From NCBI GenBank assembly GCA_016789955.1, contig JAEUPB010000089.1, positions 1 to 45,643 on the forward strand: a stretch of 45,643 nucleotides of DNA, in the 5' to 3' direction. Of this stretch, positions 1-45,643 are shown one piece after another (the stretch's first letter is position 1; the number at the start of each line of letters is the position of its first letter). The notes beneath the pieces are model-generated. The model ran no database searches. It had not been told where the DNA came from and saw only the letters and a list, made by a program, of their open reading frames with translations. Source of the stretch: Rubrivivax sp. (GTDB lineage Bacteria; Pseudomonadota; Gammaproteobacteria; Burkholderiales; Burkholderiaceae_C). Made by a program: the position numbers and the translations under genes.

Positions 1-1388
1 TGCTCGTAGCCGTGGAAGGCGGTGGCCGCGCCGTCGTACTCCAGCCCCTGCGCCATCTTGAACTTGGCCTTGGCGCGGGCCTGCTCGCGCTGGCGCTGCA
101 TGGCGGCGCTGAAGCCGGCCTCGTCCACCGTCAGGCCGCGCGCGCGGCAGACATCGGCGGTCTGGTCCAGCGGGAAGCCGAAGGTGTCGTGCAGCTTGTA
201 GGCGGTCTCGCCGTCCAGCAACTGCGTGCCGCCGGCCAAGGCGGATTCCAGGATCTCCATGCCGTTGGCGATGGTCTGGAAGAAGCGCTCCTCCTCGGCC
301 TTCAGCACCTCGGTGATGCGCAGCTTGTCGCGCCGCAGTTCGGGATAGGCCTCGCCCATCTCGTCGGCCAGCGGGGCCACCAGCTTGTGGAAGAAGGGCT
401 TGCGCGCGCCCAGCTTGTAGCCGTGGCGGATGGCGCGGCGCGCGATGCGGCGCAGCACGTAGCCGCGGCCCTCGTTGCCCGGGATCACCCCGTCGGCCAC
501 CGTGAAGGCGCAGGCGCGGATGTGGTCGGCGATGACCTTCAGGCTGGGCGTCTGCAGGTCGATGGCGCCGTCGCCGCCGACCGCGGCCACCGCCTCGCGC
601 GTGGCTGCGAGCAGGTGCGCGAACAGGTCGATCTCGTAGTTGCTGTGCACATGCTGCAGCACCGCCGCCAGCCGCTCCAGGCCCATGCCGGTGTCCACGC
701 TGGGCTTGGGCAGCCGGTGCATCGTGCCGTCTTCGGTGCGGTTGAACTGCATGAAGACGTTGTTCCAGATCTCGATGTAGCGGTCGCCGTCCTGCTCGGG
801 GCTGCCCGGCGGGCCGCCGGCCACCTCGGGGCCGTGGTCGTAGAAGATCTCGCTGCACGGGCCGCAGGGGCCGGTGTCGCCCATCATCCAGAAGTTGTCG
901 GACATGTAGCGGCCGCCCTTGTTGTCGCCGATGCGCACGATGCGCTCGGCAGGCAGGCCGATCACGTCCTTCCAGATGTCGTAGGCCTCGTCGTCCTCGG
1001 CATAGACGGTGGCCCAGAGCTTGTCCTTGGGCAGCTCGAAGTGCACCGTCAGCAGTTCCCACGCGTACGTCAGCGCGTCGCGCTTGAAGTAGTCGCCGAA
1101 GCTGAAGTTGCCCAGCATCTCGAAGAACGTGTGGTGGCGCGCGGTGTAGCCCACGTTGTCGAGGTCGTTGTGCTTGCCGCCGGCGCGGATGCACTTCTGG
1201 CTGGTGGCGGCTCGCGTGTACGGCCGCTTGTCGTAGCCGAGGAAGACGTCCTTGAACTGGTTCATCCCGGCGTTGGTGAACAGCAGCGTCGGGTCGTCGC
1301 CGGGCACCACCGGGCTGGAGGCGACGACGGCATGGCCCTTCGACGCGAAGAAGTTCAGGAACTTGGAACGGATGTCGGCGGCTTTCAT
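1..1388 (-). CDS. alaS: Alanyl-tRNA synthetase (N-terminal half, cut by window edge)
   Basis: Class II alanyl-tRNA synthetase, which charges tRNA-Ala in the cytoplasm. About 462 N-terminal residues are present; the family has about 870, so the editing and C-Ala domains lie outside the window. The start [14 protein letters not shown] is followed by family-typical stretches: [32 protein letters not shown] (motif 2 region), [24 protein letters not shown] and [12 protein letters not shown] (motif 3). The ATG overlaps the stop of the upstream PIN-toxin gene as ATGA, so the two are probably translated from one mRNA. Identification is certain. The linkage to a toxin-antitoxin pair is the odd feature. 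Confidence 0.97.
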
Positions 1389-1843
1389 GGGGGGAGCAGG
1401 GTCGAGGGTTCGGGATACAGGCGCACGCCGGCGCGCGGCGCTGCGGCGATCATGTCGGAATCGAAGGTGGCCAGCGCGGCGCGGCGGCGCAGCGCCAGTT
1501 CGAGATACAGACTGTCGTAAGCGGAGAGGCCGTGCGCGCGCGCGGCGTCGAGGTTGCGAGGCACGTCCACCGGCTGTGCATCGACGGTGGGCGCCAGCGC
1601 CAGGATCGCCGCCAGCGCCTGCCCGATGCGCTCGGGCGCCACGGTGGCGCGGCGCTCGGCCTGCACCAGCGCGTTGGCCACCTCGGCGTTCCACAGCGCC
1701 GGCACGATCAGCTCGCAGTCGCGCAGCGCCGCCAGCCCCGCGGCGCTCGGCCGCGGCGCGCCGGTGTGCAGCACGTAGCGCAGCACGAATGAGGCGTCCA
1801 GCACGACGGCGTCGGGCGGCGCGGAGGCGGAGCCGGTCTTCAC
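1385..1843 (-). CDS. vapC: PIN-domain toxin, VapC-like
   Basis: A 152-residue PIN-fold ribonuclease-like protein. The acidic residues expected for Mg2+ binding are visible: D16 in VVLDASF, E54 in [10 protein letters not shown]110 in [11 protein letters not shown], and D128/D130 in TFDSD. VapC toxins are known to cleave tRNA or rRNA; the target here is unknown. The start overlaps the end of the upstream antitoxin gene by 4 nt, and the stop overlaps the alaS ATG by 4 nt, giving a vapB-vapC-alaS chain. The N-terminal extension before D16 is slightly long and a later start is possible. Family assignment is firm; activity is inferred. Confidence 0.88.
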
Positions 1844-2085
1844 ACCCGCCCCTGGCGGACGAGGTCCTGCACGGTCACGCCGTCGAGCGCGATCGGCTCG
1901 AAGGCCTGCAGCGCCGCCAGCGCGCGTTCGCGCTGCGACGTCCGGCCCTTCGCGGGGCGCCGCACCGGCACCAGCTTGGCCACCGGCTTGTTGTGGCGCG
2001 TGATCACGACCTCCTCGCCGCGCTCGGCGCGCGCGACGAGTTCGGAGAGGTGCGTCTTCGCGTCGAACAGGCCGTAGGCTTCCAT
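1840..2085 (-). CDS. vapB: Antitoxin, Phd/YefM-type
   Basis: An 81-residue protein starting [17 protein letters not shown] and containing [19 protein letters not shown], the typical Phd/YefM N-terminal DNA-binding fold. The C-terminal part (residues 50-81) should wrap the partner toxin. It lies directly upstream of the PIN toxin gene with a 4-nt overlap. A perfect inverted repeat at 2103-2117, just ahead of the start, is a plausible autoregulatory operator. Antitoxins of this fold paired with PIN toxins are common in proteobacteria. Confidence is high for the family; the exact pairing is inferred from adjacency. Confidence 0.88.
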
Positions 2086-2102
2086 GGGGGCGCGGGCACG
2101 AT

Positions 2103-2117
2103 TGGTTGAATCAACCA
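2103..2117 (-). promoter_or_regulatory. Putative TA autoregulation operator (7+1+7 inverted repeat) with upstream -10
   Basis: TGGTTGA, one base, then TCAACCA form a perfect 7-bp inverted repeat 18 nt upstream of the antitoxin ATG. On the minus strand a TACAAT -10-like box (2124-2119) sits immediately upstream of it. The repeat would therefore lie at the transcription start, where a Phd/YefM-toxin complex normally represses. No convincing -35 is seen. Confidence 0.5.
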
Positions 2118-2196
2118 GATTGTAGCGGAGCTCCGCGGCGCGGTCCGGCGTCGCCGGGTTGGAGTAAGGTCACACCCTTCGAATTCAGGAGCGCAC

Positions 2197-3378
2197 ATGG
2201 CCAGCCACGCCGCCTTCCACTGGGACGACCCCTTCCTGCTCGAGCAGCAGCTCACCGACGACGAGCGCCTGGTGCGCGACAGCGCCCGCGCCTACTGCCA
2301 GGACCGGCTGCTGCCCCGCGTGCTGGAGGCCTTCCGCCACGAGAAGACCGACGCGGCCATCTTCCGCGAGATGGGCGAGCTGGGCCTGCTGGGTGCCACC
2401 ATCCCCGAGGCCTACGGCGGCGCCGGCCTGAACTACGTCTGCTACGGCCTGGTGGCGCGCGAAGTGGAGCGCGTGGACTCCGGCTACCGCTCGATGATGA
2501 GCGTGCAGAGCTCGCTGGTGATGGTGCCGATCAACGAGTTCGGCACCGAGGCGCAGAAGCAGAAGTACCTGCCGAAACTGGCCCGCGGCGAGTGGATCGG
2601 CTGCTTCGGCCTCACCGAGCCCAACCACGGCTCCGACCCCGGCAGCATGGTCACGCGCGCACGCAAGGTCGACGGCGGCTACGCGGTCAGCGGCGCCAAG
2701 ATGTGGATCACCAACAGCCCGATCGCCGACGTCTTCGTCGTCTGGGCCAAGGACGACGGCGGGCAGATCCGCGGCTACATCCTCGAGAAGGGCATGAAGG
2801 GGCTGAGCGCCCCGGCCGTGCACGGCAAGGTGGGCCTGCGCGCGTCGATCACCGGCGAGATCGTGATGGACGAGGTTTTCGTGCCCGAGGAGAACGCCTT
2901 CCCCGAGGTGCGCGGCCTCAAGGGCCCGTTCACCTGCCTGAACAGCGCCCGCTACGGCATCGCCTGGGGCGCGCTGGGTGCGGCGGAAGACTGCTTCCAC
3001 CGCGCGCGCCAGTACGTACTGGACCGCAAGCAGTTCGGTCGCCCGCTGGCGGCCAACCAGCTGGTGCAGAAGAAGATGGCCGACATGCTCACCGAGATCA
3101 GCCTCGGGCTGCAGGGCTGCCTTCAGCTAGGTCGCATGAAGGACGCAGGCACGGCCTCGGTGGAGGTCACCTCCATCGTCAAGCGCAACAGCTGCGGCAA
3201 GGCGCTGGACATCGCCCGCATGGCCCGCGACATGATGGGCGGCAACGGCATCAGCGACGAGTTCGGCGTGGCGCGCCACCTCGTGAACCTGGAGGTGGTG
3301 AACACCTACGAGGGCACGCACGACATCCACGCGCTGATCCTCGGCCGCGCGATCACCGGCATCGCGGCATTCCAGTGA
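2197..3378 (+). CDS. gcdH: Glutaryl-CoA dehydrogenase
   Basis: A 393-residue acyl-CoA dehydrogenase family flavoenzyme that oxidises and decarboxylates glutaryl-CoA to crotonyl-CoA in lysine, tryptophan and glutarate breakdown. Sequence marks: [17 protein letters not shown] (FAD/substrate loop), [51 protein letters not shown], and [20 protein letters not shown] with the catalytic base E372. Length and C-terminal signature match GcdH rather than short-chain acyl-CoA dehydrogenases. An AGGAG ribosome site lies about 5 nt before the ATG. The stop overlaps the GTG of the CoA-transferase gene by 4 nt. Confidence is high. Confidence 0.94.
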
Positions 3379-4568
3379 CGACGAGCACCGGTCCGCGGCC
3401 GCTGGCCGGCGTGCGCGTGCTCGATCTCTCGCGCGTGCTCGCCGGCCCCTGGGCCGGCCAGCTGCTGGCCGACTACGGCGCCGACGTGCTGAAGGTCGAG
3501 CGCCCCGAGGCCGGCGACGACACGCGCGGCTGGGGCCCGCCGTGGTTCGGCGACCCTGCCGAGCGCATGGCGGCGTACTACGTCAGCACCAACCGCGGCA
3601 AGCGCTCGGTGGCGATCGACATCGCCAGCACCGCCGGCGCGGCGATGGTGCGCGGGCTGGCGCGCGAGGCCGACGTGCTGCTGGAGAACTACAAGGTCGG
3701 CCAGCTCGCCAAGTACGGGCTGGACGTGCACAGCCTGCACGCGATCAACCCCGGGCTCGTCTACTGCTCGATCACCGGCTACGGCCAGGACGGCCCGTAC
3801 GCGCACGCGGCCGGCTACGACTTCGCGATCCAGGCCACCGGCGGGCTGATGAGCGTGACCGGCGAGAAGGACGGCACGCCCGGCAGCGAGCCGCAGAAGG
3901 TGGGCGTGGCGGTGGCCGACCTGATGACCGGCCTGTACTCGGTGACGGCGATCCTCGCCGCGCTGCACGAGCGCCACCGCACCGGCCGCGGGCGCCACAT
4001 CGACGCCGCGCTGCTCGACGTGCAGGTGGCGATGCTCGCCAACCAGGCCAGCAACTACCTGATCGGCGGCAAGACGCCCAAGCGCATGGGCAACGCGCAC
4101 GTCAACATCGTGCCGTACCAGGTGTTCGCCACCGCCGACGGCCACATCGTGCTGGCGGTCGGCAACGACGCGCAGTTCGAGCGCTACTGCACGCTGGCAG
4201 GCCGGCCCGAGGTCGCGCGCGACCCGCGCTACCGGCACAACGCCGGCCGCGTCGAGCGGCGCGCCGAGCTGGTGCCGGTGCTGGCCGCCTGGATGCTCGA
4301 GAAGACCACCGCGCAGTGGATCGCGCTGCTGGAGCCGAACGCGGTGCCGTGCGCGCCGATCCTCGAGCTGCCCGGCGTGTTCGCGCACCCGCAGGTGGTG
4401 CACCGCGGGCTGCAGGTGACGGCGCTCGACGGGCTCGGCCGCCCGGTGCCGATGGTGGCCAACCCGATGCGCTTCGACGGCCAGCGGCCGTGGTCGCCCA
4501 CGCCGCCGCCGCAGCTCGACGACGACGGCGACGACGTGCGCGCCGGCCGGGCCTGGCACCCGAGATAG
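3375..4568 (+). CDS. Family III CoA-transferase (CaiB/BaiF), probable glutarate CoA-transferase
   Basis: A 397-residue formyl-CoA-transferase-fold enzyme. The N-terminus [20 protein letters not shown] and [16 protein letters not shown] are typical, and the catalytic Asp is D149 in [16 protein letters not shown]. The enzyme would move CoA from a donor such as succinyl-CoA to a free acid. Because it overlaps gcdH by GTGA and is followed by a semialdehyde dehydrogenase, glutarate is the most likely acceptor, as in SugCT-type enzymes; this substrate is inferred from context. The GTG start is chosen because it gives the conserved N-terminus and the 4-nt coupling. Confidence 0.88.
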
Positions 4569-4580
4569 GAGACCGTTTCG

Positions 4581-6059
4581 ATGGACATGAAGAACTCGCC
4601 GCTGTCGCTGCTCGCCGATGCAGGTCTGCTGAGGACCGACGCGCTGGTGGGCGGCGAGTGGGTGGGCGCCGACGCCCGTTTCGACGTGATGGACCCCGCC
4701 ACCGGCCTGAAGCTCGTCGACGTGGCCGCCGGCGGCGCCGCGATGGCGCAGACCGCCATCGCCGCCGCGCACAAGGCGCTGCCGGCGTGGCGCAACCGCA
4801 CCGCCAAGGAGCGCCACGCGGTGCTGATGCGCTGGTACCAGCTCCTGCACCAGCATGCCGACGACCTCGCCCGCATCATGACCGCCGAGCAGGGCAAGCC
4901 GCTGGCCGAGGCCAAGGGCGAGGTGACCTACGGCGCCAGCTTCATCGAGTGGTTCGCCGAGGAGGGCCGGCGCGTCTACGGAGAGACCATCCCGACCACC
5001 GACGCGAACAAGCGCTACCTGGTGCTGAAGCAGCCGGCCGGCGTCTGCGCGGCGATCACGCCGTGGAACTTCCCGATCGCGATGATCACGCGCAAGGTGG
5101 CGCCCGCGCTGGCCGCCGGCTGCACGGTCGTGATCAAGCCGGCCGAGGCCACGCCGCTGTCGGCGCTGGCGGTGGCCGAGCTCGCGCAGCGCGCCGGCAT
5201 GCCGGCCGGCGTGCTGAACGTCGTCACCGCCGACGCCGCCGGCTCGATCGAGGTCGGCCGCGTGCTGTGCGCGAGCGACGTGGTGGCGCACCTGTCGTTC
5301 ACCGGCAGCACCGAGGTCGGACGCATCCTGGCCGCGCAATGCGCGCCGACGGTGAAGAAGCTGTCGCTGGAGCTCGGGGGCAACGCACCCTTCATCGTCT
5401 TCGACGACGCCGACCTCGACAGCGCCGTCGAAGGCGCGCTGGCCAGCAAGTACCGCAACGCCGGCCAGACCTGCGTGTGCGCCAACCGCTTCTACGCGCA
5501 GGACGGCATCTACGAGGCCTTCGTCGCGAAGCTGGCGGAGAAGTCGCGGACGCTGAAGGTGGGCAACGGCTTCGAGCCCGGCGTGCAGATCGGCCCGCTG
5601 ATCGACGCGCAGGCGATGGACAAGGTGCTGCGCCACCTGGCCGACGCCAAGGGCCGCGGCGCGCGCCTGCTGTGCGGCGGGGAGCCGGTGGGCGCCCGCC
5701 ATTTCGCGCCCACCGTGCTGGCCGACGCCACGCCGCAGATGCTGTGCGCGCGTGAGGAGACTTTCGGTCCGCTGGCGCCGGTGTTCCGCTTCCACACCGA
5801 GGCCGAGGCCATCGCGCTGGCCAACGCCACCGAGTTCGGCCTGGCGAGCTACTTCTACACGCGCGACATCGGCCGCATCTTCCGCGTCGGCGAGGCGCTG
5901 GAGTACGGCATCGTCGGCGTCAACACGGGCCTCGTGTCCACCACCGAGGTGCCGTTCGGCGGCGTGAAGCAGTCGGGCATCGGCCGCGAGGGCTCGCGCC
6001 ACGGGCTGGACGAGTACCTCGAGGTGAAGTACCTCTGCCTGGGGGACATCCAGAAGTAG
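4581..6059 (+). CDS. gabD: NAD(P)-dependent succinate/glutarate semialdehyde dehydrogenase
   Basis: A 492-residue aldehyde dehydrogenase. Visible motifs: TPWNFPIAMITRK, FTGSTEVGR (Rossmann GxxxxG), LELGGNAPF with general base E264, and NAGQTCVCANR with nucleophile C298. The sequence falls in the GabD/DavD subgroup by its MTAEQGKPLAEAKGE and NEGLVSTTEVPFGG-like segments. It starts 12 nt after the CoA-transferase stop with a GGAGA ribosome site. In this operon it would produce glutarate from glutarate semialdehyde (5-aminovalerate route of lysine catabolism), feeding the CoA-transferase and GcdH. Succinate semialdehyde is an equally possible substrate. Confidence 0.9.
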   Translation: MDMKNSPLSLLADAGLLRTDALVGGEWVGADARFDVMDPATGLKLVDVAAGGAAMAQTAIAAAHKALPAWRNRTAKERHAVLMRWYQLLHQHADDLARIMTAEQGKPLAEAKGEVTYGASFIEWFAEEGRRVYGETIPTTDANKRYLVLKQPAGVCAAITPWNFPIAMITRKVAPALAAGCTVVIKPAEATPLSALAVAELAQRAGMPAGVLNVVTADAAGSIEVGRVLCASDVVAHLSFTGSTEVGRILAAQCAPTVKKLSLELGGNAPFIVFDDADLDSAVEGALASKYRNAGQTCVCANRFYAQDGIYEAFVAKLAEKSRTLKVGNGFEPGVQIGPLIDAQAMDKVLRHLADAKGRGARLLCGGEPVGARHFAPTVLADATPQMLCAREETFGPLAPVFRFHTEAEAIALANATEFGLASYFYTRDIGRIFRVGEALEYGIVGVNTGLVSTTEVPFGGVKQSGIGREGSRHGLDEYLEVKYLCLGDIQK

Positions 6060-6083
6060 CCGAGAGGCGGCCCGCGGTCGGCG

Positions 6084-6983
6084 CTATTCGTCGTTGGCGG
6101 CCGCCCGCGGCCCGCGGTCGGCCGCATGGGCCACGCCGGCGCTGCCCTGCGTGGCCATCGACGCCGCCTGGCCCAGCGCGCGGCGCAGCAGTGATTCGGC
6201 ATCCTGCGCCTGGCTCGGGAATGCCGCCAGCCCGGCCGTGACGCGCACCGAGCAATCGCGCCCGGCCACCGAGAACGGCTGCGCCAGCGCCTGCGCGAGC
6301 TTGGCGGCCACGCGCACGCCGTCCTCGGGGTCTTCGATCCAGGCCAGCAGCACGGCGAAGGTGTCGGCGCCCAGCGACGCCACCACGTCGCTGGCGCGCA
6401 GACCCGCGCGCAAACGCACCGCCACCTTGCGCTTGAGCACGTTGGTCGATTCGGTGCCGAGGATCTCGGCCATCGCCGTGAGCCCCTCGACGCGCAGCAC
6501 GATCAGCGCCATCGGCGCCGGCTCGCGCGCGCGCAACGCCACGAGGTGCGTGACGTGTTCCAGCAGTTGCATGTGGTTGGGCAACCCGGTGGACAGATCG
6601 GTGGCGTAGGCCTTGCGCGCGGCCTTCTCGAGGCCCTTGCGCTCGATGGCCAGCCGCAGCACGCGTGCCAGCGCCGGCGCGTCGCCCGGCGGCACCACGT
6701 CCTGCACGCCCATCTGCAGCAGCCGCACGGCCAGCGCTACGTCGGGCTCGGGCGTCAGCAGCACCACGGCGGCGTCGAGCACCGCGTGCGAGAGGGCCGG
6801 CCACGCCAGCAGGGGCGACGGGTCCTTCAGCTCGATGAGCACCGCGTCGTGCGGCTGCACGCGCAACTGCTCGGCGGCCTCGGCCAGCGTCGGGCAGTGC
6901 TGCACGACGAACGGCCCGTAGGCCGACCCCCACAGCTCCGGCGGCTGCACCGTGATCGCCAGGACGTGGAACGGCTCGGACAT
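6084..6983 (-). CDS. Degenerate GGDEF protein with pseudo-receiver domain
   Basis: A 299-residue protein. Residues 1-110 resemble a response-regulator receiver, but the phosphorylation Asp position reads Glu (VLIELKDP) and the acidic pocket near the N-terminus is missing. Residues 125-285 form a GGDEF domain, with DLSTGLPN at its start. The signature loop reads GADTF at 205-209 instead of GGDEF, so diguanylate cyclase activity is unlikely. It may be a sensor or a structural partner. It is convergent to gabD with only 24 nt between stops, and a 15-bp direct repeat (cggcccgcggtcggc) occurs on both sides of its stop. Family assignment is good; function is unknown. Confidence 0.8.
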   Translation of the reverse strand: MSEPFHVLAITVQPPELWGSAYGPFVVQHCPTLAEAAEQLRVQPHDAVLIELKDPSPLLAWPALSHAVLDAAVVLLTPEPDVALAVRLLQMGVQDVVPPGDAPALARVLRLAIERKGLEKAARKAYATDLSTGLPNHMQLLEHVTHLVALRAREPAPMALIVLRVEGLTAMAEILGTESTNVLKRKVAVRLRAGLRASDVVASLGADTFAVLLAWIEDPEDGVRVAAKLAQALAQPFSVAGRDCSVRVTAGLAAFPSQAQDAESLLRRALGQAASMATQGSAGVAHAADRGPRAAANDE

Positions 6984-7115
6984 CTAGGTACTCCCCAGCC
7001 GCATGATGAACCGCGGGCCCCGGCACCCGTCCCCGGGGCAGCCCTGATGACGCCCTGCGATTCGGGGGATTGCCGAGCGGGCGGGACGCCCGACCGTACG
7101 GCACCCCGGAAAGCG

Positions 7116-7140
7116 AACCGGCCCCACGCGGGGGCCGGTT
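7116..7140 (-). terminator. Terminator downstream of tRNA-Gly
   Basis: A perfect 10-bp stem (aaccggcccc / ggggccggtt) with a 5-nt loop, 8 nt beyond the CCA end of the tRNA-Gly gene on the minus strand. It is followed by a modest T-rich stretch (ttcgctttcc). Its position and symmetry fit an intrinsic terminator. Confidence 0.7.
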
Positions 7141-7148
7141 TCGGAAGC

Positions 7149-7222
7149 TGGAGCGGGTGAAGGGAATCGAACCCTCGTCTAAAGCTTGGGAAGCTGCCGT
7201 TCTGCCATTGAACTACACCCGC
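7149..7222 (-). tRNA. tRNA-Gly (anticodon CCC)
   Basis: A 74-nt gene including an encoded CCA. The acceptor stem GCGGGTG pairs with CACCCGC, the D-arm is GTTCAATGGCAGAAC, the anticodon loop TTCCCAA gives CCC, and the T-arm is GAGGGTTCGATTCCCTT. The anticodon stem (GCAGC / GCTTT) contains one C-U mismatch and a G-U pair. The codon read is GGG. A TACACT -10-like box is at 7239-7234. Confidence 0.95.
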
Positions 7223-7344
7223 GCTGGGCCAAAAGTGTACGCGAACGGGTGCAGCGGCATGCGGGCTTCCCCTAGCCGCCCGGCGTCGTGGCGCGCGTCT
7301 ACAGTGCCCCTCCGTTCGAGCCACCCCCTGAGGATCCGGAGACC

Positions 7345-8313
7345 ATGTCGACCACCCGCCGCCTGCTGCTGGCCTGCGCCGCCCTGCTGCCCCTCGCCGC
7401 CGCCGCACAGACCGCCATGAAGATCAGCATCTCGATCGCCCAGAACTCGCACCAGGGCGTCGCGATCGACACCTTCGCCAAGGAGGTGGAGCGGCGCACG
7501 AGCGGGCGCATCAAGGTGCAGCCGTTCTATTCGGGCTCGCTGGGCGGTGAGCGCGAGTCGATCGAGGCGGTGCAGCTCGGCACGCAGGAGCTGACCTTCA
7601 CCTCCACCGGGCCCGTGCCGAATTTCGTGCCCGAGGCGCGTATCCTCGACATCCCGTTCCTGTTCCGCGACAAGGCCCACGCGCGCATGGTGCTCGACGG
7701 CCCGATCGGGCAGGACATGCTCAAGGCCTTCGAGCCCAAGGGCTTCAAGGCGCTCGGCTGGGCCGAGAACGGCATCCGCCACATGACCAACTCCAAGCGC
7801 GCCGTCAACGCCCCCGAGGACCTGAAGGGCCTGAAGATGCGCACGATGGAGAACCCCGTGCACGTGGCCGCTTACAAGGGCTTCGGCATCATCACCACGC
7901 CGATGGCCTTCCCCGAGGTGTTCACGGCGCTGCAGCAGGGCACGGTCGACGGGCAGGAGAACCCGCTGTCGGTGATCATGGCCGCGAAGTTCGAGCAGGT
8001 GCAGAAGCACCTGTCGCTGACCGGGCACGTCTACAGCCCGGCGATCTGGCTGATGAACAAGGCCACGTTCGACAAGCTCGCGCCGGCCGACCAGAAGATC
8101 TTCCTCGAGGCCGCCGCCGCGGGCACCAAGGCCAACCGCGCGCGCGTCGACGAGGACGACGCCAAGGGCGTGGCCGAGCTGCGCAGCAAGGGCATGCAGG
8201 TGGTCGACAACGTCGACAAGGCGCGCTTCCAGGCCGCGCTGACCCCGGTCTACGCCGAGTTCGAGAAGCAGTTCGGCAAGGCGAACATCGACCGCATCCG
8301 CAACGCACGCTGA
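7345..8313 (+). CDS. dctP: TRAP transporter substrate-binding protein
   Basis: A 322-residue periplasmic DctP-family receptor. The signal peptide is MSTTRRLLLACAALLPLAAAAQ with cleavage after AAA or AQ. Family marks include FAKEVERRTSGRIKVQPFYSGSLGGERE, LDIPFLFRDKAHA, GWAENGIRHMTNSKR, and the signature region MENPVHVAAYKGFGIITTPMAFPEVFTALQQGTVDGQENP. It binds organic acids and delivers them to the DctQM membrane complex encoded immediately downstream. The ATG at 7345 is preferred because it gives a clean signal peptide and has GGAGA 5 nt upstream; an upstream in-frame GTG-type start would add tRNA-proximal sequence. The substrate is unknown. Confidence 0.93.
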   Translation: MSTTRRLLLACAALLPLAAAAQTAMKISISIAQNSHQGVAIDTFAKEVERRTSGRIKVQPFYSGSLGGERESIEAVQLGTQELTFTSTGPVPNFVPEARILDIPFLFRDKAHARMVLDGPIGQDMLKAFEPKGFKALGWAENGIRHMTNSKRAVNAPEDLKGLKMRTMENPVHVAAYKGFGIITTPMAFPEVFTALQQGTVDGQENPLSVIMAAKFEQVQKHLSLTGHVYSPAIWLMNKATFDKLAPADQKIFLEAAAAGTKANRARVDEDDAKGVAELRSKGMQVVDNVDKARFQAALTPVYAEFEKQFGKANIDRIRNAR

Positions 8314-8338
8314 GCACGCCGACGACAGGCACGCGCCG

Positions 8339-8833
8339 GTGCGCGAGATCCTGCTGCGCACCGAGCGCGTGACCACCGGGCTGGCCACGGCGCTGGCCTG
8401 CCTGATGATGGCGGTGGCCGCGAGCCTGGGCCTGTGGCAGATCGTCACGCGCTTCGTCATCGAGCGCCCGGCCGAGTGGACCGAGGTGCTGATCCGCTTC
8501 AGCCTGATCTGGATGGTGTTCCTCGGCATCCCGCTGGCCTTCCGCATCGGCGCGATGGTCAGCGTGGACGTGCTGTACCGCTGGGCCGGCCCGCGCATGA
8601 AGCGCGTGCTCGACACGCTGGTGGCGCTGGCCGCGCTGCTGCTGCTGGCGGTGATCGTGATCGTCGGCTGGGACTACGCGCTGCGCGGGCGCGTGCAGAC
8701 GGTCATCGGGCTGGAGGACGTGTCGATGTTCTGGGCCTACCTGGCGCTGCCGGTGGGCGGCGTGTTCGCCGCGGTGGCGGTGGTGGGCAACTGGCTCGAT
8801 CCGCAGCGGCTGGAGCTGGAGAACGCGCAGTGA
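8339..8833 (+). CDS. dctQ: TRAP transporter small permease
   Basis: A 164-residue integral membrane protein of the DctQ family with four hydrophobic segments (about residues 15-37, 50-70, 88-110, 130-150). Typical motifs are ERPAEWTEVLIRFSLIWMVFLG and FRIGAMVSVDVLY. It forms the small subunit beside DctM in a sodium-coupled organic acid importer. The GTG start is required to include the first membrane segment. It lies 25 nt after dctP and 70 nt before dctM; that spacer holds a GC-rich folded repeat. Confidence 0.9.
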   Translation: MREILLRTERVTTGLATALACLMMAVAASLGLWQIVTRFVIERPAEWTEVLIRFSLIWMVFLGIPLAFRIGAMVSVDVLYRWAGPRMKRVLDTLVALAALLLLAVIVIVGWDYALRGRVQTVIGLEDVSMFWAYLALPVGGVFAAVAVVGNWLDPQRLELENAQ

Positions 8834-8854
8834 GCGCCGCCCGGCCGTTCCGAA

Positions 8855-8903
8855 GGCGCTCACTCCCCCTCGGGGGGGCGGGCCGCTGGCCCTGGGGGGC
8901 GCC
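8855..8903 (+). repeat. GC-rich folded spacer element before dctM
   Basis: Within the 70-nt dctQ-dctM gap, CCCCC-TC-GGGGG (8865-8876) forms a compact hairpin. GGCGC (8855-8859) can pair with GCGCC (8899-8903), which touches the dctM start. The G-run ahead of the ATG is the only ribosome-site candidate, so folding could limit dctM translation. I believe similar C5/G6 intergenic elements recur in Burkholderiales genomes, but that needs a search. Confidence 0.45.
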
Positions 8904-10178
8904 ATGAGCAGCGCGATGCTGCTCACGATGGTGCTGTGCTTCGCGCTCACCATCTCGGTGGCGGTGTCGATCGGGCTGTCGGCGCTGGTCGGCATCCAGA
9001 TCTCCAACGTCAACATGCTGATCGCGGTGAAGGAGATGTTCTCCTCGATCAACAAGTTCCCGCTGGCGGCGATCCCGTTCTTCATCCTCGCCGGCAACCT
9101 GATGGAGACCGGCGGCATCTCACGGCGGCTGGTGGAGTTCGCCAAGAGCCTGGTCGGCGGCGTGCAGGGCGGGTTGCCGATGACCTGCGTGCTGACCTGC
9201 ATGATCTTCGCCGCCGTGTCGGGCTCGTCGGTGGCCACCACGTTCGCGATCGGCGCGATCCTCATCCCGGCGCTGATCAAGCACGGCTACCCGACGAACT
9301 GGGCGGCGGCGCTGCAGGCCACCAGCGCCGAACTGGGCGTGATCATCCCGCCGTCGATCCCGATGATCCTCTACGGCGTGTCGGCCGAGGTGTCGATCGG
9401 CGAGCTGTTCATCGCCGGCTTCGGGCCGGGCCTGCTCATCGGGCTGGCGCTGATGGCCTACGTCTGGGTGCGCTGCCGCCTGAACGGCTGGGGCCGCGAC
9501 GACGGCGAGGGGCGCCTGTCGGTCGGTGCCGCCACGTGGCAGGCGGGCTGGGCGCTGATGATGCCGGTGATCATCCTCGGCGGCATCTACGGCGGCATCT
9601 TCACGCCCACCGAGGCGTCGGCGGTGGCGGTGTTCTACGCGCTGGTCGTGGGCCTCGTGATCTACCGCGAGATCCGCATCGCCGACCTGGTCGCGATCCT
9701 CAGGAAGTCGGTGGTGTCGTCGGCGGTGATCATGTTCGTGATCGCCAACGCGGGGCTGTTCGCCTACCTGATCACGCGCGCCGGCGTGCCCGACGCCATC
9801 GGCCAGTGGCTCAAGGATGTGTTGCAGCACCCGCTCCTGTTCATGCTCGGCGTGAATCTGGCCCTGTTCATCATCGGCATGTTCATCGAGACGAGCGCGT
9901 CGATCATCGTGCTGGCGCCCATCCTCGCGCCGGTGGCCGGGCACTTCGGCATCGACCCCGTGCACTTCGGCATCGTGATGGTGGTGAACCTGGCGCTGGG
10001 CATGATCACGCCGCCGTTCGGCGTGAACCTCTTCGCCGCCTGCACGGTGGCGCGCATCTCGCTGGACCGCATCGTCACGCAGCTGATCCCGTTCGTGCTG
10101 GTGGTGCTCGCATGCCTGACGGTGATCTCCTACGTGCCCGGGCTGTCGCTCGCGCTGCGCGACCTCGTCTACAAGTAG
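8904..10178 (+). CDS. dctM: TRAP transporter large permease
   Basis: A 424-residue DctM family protein with about 12 hydrophobic segments. Recognisable stretches: FPLAAIPFFILAGNLMETGGISRRLV, TCMIFAAVSGSSVATTFAIG, LGVIIPPSIPMILYGV, GGIYGGIFTPTEASAVAVFYAL, and MVVNLALGMITPPFGVNLF. It is the transport subunit that takes substrate from DctP. The start MSSAMLLTMVLCFALTISV leads directly into the first membrane helix. The gene ends convergent to an isocitrate-lyase-like gene, with 18 nt between the stops. Confidence 0.95.
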   Translation: MSSAMLLTMVLCFALTISVAVSIGLSALVGIQISNVNMLIAVKEMFSSINKFPLAAIPFFILAGNLMETGGISRRLVEFAKSLVGGVQGGLPMTCVLTCMIFAAVSGSSVATTFAIGAILIPALIKHGYPTNWAAALQATSAELGVIIPPSIPMILYGVSAEVSIGELFIAGFGPGLLIGLALMAYVWVRCRLNGWGRDDGEGRLSVGAATWQAGWALMMPVIILGGIYGGIFTPTEASAVAVFYALVVGLVIYREIRIADLVAILRKSVVSSAVIMFVIANAGLFAYLITRAGVPDAIGQWLKDVLQHPLLFMLGVNLALFIIGMFIETSASIIVLAPILAPVAGHFGIDPVHFGIVMVVNLALGMITPPFGVNLFAACTVARISLDRIVTQLIPFVLVVLACLTVISYVPGLSLALRDLVYK

Positions 10179-10196
10179 CCCGGCCGCGCCCGGTGG

Positions 10197-11015
10197 TCAC
10201 CGCGGCGCGAAGGCCACGTTCAGCACCTTGCCCGGGGCCGCGTCGGCGAAGCCGTCGAAGCGGCCTTGAGCGAGCAGTTCCACCGCGCGCTGGAACCCGC
10301 CCCACGCCGAGCGGGCCAGCGCACCGCCCACGCTGATGCGGCGCACGCCCATCGCGGCGATGTCGGCCACGGTCCAGGCCGACGCGGTGCCCACCAGCAG
10401 GTTCACCGGCTTCGGCGCCACCGCCTCGACCACCGCGCGCACCTGCGCTTCGGTCTGCAGCCCGGGCGCGTACAGGCAGTCGGCGCCGGCCTCGGCGTAG
10501 GCCGCGAGGCGGCGCAGCACGTCGTCGAGGTCCGGCCGGCCGACGATGAAGTTCTCGGCGCGCCCGACGAGCATCGTGTCGCCGCCGGCCGCATCGATCG
10601 CGCGCCGCGCGGCTTTCATGCGCTCGACCGCCACGTCCAGCGGCATCAGCGGATTCGCGGCGTCACCGGTGGAGTCCTCGATCGACAGGCCGGCCACGCC
10701 GGTGGCCACCGCCAGCCGCACGCTCTCGGCCACGCCGGCCGCGTCGACCGCGAAGCCGCTCTCGAAGTCGGCGTTGACCGGCACGTCGGTGGCCGCGACC
10801 AGCTCGGCCAGGTGCTGCAGTGCCATGTCGCGCGTGATGCCGTTGTCGGGCCGCGCGTGCGACCACGCGTAGCCTGAGCTCGTCGTGGCCAGCGCCGGGA
10901 AGCCCTGCTGCTGCAGCCACACGGCGCTGCCCACGTCCCAGGGGTTGGGGATCACGAAGCAGCCCGAGCGGTGCAGTTCGTGGAAGCGGGCTCTCTTCTC
11001 GGCGATCGACGGCAT
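10197..11015 (-). CDS. Isocitrate lyase/phosphoenolpyruvate mutase family protein
   Basis: A 272-residue (beta/alpha)8-barrel enzyme. Marks: NPWDVGSAVWLQQQGFPALATTSSGYAWS at the N-terminus, PVNADFESGFA (Mg2+-binding acidic residues), and LSIEDSTGD. The long lyase loop with KKCGH is absent, as in the PEP mutase/oxaloacetate decarboxylase-like subgroup rather than true isocitrate lyase. The reaction is likely C-C or P-C bond cleavage or formation next to a carboxylate; the exact substrate cannot be read from sequence. It is monocistronic here, converging on dctM. Confidence 0.82.
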   Translation of the reverse strand: MPSIAEKRARFHELHRSGCFVIPNPWDVGSAVWLQQQGFPALATTSSGYAWSHARPDNGITRDMALQHLAELVAATDVPVNADFESGFAVDAAGVAESVRLAVATGVAGLSIEDSTGDAANPLMPLDVAVERMKAARRAIDAAGGDTMLVGRAENFIVGRPDLDDVLRRLAAYAEAGADCLYAPGLQTEAQVRAVVEAVAPKPVNLLVGTASAWTVADIAAMGVRRISVGGALARSAWGGFQRAVELLAQGRFDGFADAAPGKVLNVAFAPR

Positions 11016-11087
11016 GGCAGCGCTCCGGCAGATGCGGCGCGCATTCTCGCGCCGCGCCTGATATCGCGCCTCGCGCGGTGCGCCGCC

Positions 11088-12584
11088 TCAGCCGTTGCGA
11101 GCCACCCACTCGATCAGCGCGTCCAGCGCCGGCGTGCCGCGCGCCGCCTCCGGATGGTTCACCAGCGCCGCCACCGCGTAGAGCCGGCCGCTCGCGCCCT
11201 GCACGTAGCCGGCCAGCGCACGCGTGTCCAGCAGTGTGCCGGTCTTCAGGTACGCCCGGCCGGCGGCCAGGCCGCGCTGCAGGCGGTGCTGCAGCGTGCC
11301 GTCGACGCCGGCCACCGGCAGCGAATCGATGAAGGTCGGCCACTCCCGGGAGCGCCAGGCGTTCAGCAGCAACTGCACCAGCGCGCGCGGCTTGCCGCGT
11401 TCCTCGCGCGACAGGCCCGAACCGTTCTCCAGCGTCAGGTCGCCGGCAGCCAGGCCCTGGCGCTCGAGCCAGCCCAGCACGCGGCTCTGCGCGGCGGGCA
11501 GCGAGGCGGGCTTGAGCGGAAATCCGCGCGCCATCGAGAGCATCAGGTGCCGGGCGGCGAGGTTGTTGCTGCGCTTGTTCATGTCGCGCAGCAACACCGG
11601 CAGAGGCTCCGACACATGCGTGGACCACGGCGACAGCGGCTCGCCGCCGGCCTCGGGCACCGGCAGCCGGTCGCCATCGCGGCTGCGGCGGCTGAGGTCG
11701 ATCTCGCGCACGCGGCCGTGCAGCACGCCGCCGGCCTCGCGCCACAGGCCGACCACGGCGTTGGGCATCACGTCGACCTCCGGCGGCGCCACCAGCATCA
11801 GGTCGCGCGCGCCACAGCGCGGCGCCCAGCGGCCTTCGACGACGAGCTGCGCCGGCGCGCCGTTCCCGGCCGTCCAGCGTGCCTGAGCCGAGCAGGCGTT
11901 GCCGCTGCTGACCTTCACGAGCATCGGCACGCCGTCCAGCGGCGGCACGGTCTGCACGTCGGCGGCCGGCTGGCGCGGGCCGTCGCTGCGGCTCTGCAGC
12001 CGCACGTGCAGCACGCCTTCGTCGAGCGTCAGCGCGCCCGGCCACACGTGGTGCGGGCGGCCGGCGCCGGGCACCGGCGTGTGGCGGTGGTCCTCGTCGG
12101 TCAGCGCGAACGCGCTGCGGTCGATCAGGATGTCGCCGCCGATCTCCGCCAGGCCCTGCTCGCGCATGCGACGCATCCAGCCCAGCAGCTCGGCACTGGA
12201 GAGCCGCGCGTTGCCGCCGCCGGCGATGATCAGGTCGCCCTGCAGCCGGCCGAGGTAGACAGGGCCGGTGGCATAGGCATGGGTGCGCCAGCGGTACTGC
12301 GGGCCGAGCAGATCCAGCGCCGCCAGCGACGTGACGATCTTGGCCGTGCTCGCCAGCACGTAGGGTGACTCGGCGTTCAGCGTGGCCACCGGGTCGCGCC
12401 CGTCGACCGGCTGCACGTAGAGGCCGAAGCTCGCCAGCGGGAGCCCGCTGCCGGCGAGCGCGCGCTGCACGTCGCGCGGCAGCGAGCCGATCACGGCGGC
12501 AGGGGCAGCGGGGCCCGCGGCATGCGCATGCAGGGCCGCGCCCAGCAGCGCGGCCACGAACCAGCGTCGGGCAGAATCGCTCAC
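11088..12584 (-). CDS. dacB: D-alanyl-D-alanine carboxypeptidase/endopeptidase (PBP4 type)
   Basis: A 498-residue peptidase family S13 enzyme that trims or cleaves peptidoglycan cross-links in the periplasm. The signal peptide spans about residues 1-23 ([17 protein letters not shown]). The penicillin-binding triad is complete: S79-TAK82 (ASTAKIV), S339-N-N341 ([10 protein letters not shown]) and K447-T-G449. The roughly 200-residue insert between SxxK and SxN is normal for this family. A GTG start is used. It is divergent from trmB, with 127 nt between the starts. Confidence 0.93.
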
Positions 12585-12711
12585 CTCTGCACTGTCGGCA
12601 GCCGGCGGGCGCTCGATCGCTCGAACAAGGCCGCCTCGACCGCCCAGATCGTGCGTGCGCGATCACGGATGGGTCCGGTGCCAGTTCCGGCACACCCTGC
12701 ACACCCCCACG

Positions 12712-13431
12712 ATGACCGCCGATCCGTCCGACGCGACGCCGACGCCCCCGCTCCCGCCGGTGCAGCCCCGCGGCGTGAAGTCCTACGTGCTGCGCGGCGG
12801 CCGCCTCGGGCCGGGCCAGCAGCGCGCACTCGAATCGCTCGGGCCGACCCATGTGCTGCCGTATCAGGACACGCCGCCCGACTGGGCCGCGGTGTTCGGC
12901 CGCGAGGCGCCGCGCATCGTCGAGATCGGCTTCGGCATGGGCCAGGCGACCGCCGCCATCGCGGCGGCCAGGCCGGAGGTCGACTTCATCGGCGTCGAGG
13001 TGCACGAGGCCGGCGTCGGCTCGCTGCTGAAGCTGATCGGCGAGCAGGCGCTGCGCAACCTGCGCATCGTGCGCCACGACGCCGTGGAGGTGCTGCAGCA
13101 CATGGTGGCGCCGGCATCGCTGGCCGGCGTGCACGTGTACTTCCCCGACCCGTGGCCGAAGAAGCGCCACCACAAGCGGCGGCTCATCCAGCCGCCGCTC
13201 GCCGTGCTGCTGGCGGCGAGGCTCGCGCCCGGCGGCGTGCTGCATTGCGCCACCGACTGGGAACCGTACGCCGAGCAGATGCTGCAAGTGCTGTCGGCCA
13301 CGCCGGGCCTGGCCAACACCGCCGGCAGCGGCTACGCCGAGCGCCCTGCGTACCGGCCGCTCACGCGCTTCGAGGCCCGCGGCCTGGCGCTGGGCCACGG
13401 CGTGCGCGACCTGCTGTTCGCAAAGACGTAG
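12712..13431 (+). CDS. trmB: tRNA (guanine-N7-)-methyltransferase
   Basis: A 239-residue SAM-dependent methyltransferase that makes m7G46 in the tRNA variable loop. The SAM motif is [10 protein letters not shown], followed by [15 protein letters not shown]. The diagnostic active-site motif is [14 protein letters not shown], and the C-terminus [21 protein letters not shown] is typical. The ATG at 12712 is chosen because the upstream in-frame extension is low-complexity and not conserved-looking. It converges on uppP with 19 nt between stops. Confidence 0.95.
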
Positions 13432-13450
13432 CGCGGAGGCCCCGCGGGGT

Positions 13451-14275
13451 TCAATCCCCCCAGTGCACCCAGCCCGCGTAGTGGGTGACCAGCACCACGA
13501 TGCCGAACGCGATGCGATACCACGCGAACGGCCGGAAGTCGTGCGTGGCGATGTAGCGCAGCAGCCAGCGCACGCACAGCCACGCGAACACGAACGACGA
13601 CACCAGCCCCACGGCGAACATCGGCACGTCGGCGGCGGAGAGCGCGTGGCGCTCCTTGTAGAGGCTGTAGACGCCAGCGCCGATCAGCGTCGGGATCGCC
13701 AGGAAGAAGCTGAAGTCGGTGGCCGAGCGGCGCGAGTGGCCGAGCAGCATCGCACCGATGATCGTGGCGCCCGAGCGGCTGGTGCCCGGGATCATGCCCA
13801 GGCACTGCACGAGCCCCACCTTCAGCGCGTCCATCGGCCCCATCTGGTCGACCGACTCGATGCGCACCGCCGTGCGCTGTCGCTGCTCGGCCCACAGGAT
13901 GATCAGGCCGCCGACGATGAACGCGGTGGCCACGACGGGCCCGTTGAACAGGTGCGCCTTGATCGCCTTGTAGGCCAGCATGCCGATCAGAGCGGCGGGC
14001 AGGAAGCCGATCGCCACGTTCAGCACGAAGCGCCGCGCATCGGCGCTGTGGCCCAGGCCCGAGACCGCGGCCCACAGCCGCTGCCAGTAGACGATGACCA
14101 CCGCGAGGATGGCGCCGGTCTGGATCGCGATGTCGAACACCTTGGCCTTGGCATCGGCCAGGCCGAGCAGCGCGCCGGCGAGGATGAGGTGGCCGGTGGA
14201 GGAGACGGGCAGGAACTCGGTGAGCCCCTCCACGACACCCATCACCGCGGCCTTCAGCAATACGGTCGCATCCAT
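13451..14275 (-). CDS. uppP: Undecaprenyl-diphosphatase
   Basis: A 274-residue BacA/UppP inner-membrane enzyme that dephosphorylates undecaprenyl diphosphate to recycle the cell-wall lipid carrier; overexpression is known to give bacitracin resistance. Both conserved motifs are present: [14 protein letters not shown] at residues 16-29 and PGTSRSG at 163-169, with the catalytic Arg at 167. About eight hydrophobic segments are visible. A 45-nt gap separates it from the lipoprotein gene on the same strand. Confidence 0.96.
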
Positions 14276-14320
14276 GAGGGCCGCGATGTTAGGGGCCGCT
14301 GCGCAGCGGCCGTGCCGCCC

Positions 14321-14881
14321 TCACTTCGAGACCGGCTGCAGCGTGACTTCCACCCCGCCGCGCGTCACCGCCACGCTGCCCGGCATCACGCCGGCCTGCT
14401 CCAGCCTGGCCGCGCGCTCGGGCGTGAGCCTGTAGATCGGCCGGTTCTCGAGCACCTGCTCGGCGAGCACCGCGGCCAGCCGTTCCGCCGCCGGACGGCC
14501 GCCGCCGCTGCCGTCGAAGGTGAAGCGTTGCACGCGCACTTCCGAAAGCCGCAGCGTCTGGTCGACTGCGTCCCAGCGCAGAGCTGCGTCGAAGGCGAGC
14601 TGCCCGCTCCAGCGACCGCCGAGCACGCGTTCGCGCGCCGCCACGGAGAGCTCGGTGGCGATGCGGTTGCGTTCGGGCAGCAGCGTCAGCCGCGGGGTGC
14701 CCAGGCTCACGTCGAACACCTCGAGCACGCGGCGCTCGACCGGGAATGCGCGCTCAACGCGCTGCTGCAACTCGCCCTCCGACAGCGTCACGGTGCGCGG
14801 GCCGTCGAGCATCGAGCAGGCGGAAAGCAGCGCGGCAGCCCAACTGCCGGCCGCGAGCAACCAGGTGCGGCGGGTGCTCAT
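14321..14881 (-). CDS. DUF1439-like outer-membrane lipoprotein
   Basis: A 186-residue protein. The signal peptide ends in a lipobox, ALLSACSML, with Cys about residue 22. The remainder (VTLSEGELQQRVERAFPVERRVLEVFDVSLGTPRLTLLPERNRI and RPIYRLTPERAARLEQ) resembles the DUF1439 family. Members are predicted periplasmic-facing lipoproteins of unknown role. The ATG overlaps the stop of the upstream CoA-transferase gene by 4 nt (ATGA), indicating translational coupling although no functional link is obvious. Confidence 0.75.
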   Translation of the reverse strand: MSTRRTWLLAAGSWAAALLSACSMLDGPRTVTLSEGELQQRVERAFPVERRVLEVFDVSLGTPRLTLLPERNRIATELSVAARERVLGGRWSGQLAFDAALRWDAVDQTLRLSEVRVQRFTFDGSGGGRPAAERLAAVLAEQVLENRPIYRLTPERAARLEQAGVMPGSVAVTRGGVEVTLQPVSK

Positions 14882-16773
14882 CTCGGCAGCCCTCCTGGCG
14901 GCGCGATCTCGCGCTGCAGCGCCTGCGCCAGCTTCAGCCGGTCGAACGCGCCACCGGCGTAGCGCGACACCTTCGTGTAGTGCGCCGCTTCCATGTCGCG
15001 CACCATCGCCGCATAGGCCTCGGCCGCGGCGTCGTCGAGGCGGAAGCCGTCGTAGGCCACCACCGCGGCGACCTTGGCGCCGATCGCGCGGCAGCGTGCG
15101 TCCACCACGCGGCGGATCGCGTCCACGTCCTCGGGCCGGGCCACGTGCAGGTGGCGGAAATCGAGGAACAGCAGCCCGCGCTGCGCATCGTGGTGCAGCC
15201 GGTCTTCCAGCGCCACGTCCAGCAGCAGGCTGCGCAGGCCCATCGGGCCGGTGTCGTAGAGGCTCGCCGGCAGCATGCTCGGCTCGTCGACCAGTGGGCG
15301 GAAGGCCATGTGGGCGAGGATGTCGCGCGCCACGTCGATGCCCGGTGCCACCTCCTTCAGCCGCAGGCCCGCGGGCGTGAGCTCGAAGGTGCAGCGCTCC
15401 GTGACGTACAGCACCCGCTGCCCTGCCAGCGCCGCCTGGCGGCCGGAGAAGGTCACCTGCTCCACCGCCGCGTGGAACTTGCGCGAGCGCCCTTCCTTGC
15501 GGATGACGAGCCGGCCGCCGTCCACGGCCACGTCGAGCCCCCCGGCGGTGAAGGTGCCGGCGAAGACCAGCGTGCGCGCGCTCTGCGTGATGTTGATGAA
15601 GCCGCCGGCCCCGGCCAACCGGTTGCCGAAGCGGCTGACGTTGACGTTGCCCTCGCCGTCCACCTCGGCCATGCCGAGCACCGCCAGGTCGAGCCCGCCA
15701 CCGTCGTAGAAGTCGAACTGCTGGTTCTGGTCGACCAGCGCCTCGATGTTGTAGCCGGCGCCGAAGTCCATGCCGCCGGCGGGCACGCCGCCGACGATGC
15801 CGGGCTCGGCGGTGAGCGTGATCAGGTCCATCACCTGCTCTTCCGCGGCCACCGCCGCCACGCCCTCGGGCATGCCGATGCCCAGGTTCACCACGCCGTC
15901 CACCGGCAGCTCCATCGCGCAGCGCCGCGCGATCAGCTTGCGCTCGTCCAGCGGCAGCGCGGGCAGCCGGTCCAGCGGCACCTGGATCTCCTGCGCGAAG
16001 GCCGGCGAGTACGCGGTGGCGTAGGTCTGCCGGTGCAGCTCGGGCGGCGCCTGCACCACGCAATCGACCAACGAGGCCGGCACCTGCACCTGGCGCGGGT
16101 GCAGCGAGCCGTTGCGCGCGATGCGCTCGACCTGCGCGATGACCACGCCGCCGCTGTTGCGCGCGGCCATCGCCATCGCCAGGTTGTCCAGCGTCAGCGC
16201 CTCGCGCTCCATCGTCACGTTGCCGTGCGCGTCGGCGGTGGTGCCGCGGATGAAGGCCACGTCGATGCGCTGCGCCTTGTAGAACAGCCACTCGCGGCCG
16301 TCGATCTCCATCAGCCGCACGAGCTCTTCGGTGCTGCGGCGGTTGATGCGGCCGCCGCCCAGGCGCGGGTCGACGAAGGTGCCCAGGCCCACCTTGCTGA
16401 TGGTGCCCGGCTTGCCGGCGGCGATGTCGCGGTACAAGTGCGAGATCACGCCCTGCGGCAGGTTCCAGGCTTCGATCTGCTCGGCCAGCGCCAGCGCGCC
16501 CAGCCGGGGGATCAGCCCCCAGTGGCCGCCGATGGCCCGCTTCACCAGGCCCGGGGCGGCGAGCCGGTTCAGCCCGCGCTCCTTGCCGTCGCCCTGGCCG
16601 GCGGCGAACAGCAGCGTCAGGTCGCGCGGCTCGCCGCTGCGCTCGTGGCGCTCGGCCAGTGCCGCGAGCAGCGCATCGGGCGTGCCGATGCCGACGAAGC
16701 CCGAGGTGGCCAGCAGGTCGCCGGGGCGGATCACGGCCACGGCGTCGGCGGCGGAGACGACCTTGTCGCGCAT
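14878..16773 (-). CDS. Acyl-CoA:acetate/3-ketoacid CoA-transferase (fused alpha-beta, YdiF-like)
   Basis: A 631-residue family I CoA-transferase with alpha and beta halves fused. The N-terminal half starts MRDKVVSAADAVAVIRPGDLLATSGFVGIGTPDALL. The catalytic Glu is E323 in LTAEPGIVGGVPAGG, after VNLGIGMPEGVAAVAAEEQ. Length and fusion match the propionate/acetate CoA-transferase (YdiF/Pct) group, moving CoA between short acyl groups. An upstream in-frame ATG at 16875 exists, but its extension is Arg-rich and not family-like, so 16773 is used. Substrate is unknown. Confidence 0.88.
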   Translation of the reverse strand: MRDKVVSAADAVAVIRPGDLLATSGFVGIGTPDALLAALAERHERSGEPRDLTLLFAAGQGDGKERGLNRLAAPGLVKRAIGGHWGLIPRLGALALAEQIEAWNLPQGVISHLYRDIAAGKPGTISKVGLGTFVDPRLGGGRINRRSTEELVRLMEIDGREWLFYKAQRIDVAFIRGTTADAHGNVTMEREALTLDNLAMAMAARNSGGVVIAQVERIARNGSLHPRQVQVPASLVDCVVQAPPELHRQTYATAYSPAFAQEIQVPLDRLPALPLDERKLIARRCAMELPVDGVVNLGIGMPEGVAAVAAEEQVMDLITLTAEPGIVGGVPAGGMDFGAGYNIEALVDQNQQFDFYDGGGLDLAVLGMAEVDGEGNVNVSRFGNRLAGAGGFINITQSARTLVFAGTFTAGGLDVAVDGGRLVIRKEGRSRKFHAAVEQVTFSGRQAALAGQRVLYVTERCTFELTPAGLRLKEVAPGIDVARDILAHMAFRPLVDEPSMLPASLYDTGPMGLRSLLLDVALEDRLHHDAQRGLLFLDFRHLHVARPEDVDAIRRVVDARCRAIGAKVAAVVAYDGFRLDDAAAEAYAAMVRDMEAAHYTKVSRYAGGAFDRLKLAQALQREIAPPGGLPR

Positions 16774-16832
16774 GGGAGCGGAGTGTGGCCCGGTGTCGCC
16801 GGCCCGGCATCGGCGCTCACCCTGCCGGCGTG

Positions 16833-16851
16833 TAACGCCCGCATAACGCCC
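16833..16851 (+). promoter_or_regulatory. TAACGCCC direct repeats, 11-nt period
   Basis: TAACGCCC occurs at 16833-16840 and 16844-16851, that is one helical turn apart, upstream of a small membrane ORF and close to the CoA-transferase start on the other strand. This is the geometry of an OmpR-family binding site. Which regulator, if any, binds it is unknown. Confidence 0.3.
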
Positions 16852-16892
16852 CGGGCGGGAAGATGTCACGAACACACGCCGAGGAACCCGTC

Positions 16893-16994
16893 ATGGCCCT
16901 GATCGCCCGCTACGCCGCCGCCGTCGCCGTCTCTTCGCTGGTCGCGCTGATCGCGGTGGCGTCCACGCTGCCCACCTTCGCCGGCCCGGTCTGA
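16893..16994 (+). CDS. Small single-pass membrane protein (33 aa)
   Basis: A short ORF with a GAGGA ribosome site 7 nt before the ATG. The product MALIARYAAAVAVSSLVALI... is almost entirely hydrophobic, with a single predicted membrane segment (residues 5-27) and a short tail TFAGPV. No family is recognised. It could be a real small membrane protein or a chance ORF in GC-rich DNA; the ribosome site and codon-3 GC favour a real gene. It lies between the divergent CoA-transferase gene and the tetR operon. Confidence 0.4.
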   Translation: MALIARYAAAVAVSSLVALIAVASTLPTFAGPV

Positions 16995-17095
16995 CGCAGC
17001 GACCGCGGCCGCGCCGCCCGCCTCGATTGCATCGGTAACCCGGCGCCGCCGGCCGCGACATCGCCCGGACACCGCCCCGCGCCACGCTGCGGGGC

Positions 17096-17191
17096 ATGAA
17101 ACGGACCCTGCACACCCTGGCGACGCTGCTGATGGTCGGGCTGTGGGCCTGGGTGGCCTTCCTGGCCGACCAGGCCTTGCGCGTGGCCTGA
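17096..17191 (+). CDS. Small single-pass membrane protein (31 aa)
   Basis: A 31-residue ORF, MKRTLHTLATLLMVGLWAWV..., with one hydrophobic segment (residues 7-24), a positively charged N-terminus and a short tail ADQALRVA. It follows the 33-aa ORF by 101 nt and ends 65 nt before tetR. The ribosome site is weak. No family is recognised; the topology resembles small stress-related membrane peptides, but this is only a resemblance. Confidence 0.3.
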   Translation: MKRTLHTLATLLMVGLWAWVAFLADQALRVA

Positions 17192-17202
17192 CGATCCCCG
17201 CT

Positions 17203-17232
17203 TTGACCCGGCCGGCCCGGACCGGCTACATT
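17203..17232 (+). promoter_or_regulatory. Promoter of the tetR-RND operon
   Basis: TTGACC (17203-17208) and TACATT (17227-17232) are spaced by 18 nt, a good sigma-70-type promoter 24 nt before the tetR ATG. The -10 box overlaps the first bases of the TetR operator palindrome. Confidence 0.65.
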
Positions 17233-17252
17233 ACTGACCCGTTGGTCAGTAA
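17231..17252 (+). promoter_or_regulatory. TetR-family operator (9+4+9 perfect palindrome)
   Basis: TTACTGACC-cgtt-GGTCAGTAA is a perfect inverted repeat that begins in the -10 box and ends 3 nt before the tetR ATG. TetR repressors typically bind such sites next to their own gene. The TGACC-N4-GGTCA core is close to sites described for AcrR/NemR-like regulators, so autorepression of the whole efflux operon is likely. Confidence 0.8.
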
Positions 17253-17255
17253 GCC

Positions 17256-17921
17256 ATGTCCGCCGCCGCCACCCCCGCTTTGCGCCAGCGCCGCAAGGAA
17301 ACGCGCCCCCAGGAACTGCTCGATGCCGCACTCGACCTGTTCGTCGAGAAGGGCTTCGCCGCCACACGCTCGGAGGAAGTGGCGCAGCGCGCCGGGGTCT
17401 CCAAGGGCACGCTGTACCTCTACTACCCCAGCAAGGAGGAACTGTTCAAGGCGGTGGTGCGGCAGAAGATCTCCAACCTGATCCAGGTCGGCGTGGAGAT
17501 GGCCGACGCGTGGGACGGCAGCGCGGCAGCGCTGCTGCGCGAGTTGATGTCGGTGTGGTGGGCCCGCGTGCTGAACACGCCGGCGGCGGGCATCCACAAG
17601 GTGGTGATCGCCGAGGTGCGCAACTTCCCTGACCTGGCGCAGTTCTACGTCGACGAGGTGATGATCCCCGCCGACGCGCTGTTCACCCAGGTGCTCCAGC
17701 GCGGCATCGAGCGCGGCGAGTTCCGCAGCCTTCCGGTGCGCGAGGTGGCCCACGCGCTGATCGCGCCGATGATCTTCATGGCGCTGCACCGGCATTCGTT
17801 CGGCGCCTGCCCGATCCACGGCGTCGAGCTCGACGCGGCAAGCGCGCTGCGCACGCACCTGGACCTGCTGCTCGGTGGATTGCTGCGCCAGCCCGACGCC
17901 TCGGCGGAGAAGGGCCGATGA
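17256..17921 (+). CDS. TetR/AcrR family transcriptional repressor of RND pump
   Basis: A 221-residue regulator. The N-terminal HTH (residues 16-63) reads RPQELLDAALDLFVEKGF then VAQRAGVSKGTLYLYYPSKEELFKAVV, a classic TetR fold. The C-terminal ligand domain is divergent, with no ligand predictable. Its stop overlaps the start of the membrane fusion protein by 4 nt. The perfect palindrome at 17231-17252 over its promoter indicates that it represses itself and the downstream pump genes until an inducer binds. Confidence 0.93.
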   Translation: MSAAATPALRQRRKETRPQELLDAALDLFVEKGFAATRSEEVAQRAGVSKGTLYLYYPSKEELFKAVVRQKISNLIQVGVEMADAWDGSAAALLRELMSVWWARVLNTPAAGIHKVVIAEVRNFPDLAQFYVDEVMIPADALFTQVLQRGIERGEFRSLPVREVAHALIAPMIFMALHRHSFGACPIHGVELDAASALRTHLDLLLGGLLRQPDASAEKGR

Positions 17922-19066
17922 GCCGCCGCGGCTGGGCGATCGGATCGGTGGCGGCGGCGGTGGTCGTGCTCGCCTTCGTCGGCTGGCGCATGGCCTCGCA
18001 GCGCGGTGCACCAGCTCCATCGGCAGCGGCAGCGCCCGCGGCCGCGAGCGCCCCGCTGGCGCTGGACCTCGCGCCGACCGACCTGGCGGTGGCGCGCCAC
18101 ACCGAGCTGGCCACGCTGCTGGCCGTCTCGGGCGGGCTGCGCGCAGTGGACACCGCCGTGGTGCGCGCGAAGGTGGCCGCCGAGGTGCGGCAGCTCCCCG
18201 TGCGCGAGGGCGACGCGGTGCAGCGAGGCCAGGTGGTGGCCGTGCTCGACGACACCGAATACCAGTGGCGCCTGCGCCAGGCCGAGGACCAGGCTGCCGC
18301 CGCGAAGGCGCAGCTCGAGATCGCCGAGCGCACGCTCGCCAACAACAAGGCGCTGGTCGACCAGGGCTTCATCTCGCAGACGGCGCTGGAGACCTCGCAG
18401 AGCAGCGCGGCCGGCGCGCGCGCGTCGCTGGCGGCGGCGCGGGCCGCGGCGGAGATCGCGCGCAAGGGCGTGAACGACGCGGTGCTGCGCGCGCCGCTGC
18501 CGGGCCTCGTGTCGCAGCGCTTCGTGCAGCCGGGCGAGCGCGTGTCGGTGGACGCGCGGCTGCTGGAGGTTGTCGACCTGTCGCGCATCGAGCTGGAAGC
18601 CGCGCTGGCGCCGGAGGACGTGGCCGGCGTGCGCGTAGGGCAGGTGGCCACGCTCGATGTCGACGGCTTCGCGCAGCCGGTGCGCGCCCGCGTCGTGCGC
18701 ATCAATCCGAGCACGCAGGCGGGCACACGCTCGGTGATGACCTACCTCGCGGTCGACGCCCAGCCTGGCCTGCGCCAGGGCCTCTTCGCGCGCGGCTCGA
18801 TCGCGCTCGAACGCCGGCCGGCGTTGGTGGTGCCGGCCAGCGCCGTGCGGCTGGACCAGGCGCGCCCCTACGTGCTGGTGGCCGCGGGCGGCAAGGTGGT
18901 GCAGCGCACCGTGACCACCGGGCTGAAGGGCGACGCGGTGCTCGACGGCGCGCCCGAGCCGGCCGTGGAGATCACCGCCGGCCTCGACGACGGCCAGACC
19001 GTGCTGCGCGGCAGCGTCGGCGCGCTGCGCGACGGCACGGCCATCCGGCTGCCCAGGGCGAAGTAG
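17918..19066 (+). CDS. RND efflux periplasmic adaptor (membrane fusion protein)
   Basis: A 382-residue HlyD/AcrA-like adaptor. One N-terminal membrane anchor (residues 6-24), then a barrel-sandwich domain (VAAEVRQLPVREGDAVQRGQVVAVLDD), an alpha-hairpin (about residues 118-170, Ala/Gln-rich) and LRAPLPGLVSQRFVQPGERVSVDARLLEVVDLSRIE. It bridges the inner-membrane pump and an outer-membrane channel. It lies 12 nt before the RND pump gene and overlaps tetR. The substrate class cannot be read from sequence. Confidence 0.92.
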   Translation: MSRRGWAIGSVAAAVVVLAFVGWRMASQRGAPAPSAAAAPAAASAPLALDLAPTDLAVARHTELATLLAVSGGLRAVDTAVVRAKVAAEVRQLPVREGDAVQRGQVVAVLDDTEYQWRLRQAEDQAAAAKAQLEIAERTLANNKALVDQGFISQTALETSQSSAAGARASLAAARAAAEIARKGVNDAVLRAPLPGLVSQRFVQPGERVSVDARLLEVVDLSRIELEAALAPEDVAGVRVGQVATLDVDGFAQPVRARVVRINPSTQAGTRSVMTYLAVDAQPGLRQGLFARGSIALERRPALVVPASAVRLDQARPYVLVAAGGKVVQRTVTTGLKGDAVLDGAPEPAVEITAGLDDGQTVLRGSVGALRDGTAIRLPRAK

Positions 19067-19078
19067 GCGGCTCGCGCC

Positions 19079-22000
19079 ATGTGGTTCACCCGCGTCTCGA
19101 TCGCCAACCCGGTGATGGCCACGATGGTCATGCTGGCGTTCGTGGTGCTGGGCCTGTTCAGCTACCAGCGGCTGGCCATCGATCAGTTCCCGAACATCGA
19201 CATTCCCACGGTGGTCGTGCAGATGGACTACCCGGGCGCATCGCCCGAGATCGTCGAGTCCGAGGTCACCAAGAAGATCGAGGAGGCCGTCAACACGGTG
19301 GCCGGCATCTCGTCGCTGTCGTCGCGCAGCTACGAGGGTAGCTCGCTGGTCATCATCGAGTTCAACCTCGACATCGACGGCCGCAAGGCCGCCGACGACG
19401 TGCGCGAGAAGGTGGCGCTGATCAAGCCCGCGCTGCGCGAAGAGGTCAAGGACGCGCGCATCTTCCGCTTCGACCCCTCGGCCACGCCGATCTTCAACGT
19501 GGCCGTGCTCGCCGACGGCAGCAACCGCTCGACGCAGGAGCTGACCACCTGGGCCAGCCAGGTGCTGCAGAAGAAGCTCGAGAACGTGCGCGGCGTCGGC
19601 TCGGTGACGCTGGTGGGCGGCCTGAAGCGCGAGGTGCAGGTGCGGCTGCGGCCGGCGCAGATGGAGGCGATGGGCATCGGCACCGACCAGGTCATCGCGG
19701 CGATCCGCAGCGAGAACCAGGAACTGCCGCTGGGCGCGATCCGCTCGCGCGAGCAGGAGCAGGTGGTGCAGATCAACGCACGCCTGAAGGCGCCGGCGGA
19801 TTTTCGCGACATCGTCGTGGCGCGGCGCAACGGCACCAGCGTCAAGCTGTGGCAGGTGGCCGACGTGGTCGACGGCCCGCAGGAACTCGAGAGCCTGGCG
19901 CTCTACAACGGCCAGCGCACGGTGCTGCTGTCGGTGCAGAAGAGCCAGGGCGAAAACACCATCGCGGTGGTCGACGGTCTGCTGGGCGCCATCGCCGAGG
20001 GCCGCAAGCTCGCGCCGCCGGGCGTCAAGCTCGAGGTCAACCGCGACAACTCGCGCTCGATCCGCATCTCGGTGGACAACGTGCGCCGCACGCTGCTCGA
20101 AGGCGCGGCGCTGACGATCCTGATCGTCTTCCTGTTCCTCAACTCGTGGCGCTCGACGGTCATCACCGGGCTCACGCTGCCGATCGCGCTGATCGGCACG
20201 TTCCTGTTCATGCACATGTTCGGCTTCACGATCAACAACATCACGCTGATGGCGCTGAGCCTGTGCGTGGGGCTGCTGATCGACGACGCCATCGTCGTGC
20301 GGGAGAACATCGTGCGCCACGTGCAGATGGGCAAGAGCGCGCACGACGCCGCCACCGACGGCACCGAGGAGATCGGGCTGGCGGTGCTGGCCACGACGCT
20401 CTCGATCGTCGCAGTGTTCCTGCCGATCGGCTTCATGGGCGGGATCATCGGCAAGTTCTTCCACGAGTTCGGCATCACGATCGTCGCGGCGGTGCTGATC
20501 TCGATGTTCGTCAGCTTCACGCTGGACCCGATGCTGTCCAGCGTCTGGCACGACCCCCAAGCCCATGGGGCGCACCGCGGCCCGCCCGTCACGCTGTACG
20601 ACCGCACGATCGGCCGCGTCACCGGCGCCTTCGACCGCCTCACGGAGTGGCTCGGCGACGCCTACCACGTGATCCTCGAATGGTCGCTGCGGCACCGGCT
20701 GTCGACCCTCGCCATCGCGCTGGCGTCGCTGGTGGCCAGCTTCGTGATCGTGCGTGCCATCGGCGCCGAGTTCGTGCCCAAGGCCGACTTCTCCGAGACC
20801 GGCGTCGCGTTCTACACGCCGGTGGGTTCGTCGCTGGAAGTCACCGAAGCGCGCGCGAAGCAGGTCGACCTGGCGCTGCGCGAGCTGCCCGAGGTGCGCT
20901 ACACCGTGACGACGATCAACACCGGCTTCACGCAGGGCAAGATCTACGCGTCCACCTACGTGCGCCTCACCGACCGGAAAGACCGCAAGCGTTCGGCGCA
21001 CGAGCTGTCGGCGGTGATCCGCGATCGGCTCGCGCGCATCCCCGGCATCACGATCACCAACGTCGGCGTCACCGACATCGGCGGCAACAAGAGCCTGCAG
21101 TTCTCGATCCAGGGCCCCGACCTCGCCGAGCTCGAGCGGCTGCTCGCGCAGGTCAACGCCAGGCTGCGCCAGATCCCGGGCCTCGTCGATCTCGACAGCA
21201 CGCTCAAGCCCAACAAGCCCACCGTGGCCATCGAGGTCAAGCGCGACGCCGCCGCCGACCTGGGGCTGAACGTCAACATGCTCAGCACCACGCTGCGCAC
21301 GCTGGTGGCCGGGCAGACGGTGGGCAACTGGCGCGCCAGCGACGGCGAGAACTACGACGTGACGGTGCGCCTGGTGCCCGAGAGCCGCGACGCCGCCGGC
21401 GACCTGGTGCGGCTGCCGCTGATGGCCGGCTCCAACGCCGACGGCTCGGTGCGCATCGTGCGGCTCTCCCAGGTGGCGACCGTCACGGCGTCGACGGGGC
21501 CGAACCAGATCAACCGCCGGGATCTCAACCGCGAGATCAACGTCGACGCCAACACGCAGGACCGCAGCTCCGGCGAGGTCTCGGCCGACATCCGCGCGGC
21601 GCTGGACACCATCGCCTGGCCGCCCGGCTACCGCTACAGCTTCGGCGGGCAGACGAAGAACATGACCGAGTCGTTCCAGTACGCCGTGGGCGCGCTGGCG
21701 CTGGCGATCGTGTTCATCTACATGATCCTGGCGAGCCAGTTCAAGAGCTTCCTGCAGCCGATCGCGCTGATGAGTTCGCTGCCGCTCACGCTGATCGGCG
21801 TGGTGCTGGCGCTGGCGGCGTTCCGCTCGACGCTGAACATGTTCTCGATCATCGGCATCGTGATGCTGATGGGCCTGGTGACGAAGAACGCGATCCTGCT
21901 GGTCGACTTCGCCATCCGGGCCCGCGAGGGCACGGTTGGACTGGACGGTTCGCGCGAGGCCGGCATGGCCCGCACCGAGGCGCTGCTGCACGCCGCCCGC

Positions 22001-22258
22001 GTGCGGCTGCGGCCGATCCTGATGACGACGCTGGCGATGGTGTTCGGCATGGTGCCGCTGGCCTTCGCGCTCTCCGAAGGCTCGGAGCACCGGGCGCCGA
22101 TGGGCCAGGCGGTGATCGGCGGCGTGATCACGTCGTCGCTGCTGACGCTGGTGGTGGTGCCGGTGGTGTACTGCTACCTCGACGATCTGGCCGCCTGGGC
22201 GCGCCGGCGGTTCGGCAGCCGCCCACCGCCGGTTGCGCAGCCGCAAGCCGCCGACTAG
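19079..22258 (+). CDS. RND multidrug-type efflux transporter, inner membrane
   Basis: A 1059-residue AcrB/MexB-fold proton antiporter. Features: TM1 at residues 10-29, then porter domain IDQFPNIDIPTVVVQMDYPGASPE, TM4 with the proton-relay pair D402-D403 (GLLIDDAIVVREN), and TM10 K936 (GLVTKNAILLVDFA). These correspond to AcrB D407/D408/K940, so the relay is intact. The sequence type (MWFTRVSIANPVMATMVMLAFVVLG) is that of the betaproteobacterial HAE-1-like group. It is encoded with its own adaptor, and a TolC gene lies nearby downstream. Confidence 0.95.
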   Translation: MWFTRVSIANPVMATMVMLAFVVLGLFSYQRLAIDQFPNIDIPTVVVQMDYPGASPEIVESEVTKKIEEAVNTVAGISSLSSRSYEGSSLVIIEFNLDIDGRKAADDVREKVALIKPALREEVKDARIFRFDPSATPIFNVAVLADGSNRSTQELTTWASQVLQKKLENVRGVGSVTLVGGLKREVQVRLRPAQMEAMGIGTDQVIAAIRSENQELPLGAIRSREQEQVVQINARLKAPADFRDIVVARRNGTSVKLWQVADVVDGPQELESLALYNGQRTVLLSVQKSQGENTIAVVDGLLGAIAEGRKLAPPGVKLEVNRDNSRSIRISVDNVRRTLLEGAALTILIVFLFLNSWRSTVITGLTLPIALIGTFLFMHMFGFTINNITLMALSLCVGLLIDDAIVVRENIVRHVQMGKSAHDAATDGTEEIGLAVLATTLSIVAVFLPIGFMGGIIGKFFHEFGITIVAAVLISMFVSFTLDPMLSSVWHDPQAHGAHRGPPVTLYDRTIGRVTGAFDRLTEWLGDAYHVILEWSLRHRLSTLAIALASLVASFVIVRAIGAEFVPKADFSETGVAFYTPVGSSLEVTEARAKQVDLALRELPEVRYTVTTINTGFTQGKIYASTYVRLTDRKDRKRSAHELSAVIRDRLARIPGITITNVGVTDIGGNKSLQFSIQGPDLAELERLLAQVNARLRQIPGLVDLDSTLKPNKPTVAIEVKRDAAADLGLNVNMLSTTLRTLVAGQTVGNWRASDGENYDVTVRLVPESRDAAGDLVRLPLMAGSNADGSVRIVRLSQVATVTASTGPNQINRRDLNREINVDANTQDRSSGEVSADIRAALDTIAWPPGYRYSFGGQTKNMTESFQYAVGALALAIVFIYMILASQFKSFLQPIALMSSLPLTLIGVVLALAAFRSTLNMFSIIGIVMLMGLVTKNAILLVDFAIRAREGTVGLDGSREAGMARTEALLHAARVRLRPILMTTLAMVFGMVPLAFALSEGSEHRAPMGQAVIGGVITSSLLTLVVVPVVYCYLDDLAAWARRRFGSRPPPVAQPQAAD

Positions 22259-22305
22259 GCGGCGTCCCTAGAATCCCCGCGCCCCGCCTTCCATCCATGC
22301 ATGCC

Positions 22306-22989
22306 ATGAACACCGACCTCGCCCGCCACTACATGATCGAACAGCAGATCCGCCCGTGGGAGGTGCTGGACCAGGGCGTGCTGTCGCTGCTGGGCGAGGT
22401 GCGGCGCGAGGACTTCGTGCCGCCGGCGCTGCGCTCGCTGGCCTTCGTCGACACGCGGGTGCCGCTGATCGACGGCGAGCCTGCCGGCCCCTGCATGCTG
22501 GAGCCCAAGGTCGAGGCGCGGCTGCTGCAGGAACTGGCGGTGCGCAAGCACGAGAAGGTGCTCGAGATCGGCGCCGGCTCGGGCTTCATGGCCGCGCTGC
22601 TGGGCCATCGGGCCGCGCAGGTGACCACGCTCGAGTGCCGGCCCGAACTGGTGCTGCGCGCGCGGCAGAACCTGCGCGATGCCGGCGTGTTCAACGTCGA
22701 CGTGCGCGAGGTCACGCCGGCGCAGGGCGCGCAAGGCCTGCCGGGCGAAGGGCCGTTCGACGTGATCCTGCTGTCGGGTTCGGTGGCCGAGGTGCCGGCC
22801 GCGCTGCTGCAGCAGCTGAAGGTGGGCGGGCGCCTGGCGGCGATCGTCGGCGACGAACCGATCATGACGGCGATGGTCTACACCCGTCGCACCGAGGCCG
22901 CCACCGGCGCCTGGGCCCCGCGCGACCTGTTCGAGACCGTCGCACCGCGGCTGGCGGGCTTCGCCGAGCCGACGCGATTCCACTTCTGA
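22306..22989 (+). CDS. Protein-L-isoaspartate O-methyltransferase-like protein
   Basis: A 227-residue SAM-dependent methyltransferase of the PCMT family. It begins MNTDLARHYMIEQQIRPWEVLDQ, with SAM motif VLEIGAGSGFMAALLG and post-motif TTLECRPEL. The family repairs isoaspartyl residues, but betaproteobacterial copies next to tolC are atypical, and the C-terminus here is shorter and divergent (LLSGSVAEVPAALLQQLK). An in-frame ATG 9 nt upstream (22297) is possible; 22306 matches the usual MNT start. The position between pump and tolC is a recurrent arrangement in Burkholderiales as far as I know. Confidence 0.82.
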   Translation: MNTDLARHYMIEQQIRPWEVLDQGVLSLLGEVRREDFVPPALRSLAFVDTRVPLIDGEPAGPCMLEPKVEARLLQELAVRKHEKVLEIGAGSGFMAALLGHRAAQVTTLECRPELVLRARQNLRDAGVFNVDVREVTPAQGAQGLPGEGPFDVILLSGSVAEVPAALLQQLKVGGRLAAIVGDEPIMTAMVYTRRTEAATGAWAPRDLFETVAPRLAGFAEPTRFHF

Positions 22990-23137
22990 CCGGCCACCAT
23001 TGCAGCCCGTCGCCCGCCTCCGCGCGATCCAGGCCGCATCCGCGCAGGTCGTCGCACGGCGGCTGCGCCCACGACGGCCCCGCGGGTACAACCCTGCGGT
23101 TGGCGTGCCCCCGAATCTCCCAGCGAGGATTGCTTCC

Positions 23138-24463
23138 ATGCGCTTGATGCCCCTTCCCCTGCGGCTGGCCGCACTCGTGGCCTTCGGCCTCGCCGCATCG
23201 GCCGGTGCCTCGGCGCAGAGCCTGCAGGAGCTGTACGACGCCGCGCGGGCCTATGACGCCACCTACCTCGCGGCGCGCTCGCTGTACACGTCGGCCGAGT
23301 ACAAGGCGGCGCAGGCCGAAGCGCTGCTGCGGCCCAGCGCCGCGGTGGCGGCCAACGCCACCGCCACGCAGGTGGACGTGCCACGCCTCGGCTCGGGCGA
23401 CACCAACGCGATCGGCGCCACCGTCAGCGGCCGCTACCCGCTGTTCAACAAGGCCAACGTCGCCACGGTGGACCAGGCGCGCAAGTCGCTCGTCAGCGCG
23501 AAGTCCGACCTCGAGACGGCCGAGCAGGACCTCATCGTGCGCGTGGCGCAGGCCTACTTCGACGTGCTGGCCTCGCAGGACAGCCTGGCCACCACGCAGG
23601 CCAGCAAGAAGGCGATCACCGAGCAGCTCGCGTCGGCCAAGCGCAACTTCGAGGTCGGCACCGCGACCATCACCGACACGCGCGAGGCGCAGGCCCGCTT
23701 CGACCTCGCCACCGCGCAGGAGATCGCCGCCGAGAACGACCTGCGCACCAAGCGCATCGCGCTCGACCAGCTCGTCGGCCGCACGAACGTGGCGCCGCGG
23801 CCGCTGGCCGTGCCGGTGGTGCTGCCGCCGCTGCAACCCGCCTCTGCGGAGGAATGGGTGACCGCGGCCGACCAGCAGCACCCCGGCGTTCAGCGGGCGC
23901 GCATCGGGCTGGACGTGGCGCAGCTCGAGACCCAGAAGGCGCGCGCCGGCGAGCTGCCGACGGTGGACGCCGTCGCCTCGGTGGGAGCCACGCGCAACAG
24001 CGGCAGCTCGGTGTCGTCGGTGCCGGGCATCACAAAGAACGGAACGATCGGCGTGCAGCTGAACTGGACGCTGTACTCCGGCGGCTCGGTGCAGAACCGC
24101 ATCAGGGAGACGCTCGCCCTGGAGGACAAGGCCCGCAACGACCTCGAGGCCGCGCGCCGCTCGGTGGCGCAGGGCACGCGCTCGGCGTTCTTCGGCGTGC
24201 AGTCGCTGCAGGCGCAGGTGAAGGCGCTGGAGGCGGCCGAGTCGTCGAGCAAGCTGGCGCTGGAAGCCACGCAGCTCGGCTACCGCGTCGGCGTGCGCGT
24301 GAACCTCGACGTGCTGAACGCGCAGACGCAGCTGTTCCAGACTCAGCGCGACCTGGCCAAGGCCCGCTACGACGTGGTGCTCAACGGCCTGAAGCTGCGC
24401 CAGGCGTCGGGACAGCTGAGCCCCGGCGATGTCGACGCGGTGAACCGCCTGGTGGCGAAGTAG
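23138..24463 (+). CDS. tolC: TolC family outer-membrane efflux channel
   Basis: A 441-residue OEP protein with signal peptide (residues 1-26, cleavage near GASA-QS). Its two internal repeats are visible: SLQELYDAARAYDATYLAA with AQAYFDVLASQDSL, and the second-half HPGVQRARIGLDVAQLETQKARAGELPTVDAVA. The closing VRVNLDVLNAQTQLFQTQRDLAKARYDVVLNGLKLRQASGQL is very typical of TolC. It probably supplies the outer-membrane conduit for the RND pump encoded upstream and for other exporters. Confidence 0.95.
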   Translation: MRLMPLPLRLAALVAFGLAASAGASAQSLQELYDAARAYDATYLAARSLYTSAEYKAAQAEALLRPSAAVAANATATQVDVPRLGSGDTNAIGATVSGRYPLFNKANVATVDQARKSLVSAKSDLETAEQDLIVRVAQAYFDVLASQDSLATTQASKKAITEQLASAKRNFEVGTATITDTREAQARFDLATAQEIAAENDLRTKRIALDQLVGRTNVAPRPLAVPVVLPPLQPASAEEWVTAADQQHPGVQRARIGLDVAQLETQKARAGELPTVDAVASVGATRNSGSSVSSVPGITKNGTIGVQLNWTLYSGGSVQNRIRETLALEDKARNDLEAARRSVAQGTRSAFFGVQSLQAQVKALEAAESSSKLALEATQLGYRVGVRVNLDVLNAQTQLFQTQRDLAKARYDVVLNGLKLRQASGQLSPGDVDAVNRLVAK

Positions 24464-24494
24464 CGCGCTGGCGGTGCGGGCCCCGCGCGGCACA

Positions 24495-25148
24495 ATGCGC
24501 CGCGTGGCGCCTGCTCCCGTCCCTGCTTCGGTCCCCGCCGACGAACGCTCCGAGCGCAGCCGGCAGCTGGCCGAGCTGCTGTCGCGCACGGCGCTCGGCG
24601 ACCGCGCCGCCTTCGCCCGGCTGTACGACGAGACGTCGGCGCATCTGATGGGCGTGGTGCTGCGTATCACGCGGCATCGCGAACGCGCCGAGGACATCGT
24701 GCAGGAGGTCTACGTCAACGTCTGGAAGTCGGCCGGCAGCTTCGACCAGCGGCTGGCGCAGCCGTTGACGTGGCTGACCAGCGTGGCGCGCAACCGCGCC
24801 ATCGACAGCCTGCGCCGCGACCAGGCGCAGCCGCTGACCGTCAGCACGCACGTGGCCGGTGCCGACGACGAGGACGACCGTGACCTGCTGCAGGACCTGC
24901 CCTCGGGCGACGCCGGCCCGCTGGCGCAGCTCGAGCAGGCGGCCGAGGCGCGCGCGCTGCGCGGCTGCCTGCAGCAGCTCGGCGGCGAGACGCAGCAGGC
25001 CCTGGCGCTGGCCTTCTACCAGGGGCAGAGCTACAGCGAGGTGGCCGACCACCTGCGCCAGCCGCTGGGCACGGTGAAGAGCTGGGTGCGCCGCGGCCTG
25101 CAGTCGCTCAAGGGCTGCCTGGAGCGGGCCTCGGTGCAGGGGCTCTGA
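24495..25148 (+). CDS. ECF-type RNA polymerase sigma factor
   Basis: A 217-residue sigma factor. Region 2 covers ALGDRAAFARLYDETSAHLMGVVLRIT...AEDIVQEVYVNVWKS and LTWLTSVARNRAIDSLRR. Region 4 covers ALAFYQGQSYSEVADHLRQPLGTVKSWVRRGLQSLK. It is followed 4 nt later by an RskA-like anti-sigma, as in the SigK/ECF19-type groups. The start is uncertain: GTG at 24474, ATG at 24495 and GTG at 24504 are all in frame; the sequence cacaat before 24495 could instead be a promoter -10. The signal is probably envelope or oxidative stress, which is inference. Confidence 0.9.
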   Translation: MRRVAPAPVPASVPADERSERSRQLAELLSRTALGDRAAFARLYDETSAHLMGVVLRITRHRERAEDIVQEVYVNVWKSAGSFDQRLAQPLTWLTSVARNRAIDSLRRDQAQPLTVSTHVAGADDEDDRDLLQDLPSGDAGPLAQLEQAAEARALRGCLQQLGGETQQALALAFYQGQSYSEVADHLRQPLGTVKSWVRRGLQSLKGCLERASVQGL

Positions 25149-25152
25149 CGCG

Positions 25153-25878
25153 ATGGACTACAGCCGCCCCGACCTCGCCGACCGGCTCGCCGCCGAATAC
25201 GTGCTGGGCACGCTGCGCGGGCCGGCGCGACGCCGGCTGCAGGCGCTGCTGCCGGCGCACCCGGCGCTGCGCGCGGCCGTGGAAGCCTGGGAGCGGCGGC
25301 TGCTGCCGATGGCCGATGCCGTGCAGCCCGTGGCCCCGCGGCGCGAGGTGTGGCAGCGCGTGCAGGGCCGCCTGTTCGCGGACGCAGCCGGCGCGCGGCC
25401 CGTGCCGGTGGCCCGCCCGTCGACCGGGCCGTCCTCGTTCTGGCAGCGCCTGGCGCTGTGGCGCGGCGCCACCGGCCTCGCGTTCGCCGCGATGGTCGGC
25501 ATGGCGGTGCTGCTGGGCCAGCGGGGCGAGGCGCCGCCGCCGATCGTCATCGTGCTCGGCGCCAACCCCGATGCGGCCTCCGGCCTGCAGCCGGCACGCT
25601 TCGTGGCCAGCGTCGGCGGCGACGGCAGGAGCCTGGTGCTCAAGCCCGTCGACGTGCCGGCCCTCACGGCGGCCAAGGCGCTCGAGCTGTGGGCCGTGCC
25701 GGCGCAAGGCGCGCCGCGCTCGCTGGGCCTCGTCTCGCCCGAGCGCGGCGCCACGGTGCTGCGCGCCGGCCTGCTGCAGGGCACCGCGGCCTTCGCGGTG
25801 AGCCTCGAACCCGCCGGCGGGTCGCCCACGGGCGCGCCCACCGGACCCATCCTCTCCGTCGGCAAGGTGCAGATCTGA
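25153..25878 (+). CDS. Anti-sigma factor, RskA-like
   Basis: A 241-residue membrane protein. The cytoplasmic N-terminus (residues 1-100, LAAEYVLGTLRGPARRRLQALL) is a ZAS-like anti-sigma domain without the zinc-binding HxxxCxxC motif. One membrane segment spans residues 105-122. The periplasmic C-terminus contains the RskA domain (ALELWAVPAQGAPRSLGLVSPERGATV). It would hold the adjacent ECF sigma factor inactive. Its stop overlaps the ATG of the next gene (TGATG), so a Bug receptor is apparently co-translated. Confidence 0.88.
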   Translation: MDYSRPDLADRLAAEYVLGTLRGPARRRLQALLPAHPALRAAVEAWERRLLPMADAVQPVAPRREVWQRVQGRLFADAAGARPVPVARPSTGPSSFWQRLALWRGATGLAFAAMVGMAVLLGQRGEAPPPIVIVLGANPDAASGLQPARFVASVGGDGRSLVLKPVDVPALTAAKALELWAVPAQGAPRSLGLVSPERGATVLRAGLLQGTAAFAVSLEPAGGSPTGAPTGPILSVGKVQI

Positions 25879-26846
25879 TGTCCCCACGCTGCTTGTTTGC
25901 TGCCGCTGCGCTGCTGGCGGCTTCCTTCGGCGCCGCTGCCCAGACCGCCTGGCCCGACAAGCCGATCACGATGATCGTGCCGTTCCCGCCCGGCGGCGTG
26001 GCCGACACCGTGGCGCGCCCGGTGGCCGAGGCGCTGGCCAAGGAGCTGAAGGCCACCATCGTCGTGGAGAACAAGGCCGGTGCCGGCGGTGCGCTCGGCA
26101 TCTCGGCCGCGGCCCGCGCGCCGGCCGACGGATACACGCTGCTGCTGAGCCTGTCGTCGATCTCGATCCTGCCCGAGGCCGACGCGGTGATCGGCCGCCG
26201 CCCGGCCTACCAGCTGCAGCAGTTCCGCCCGATCGCCCGCTTCACCGCCGACCCCACGGTGTTCGTGGTGCGCGCCGAGGCGCCGTGGAAGACGCTGGCC
26301 GAGTTCATCGCCGACGCGAAGGCGAAGCCGGGCGCCTACAACTACGGCAGCTCGGGCAACTACGGCACGATGCACGTGCCGATGGAGATGCTGAAGTCGC
26401 AGGCCGGCTTCCGCATGACGCACATCCCCTACACCGGCGCCGGCCCGGCGGTGCTGGCGCTGCTCGGCGGCCAGGTCGATGCGGTGGCCAGCGGCCCGGC
26501 CACCGTGGCGCAGCAGATCCGCGCCGGCAAGCTGCGTGCGCTGGCTCACTGGGGCGAACGGCCGCTGGCCACGCTGCCCGAGGTGCCCAGCCTCACGCAA
26601 CTCGGCCACCCGGTGGCGTTCGCGCAATGGTCGGGGCTGTTCGTGCCGGCGGGCGCGCCGGACGACATCGTCGCGAAGCTGCGCGCCGCGGCGCGCAAGG
26701 TGGCCACCGATCCCGCGGTGGTGCAGACCATCCTGCGTGCCGGCAGCCCCATCGACTATCTCGACGCACCCGAGTTCCAGGGTTACTGGGACGCCGACAC
26801 GAAAGTGATGGTCGACGCGGTGCGCCGCATCGGCAAGCTCGAATGA
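25878..26846 (+). CDS. Bug-family tripartite tricarboxylate receptor protein
   Basis: A 322-residue periplasmic receptor. Signal peptide residues 1-22 (AAALLAASFGAAAQ), then the family N-terminus WPDKPITMIVPFPPGGVADTVARPVA, ENKAGAGGALGISAAARAPADGYTL and NYGSSGNYGTMHVPMEML. Bug proteins bind carboxylates for TctAB importers or signalling; no tctAB is in the window. The coupling to an anti-sigma gene by TGATG is unusual and suggests either an accessory sensory role or fortuitous co-transcription. Confidence 0.9.
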   Translation: MSPRCLFAAAALLAASFGAAAQTAWPDKPITMIVPFPPGGVADTVARPVAEALAKELKATIVVENKAGAGGALGISAAARAPADGYTLLLSLSSISILPEADAVIGRRPAYQLQQFRPIARFTADPTVFVVRAEAPWKTLAEFIADAKAKPGAYNYGSSGNYGTMHVPMEMLKSQAGFRMTHIPYTGAGPAVLALLGGQVDAVASGPATVAQQIRAGKLRALAHWGERPLATLPEVPSLTQLGHPVAFAQWSGLFVPAGAPDDIVAKLRAAARKVATDPAVVQTILRAGSPIDYLDAPEFQGYWDADTKVMVDAVRRIGKLE

Positions 26847-26867
26847 GCCGCTGAACCGCAGCGCCGA

Positions 26868-27503
26868 TCAGGGCGCGGCGGCATCCCCCAGCAGCACGAT
26901 CAGCGCCCCGGCGCCGCCGTCGTTCGCCCCGGCCTGCGCGAACGCCAGCACCCCCGCGTGCTGGGACAGCCAGCGATGCACCTTGCCCTTGAGCACGGGC
27001 TCCCGCCCTGGTGAGCCGTTGCCCTTGCCGTGCACCACGCGCAGGCAGCGCTGCCCGCGCCGCTGCGCCAGCCGCAGGAATGCCGCGAGCTGTTCGCGCG
27101 CCTCGTCGCGCCGCAGGCCGTGCAGATCGATCTCGCCCTGGATCGCCCAGTGCCCGCTGCGCAGCCGCACCAGCACCTCCTCGCCCACCTCGGGGCGGCG
27201 GAAGCCCAGCGCGTCGTCGGTGCGCAGCAGCGTGGCCGGGTCCACGCCCTGCATCGCCTCGGCCAGCACCGCGCGCTCGTCGCGCTGGCGCTGATGCGGC
27301 ACCGGCTGCGGCGGCACGCGCGGCGGCCGCGGGTGGGCCTGCACCTTCGTCACCGGGCCGACCGCGTCGGCGAAGACGCGCCGCTCGCGCTCCTCGGCCG
27401 CGCGGCGTTCGCGCTCGAGCCGCGCGGCGGCCTCGGCCTGCGCGCGCTGCTGCACCAGCGAGTCGCGCAGCGCGCCCAGATCGGCCAGCGAGCGAGCCTT
27501 CAC
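26868..27503 (-). CDS. Smr/MutS2-domain protein
   Basis: A 211-residue protein. The N-terminal half is charged and probably a coiled coil (residues 15-45, Arg/Glu/Ala-rich). The C-terminal Smr domain has IDLHGLRRDEAREQL and VVHGKGNGSPGREPVLKGKVHRWL, the conserved DLHG and HGxG motifs of Smr nucleases, which act on branched DNA or RNA. The ATG overlaps the radC stop by 4 nt, suggesting a small DNA-processing operon. Confidence 0.87.
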   Translation of the reverse strand: MKARSLADLGALRDSLVQQRAQAEAAARLERERRAAEERERRVFADAVGPVTKVQAHPRPPRVPPQPVPHQRQRDERAVLAEAMQGVDPATLLRTDDALGFRRPEVGEEVLVRLRSGHWAIQGEIDLHGLRRDEAREQLAAFLRLAQRRGQRCLRVVHGKGNGSPGREPVLKGKVHRWLSQHAGVLAFAQAGANDGGAGALIVLLGDAAAP

Positions 27504-28171
27504 AGCAACCCCCGTTCGGCGAACGACACCACGCTGCCCTGCCCCACCACGAGGTGGTCGACGAGGCGCACGTCGAGCAGCTGCAGCGCACTGCGGATGG
27601 CCTGCGTGAGCGACTCGTCGGCGCGCGAGGGCTCGGCCACGCCGCTCGGGTGGTTGTGCACGACGATCACCGCCGCGGCATTGCGCTGCAGCGCGCGGCG
27701 CGCGATCTCGCGCGGGTGCACGCTCGCCTGGGCCAGCGTGCCTGCGAAGAGTTCCTCCTCGTCGATGAGGCGCAGCCGCGTGTCGAGGAAGATCGCGCAG
27801 AACACTTCGCGCTCACGGCCGGCCAACCGCAGCGCCGCGTAGTCCTTCACCTTCTGCGGGTGGTCGAACACGGGCGCCTCGCGCAGCTGCTGGGCCAGTG
27901 CCCGCCGCGCGATCTCGGCCACCGCGGCGATCTCGCTGCACTTGGCGGGGCCGAGCCCATTGATCTCGCCGAGCCGCCCGCGGCCGGCCAGCAGGCCCGC
28001 AAAGCCTCCGGTCTCGTCGAGCACCTGCTGCGCCAGCGCGAACACGTCATGTCCCTGGCGGCCCGTGCGCAGCAGCAGCGCGAGCAGCTCCACGTCGGCC
28101 AGTGCCGCCGCGCCGTGGCGCAGCAGCTTCTCGCGCGGGCGCATGTCCTCGGGCAGGTCCTTGATCGGCAT
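27500..28171 (-). CDS. radC: RadC-like JAMM-domain protein
   Basis: A 223-residue protein. The N-terminal HhH region ([25 protein letters not shown], residues 58-82) precedes a JAB/MPN domain with E122 and the metal motif H172-N-H174-P-S-G-x7-D185. RadC is historically linked to repair, but direct repair function is disputed; it is known to promote competence or recombination in some species. The start [20 protein letters not shown] is the usual one; an ATG at 28195 is also in frame. The gene is divergent from fkpB. Confidence 0.92.
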
Positions 28172-28250
28172 GGTCGCGGCGGGCGCCTCGCGCATGGGGC
28201 CAGCCCCGGGGGCGCCGGGTCGGCCGAATAGAATCGCGCCGCAGTCTATG

Positions 28251-28269
28251 CGAGGTGCCGTGCACCTCG
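28251..28269 (+). promoter_or_regulatory. 5'-UTR hairpin ahead of fkpB-ispH
   Basis: cgaggtgc-cgt-gcacctcg is a perfect 8-bp stem with a 3-nt loop, ending 13 nt before the fkpB ATG. A TAGAAT -10-like box is at 28229-28234, so the hairpin would be in the mRNA leader just upstream of the ribosome-binding region. No other leader element is recognised. Confidence 0.45.
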
Positions 28270-28282
28270 TGCACCCCCTTCG

Positions 28283-28729
28283 ATGAACCTCGTGCAACCC
28301 GGGTCCTTCCTGACCCTCCACTACCGGCTCGCCGGCCCCGACGGGGGCGACGTGGTGAACACCTTCGGGGGAACGCCCGCCACGCTGTCGCTGGGCAGCG
28401 GGCAGCTCGCGCCGGCCATCGAGCAGCACCTCGTCGGCCTGCCCGAAGGCGCGCACGAGCGCTTCGAGCTGCCCGCCGGTGCCGCCTTCGGCGAGCGCAA
28501 CGCCGAGCTGCTGCAGCGCGTGACGCGTGCGCTGCTGCGCGAGATCGGCGACGACCCCGAGGCCGAGTACGAGGTCGGCGACGTGGTGCAGTTCCCCACG
28601 CCCGACGGCCAGGGCGCCTACGCCGGCGTGGTGCGCGAGGTCGGCGACGACTCGCTGCTGTTCGACTTCAACCACCCGCTCGCCGGCCGCCCGGTGCAGT
28701 TCGAGGTGCGCGTGCTGAGCGTGCTGTGA
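28283..28729 (+). CDS. fkpB: FKBP-type peptidyl-prolyl isomerase, SlpA-like
   Basis: A 148-residue FKBP-fold protein with an IF-domain insert ([20 protein letters not shown]). Features: [23 protein letters not shown] and [21 protein letters not shown], typical of SlpA/FkpB. It catalyses proline isomerisation and may act as a chaperone in the cytoplasm. Its stop overlaps the ATG of ispH by one base (TGATG). The fkpB-ispH pair is a conserved arrangement in gamma- and betaproteobacteria. Confidence 0.92.
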
Positions 28730-29700
28730 TGGGCACCGGCGGCGTCGACGAAGTGCTGCTGGCCGAACCGCGCGGCTTCTGCGCGGGGGTCGACCGGGCC
28801 ATCGAGATCGTCGAGCGGGCGATCGAGAAGTTCGGCGCCCCGATCTACGTGCGCCACGAGATCGTGCACAACACCTACGTGGTGGCCGACCTCAAGGCCA
28901 AGGGCGCGGTGTTCGTCGAGGACCTCGCCGAGGTGCCGCCCGGCGCCACGCTGGTGTTCAGCGCGCACGGCGTCAGCCGCGCGGTGCGCGACGAGGCCGA
29001 GGCGCGCGGCTTCTCGGTGTTCGACGCCACCTGCCCGCTGGTGAGCAAGGTGCACATGGAAGTGGCCAAGCTGGCACGCGAGGGCTACGAGTTCATCATG
29101 ATCGGCCACAAGGGGCACCCCGAGGTCGAGGGCACGATGGGCCAGCTCGACGCCGGCATCTACCTCGTCGAGGACGAGGCCGACGTGGCCCGCGTGCAGC
29201 CGCGCGGCGACAAGCTCGCGGTGGTGACGCAGACCACGCTCTCGGTGGACGACGCCGCGGCCATCGTGGCCGCGGTGAAGGCGCGCTTCCCGCACGTGCG
29301 CGAGCCCAAGCAGCAGGACATCTGCTATGCCACGCAGAACCGGCAGGACGCCGTGAAGGTGATGGCGCCGGCGGTAGACGTGGTGATCGTCGTCGGCAGC
29401 CCCACCAGCAGCAACAGCAACCGGCTGCGCGAGGTGGCGGTGCGGCTGGGCACGAAGGCCTACATGGTCGACACCGCCGACGAACTGCGCGCCGAGTGGC
29501 TGCAGGGCGCCACGCGCGTCGGCCTCACGGCCGGGGCCTCGGCGCCCGACGTGCTGGTGCAGCAGGTCATCGCGCGGCTGCGCGAACTCGGCGCGAAGAG
29601 CGTGCGCAACATGGATGGCGTCATCGAGTCGGTGCGCTTCCCGCTGCCGCGGGGGTTGGGCAACCGCAGCATGAGCGAGACCGCGACGTCGCGATCTTGA
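28729..29700 (+). CDS. ispH: 4-Hydroxy-3-methylbut-2-enyl diphosphate reductase
   Basis: A 323-residue [4Fe-4S] enzyme for the last step of the MEP isoprenoid pathway, making IPP and DMAPP. The three cluster cysteines are visible: C18 in [11 protein letters not shown], and those in [11 protein letters not shown] and ICYATQN. The active-site stretch [14 protein letters not shown] and [14 protein letters not shown] are intact. The start ATG overlaps the fkpB stop. Length is normal. Confidence 0.97.
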
Positions 29701-31943
<2,243 letters not shown>

Positions 31944-31987
31944 CGAGCCCCGGCCGCAGGCCCTCCGGCGGCGGCCCCGGATCGACA

Positions 31988-31993
31988 TAGAAT
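31988..31993 (+). promoter_or_regulatory. -10 box of tRNA-Ser
   Basis: TAGAAT about 43 nt upstream of the mature tRNA 5' end, within a 93-nt gap after the hydratase stop. No good -35 is seen at 16-18 nt upstream, so this is tentative. Confidence 0.35.
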
Positions 31994-32036
31994 GCGCAGC
32001 TTCCCGTCGACCACGGGCGCACGCGAGAGCGGACCC

Positions 32037-32128
32037 GGAAAGGTGGCAGAGTGGTCGAATGCGCCGGACTCGAAATCCGGTTCACGGGTTTTCCCGTGAC
32101 GAGGGTTCGAATCCCTCCCTTTCCGCCA
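32037..32128 (+). tRNA. tRNA-Ser (anticodon CGA)
   Basis: A 92-nt type II tRNA with encoded CCA. Acceptor GGAAAGG pairs with CCTTTCC; anticodon arm CCGGA-CTCGAAA-TCCGG gives CGA; the long variable arm (TTCACGGGTTTTCCCGTGAC) forms its own stem; T-arm GAGGGTTCGAATCCCTC. It reads UCG codons. Confidence 0.97.
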
Positions 32129-32142
32129 GGATGCTAGGAAAC

Positions 32143-32162
32143 ACGGGGCTCGCGAGCCCCGT
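32143..32162 (+). terminator. Terminator after tRNA-Ser
   Basis: acggggctcg/cgagccccgt is a perfect 20-nt palindrome (8-bp stem with CGCG loop) 14 nt after the tRNA CCA, followed by tgtcgtt. It fits an intrinsic terminator with a weak U tract. Confidence 0.65.
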
Positions 32163-32261
32163 TGTCGTTCCTACCCACCAGCCCATCCCCGACCACAGGG
32201 ATGCTCCCGGATGAAGTTGCGGCCGGGCTGCAATCCCTCCGCGCGTCACTGGAGCACCCAT

Positions 32262-33152
32262 TCAGCCCTCGGCCGCGGACCGCACGAACAGCTCGATGAG
32301 CCGCTGCGCCGCTGGGGACAGGAAGCTGTTCGTGCGGTAGGTGACGACGAGACGCCGACGCATCGTCGCCCCCGGGACTGGGACTTCCTTCAGACCTCGG
32401 ATGCGCGCCTGCCCCTGCAGGTGGTGGCGCGAGATGAAGCTCAGCAGGCCCGTCTCCACGATCAACGCCGGCAGGGCGAGCAGGCTCGTCGTCTCCACCT
32501 GCACGCGAGGCCGCTGCAGGTTCTTGCGGTCGAAGGTGTGGTCCAGCCAGTCACGCGTGGGAGCGCCCGGCGGCTGCAGTGCCCATGGATAGGCCGTCAG
32601 GTCCCTCAGACCCACGGGCCGTCTGAACACCTCGTGCCGCTCGCTGGCGGCCACGACGATCATGTCCTCGGCCAGGACCTTGGATGCGTAGCCCTGTTCG
32701 ACGGCGCTCCCGGTGCCGACCACGAGGTCGAGTTCGCCTGCGCGCAACTGCGGCCGCAGCACGTCGACCAGGGCGACCGCCGTGTGCAACGTGACGCCCG
32801 GCGCCTCCTTCAGCAACTGCGCGGCCACCGGCGGCAGCAGGAACTGCGCCGCCGTGGGCACGATGCCCAGGCGCACGTGACCGGTCAGCCCCGCCCCGAT
32901 CGACGACAGCTCTCGCTTGGCGTCCTCGACGTCGAAGCGCATGCGCTGCGCCCACTTCCACAGCACCTTGCCGGCCTCGGTGAGCCGGATGCCGCGCCCC
33001 GCCTTCTCGAACAGGGCCGCCCCGCAATCGGCCTCCAGCCGGCGGATGCTGCTGGTCAACGCCGGTTGCGACCGATGCAGCCGCTCGCACGCGCGCCCCA
33101 GGTGCTGGAACTCGGCGATGGTCTCGAAGTAGCGAAGGTCTCGCAGGTCCAT
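32262..33152 (-). CDS. LysR family transcriptional regulator of catabolic operon
   Basis: A 296-residue LysR regulator. The N-terminal winged HTH (MDLRDLRYFETIAEFQHLGRACERLHRSQPALTSSIRRLE) and FEKAGRGIRLTEAGKVLW are typical; residues 90-290 form the inducer-binding domain. It is divergent from a Bug-RraA-dehydrogenase-Bug-lactonase operon, with 126 nt between starts, so it probably activates that operon in response to a carboxylate inducer. A 15-nt near-palindrome in the gap is a candidate binding site. Confidence 0.93.
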   Translation of the reverse strand: MDLRDLRYFETIAEFQHLGRACERLHRSQPALTSSIRRLEADCGAALFEKAGRGIRLTEAGKVLWKWAQRMRFDVEDAKRELSSIGAGLTGHVRLGIVPTAAQFLLPPVAAQLLKEAPGVTLHTAVALVDVLRPQLRAGELDLVVGTGSAVEQGYASKVLAEDMIVVAASERHEVFRRPVGLRDLTAYPWALQPPGAPTRDWLDHTFDRKNLQRPRVQVETTSLLALPALIVETGLLSFISRHHLQGQARIRGLKEVPVPGATMRRRLVVTYRTNSFLSPAAQRLIELFVRSAAEG

Positions 33153-33175
33153 TGCAAAAGCCTCGTCGATGAATC

Positions 33176-33190
33176 TCGAAAAATTATCGA
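33176..33190 (+). promoter_or_regulatory. Candidate LysR-binding site
   Basis: TCGAAAAATTATCGA, a near-perfect 15-nt inverted repeat (6 of 7 pairs) of strikingly low GC in this genome, lying directly ahead of the operon promoter and 24 nt upstream of the LysR start. Length and T...A ends agree with LysR-type boxes. Confidence 0.5.
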
Positions 33191-33220
33191 TTGGACTGCA
33201 GATCGTCCGGCACCAATACT
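33191..33220 (+). promoter_or_regulatory. Promoter of the Bug/RraA catabolic operon
   Basis: TTGGAC (33191-33196) and AATACT (33215-33220) are spaced by 18 nt, 58 nt upstream of the first Bug gene. The -35 abuts the LysR-box candidate, the usual arrangement for LysR activation. Confidence 0.5.
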
Positions 33221-33278
33221 GTCCCCATACGACGCGCCAGACCCCTCGACGAGGCGCCGCAACCCGACTGGAGACAGC

Positions 33279-34247
33279 ATGCAAGCATCCCGACGCCTGG
33301 CGATGGTCATCGCCGCGGCAACCCTCAGCGGCGGCGCTTGCGCGCAGGCCTGGCCGACCAGGGCGATCCGCATCGTCGTGCCTTTCCCGCCCGGCGGCGG
33401 CACCGACATCATTGCGCGCGAGACGGCTCAGAAGGTGGCGGCGAACACCGGCTGGACCTTCGTCATCGACAACAAGCCCGGCGCCGGCGGCAACCTCGGC
33501 GTGGATGTCGCGGCAAAGTCGCCTGCCGACGGCTACACGCTGGTGCTCGGCCAGACCAGCAACCTGGCCATCAATCCGACGCTGTACGCCAAGATGCTGT
33601 ACGACCCGCAGAAGGATCTGGCGCCGATCCTCCTGGTGGCCAACGCGCCGCTGGTGATGGTCACCGGCATGGGTACGCCTTACAAGGCGCTGGCCGATGC
33701 CGCCAGCGCGGCCAAGGCCAGGCCGGGTGCCCTGAACTTCGCGTCGCCGGGCAACGGCACGGTGGCGCACCTCACGAGCGAACTGTTCCAGAAGGCTGCA
33801 GGCATCAAGACGCAGCATGTGCCCTACAAGGGCGCGGCGCAGGCGCTGACCGACGTGATCAGCGGCACCGTGGACCTGTACATGTCATCGGTGCCCACGC
33901 TGCTGGGCCAGATCAAGCAGGGCAAGCTGCGGCCGCTGGCGGTGACCAGTGCCAGGCGGGTGGATGACCTGCCTGGGGTACCGACGATCAATGAATCGGG
34001 CTACAAGGGCTTCGACGCCGTGACCTGGTTCGGCCTGCTCGCACCGGCCGGCACGCCGAAGGACGTGATCGCCAGGCTCAACGCAGAGTTCAACAAGGCG
34101 CTGCAGCAGGCTGATCTGCGCAAGAAGCTCGGCGACGAAGGTGCCGATGCGGCAGGCGGCACGCCGGAGCAGTTTGCCGCACTGATCAAGGACGAGATTC
34201 CTCGCTGGGGCAAGGTCGTCAAGGACTCTGGCGCAAAGGTCGACTGA
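33279..34247 (+). CDS. Bug-family periplasmic receptor (first of operon)
   Basis: A 322-residue receptor with signal peptide (residues 1-22, ATLSGGACAQA). Family motifs: WPTRAIRIVVPFPPGGGTDIIARETAQ, DNKPGAGGNLGVDVAAKSPADGYTLVLGQ, NFASPGNGTVAHLTSELF and HVPYKGAAQALTDVISGTVDLYM. It binds a carboxylic acid for uptake or sensing; no TctA/TctB permease lies in the window. It is the first gene under the LysR-type promoter and is followed after 63 nt by an aldolase gene. Confidence 0.93.
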   Translation: MQASRRLAMVIAAATLSGGACAQAWPTRAIRIVVPFPPGGGTDIIARETAQKVAANTGWTFVIDNKPGAGGNLGVDVAAKSPADGYTLVLGQTSNLAINPTLYAKMLYDPQKDLAPILLVANAPLVMVTGMGTPYKALADAASAAKARPGALNFASPGNGTVAHLTSELFQKAAGIKTQHVPYKGAAQALTDVISGTVDLYMSSVPTLLGQIKQGKLRPLAVTSARRVDDLPGVPTINESGYKGFDAVTWFGLLAPAGTPKDVIARLNAEFNKALQQADLRKKLGDEGADAAGGTPEQFAALIKDEIPRWGKVVKDSGAKVD

Positions 34248-34310
34248 CCGAGTCCCCTCGAGCGCGGGCCGCCGCGGGCAGCCCACCACTGACTTTCCAA
34301 GGAGATTCAC

Positions 34311-35009
34311 ATGAGTCCAGCCGCCGCATGGCCCGACGTGATCCGCGACTTCGAGCGCGTCGACGCCAGCGTGGTCGTACAGGCCGCCGCATTCCCGTCG
34401 TCGATCCTCGCCGACGTGGCCGGGCGCCGCGGCGCCCTGCACGGCCGCATCGCACCGCTGGCGCCGACGATGCGCTTCGCCGGTCCGGCGCTGACGGTGG
34501 AGGTACGCCCCGGCGACAACCTGATGATCCACGCCGCGCTGGCCGTCGCCAGGCCCGGTGACGTGATCGTCGTCGACGGCAAGGGCGACCTGAGCAGCGC
34601 GCTGATGGGCGAGATCATGAGCCAGCAGGCCGTGGCGCTGGGTGTCGTGGCGGTCGTCATCGACGGTGCCGTGCGTGATGCCGAGGCGATCCGCGAACTG
34701 GGCTTCCCGATGTACGCGGCCGGCCTCAACCCCAATGGCCCGACGAAGAACGTCGCGGGGCGGTTGAACCACCCGATCTCGATCGGCGGTGTGACCGTGA
34801 AGCCGGGCGACCTCGTGGTGGGCGATGGCGATGGCGTCACCGTCATCGAGCGCGAGAAGGCTGCCGCGATGCTGCCGCTGGCAGCGGAGAAAGTGGCGGC
34901 CGAGACGAGGCGCATCGCCGACATCCGGAGTCGCAAGGCGCTGCGCCCGGGCTGGCTGGATGTCGCCCTGCGCACCGCCGGGGTGATCCAGGAAGGCGAG
35001 ACGCTGTGA
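34311..35009 (+). CDS. RraA-like aldolase (HMG/CHA aldolase family)
   Basis: A 232-residue RraA-fold protein. Conserved elements: RPGDNLMIHAALAVARPGDVIVVDG, GEIMSQQAVALGVVAVVIDGAVRD with the substrate/metal-binding Arg-Asp pair, and NHPISIGGVTVKPGDLVVGDGDGV. Enzymes of this family split 4-hydroxy-4-methyl- or 4-carboxy-4-hydroxy-2-oxo acids into pyruvate plus an oxo acid. True RraA (RNase E inhibitor) is shorter. The AAGGAG ribosome site is strong. Overlaps the dehydrogenase gene by GTGA. Confidence 0.88.
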   Translation: MSPAAAWPDVIRDFERVDASVVVQAAAFPSSILADVAGRRGALHGRIAPLAPTMRFAGPALTVEVRPGDNLMIHAALAVARPGDVIVVDGKGDLSSALMGEIMSQQAVALGVVAVVIDGAVRDAEAIRELGFPMYAAGLNPNGPTKNVAGRLNHPISIGGVTVKPGDLVVGDGDGVTVIEREKAAAMLPLAAEKVAAETRRIADIRSRKALRPGWLDVALRTAGVIQEGETL

Positions 35010-35929
35010 GCGCATCGAAGCCTGTCTTCCTGGTCACCGGCAACGACCTCGCGGCCCAGGCATCGGCGCTGCTCCGAGACTACGAGGTCATCTACGCCGG
35101 CAAGGCCCCGACCGACGACGACATCGTGGCGCTCTGCAAGCACCACGACCCGGTGGCCATCATCGTGCGCTACGGCAAGGTGGGCGCCGCGGCGATGGCG
35201 GCGGCACCGAGCCTGAAGGTGATCTCCAAGCACGGCAGCGGCACCGACACCATCGACAAGGCCGCCGCCGCCGCGCGCGGCATCCAGGTGGTCGCTGCCG
35301 CCGGCGCCAATGCGGCCGCGGTCGCCGAACATGCGCTGGCCTTGTTGCTGGCCTGCGCCAAGTCGGTGGTGCAGCTCAACGAGCGCATGCACGCCGGCCA
35401 CTGGGACAAGGCGATCCACAAGAGCGTGGAGCTGGAAGGTCGCACAGCCGGCCTCGTCGGCCTGGGCGCGATCGGACAGCGCTTCGCCCGCATGTGCGAC
35501 GCGATGGGCATGCGCGTGATGGGCTTCGATCCGTATGCGAAGGACCTGCCGCCCTGCATCGAGCGCGCGGACCTGGAGACGATCTGGCGCGAGTCCGACG
35601 TCCTCTCGCTGCACTGCCCGCTGACGCCCGACAACGCGAAGCTGCTGAACGCGCGGACGCTGGCCGCCTGCAAGCGGGGCGTCATCGTCGTCAACACCGC
35701 CCGAGGCGGTCTGATCGACGAAGCGGCGCTGCTGGAGGCCATCCGCAGCGGCCAGGTCGCCAGCGCCGGCCTCGACAGCTTTGCCGTCGAGCCGATGCGC
35801 GCGCCGCACCCGTTCCACGGCGAGCCGCGCATCACGCTCAGCCCGCACATTGGCGGCGTGACCGCTGATGCCTACGTGAAGATGGGCGTGGGCGCGGCGA
35901 CGAACGCACTGGCCGCGCTGAACGGCTGA
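35006..35929 (+). CDS. D-isomer specific 2-hydroxyacid dehydrogenase
   Basis: A 307-residue NAD(P)-dependent dehydrogenase. The Rossmann motif is GLVGLGAIGQRF followed by FDPYAKDLP; catalytic Arg in NTARGGLIDE, Glu in LDSFAVEPM and His in LSPHIGG are all present. It would interconvert a 2-oxo acid and a D-2-hydroxy acid, linked to the aldolase encoded just upstream (GTGA overlap). GTG start. Residues fit the phosphoglycerate/hydroxypyruvate dehydrogenase-like branch; substrate unknown. Confidence 0.92.
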   Translation: MSASKPVFLVTGNDLAAQASALLRDYEVIYAGKAPTDDDIVALCKHHDPVAIIVRYGKVGAAAMAAAPSLKVISKHGSGTDTIDKAAAAARGIQVVAAAGANAAAVAEHALALLLACAKSVVQLNERMHAGHWDKAIHKSVELEGRTAGLVGLGAIGQRFARMCDAMGMRVMGFDPYAKDLPPCIERADLETIWRESDVLSLHCPLTPDNAKLLNARTLAACKRGVIVVNTARGGLIDEAALLEAIRSGQVASAGLDSFAVEPMRAPHPFHGEPRITLSPHIGGVTADAYVKMGVGAATNALAALNG

Positions 35930-35936
35930 GGCCGCC

Positions 35937-36017
35937 ATGTCGCAACGGGCGGAAGACGCCAGCGACGCCGATTGCGACTGTCTGATCAACCTCTCGAACG
36001 ACCTGGAGACACCATGA
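35937..36017 (+). CDS. Possible 26-aa leader ORF coupled to the second Bug gene
   Basis: The ORF MSQRAEDASDADCDCLINLS... starts 7 nt after the dehydrogenase stop and ends with TGA overlapping the next ATG (ATGA). It is acidic, with two Cys close together, and resembles no family. Its exact coupling at both ends hints at real translation, but it could be only a spacer, because the Bug gene has its own GGAGA ribosome site. Confidence 0.25.
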   Translation: MSQRAEDASDADCDCLINLSNDLETP

Positions 36018-36979
36018 CGACTCGAACCCGACTGCTGATCGCCTCGGTGGCGTTGGCGGCCTCCGCGCTCGCCCAGGCACAGGCCTGGCCCGCCAAACCG
36101 GTGCGCATCATCGTGCCCTACGCGCCCGGCGGTTCGGTCGACGTGGTCACCCGGAGGATCGCCGCCAAGCTCCAGGAGCAGACCGGACAGACCTTCTTCG
36201 TCGAGAACAAGGCCGGCGCGACCGGCACGATCGGCCTGGCGACCGTGGTGCAGTCGTCAGCCGACGGCTACACGCTGGCGGCCAACGACACCACGTACGC
36301 GCTGCTGCCGCACATCTTCAAGAAGCTGCCTTTCGACCACGAGAAGGACCTGCTCCCCGTGGGCGCCTACGTGTTCGCGCCGATGAGCGTGGTCGTTAAG
36401 GCGGATTCGAAGTTCAAGACCCTGGCCGAGCTGCTCGCTGCGGCCAAGGCCCAGCCCGAGAAGGTGACCTACGGAACCGGCGGTGCCGGCACGACGCCGC
36501 ACTTCGTCAGCGAAGCGCTCGGCATCGCCTCCGGCGTCCACTTCATGCACGTGCCCTACAAGGGCGCCGGCGAGGCGACGATGGCGATGCTGTCCGGCAC
36601 GATCGACTTCCAGGTGGCCTCGACGCCCGGCGTGATGAGCCAGGTCAAGGGCGGCAAGGCGCGCATCCTCGCCGTCAGCGGTGGCAAGCGCCTCGCCGCG
36701 TTGCCAGACGTGCCCACCTTCACGGAAGCCGGCCTGAAGAACTTCGGCCTGATCAACTTCACCGGCCTGTGGGCCCCGAAGGGCACGCCGCAGACCGTGA
36801 TCGACCGGCTGCAGAAGGAACTGGCCACCGCCATGACCTCGGCCGACATGAAGGCCTTCTCCGAAAGCATCGCGTCGGAGCCCGGCTTCTGGGACGCCGC
36901 CACGTTCGGCAAGGACCTGCAGGAACGCACCGCCTACTGGGGCAAGGTGGCAGCGAACACGGCCTTCGAAAGGCAATGA
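36014..36979 (+). CDS. Bug-family periplasmic receptor (second of operon)
   Basis: A 321-residue receptor. Signal peptide residues 1-23 (LLIASVALAASALAQAQA); family motifs WPAKPVRIIVPYAPGGSVDVVTRR, ENKAGATGTIGLATVVQSSADGYTL and MHVPYKGAGEATMAMLSGTIDFQVAS. It differs clearly from the first Bug protein of this operon, so the two probably bind different ligands. Its stop overlaps the lactonase start by ATGA. No cognate membrane subunits are nearby. Confidence 0.93.
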   Translation: MTTRTRLLIASVALAASALAQAQAWPAKPVRIIVPYAPGGSVDVVTRRIAAKLQEQTGQTFFVENKAGATGTIGLATVVQSSADGYTLAANDTTYALLPHIFKKLPFDHEKDLLPVGAYVFAPMSVVVKADSKFKTLAELLAAAKAQPEKVTYGTGGAGTTPHFVSEALGIASGVHFMHVPYKGAGEATMAMLSGTIDFQVASTPGVMSQVKGGKARILAVSGGKRLAALPDVPTFTEAGLKNFGLINFTGLWAPKGTPQTVIDRLQKELATAMTSADMKAFSESIASEPGFWDAATFGKDLQERTAYWGKVAANTAFERQ

Positions 36980-37920
36980 TCACGCTGCTGCAAGCGCCCC
37001 AGGTGCGCGATACCGAGGTGTTCACCCGGCTGCCGGATCGCTTTCGACGCACCGGCGTGAGGTCGAGCTGGGCCGACGCCAACCGCGGCGGGCAGGCGAC
37101 GGACTCGTTCCTGGAGGGCCCGGTCTTCGATGGCGACGGCAACCTCTACGTCACCGACATCCCGTTCGGACGCATCTTTCGGATCGATCCGATGGGCACC
37201 TGGGAGCAAGTTGCCGCGTGGGACGGCGAGCCGAACGGCGCGAAGTTCTTGAACGATCGCGAGCTCATCGTCACCGACTACCGCAACGGGCTGATGGCCG
37301 TGGACGTGCGCAGCGGCTCGGTGCGGCCGTTGCTGGACCGGCGCAACAGCGAACGCTTCAAGGGCGTCAACGACCTGATCTTCGACCGCCGCGGCAACCT
37401 CTATTTCACCGACCAGGGCCAGACCGGGCTGCACGACCCCAGCGGCCGGCTCTATCGGCTGCGGACCGATGGGCAACTGGACGTGCTGCTGGCGAACGTG
37501 CCGAGCCCGAACGGCGTCGCGCTGTCGCCCGACGAACGCGTGGTGTACCTGGCGGTGACGCGTGGCAATCAGGTCTGGCGCGTGCCGCTGCAGGACGACG
37601 GCAGTGTCTCCAAGGTCGGTGCCTACTTCACGTCGTACGGTCCGAGCGGCCCCGACGGGCTGGCCGTGGACCAGACCGGCCGCGTGGTCGTGGCCAACCC
37701 TGGGCTGGGTTACGCCTGGGTGCTGAACCACCGTGCAGAGCCGGAGATCGTTCTGCGCAGCTGTGCCGGCACATCGCTCACCAACGTCGCGTTCGGCGGC
37801 CCCGGGCGCACGACGCTGTACTGCACGGAATCCGTGACCGCTTCCGTGCTGCGCGCCCCACTCGACCAACCGGGACTGCCCCTGCATCGCCCGCTGACTA
37901 CACCGGGAACGACACCATGA
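36976..37920 (+). CDS. SMP-30/gluconolactonase-like hydrolase
   Basis: A 314-residue six-bladed beta-propeller. Metal ligands are visible: Glu in FLEGPVFDGDGNLYVTD, Asn in VPSPNGVALSPDE and Asp in GPDGLAVDQTG. Such enzymes hydrolyse sugar or other lactones with Ca2+ or Zn2+. No signal peptide is seen, so it is probably cytoplasmic. It overlaps the second Bug gene by ATGA, and its own stop overlaps a tiny secreted-peptide ORF. It could open a lactone before the dehydrogenase/aldolase steps; order is inferred. Confidence 0.9.
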   Translation: MITLLQAPQVRDTEVFTRLPDRFRRTGVRSSWADANRGGQATDSFLEGPVFDGDGNLYVTDIPFGRIFRIDPMGTWEQVAAWDGEPNGAKFLNDRELIVTDYRNGLMAVDVRSGSVRPLLDRRNSERFKGVNDLIFDRRGNLYFTDQGQTGLHDPSGRLYRLRTDGQLDVLLANVPSPNGVALSPDERVVYLAVTRGNQVWRVPLQDDGSVSKVGAYFTSYGPSGPDGLAVDQTGRVVVANPGLGYAWVLNHRAEPEIVLRSCAGTSLTNVAFGGPGRTTLYCTESVTASVLRAPLDQPGLPLHRPLTTPGTTP

Positions 37921-38039
37921 AACGGGCCTTCCACGCGCTGGCCTTGCTGGCCGGCACCGCCGCGGCACAGCCCGCCACCTGTCCGGCCCAGCCCGATCTC
38001 CGGGGAGGCCGCAAGTGTCCGGTGGCTGCTTGCAGTTGA
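37917..38039 (+). pseudogene. Truncated Bug-like ORF (signal peptide only) or small secreted Cys peptide, 40 aa
   Basis: The ORF starts inside the lactonase stop (ATGA) and encodes a good Bug-style signal peptide (MKRAFHALALLAGTAAAQP), then only 21 residues with three cysteines and no Bug domain. The simplest reading is a third Bug gene whose body was deleted. The alternative is a genuine short exported peptide. The following gene has a visibly lower GC content, consistent with a rearrangement junction here. Confidence 0.5.
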
Positions 38040-38105
38040 TGACTCGCTTCGTGCGTCTCGTCGCAAGAGCGACTGCCGCGGCGAGGGACGTCACACAATG
38101 TCGGC

Positions 38106-39101
38106 ATGGATCCTTGGCGTTACACGGCCTCTCGACGCGTTGTCGTGGCCGGTCTGGCGCTCAGCGTGGGGCTCAACAGGTCATTCGCCGCTGCAGCGCC
38201 TGACTTGCGAGCGAAGAGGCTCGCTCTCGATCCAGGGCACCCGGATGTGGACTGCCTCAACCTCTGGCGCACCGAGGATTCACGGCAGCGTCCTCTGGTG
38301 GTTCTGCTGCCACCCTACGGCGGCAACGCAGCCTATTTCGATTCGTCTAGATTGCCGAGTCAGCTGGCGGCACGTGGTGTCGATCTCGCGGTCGCTCACA
38401 CCCACGCGACCGGATACATGGAACAGGCCAAGCTCGAGCGGCTCGACAAGCTGCTGGCGTTCGTGCGCCAACACTACGGGCGTCAGGCCGCGACCCGCTT
38501 CGCGATCGGTGGGTTTTCTGCTGGCGGGTATGCGGCGCTGCGCTATGCGCAGTTGAGCCGTACCGCCGGTGCCACGGCGTTTCAACCTTCCGCTGTCTTC
38601 TCGGTGGACGCACCCTTGGACCTGGCGCGATGGTACGCAGGGCTGGAAGTCGCGAGCGCACGATTGGCCACGCGCAGACCGGACAGCATGTTTCTGGGCG
38701 AAGCGCAGTACCTCACAGGCCTGTTGCGCCAACTGATGGGAGGCACTCCACAACAGGAAGCCCGCGAATACCAGCAGCGTTCGGTGTTCACCGCTTCATT
38801 GCCTGACGGAGGCAACGCAGGGCAGCTCCTGACGCTGGCCGTGCGGCTCTATACGGAACCGGACCCGGAGTTCTTCATCTCTCAGGGGCTCGACATGATG
38901 TCGAGCAACGCCATTGACCAGATCGCACTCGTCAACGTATTGCGGCTGCTCGGTCACACCGACGTCTCCCTGGTGCTGACGCACGGCCGAGGCGTGCGCC
39001 CTGACCTGGGCGGCAGGCGACTTCCACACGCATGGTCTATCGTGGACGAGGACGATCTGGCCGCTTGGCTGGCTGCACGACTCGGCGGCGTGCCAGGCTG
39101 A
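38106..39101 (+). CDS. Alpha/beta hydrolase, putative secreted esterase
   Basis: A 331-residue serine hydrolase. The nucleophile is S138 in IGGFSAGGYAALRYAQ; the oxyanion region is VVLLPPYGGNAAYFD; a candidate acid is in the D-rich VDAPLDLARWY, and His near THGRGVRPDLGG. The N-terminus (ASRRVVVAGLALSVGLNRSFAAAA) looks like a Tat or Sec signal. Base composition is lower in GC than the neighbours, suggesting a different origin. It has its own 5' gap of 66 nt and converges on the VOC gene. Substrate unknown. Confidence 0.75.
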   Translation: MDPWRYTASRRVVVAGLALSVGLNRSFAAAAPDLRAKRLALDPGHPDVDCLNLWRTEDSRQRPLVVLLPPYGGNAAYFDSSRLPSQLAARGVDLAVAHTHATGYMEQAKLERLDKLLAFVRQHYGRQAATRFAIGGFSAGGYAALRYAQLSRTAGATAFQPSAVFSVDAPLDLARWYAGLEVASARLATRRPDSMFLGEAQYLTGLLRQLMGGTPQQEAREYQQRSVFTASLPDGGNAGQLLTLAVRLYTEPDPEFFISQGLDMMSSNAIDQIALVNVLRLLGHTDVSLVLTHGRGVRPDLGGRRLPHAWSIVDEDDLAAWLAARLGGVPG

Positions 39102-39116
39102 TGCCGCCGAACTCCC

Positions 39117-39905
39117 TCAGCGCGGGCCCACCACCGCGAACGACGCGCCCTGCGGATCCCGGCCCAGCACGATCCAGCTGCCACCCGGCACCTGGTGCGG
39201 TCCCATCAACGCCTCGCCACCGCCGGCGCCGATGCGAGCCACGGCAGCATCGACGCTGGCGACGTTGATGTAGTACAGCCAGGCGGGTCGCGGCGCTTGC
39301 GCTTGCTTCAGGACCATGCCGCCGTCGGCGTCGGCACCCTGCGCGCCGGTGGCGAACAGCTGATAGATGCCGTTCGGCCCCATGTCCATGGTCTCGCCCT
39401 TGCGCCAGCCGAACAGTTCGCCGTAGAACGCCAGCGCGCCGTCGATGTCGGTGGTGTGCAACTCATGCCAGCCGATGTGGCCGGGGGTGCCCGGCGCGGG
39501 CGGAGGAGGCGGCTCCATGCCTTCCGACGGCGTTCCCTTGAACAGCGACAGCATGGCGCCCTGCGGGTCGCTCACGATCGAGAAACGACCGACGCCCGGG
39601 ATGTCCTGGGGCGGCACGTTCACTTGTCCACCGAGGCGCGTCGTCGCGGCCGTGGCCGCATCGACGTCGTCCACCGCGACGTAGCCGGTCCAGCCGGGGC
39701 GGGCGCCGGCGGCCTCCATCTCGTCGGTCAAGGCCATCACGCCCCCGACCGCGTGGTCCGCCGGACCCACCATCGTGTATTGCATGCCCGGCATGCCGGA
39801 ATCGCGCGGCACCCAGTCGGCGACGCTGGCGTAGAAGGCCTCGGCCCCTTTCGGGTCGGTGGTGGTGAGCTCGAACCAGACGTGCTTGCCCTTGAAGTCG
39901 GTCAT
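39117..39905 (-). CDS. VOC-superfamily protein with two glyoxalase-like domains
   Basis: A 262-residue protein with two VOC modules: residues 5-125 (KHVWFELTTTDPKGAEAFYASVADW) and 140-260 (GHIGWHELHTTDIDGALAFYGELFGW), joined by a Pro-rich linker. It resembles the CFP30/hydroxylase-like group rather than the arsenite-lyase ArsI, since no cysteines are found. It follows the aquaporin gene by 75 nt on the same strand, so it may belong to the ars transcript. Function unknown. Confidence 0.82.
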   Translation of the reverse strand: MTDFKGKHVWFELTTTDPKGAEAFYASVADWVPRDSGMPGMQYTMVGPADHAVGGVMALTDEMEAAGARPGWTGYVAVDDVDAATAATTRLGGQVNVPPQDIPGVGRFSIVSDPQGAMLSLFKGTPSEGMEPPPPPAPGTPGHIGWHELHTTDIDGALAFYGELFGWRKGETMDMGPNGIYQLFATGAQGADADGGMVLKQAQAPRPAWLYYINVASVDAAVARIGAGGGEALMGPHQVPGGSWIVLGRDPQGASFAVVGPR

Positions 39906-39980
39906 CGCGTTGTCCCTCGAGACAGTTCGGAGCATCGATTGCAGCACGCGAGGGTGACGACCACAAGACTGGCTCGGACT

Positions 39981-40692
39981 TCACCCGTCCTTTCCCGCCT
40001 CCATGAAGACCTCCTCGCGGGCCGCGGACGGGGCATCGCGCTCCGGACCATCGAGCACCGCGGCGATGGCGACGCCGACGCCTGCACCGAACAGCTGAGC
40101 GACGATGAAGCCGGGCACGCTGTCCGGAGAGATGCCGGCAAAGCTGTTCGAGAACATGCGGCCGAAAGCGGCAGCCGGGTTCGCGAACGACGTCGACGCG
40201 GTGAACCAGTAGGCGGCGCCGATGTAGCAGGCCACCATGGCCGCGACGCGGCCGGGCTGCGCGCACAGAATGACGAGCAGCAGGCCCGCCGTCGCTACGA
40301 CTTCGGCGATCCACTGCCCGGGGCCGCCGCGCACCTTGGTGGAGAACTGGAGGATCGTCGCGTCGAACATCGCGTGCGCCAGCCAGGCGCCGAGCACCGC
40401 GCCGGCAAGCTGCGCCGTCACGTAGGGCACCAGCAGCGGCCGCGGCAGCGCGCCGCGAGCAGCCATCACGATCGACACGGCCGGGTTGAAGTGCGCGCCG
40501 CTGACCGGTCCGAACACCTCGATCAGGATGTAGAGGCCTCCCACGGTGGTCCAGCGTGTTGGCCAGCAGCGCGACGCCCACGTTCCCGCCGGAGAGCTTC
40601 TCGGCCATGATCCCCGAGCCGATGACCACCGCCAGCAGCAGTGCGGTGCCGAGGGCTTCGCCCAGCAGCTTGCGAACCAGGTCGGGCTGCAT
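39981..40692 (-). pseudogene. aqpS: Aquaglyceroporin-like arsenite channel (AqpS type), frameshifted
   Basis: MIP-family channel interrupted by a single-base insertion. The N-terminal part (MQPDLVRKLLGEALGTALLL...NVGVALLANTL) ends in one frame, and the rest (GGLYILIEVFGPVSGAHFNPAVS... and FANPAAAFGR, both NPA motifs) is in another. The extra base is the T at 40550 (CTGGaCC on the coding strand, where CTGGCC is expected). The span of 712 nt is 3n+1, as expected from one insertion. In AqpS-ArsC systems such channels let arsenite out after arsenate reduction. It is either a real pseudogene or a sequencing error. Confidence 0.85.
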
Positions 40693-40694
40693 GG

Positions 40695-40817
40695 TCAGCT
40701 CCGGTAGGCATCCACGAGAGCCGCCCGCAGCTCGGCGTCGTCCATGGGCCTTCCCGGCCTCCAGGGCATTCGACGGATCGGGCGCCTGCAGCGCACACGG
40801 GTTGACGCGTCGGTCAT
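40695..40817 (-). CDS. Small ORF between arsC and aqpS (40 aa)
   Basis: Starts 3 nt after the arsC stop and ends 2 nt before the aqpS start. The product is basic in its first half (TRVRCRRPIRRMPWRPGRP) and ends MDDAELRAALVDAYRS, which looks helical. No family is recognised. The tight packing favours translation; it might also be a remnant of a longer gene. Low confidence. Confidence 0.35.
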   Translation of the reverse strand: MTDASTRVRCRRPIRRMPWRPGRPMDDAELRAALVDAYRS

Positions 40818-40820
40818 CGC

Positions 40821-41318
40821 TCAGCGCTTTCCGATGTCCTTGATCTCGCGCTGGATCGCCAGCTTGTCCAGGCTGGCCAGCGGCAGCGAGAGCATCAGCT
40901 GGATGCGTCGCTGCATCGTCACCAGGGTGTCGCGGAAGGCCTTCTCGACCGCGGCCTCCGGTCCTTTGACCGCCGCCGGATCGGGCATGCCCCAGTGCGC
41001 CGTCATGGGCTGGCCCGGCCACACCGGGCAGACCTCGCCCGCAGCCTGGTCGCAGACCGTGAAGACGAAGTCCAGCGGCGGCGCGTCGGGCTTCGCGAAC
41101 TCCTCCCAGCTCTTGCTGCGGTACCCGTCGATCGGGAGACGGTGCTGTTGCAGCGTCTTCAACGCCCAGGGATGGACAGCCCCCTTGGGGTGGCTGCCGG
41201 CCGAGTAGGCCTTGAAGCCACGATCCTTGCCCATGTCGTTCATCAACGCCTCGGCGAGGATGGAGCGCGCGGAGTTGCCGGTGCACACGAACAGCACGTG
41301 GTACGTCTTGTCGGCCAT
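40821..41318 (-). CDS. arsC: Arsenate reductase, low-molecular-weight phosphatase type
   Basis: A 165-residue LMW-PTPase-fold enzyme that reduces arsenate to arsenite, usually with thioredoxin. The P-loop C12-TGNSA-R18 is intact (FVCTGNSARS), with further cysteines C89 and C97 in VCDQAAGEVCPVWPG. The C-terminal helix QRRIQLMLSLPLASLD is family-typical. The ATG at 41318 is only 11 nt downstream of the inverted-repeat element, with AAGGTCC-like spacing but no strong ribosome site, so its expression may depend on the element. Confidence 0.93.
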   Translation of the reverse strand: MADKTYHVLFVCTGNSARSILAEALMNDMGKDRGFKAYSAGSHPKGAVHPWALKTLQQHRLPIDGYRSKSWEEFAKPDAPPLDFVFTVCDQAAGEVCPVWPGQPMTAHWGMPDPAAVKGPEAAVEKAFRDTLVTMQRRIQLMLSLPLASLDKLAIQREIKDIGKR

Positions 41319-41361
41319 CGAAGGTCCTAGTGTCGTGAGTTGGAAATACGCTGCATTGAGA

Positions 41362-41458
41362 CGGGTCGCAATGGGGCTGGAACCAGGCGCGCGGACGGGT
41401 CGATACCCGGTGGTATCGACCCGTTTGCGCAACGCCGTGCCGGCCCCATTTCGACCCG
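41362..41458. repeat. Arm 1 of the composite element
   Basis: Outer stem 41362-41380 pairs with 41440-41458 (17 of 19 bp). Inner perfect 13-bp stem 41395-41407 / 41412-41424 with a CGGT loop. The inner core GATACC-N4-GGTATC is shared with arm 3. Confidence 0.8.
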
Positions 41459-41496
41459 CCCCTGTCGGGGCCGAGGCCCCTCTCTCTGGGATCGGG

Positions 41497-41595
41497 TTCG
41501 ACCAGATGGCGCCCTCGATCGACCGCCCAGCGGGGTTGATACCACCCGGTATCAACCCCGCTGCTCGTCCGCCCGATCATCGCCATCTGGTCGAA
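41497..41595. repeat. Arm 3 of the composite element
   Basis: Outer perfect 15-bp stem 41497-41511 / 41581-41595. Inner perfect 16-bp stem 41528-41543 / 41548-41563 with an ACCC loop, again with core GATACC-N4-GGTATC. The arsR-frame stop codon (41554-41552) lies in this inner stem. Confidence 0.8.
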
Positions 41596-41902
41596 TCTCA
41601 ATGCAGCGTATTTCCAACTCACGACACCAGCAGTTGCACGAAGGCGCCTCGAGCTCGCAGGGTTGCCCCTCGCAGCAGTTCGAGGTCAGGAATCCCATCA
41701 GCTCGTTCATCCGGTCGAGCGAGGCGCGGTAGATCAGGTGGCGGCCGTCACGCGTCTGGCTGACCAGCCCCGCGAACAGCAACTCCTTGAGGTGGAACGA
41801 CATGGATGCCGGCGAGATGCCGAGCTGTTCGTTGAGCACCCCGGGTGTCAATCCGGTCCGCCCGGCCACCACGAGCGCGCGCAGGGCCTTGAGCCGGTGC
41901 AC
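41552..41902 (-). CDS. arsR: ArsR/SmtB-type arsenic repressor, start codon lost and 3' end altered
   Basis: A 116-residue ORF from GTG at 41902. The winged HTH (LGISPASMSFHLKELLFAGLVSQTRDGRHLIYRA) and Cys-rich C-terminus (NCCEGQPCELEAPSCNC) mark it as an As(III)-responsive ArsR. Family similarity extends upstream in frame (NIEQAAQSLGALSQ) to an ATA at 41947-41945, where homologues have ATG; a stop is found further up. The last about 26 codons after CNC derive from the inverted-repeat element. The GTG start would drop the first helix, so the protein may be non-functional. Confidence 0.75.
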   Translation of the reverse strand: MHRLKALRALVVAGRTGLTPGVLNEQLGISPASMSFHLKELLFAGLVSQTRDGRHLIYRASLDRMNELMGFLTSNCCEGQPCELEAPSCNCWCRELEIRCIEIRPDGDDRADEQRG

Positions 41903-42041
41903 CTGAGAGAGGGCACCCAGGGACTGGGCCGCCTGTTCGATGTTTATCGCGCCATCTTCAAAGCGTCATCGAACTGTTTCAGGGAAAGATGACAGCGGCG
42001 TGACGGTCCCTCGCGTGGAGTCGGCCTCCACCCTGCGCCGG

Positions 42042-42070
42042 TGGTCACCGGCCGGTCATCGCTGCGTCAT
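42042..42070 (+). promoter_or_regulatory. Putative Pho box (three GTCAY repeats, 11-bp period)
   Basis: tGGTCAC (42042-42048), cGGTCAT (42053-42059) and GCGTCAT (42064-42070) repeat every 11 bp, the geometry of PhoB binding (CTGTCAT-N4-CTGTCAT). It ends 33 nt before the olsB ATG. Half sites match 5-6 of 7 positions. OlsB induction by phosphate starvation is known in other bacteria. The -10 is not clear. Confidence 0.5.
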
Positions 42071-42103
42071 CCCGGCGACACCCCCCGAGGACACGATGAC
42101 GGC

Positions 42104-42925
42104 ATGAGCGTCGCCGCCACTGCCTCATCCCGGATCACCCCGCGCGAGCCTCCGCGTCGGCACACCGAACCAGCTCCTGGCGATCGCACGCCGACCCTGG
42201 AAGCGGTCTGGGCGAGCGACGAGGCCGACGTGCAGGCCGCGCAGCGGCTGCGCTGGCAGGTCTTCGCCGAAGAGATGGGCGCCGCGATCGCATCAGGGTC
42301 GGGCGCCGCGCCCGGGCTCGACGTGGACGCCTTCGACGCGCACTGCGAACATCTGCTCGTGCGCACCGTCGCCACCGACGACGAACCGGCGCGCCTCGTC
42401 GGCACCTACCGCCTGCTCATGCCGGATGGCGCGCGGCGGGCCGGTGGCTGGTACACGGCCACCGAGTTCGACATCGGGCCCCTGGCACCGCTCAGCGGCA
42501 GCATGGTGGAGCTGGGTCGGTCGTGCGTCGCGGCTGGCTTCCGCAGCGGCGGCGTGATACTGATGCTGTGGGCCAGCCTGGGGCAGTTCATGCACCGCCG
42601 GCGCGTCGCCACCGTGATGGGCTGCTCGAGCATCCCGATGCACGACGGCGGCGTCAACGCGGCTGCCGTCTGGCGAACGCTCAGCCGCACGCACCTGGCC
42701 CCTGAGCACTTGCGCGTGCGTCCTCGGTTGCCGCTGCCGGTGGACCGACTTCAGGCAGCCCCCAGTGCCGAGCTGCCACCGTTGATCAAGGGCTACCTGC
42801 GTTGCGGCGGCAAAGTCCTGGGCCCCCCGGCCTGGGACCCTGCGTTCCGGTGCGCCGACCTGCCGATGCTGCTGCGCTGGGACGAGCTGTCGCCGAGCTA
42901 CCGCCGGCACTTCGTGGCCGGCTGA
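42104..42925 (+). CDS. olsB: L-ornithine N-alpha-acyltransferase (GNAT/hemolysin-like)
   Basis: A 273-residue acyltransferase that attaches a 3-hydroxyacyl chain to ornithine, the first step of phosphorus-free ornithine lipid synthesis. Marks: AAQRLRWQVFAEEMGA, DAHCEHLLV, LVGTYRLLMP, VELGRSCVAAGFRSGG and GCSSIPMHDGG. The C-terminal region (LPPLIKGYLRCGGKVLGPPAWDPAFRCADLPMLL) is typical of OlsB. The ATG at 42104 is chosen over a GTG at 42041, which would lie inside the Pho-box repeats. No olsA-type partner is adjacent. Confidence 0.88.
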   Translation: MSVAATASSRITPREPPRRHTEPAPGDRTPTLEAVWASDEADVQAAQRLRWQVFAEEMGAAIASGSGAAPGLDVDAFDAHCEHLLVRTVATDDEPARLVGTYRLLMPDGARRAGGWYTATEFDIGPLAPLSGSMVELGRSCVAAGFRSGGVILMLWASLGQFMHRRRVATVMGCSSIPMHDGGVNAAAVWRTLSRTHLAPEHLRVRPRLPLPVDRLQAAPSAELPPLIKGYLRCGGKVLGPPAWDPAFRCADLPMLLRWDELSPSYRRHFVAG

Positions 42926-42964
42926 TGCCGCGCCGATCAGGGCCTCTCGAGCTTACTCGCGGGT

Positions 42965-43129
42965 TCAGATCGACCGCAGGATCACCAGCGCCACGGGGAG
43001 CAGCACCGCGACCAGCGCAGCCGCGATCGCCCAGCCCCGCTCGGCCGGCCGGCCACCGCCACGACGGTTCGCCGCATGCAACGACTGCAGGTGCTCGGGG
43101 GGCAGGCCGCTCAGCAGGATGGATGACAT
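42965..43129 (-). CDS. Small C-tail-anchored membrane protein (54 aa)
   Basis: A 54-residue protein MSSILLSGLPPEHLQSLHAAN... with a basic Gly/Arg stretch and one membrane helix (residues 34-52, AIAAALVAVLLPVALVIL) at the C-terminus. No family is recognised. It converges on olsB (39 nt between stops) and has a 159-nt upstream gap before lplT on the same strand, in which I see no clear promoter or repeat. Confidence 0.5.
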   Translation of the reverse strand: MSSILLSGLPPEHLQSLHAANRRGGGRPAERGWAIAAALVAVLLPVALVILRSI

Positions 43130-43288
43130 GGTGCAAGGCCCTCGCGTGTTGGTCGGTGTCGTTGCCGTGCATCGGCACCGTGTCGGGAAACTATCGCGGT
43201 TCGGTCGCGATGGGTTGACGTTGGACCTGAGGAGAGTTTCAAAGGCGTTCGGATCGCACGGCACGACGGCCCACGCGGATCGCTCGCG

Positions 43289-44539
43289 TCAGGGCTGAAG
43301 CACGCGCCGCGCGGCTTCCGGGTCCGCCATCAGGCGGCGTCCTCGAAGCCACAGCACGAACATCGACGCGGTGAGCAGAAGCCCGAGCACGAGCATCACC
43401 GCCGGCAGCGGAATCCCGAGGGCATACAGCGCGGCGTAGGCCCCCAGCATCAGCAGCACGCTCGCGTTCTCGTTGCAGCCCTGCACGGCGATCGAGCGGC
43501 CCGCACTGAGCAGCTGGCATCCGCGGTGCTGCAGCAGCGCGTTCAGCGGCACGACGAGCGCGCCGCCGGCAGCGCCGGCGAGCGCGAGCACGACGATGCC
43601 CTCCGCGATGCCGTCGAGTCGCGTCAGCACCGGCATCGCGAGCCCGAGCGGAATGCCGAACGCGAGCATCACCGGCGCCGACGACAGCGACACCCACCGC
43701 GCCGACGCGCTCGCCCCGGCCACCACGCCCACCGCCACCACGCCCTGCAGCATCGCGGCCTGCGACAGCGGCAGGTCCAGCGCCTCCTCGGCCCATCTCA
43801 GCACGATGAACTGCAGCGTGGCACCGACCCCCCAGAAGACCGTCGTCGCCGCCAGCGACACACCGCCGTGCGGATCGCGCCACAGGCGGGCCTGGGCGTC
43901 CAGGTGGTCGCGCCACAAGGCCCGCGGCCGGAAGCTCGTGGCCGGGTAGCGCGCGCCACTCGAGGGCAGGCCGGCATTCAGCGCCGACGAGCAGCCGTAC
44001 AGGCCCACGAGGACAGCCACGGACACGGCCAGAGGGAAGCCGGTGCCGAGCATCCCTGCCGCCCGGGTCGCGGCTCCCTGCAGCCAGGTCTCGTGGACCA
44101 GCGCGCCGCCCAGCACCGCGCCGAGCAGCACCGCGCCGACCGCCGCCACCTCGATCCAGCCATTGGCGGCCACCAGCCGCTGCGCCGGGACGATCTCGGT
44201 GAGCAGGCCGTACTTGGCCGGCGCGTAGGCCGCCGCCCCGAAGCCCACGACAGCGAAGCCGACGAGGGGGTGCAGCCCGAAGGCCATCGACGCCGCACCG
44301 AGCAGCTTGGTGCCGTTCATCCACGCCATCAGGCGCGCCTTGGGCCAGGTGTCGGCGAGAGCACCGACGAAAGGCGCGAGCACCACGTACGACGCGATGA
44401 ATCCCACCTTCAGCAGCGGCGCCAGCCACGGCGCCGATCCGCGTTCCTGCAGCAGCGCGATGGCGACGATGAGCAGTGCGTTGTCGGCCAGCGACGACAG
44501 GAACTGCGTGACGATCAGGCGGTGGAAGCCCCGCGGCAT
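43289..44539 (-). CDS. lplT: MFS lysophospholipid transporter, LplT-like
   Basis: A 416-residue MFS protein with about 12 hydrophobic segments. It aligns by eye with E. coli LplT: IVTQFLSSLADNALLIVAIALL, LLKVGFIASYVVLAPFVGALAD, WMNGTKLLGAASMAFG, AAAYAPAKYGLLTEI, and PLNALLQHRG. LplT flips lysophospholipids across the inner membrane for re-acylation. The fused or adjacent acyltransferase Aas/PlsC is not present here. The start MPRGFHRL is chosen; an ATG at 44617 adds an Arg-rich extension. Confidence 0.87.
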   Translation of the reverse strand: MPRGFHRLIVTQFLSSLADNALLIVAIALLQERGSAPWLAPLLKVGFIASYVVLAPFVGALADTWPKARLMAWMNGTKLLGAASMAFGLHPLVGFAVVGFGAAAYAPAKYGLLTEIVPAQRLVAANGWIEVAAVGAVLLGAVLGGALVHETWLQGAATRAAGMLGTGFPLAVSVAVLVGLYGCSSALNAGLPSSGARYPATSFRPRALWRDHLDAQARLWRDPHGGVSLAATTVFWGVGATLQFIVLRWAEEALDLPLSQAAMLQGVVAVGVVAGASASARWVSLSSAPVMLAFGIPLGLAMPVLTRLDGIAEGIVVLALAGAAGGALVVPLNALLQHRGCQLLSAGRSIAVQGCNENASVLLMLGAYAALYALGIPLPAVMLVLGLLLTASMFVLWLRGRRLMADPEAARRVLQP

Positions 44540-44719
44540 CCGCGGACGGTCAGCCCGCACGCGCAGGCGCGTTGCGCGCGGGTGCCGGCCCGGGCCGGCG
44601 GCCTCGGGAACCCGCATCGTTCATCGCAGCCCCTCCATGGCGGCGATGTTGCAGGTGCAACGTGTCAGCGCCTTGACGGCGCATGCGGCACCGAAGGCCC
44701 GGCAGCCCCCGTACCGGGA

Positions 44720-44935
44720 TCAGGACGCGACGGCCTCCCGGCCCGTTTCGGATGCGTCAGCGCCGTCCATCAAGAGGGATGCGGCATGCACCACGTGCTG
44801 CAGCCCGGCGCGGTTCGTGGGCAGGTCCAGCACATCGGCCACGCGATCCTGTCCGGCGAGCGCCGCCATCGCGGCATCACGCACCTCGCGGGCGCCGAAC
44901 AGGCTGCACAGGCTGCGGATCTGACGGTCATCCAT
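44720..44935 (-). CDS. Hypothetical protein (71 aa)
   Basis: A 71-residue soluble protein MDDRQIRSLCSLFGAREVRDAAMAAL... of no recognised family; predicted mostly helical and slightly acidic. A GAGGAG ribosome site about 6 nt before the ATG supports this start over an in-frame one at 44986. It sits between ppk2 (111 nt downstream of its stop) and lplT (180 nt away) on the same strand. Confidence 0.5.
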   Translation of the reverse strand: MDDRQIRSLCSLFGAREVRDAAMAALAGQDRVADVLDLPTNRAGLQHVVHAASLLMDGADASETGREAVAS

Positions 44936-45045
44936 CGCTCGCTCCTCGAAGAAGTCGCCGAGGAACACTCTAGTGCACCGCAGCACGATCCCGAGCGAGT
45001 CAGTGGGTCGTTACGACGGCACGCTTCCCACACGTCGGCTGCCGG

Positions 45046-45643
45046 TCAGTACCGCTCCGGCACGAACATCTCCGCAGGCACCGGCCGGCGGGCGTAGTCC
45101 GGGCGACGCAGCCGCTCGGGCAGCGAGATCTCCGCGCGCTCGACCTCGCTGTAGTCGAATTGCGACAGCAGGTGCGCGATGCAGTTGAGCCGTGCCCGCT
45201 TCTTGTCCACCGCCTGCACCACCCACCACGGCGCCTCGGGGATGTGCGTGCGCTCGAGCATCGCTTCCTTGGCCTTGGTGTAGTCCTCCCAGCGGCGGCG
45301 GGACTCCAGGTCCATCGGCGAGAGCTTCCACTGCTTCAGCGGGTCGTGGATGCGGCCGAGGAAGCGCACGTGCTGCTCCTCGTCGGTGATCGAGAACCAG
45401 TACTTCAGCAGCCGGATCCCCGAGCGCACCAGCATGCGCTCGAACTCGGGCACCGAACGGAAGAACTCCTCGACGTCGTCGTCGTTGCAGAAGCCCATCA
45501 CCCGCTCGACGCCGGCGCGGTTGTACCAGCTGCGGTCGAACAGCACGATCTCGCCGCCCGCGGGCAGGTGCGGAACGTAGCGCTGGAAGTACCACTGGGT
45601 CTTCTCGCGGTCGTTGGGCGCCGGCAGCGCGACGACGCGGCAC
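45046..45643 (-). CDS. ppk2: Polyphosphate kinase 2 family (C-terminal part, cut by window edge)
   Basis: The C-terminal 199 or so residues of a PPK2 enzyme; the N-terminus with the Walker A motif is beyond the window. Visible: ALPAPNDREKTQWYFQRYVPHLP, the Walker B-like FDRSWYNRAGVERVMGFC, WFSITDEEQHVRFLGRIHDPLKQWKLSPMDLE, and RRWEDYTKAKEAML. PPK2 transfers phosphate between polyphosphate and nucleotides. Single-domain class I appearance. The C-terminus DYARRPVPAEMFVPERY is intact. Confidence 0.93.
   Translation of the reverse strand, partial: CRVVALPAPNDREKTQWYFQRYVPHLPAGGEIVLFDRSWYNRAGVERVMGFCNDDDVEEFFRSVPEFERMLVRSGIRLLKYWFSITDEEQHVRFLGRIHDPLKQWKLSPMDLESRRRWEDYTKAKEAMLERTHIPEAPWWVVQAVDKKRARLNCIAHLLSQFDYSEVERAEISLPERLRRPDYARRPVPAEMFVPERY

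Follow-up and report, generated by a model that had tools for sequence, protein, structure and literature searches.

A probable composite IS630-type MITE with a folding interior between arsR and arsC-type genes of a Rubrivivax genome

Introduction

MITEs are commonly regarded as shrunken insertion sequences (ISs) with a functionless interior. The window analyzed here, a stretch of 45,643 nucleotides of Rubrivivax sp. DNA (assembly GCA_016789955.1, contig JAEUPB010000089.1), contains a 298 bp element that lacks a transposase gene, has perfectly paired ends, and carries an interior drawn up into three arms. This raises the questions of whether the element belongs to a mobile family, what might move it, and whether its interior has been kept for its ability to fold.

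An element with perfect ends and a three-armed interior

The element and the genes on either side of it are arranged as follows.

41330..41627, no strand: whole element, 298 bp
41330..41361, plus strand: left terminal inverted repeat, 32 bp, starting GTGTCGTGAGTTGGAAATAC
41596..41627, minus strand: right terminal inverted repeat, 32 bp
41327..41330: CTAG at the left junction, of which TA (41328-41329) is one copy of the target duplication
41628..41629: second copy of the duplication, now CA; on the minus strand this gives TGG where the arsR genes of relatives stop
41369..41449, minus strand: arm 1, with the conserved core (CGTTG, hairpin, GCGCC); 62.5 bits with covariance model R1, this copy (locus L001) being itself among the 27 sequences used to build the model
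41458..41471: arm 2, a small hairpin GCCCC-TGTC-GGGGC, with 4 bp of stem in the predicted fold
41471..41495: extra weak predicted hairpin of 4 + 3 bp, absent from the sequence-only reading
41497..41595: arm 3 (arm A in the alignments), with a 15-bp stem, an internal loop, and a 16-bp tip stem GATACC-N4-GGTATC
41552..41902, minus strand: ArsR-type regulator (HTH_20), whose frame enters the element, the last 25 codons lying past the stop position of relatives
40821..41318, minus strand: next gene, an ArsC-type low-molecular-weight phosphatase (LMWPc; Pfam run on 40821-41330)

The sequence-only reading that first drew attention to this element was exact in its coordinates and accurate in its account of the pairing. 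The ends (41330-41361 and 41596-41627) pair at 32 of 32 bp, and the longer repeat that it noted (41327-41361/41596-41630, 35 nt) is 97% complementary. The tip stem of arm 1 pairs at 17 of 19 positions (41389-41407/41412-41430) and stands on an outer stem of 7 + 11 bp, and the two stems of arm 3 pair at 15 of 15 and 16 of 16 positions. Between these arms lies the small arm 2, recovered as a CCCC-TGTC-GGGG hairpin, and the motif GATACC-N4-GGTATC is present at the tips of both large arms. Folded as single-stranded DNA the element has an energy of -134.3 kcal/mol, compared with -57.7 +/- 3.8 for shuffled sequences (z -20.3), a value matched by none of 200 dinucleotide shuffles. The 21-bp end, allowing up to three mismatches, occurs twice in the window and not once in 100 shuffles. 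The reported lack of a transposase also holds, in that every listed open reading frame of at least 80 aa extends beyond the element, and for four of the element's own frames, 82-99 codons in length, Pfam yielded nothing at E 0.1.

Copies in the same genome and in relatives

The genome containing the window (G000) is a draft of 5.26 Mb in 116 contigs, estimated to be 79.6% complete. A search with the element yielded 17 matching stretches and a search with its end yielded 20 places, two of which belong to an IS and one of which (contig C100) is chance-like. Five copies have both ends (the window copy, C42, C114, C75, and C34:46754) and seven have one (C45, the C34 end, C39, C17, C86, the C28 end, and C29). 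The C45 copy is truncated and the other six run off their contigs, so that these six are possibly halves of the same copies. The ends fall into two subtypes, GTGTCGTGAGTTGG... (window, C34, and C39) and GTGTCCTGTCCCGG....

Among 61 relatives, any match was found in four, G000 included, and those outside G000 are merely stretches of 27-54 bp. When 399 genomes of the family were searched by pattern, the ends were located in 15, again counting G000. One of these other genomes, G255, is a single 6.6-Mb contig and has seven copies of 264-269 bp that are 98-100% identical to the query copy, together with a 220-bp form, one of 173 bp at two differently flanked sites, one of 145 bp, and two that are shorter. 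The 173-bp form lacks arm 1 and gives no match to the core; its occurrence at two such sites shows that arm 1 is dispensable for movement. One of the shorter forms (L204, G255:C1:4532250-4533310) is little more than two ends, with CTG replacing CTA on one side; this is perhaps a product of palindrome deletion. A third genome, G456, a MAG titled Burkholderiaceae, has one copy of 272 bp (L100). When this copy was used as a DNA query against 399 genomes of the order, the only match was in the genome that contains the window, a weak negative with about two candidates scored per genome.

Copies in G000 and G255 lie at unrelated sites with unrelated flanks. The proposal that the element belongs to a mobile family is thus borne out by five both-ended copies in its own genome and by relatives in two other genomes, and copies with the same ends are found both in its own genome and in G255; its mobility is well supported by these comparisons. 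An assembly artefact of a repeat-rich stretch was the alternative raised by the sequence-only reading, and the 116-contig draft, with six partial copies at contig ends, is the kind of setting in which one might arise. However, the same design is present at many sites of the single G255 contig, so for the family an artefact is scarcely credible.

A plasmid collection contained nothing that matched the element, arm 3, or a Pseudomonas relative of 160 bp, and a phage collection gave one match, to the Pseudomonas relative. This match (MT835554.1, 4433-4561, unannotated, in a phage record from human faecal samples) covers 81% of that relative at 88.4% identity. In genome G392 the same end pattern is present at position 105-127 of each of four contigs (C10, C42, C162, and C218), which suggests a repeat that breaks that assembly.

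Target site and candidate transposases

Scanning bacterial genome contigs for TAG followed by a degenerate end recovered 92 stretches, many titled Pseudomonas and others Gemmatimonadales, Acidobacteria, Krumholzibacteriia, Lysobacter, Chloroflexi, and more. Across the full set of loci, both ends fall within 310 bp at 85 places, and TA is present on both sides in 74 of these and CTA...TAG in 66, for a sample in which the filter required TA on at least one side, leaving the other free, and in which many places are Pseudomonas copies of one family. The window copy has CA instead of TA on one side. One viral contig, L134 (IMGVR_UViG_3300025606_000288), was the sole one with a degenerate IS630-type end, at position 6580, and no partner end was found in it.

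Five full-length ISs of 1146-1163 bp have such ends with CTA/TAG flanks, and all of them contain DDE_3 and HTH domains. The expectation that an IS would share the ends of the element was upheld in part. At one end, the genome's own IS630-type IS (L165, C28:36650-37810) agrees with the TCCC subtype over the first 12 bases, and at the other over four. The GAGTTGG subtype of the window is nearly matched elsewhere only, by ISs from other genomes of the family, at 17 and 17 of 20 bases for the ends of L137 and 15 and 18 of 20 for those of L139; an IS with this subtype was not found in the element's own genome, which is 79.6% complete. Of six genomes checked for DDE_3, three have it (G000, G025, and G283) and three do not (G255, G281, and G456). 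As G255 and G456 carry the family, a present-day mobilizer was not found in those two. Taken together, the ends, the CTA/TAG flanks, and the DDE_3-containing relatives of approximately 1.16 kb point to mobilization in trans by IS630/Tc1-type transposases, on the evidence of sequence comparison.

There are precedents for such an arrangement. RUP of Streptococcus pneumoniae is a 107-bp MITE of IS630-Spn1 and, by the description in PMC2229807, resembles our element in being small, in having ends like those of an IS630-type IS, and in having TA at its target; it differs in its length and in that no two-arm interior is described there, the two being compared by description. The IS630 preference for TA within CTAG is stated in the title of a 1991 paper cited in PMC2170065, and IS630 and ISY100, of the IS630/Tc1/mariner family, share the TA duplication according to the same source. 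Both are autonomous, whereas the window element lacks a transposase.

Insertion at the arsR stop codon

The element lies between co-directional arsR and arsC-type genes, both on the minus strand, and the arsR reading frame runs into it. We compared the 3' ends of arsR at 30 loci, one of which lacks the SFHL motif and one of which is the window itself, leaving 28 relatives. In these, the protein continues for 53-72 residues after the SFHL motif (59-64 in 25 of the 28), compared with 84 in the window, where the last 25 residues are encoded beyond the former stop position. The junction sequence, CTA/GTGTC...GACAC/CAG, fits insertion into a CTAG target that held the TAG stop codon of arsR, with a later change of TA to CA on that side. 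An identical unoccupied site was not found among the arsR 3' ends of the 28 relatives, and the stop position fits insertion there; the empty site at arsR is one that we infer from the stop position in relatives together with the TA/CTAG flanks. The arsC motif is 55-89 nt past the arsR stop in seven of the 28 relatives, further away in four, and was not found in 17.

A general preference for stop codons was considered and rejected. In 17 of the 26 copies that were inspected, the intact TAG junction terminates an open frame of at least 100 codons, and five of the eight other CTAG sites of the window do likewise; there is therefore no enrichment, and we make no claim beyond arsR. Following arsC on the same strand, a gene at 39981-40544 has a partial match to MIP (aquaporin); some arsenic operons have an aquaporin in place of an arsenite pump.

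The location between arsR and arsC also accommodates a reading in which the element is an RNA element of the ars operon, transcribed between the two genes and acting as a terminator, an attenuator, or an RNase III site. Small MITEs such as Correia/NEMIS have been proposed to act in these ways (PMC2229807). However, copies elsewhere have unrelated flanks, and no Rfam 15 family exceeds its cut-off in window positions 41000-42000, the best score being 28.1 bits against a cut-off of 137. Eight related loci gave nothing relevant in Rfam 15, the sole match being a tRNA elsewhere. We regard a function as an ars RNA as unlikely, and the base-pair counts described below bear on it further. The element might conceivably have some effect on arsC.

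The arm-1 core is widespread

The core of arm 1 extends well beyond the family. Allowing up to one mismatch per anchor, the core string is present in 63 of 74 end-bounded elements of up to 310 bp and absent from 11, although many of the 63 are near-identical Pseudomonas copies and L103 (100 bp) is chance-like. Forty-nine of the 63 are 157-162 bp long, and in 60 a distance of 53-55 bases separates the end of the 3' anchor from the right end, the window copy having 53. The L100 copy fails the string test, and its core is detected by the covariance model R1.

With R1, built from 27 cores with a short calibration and applied at E <= 0.001 per genome, 68 of 398 genomes in the window's phylum (41 of 213 genera) have matches, as do 81 of 396 in the phylum to which L061, a Terriglobia MAG, belongs. 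Going by the sequence-only reading and by the titles of L100 and L061, we take these phyla to be Pseudomonadota and Acidobacteriota. Because 11-12 candidates were scored per genome in these large searches, core copy numbers are lower bounds, and because Acidobacteriota, the intended control, is positive for the core, there is no clean negative phylum. In a set of 22 chosen genomes 13 match, with titles that include Gemmatimonadales, Palauibacter, Krumholzibacteriia, Longimicrobiales, Lysobacter, and Deltaproteobacteria; the other nine, all of which had been picked for an IS630-like end, gave no core match. Only L042, L076, and L131 match among 45 loci that include the ISs L092 and L137-L139, and L165, the IS of the window's genome, lacks a core. 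Searches of the literature by concept and by letters, with a coverage that omits figures and most subscription journals, turned up no description of the core.

Inverted pairs of cores are frequent, their starts lying 105-109 nt apart (126 in L263), in places with a CCCTTCGGG-like linker. They are present in G1191 (OX639965), which has 45 core matches, and in G025, as well as at L224, L226, L229, L236, L254, L258, L261, L272, and L276.

Hairpins with conserved unpaired bases, and cores that in some cases form inverted pairs about 107 nt apart, are reminiscent of REP/REPIN sequences, and a hairpin of that kind moved by a tyrosine (HUH) transposase is a further reading, which we think very improbable. 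The element has terminal inverted repeats at two ends with TA flanks, a combination that fits a DDE transposase. In PMC3733652, REPs are described as 20-40 bp in length with GTAG or CGTC tags. From the same text, the CGTC-tagged REPs and the neisserial dRS3 were considered as candidates and do not fit, having stems of 8-9 bp and loops of 4-5 bp.

Cores with other ends

Of 80 core matches, 12 lack 70-nt flanks. Among the remaining 68, a flanking inverted repeat exceeds the 99% null level in 25 and fails to exceed it in 43 (null median 7, observed median 14.5). We delineated 16 single-core elements, with ends picked by eye; 14 are 159-162 bp long, and the other two, which come from G255, measure 169 and 171 bp. 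Their flanks differ by end type: TA on both sides (L209, L211, L212, L219, L231, L339, and L342), TA against CA or TG (L213 and L348), CTAG on both sides (L217), CTAG against CTGG (L336), TTAA on both sides (L238), CTAAG on both sides (L325), TGA on both sides (L317), or ambiguous (L233 and L250). G255 and G456 also carry core elements with other ends.

The element's own genome contains a further core element at L351 (G000:C37:102650-103150), 263 bp long with ends GGCCTGTTCACACTACGG and CTAG on both sides. Its two cores (57.5 and 37.9 bits) are inverted relative to each other, with a small hairpin between them, and its fold has a z of -20. L351 is a second three-armed family in the same genome, with the three-arm plan of the window element and other ends.

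Several known repeats share some of these features. The element bcr1 of Bacillus cereus is approximately 155 bp long, folded, and flanked by a 5-bp duplication; by description it is like the core elements in size and folding, and it differs in occurring in other bacteria and in its 5-bp duplication. MITEPsy1 of Pseudomonas syringae is 100 bp long with the end GGAAGGTCTGAAAAAGCC and a CTAG or YTAA duplication, and is marked 'IS5?' in a table of its paper (PMC3189936). In its ends and duplication it resembles the GG-ended core elements L217, L238, and L351, which have CTAG or TTAA flanks; it is unlike the window element in its length and in being listed as 'IS5?' rather than as IS630 type. By analogy, the GG-type ends may be of the IS5 type. 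The CIR repeats of Caulobacter have two arms and a linker, as our element does, but PMC2229807 distinguishes them from repeats in which the 5' end pairs with the 3' end, and the ends of our element pair perfectly. BRE, from Bordetella and other Betaproteobacteria, is described in PMC3110155 (section 14) as a GC-rich repeat of about 90 bp, mostly intergenic, with signs of mobility and an obscure role; its likeness to the core is one of description, its sequence being absent from that text.

Pairing is conserved while sequence varies

A structural alignment was assembled from 15 elements, 14 of them distinct and drawn from only about five lineages. In this alignment 98.5% of 1364 cells are paired, and two-sided changes that preserve the pairing are seen at 39 of 104 pairs. 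Not one of 500 shuffles attains any of five pairing measures, and when the partners are slid by 1-3 columns only 33-41% of cells are paired. The claim that the element is more structured than an ordinary MITE is therefore supported by covariation, and the structure, as judged from the aligned sequences, is under long-term constraint.

The changes are distributed unevenly. Within lineages there are no compensated changes in 39 sequence pairs, against mean uncompensated changes per pair of 1.8 (G255) and 4.0 (the C42 group); since such pairs differ at few paired sites, the zero rests on few changes. Pairs drawn from different lineages have on average 8.0-23.7 compensated changes and 3.7-11.0 uncompensated ones. 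We read this, with the small within-lineage numbers in mind, as new copies decaying randomly and only paired versions founding lineages.

The same data speak to the reading in which the element is a plain IS630 MITE whose palindromic interior is a by-product of template-switch repair of quasi-palindromes, without selection. Bacterial quasi-palindrome correction is established, and two-sided changes with few one-sided intermediates of standard pairs fit it. However, rapid correction predicts the opposite of the within-lineage pattern, few as those changes are, and it is the internal-loop sequence that has been kept too. Of 107 aligned cores, 100 could be parsed with anchors fixed to five allowed variants (leaving seven unparsed), and CGTTG is present in 89 of the 92 that are distinct. 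We consider such repair a decidedly unlikely source of the interior.

The cores themselves also vary in sequence while remaining paired. In 51 that are less than 80% alike, the pair next to the anchors is G-C or C-G in 50, and the next three positions each include all four Watson-Crick types, the pairing being inflated because the model contains some of these pairs.

Mismatch counts bear on the nature of the acting form. Over all columns of alignment A2 (1468 cells) there are 49 G-T and 11 A-C cells, an excess that favors the ars RNA reading, but 39 of the G-T cells sit in three columns, and without these the counts are equal (G-T 10, A-C 11). In 51 distinct cores A-C exceeds G-T (22 against 8, p 0.016), a hint that the other strand folds in the manner of RNA. 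The counts favor neither form consistently; we lean towards DNA, as a cruciform or a single strand, rather than RNA as the acting form.

Discussion

We think it likely that the element is a non-autonomous composite IS630-type MITE, mobilized in trans, with a folding interior that has been kept and a core that is widespread. In the mechanism that we favor, whose first step comparison strongly supports, an IS630/Tc1-type DDE transposase acting in trans would recognize the GTGTC... ends, excise the element, and insert it at the TA of a CTAG with duplication of TA. Each end begins with G, so CTAG would be rebuilt at both junctions, and a gene whose TAG stop codon is the target, such as arsR, could initially remain unaffected. 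The interior presents two large hairpin arms whose stem sequence varies while pairing is kept, as covariation supports; because the stems keep their pairing and the internal loops their sequence, the element appears to be kept as a folding module. Finally, the arm-1 core may be the functional heart of the wider set of elements of about 160 bp, where it would probably either bind a common host factor or shape a single-stranded form that aids copying or tolerance, with the ends serving as exchangeable handles for whichever transposase is present.

Carried further, these observations allow a broader reading that we regard as evenly balanced between being right and wrong, namely that the arm-1 core marks an ancient, phylum-crossing class of gene-less elements built to one plan, in which the core is the heritable unit, is recognized by a host factor that these bacteria share, and has swapped ends. 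Under that plan an element would be about 160 bp long, with approximately 54 bp on either side of a hairpin with the fixed internal loop CGTTG/GCGCC, and would in some cases be doubled to give three arms, the window element being one such composite. The exchanged ends would belong to unrelated DDE transposases and would include IS630-type ends with a TA duplication and IS5-like ends with a 4-bp CTAG or TTAA.

The element at arsR illustrates how insertion at CTAG may land on a stop codon, with a later change allowing the gene to read into the element. Should the core prove to be a shared recognition module, a single system would take in many of the palindromic repeats that are now anonymous in bacteria, and a direct search for the core-binding factor could begin.
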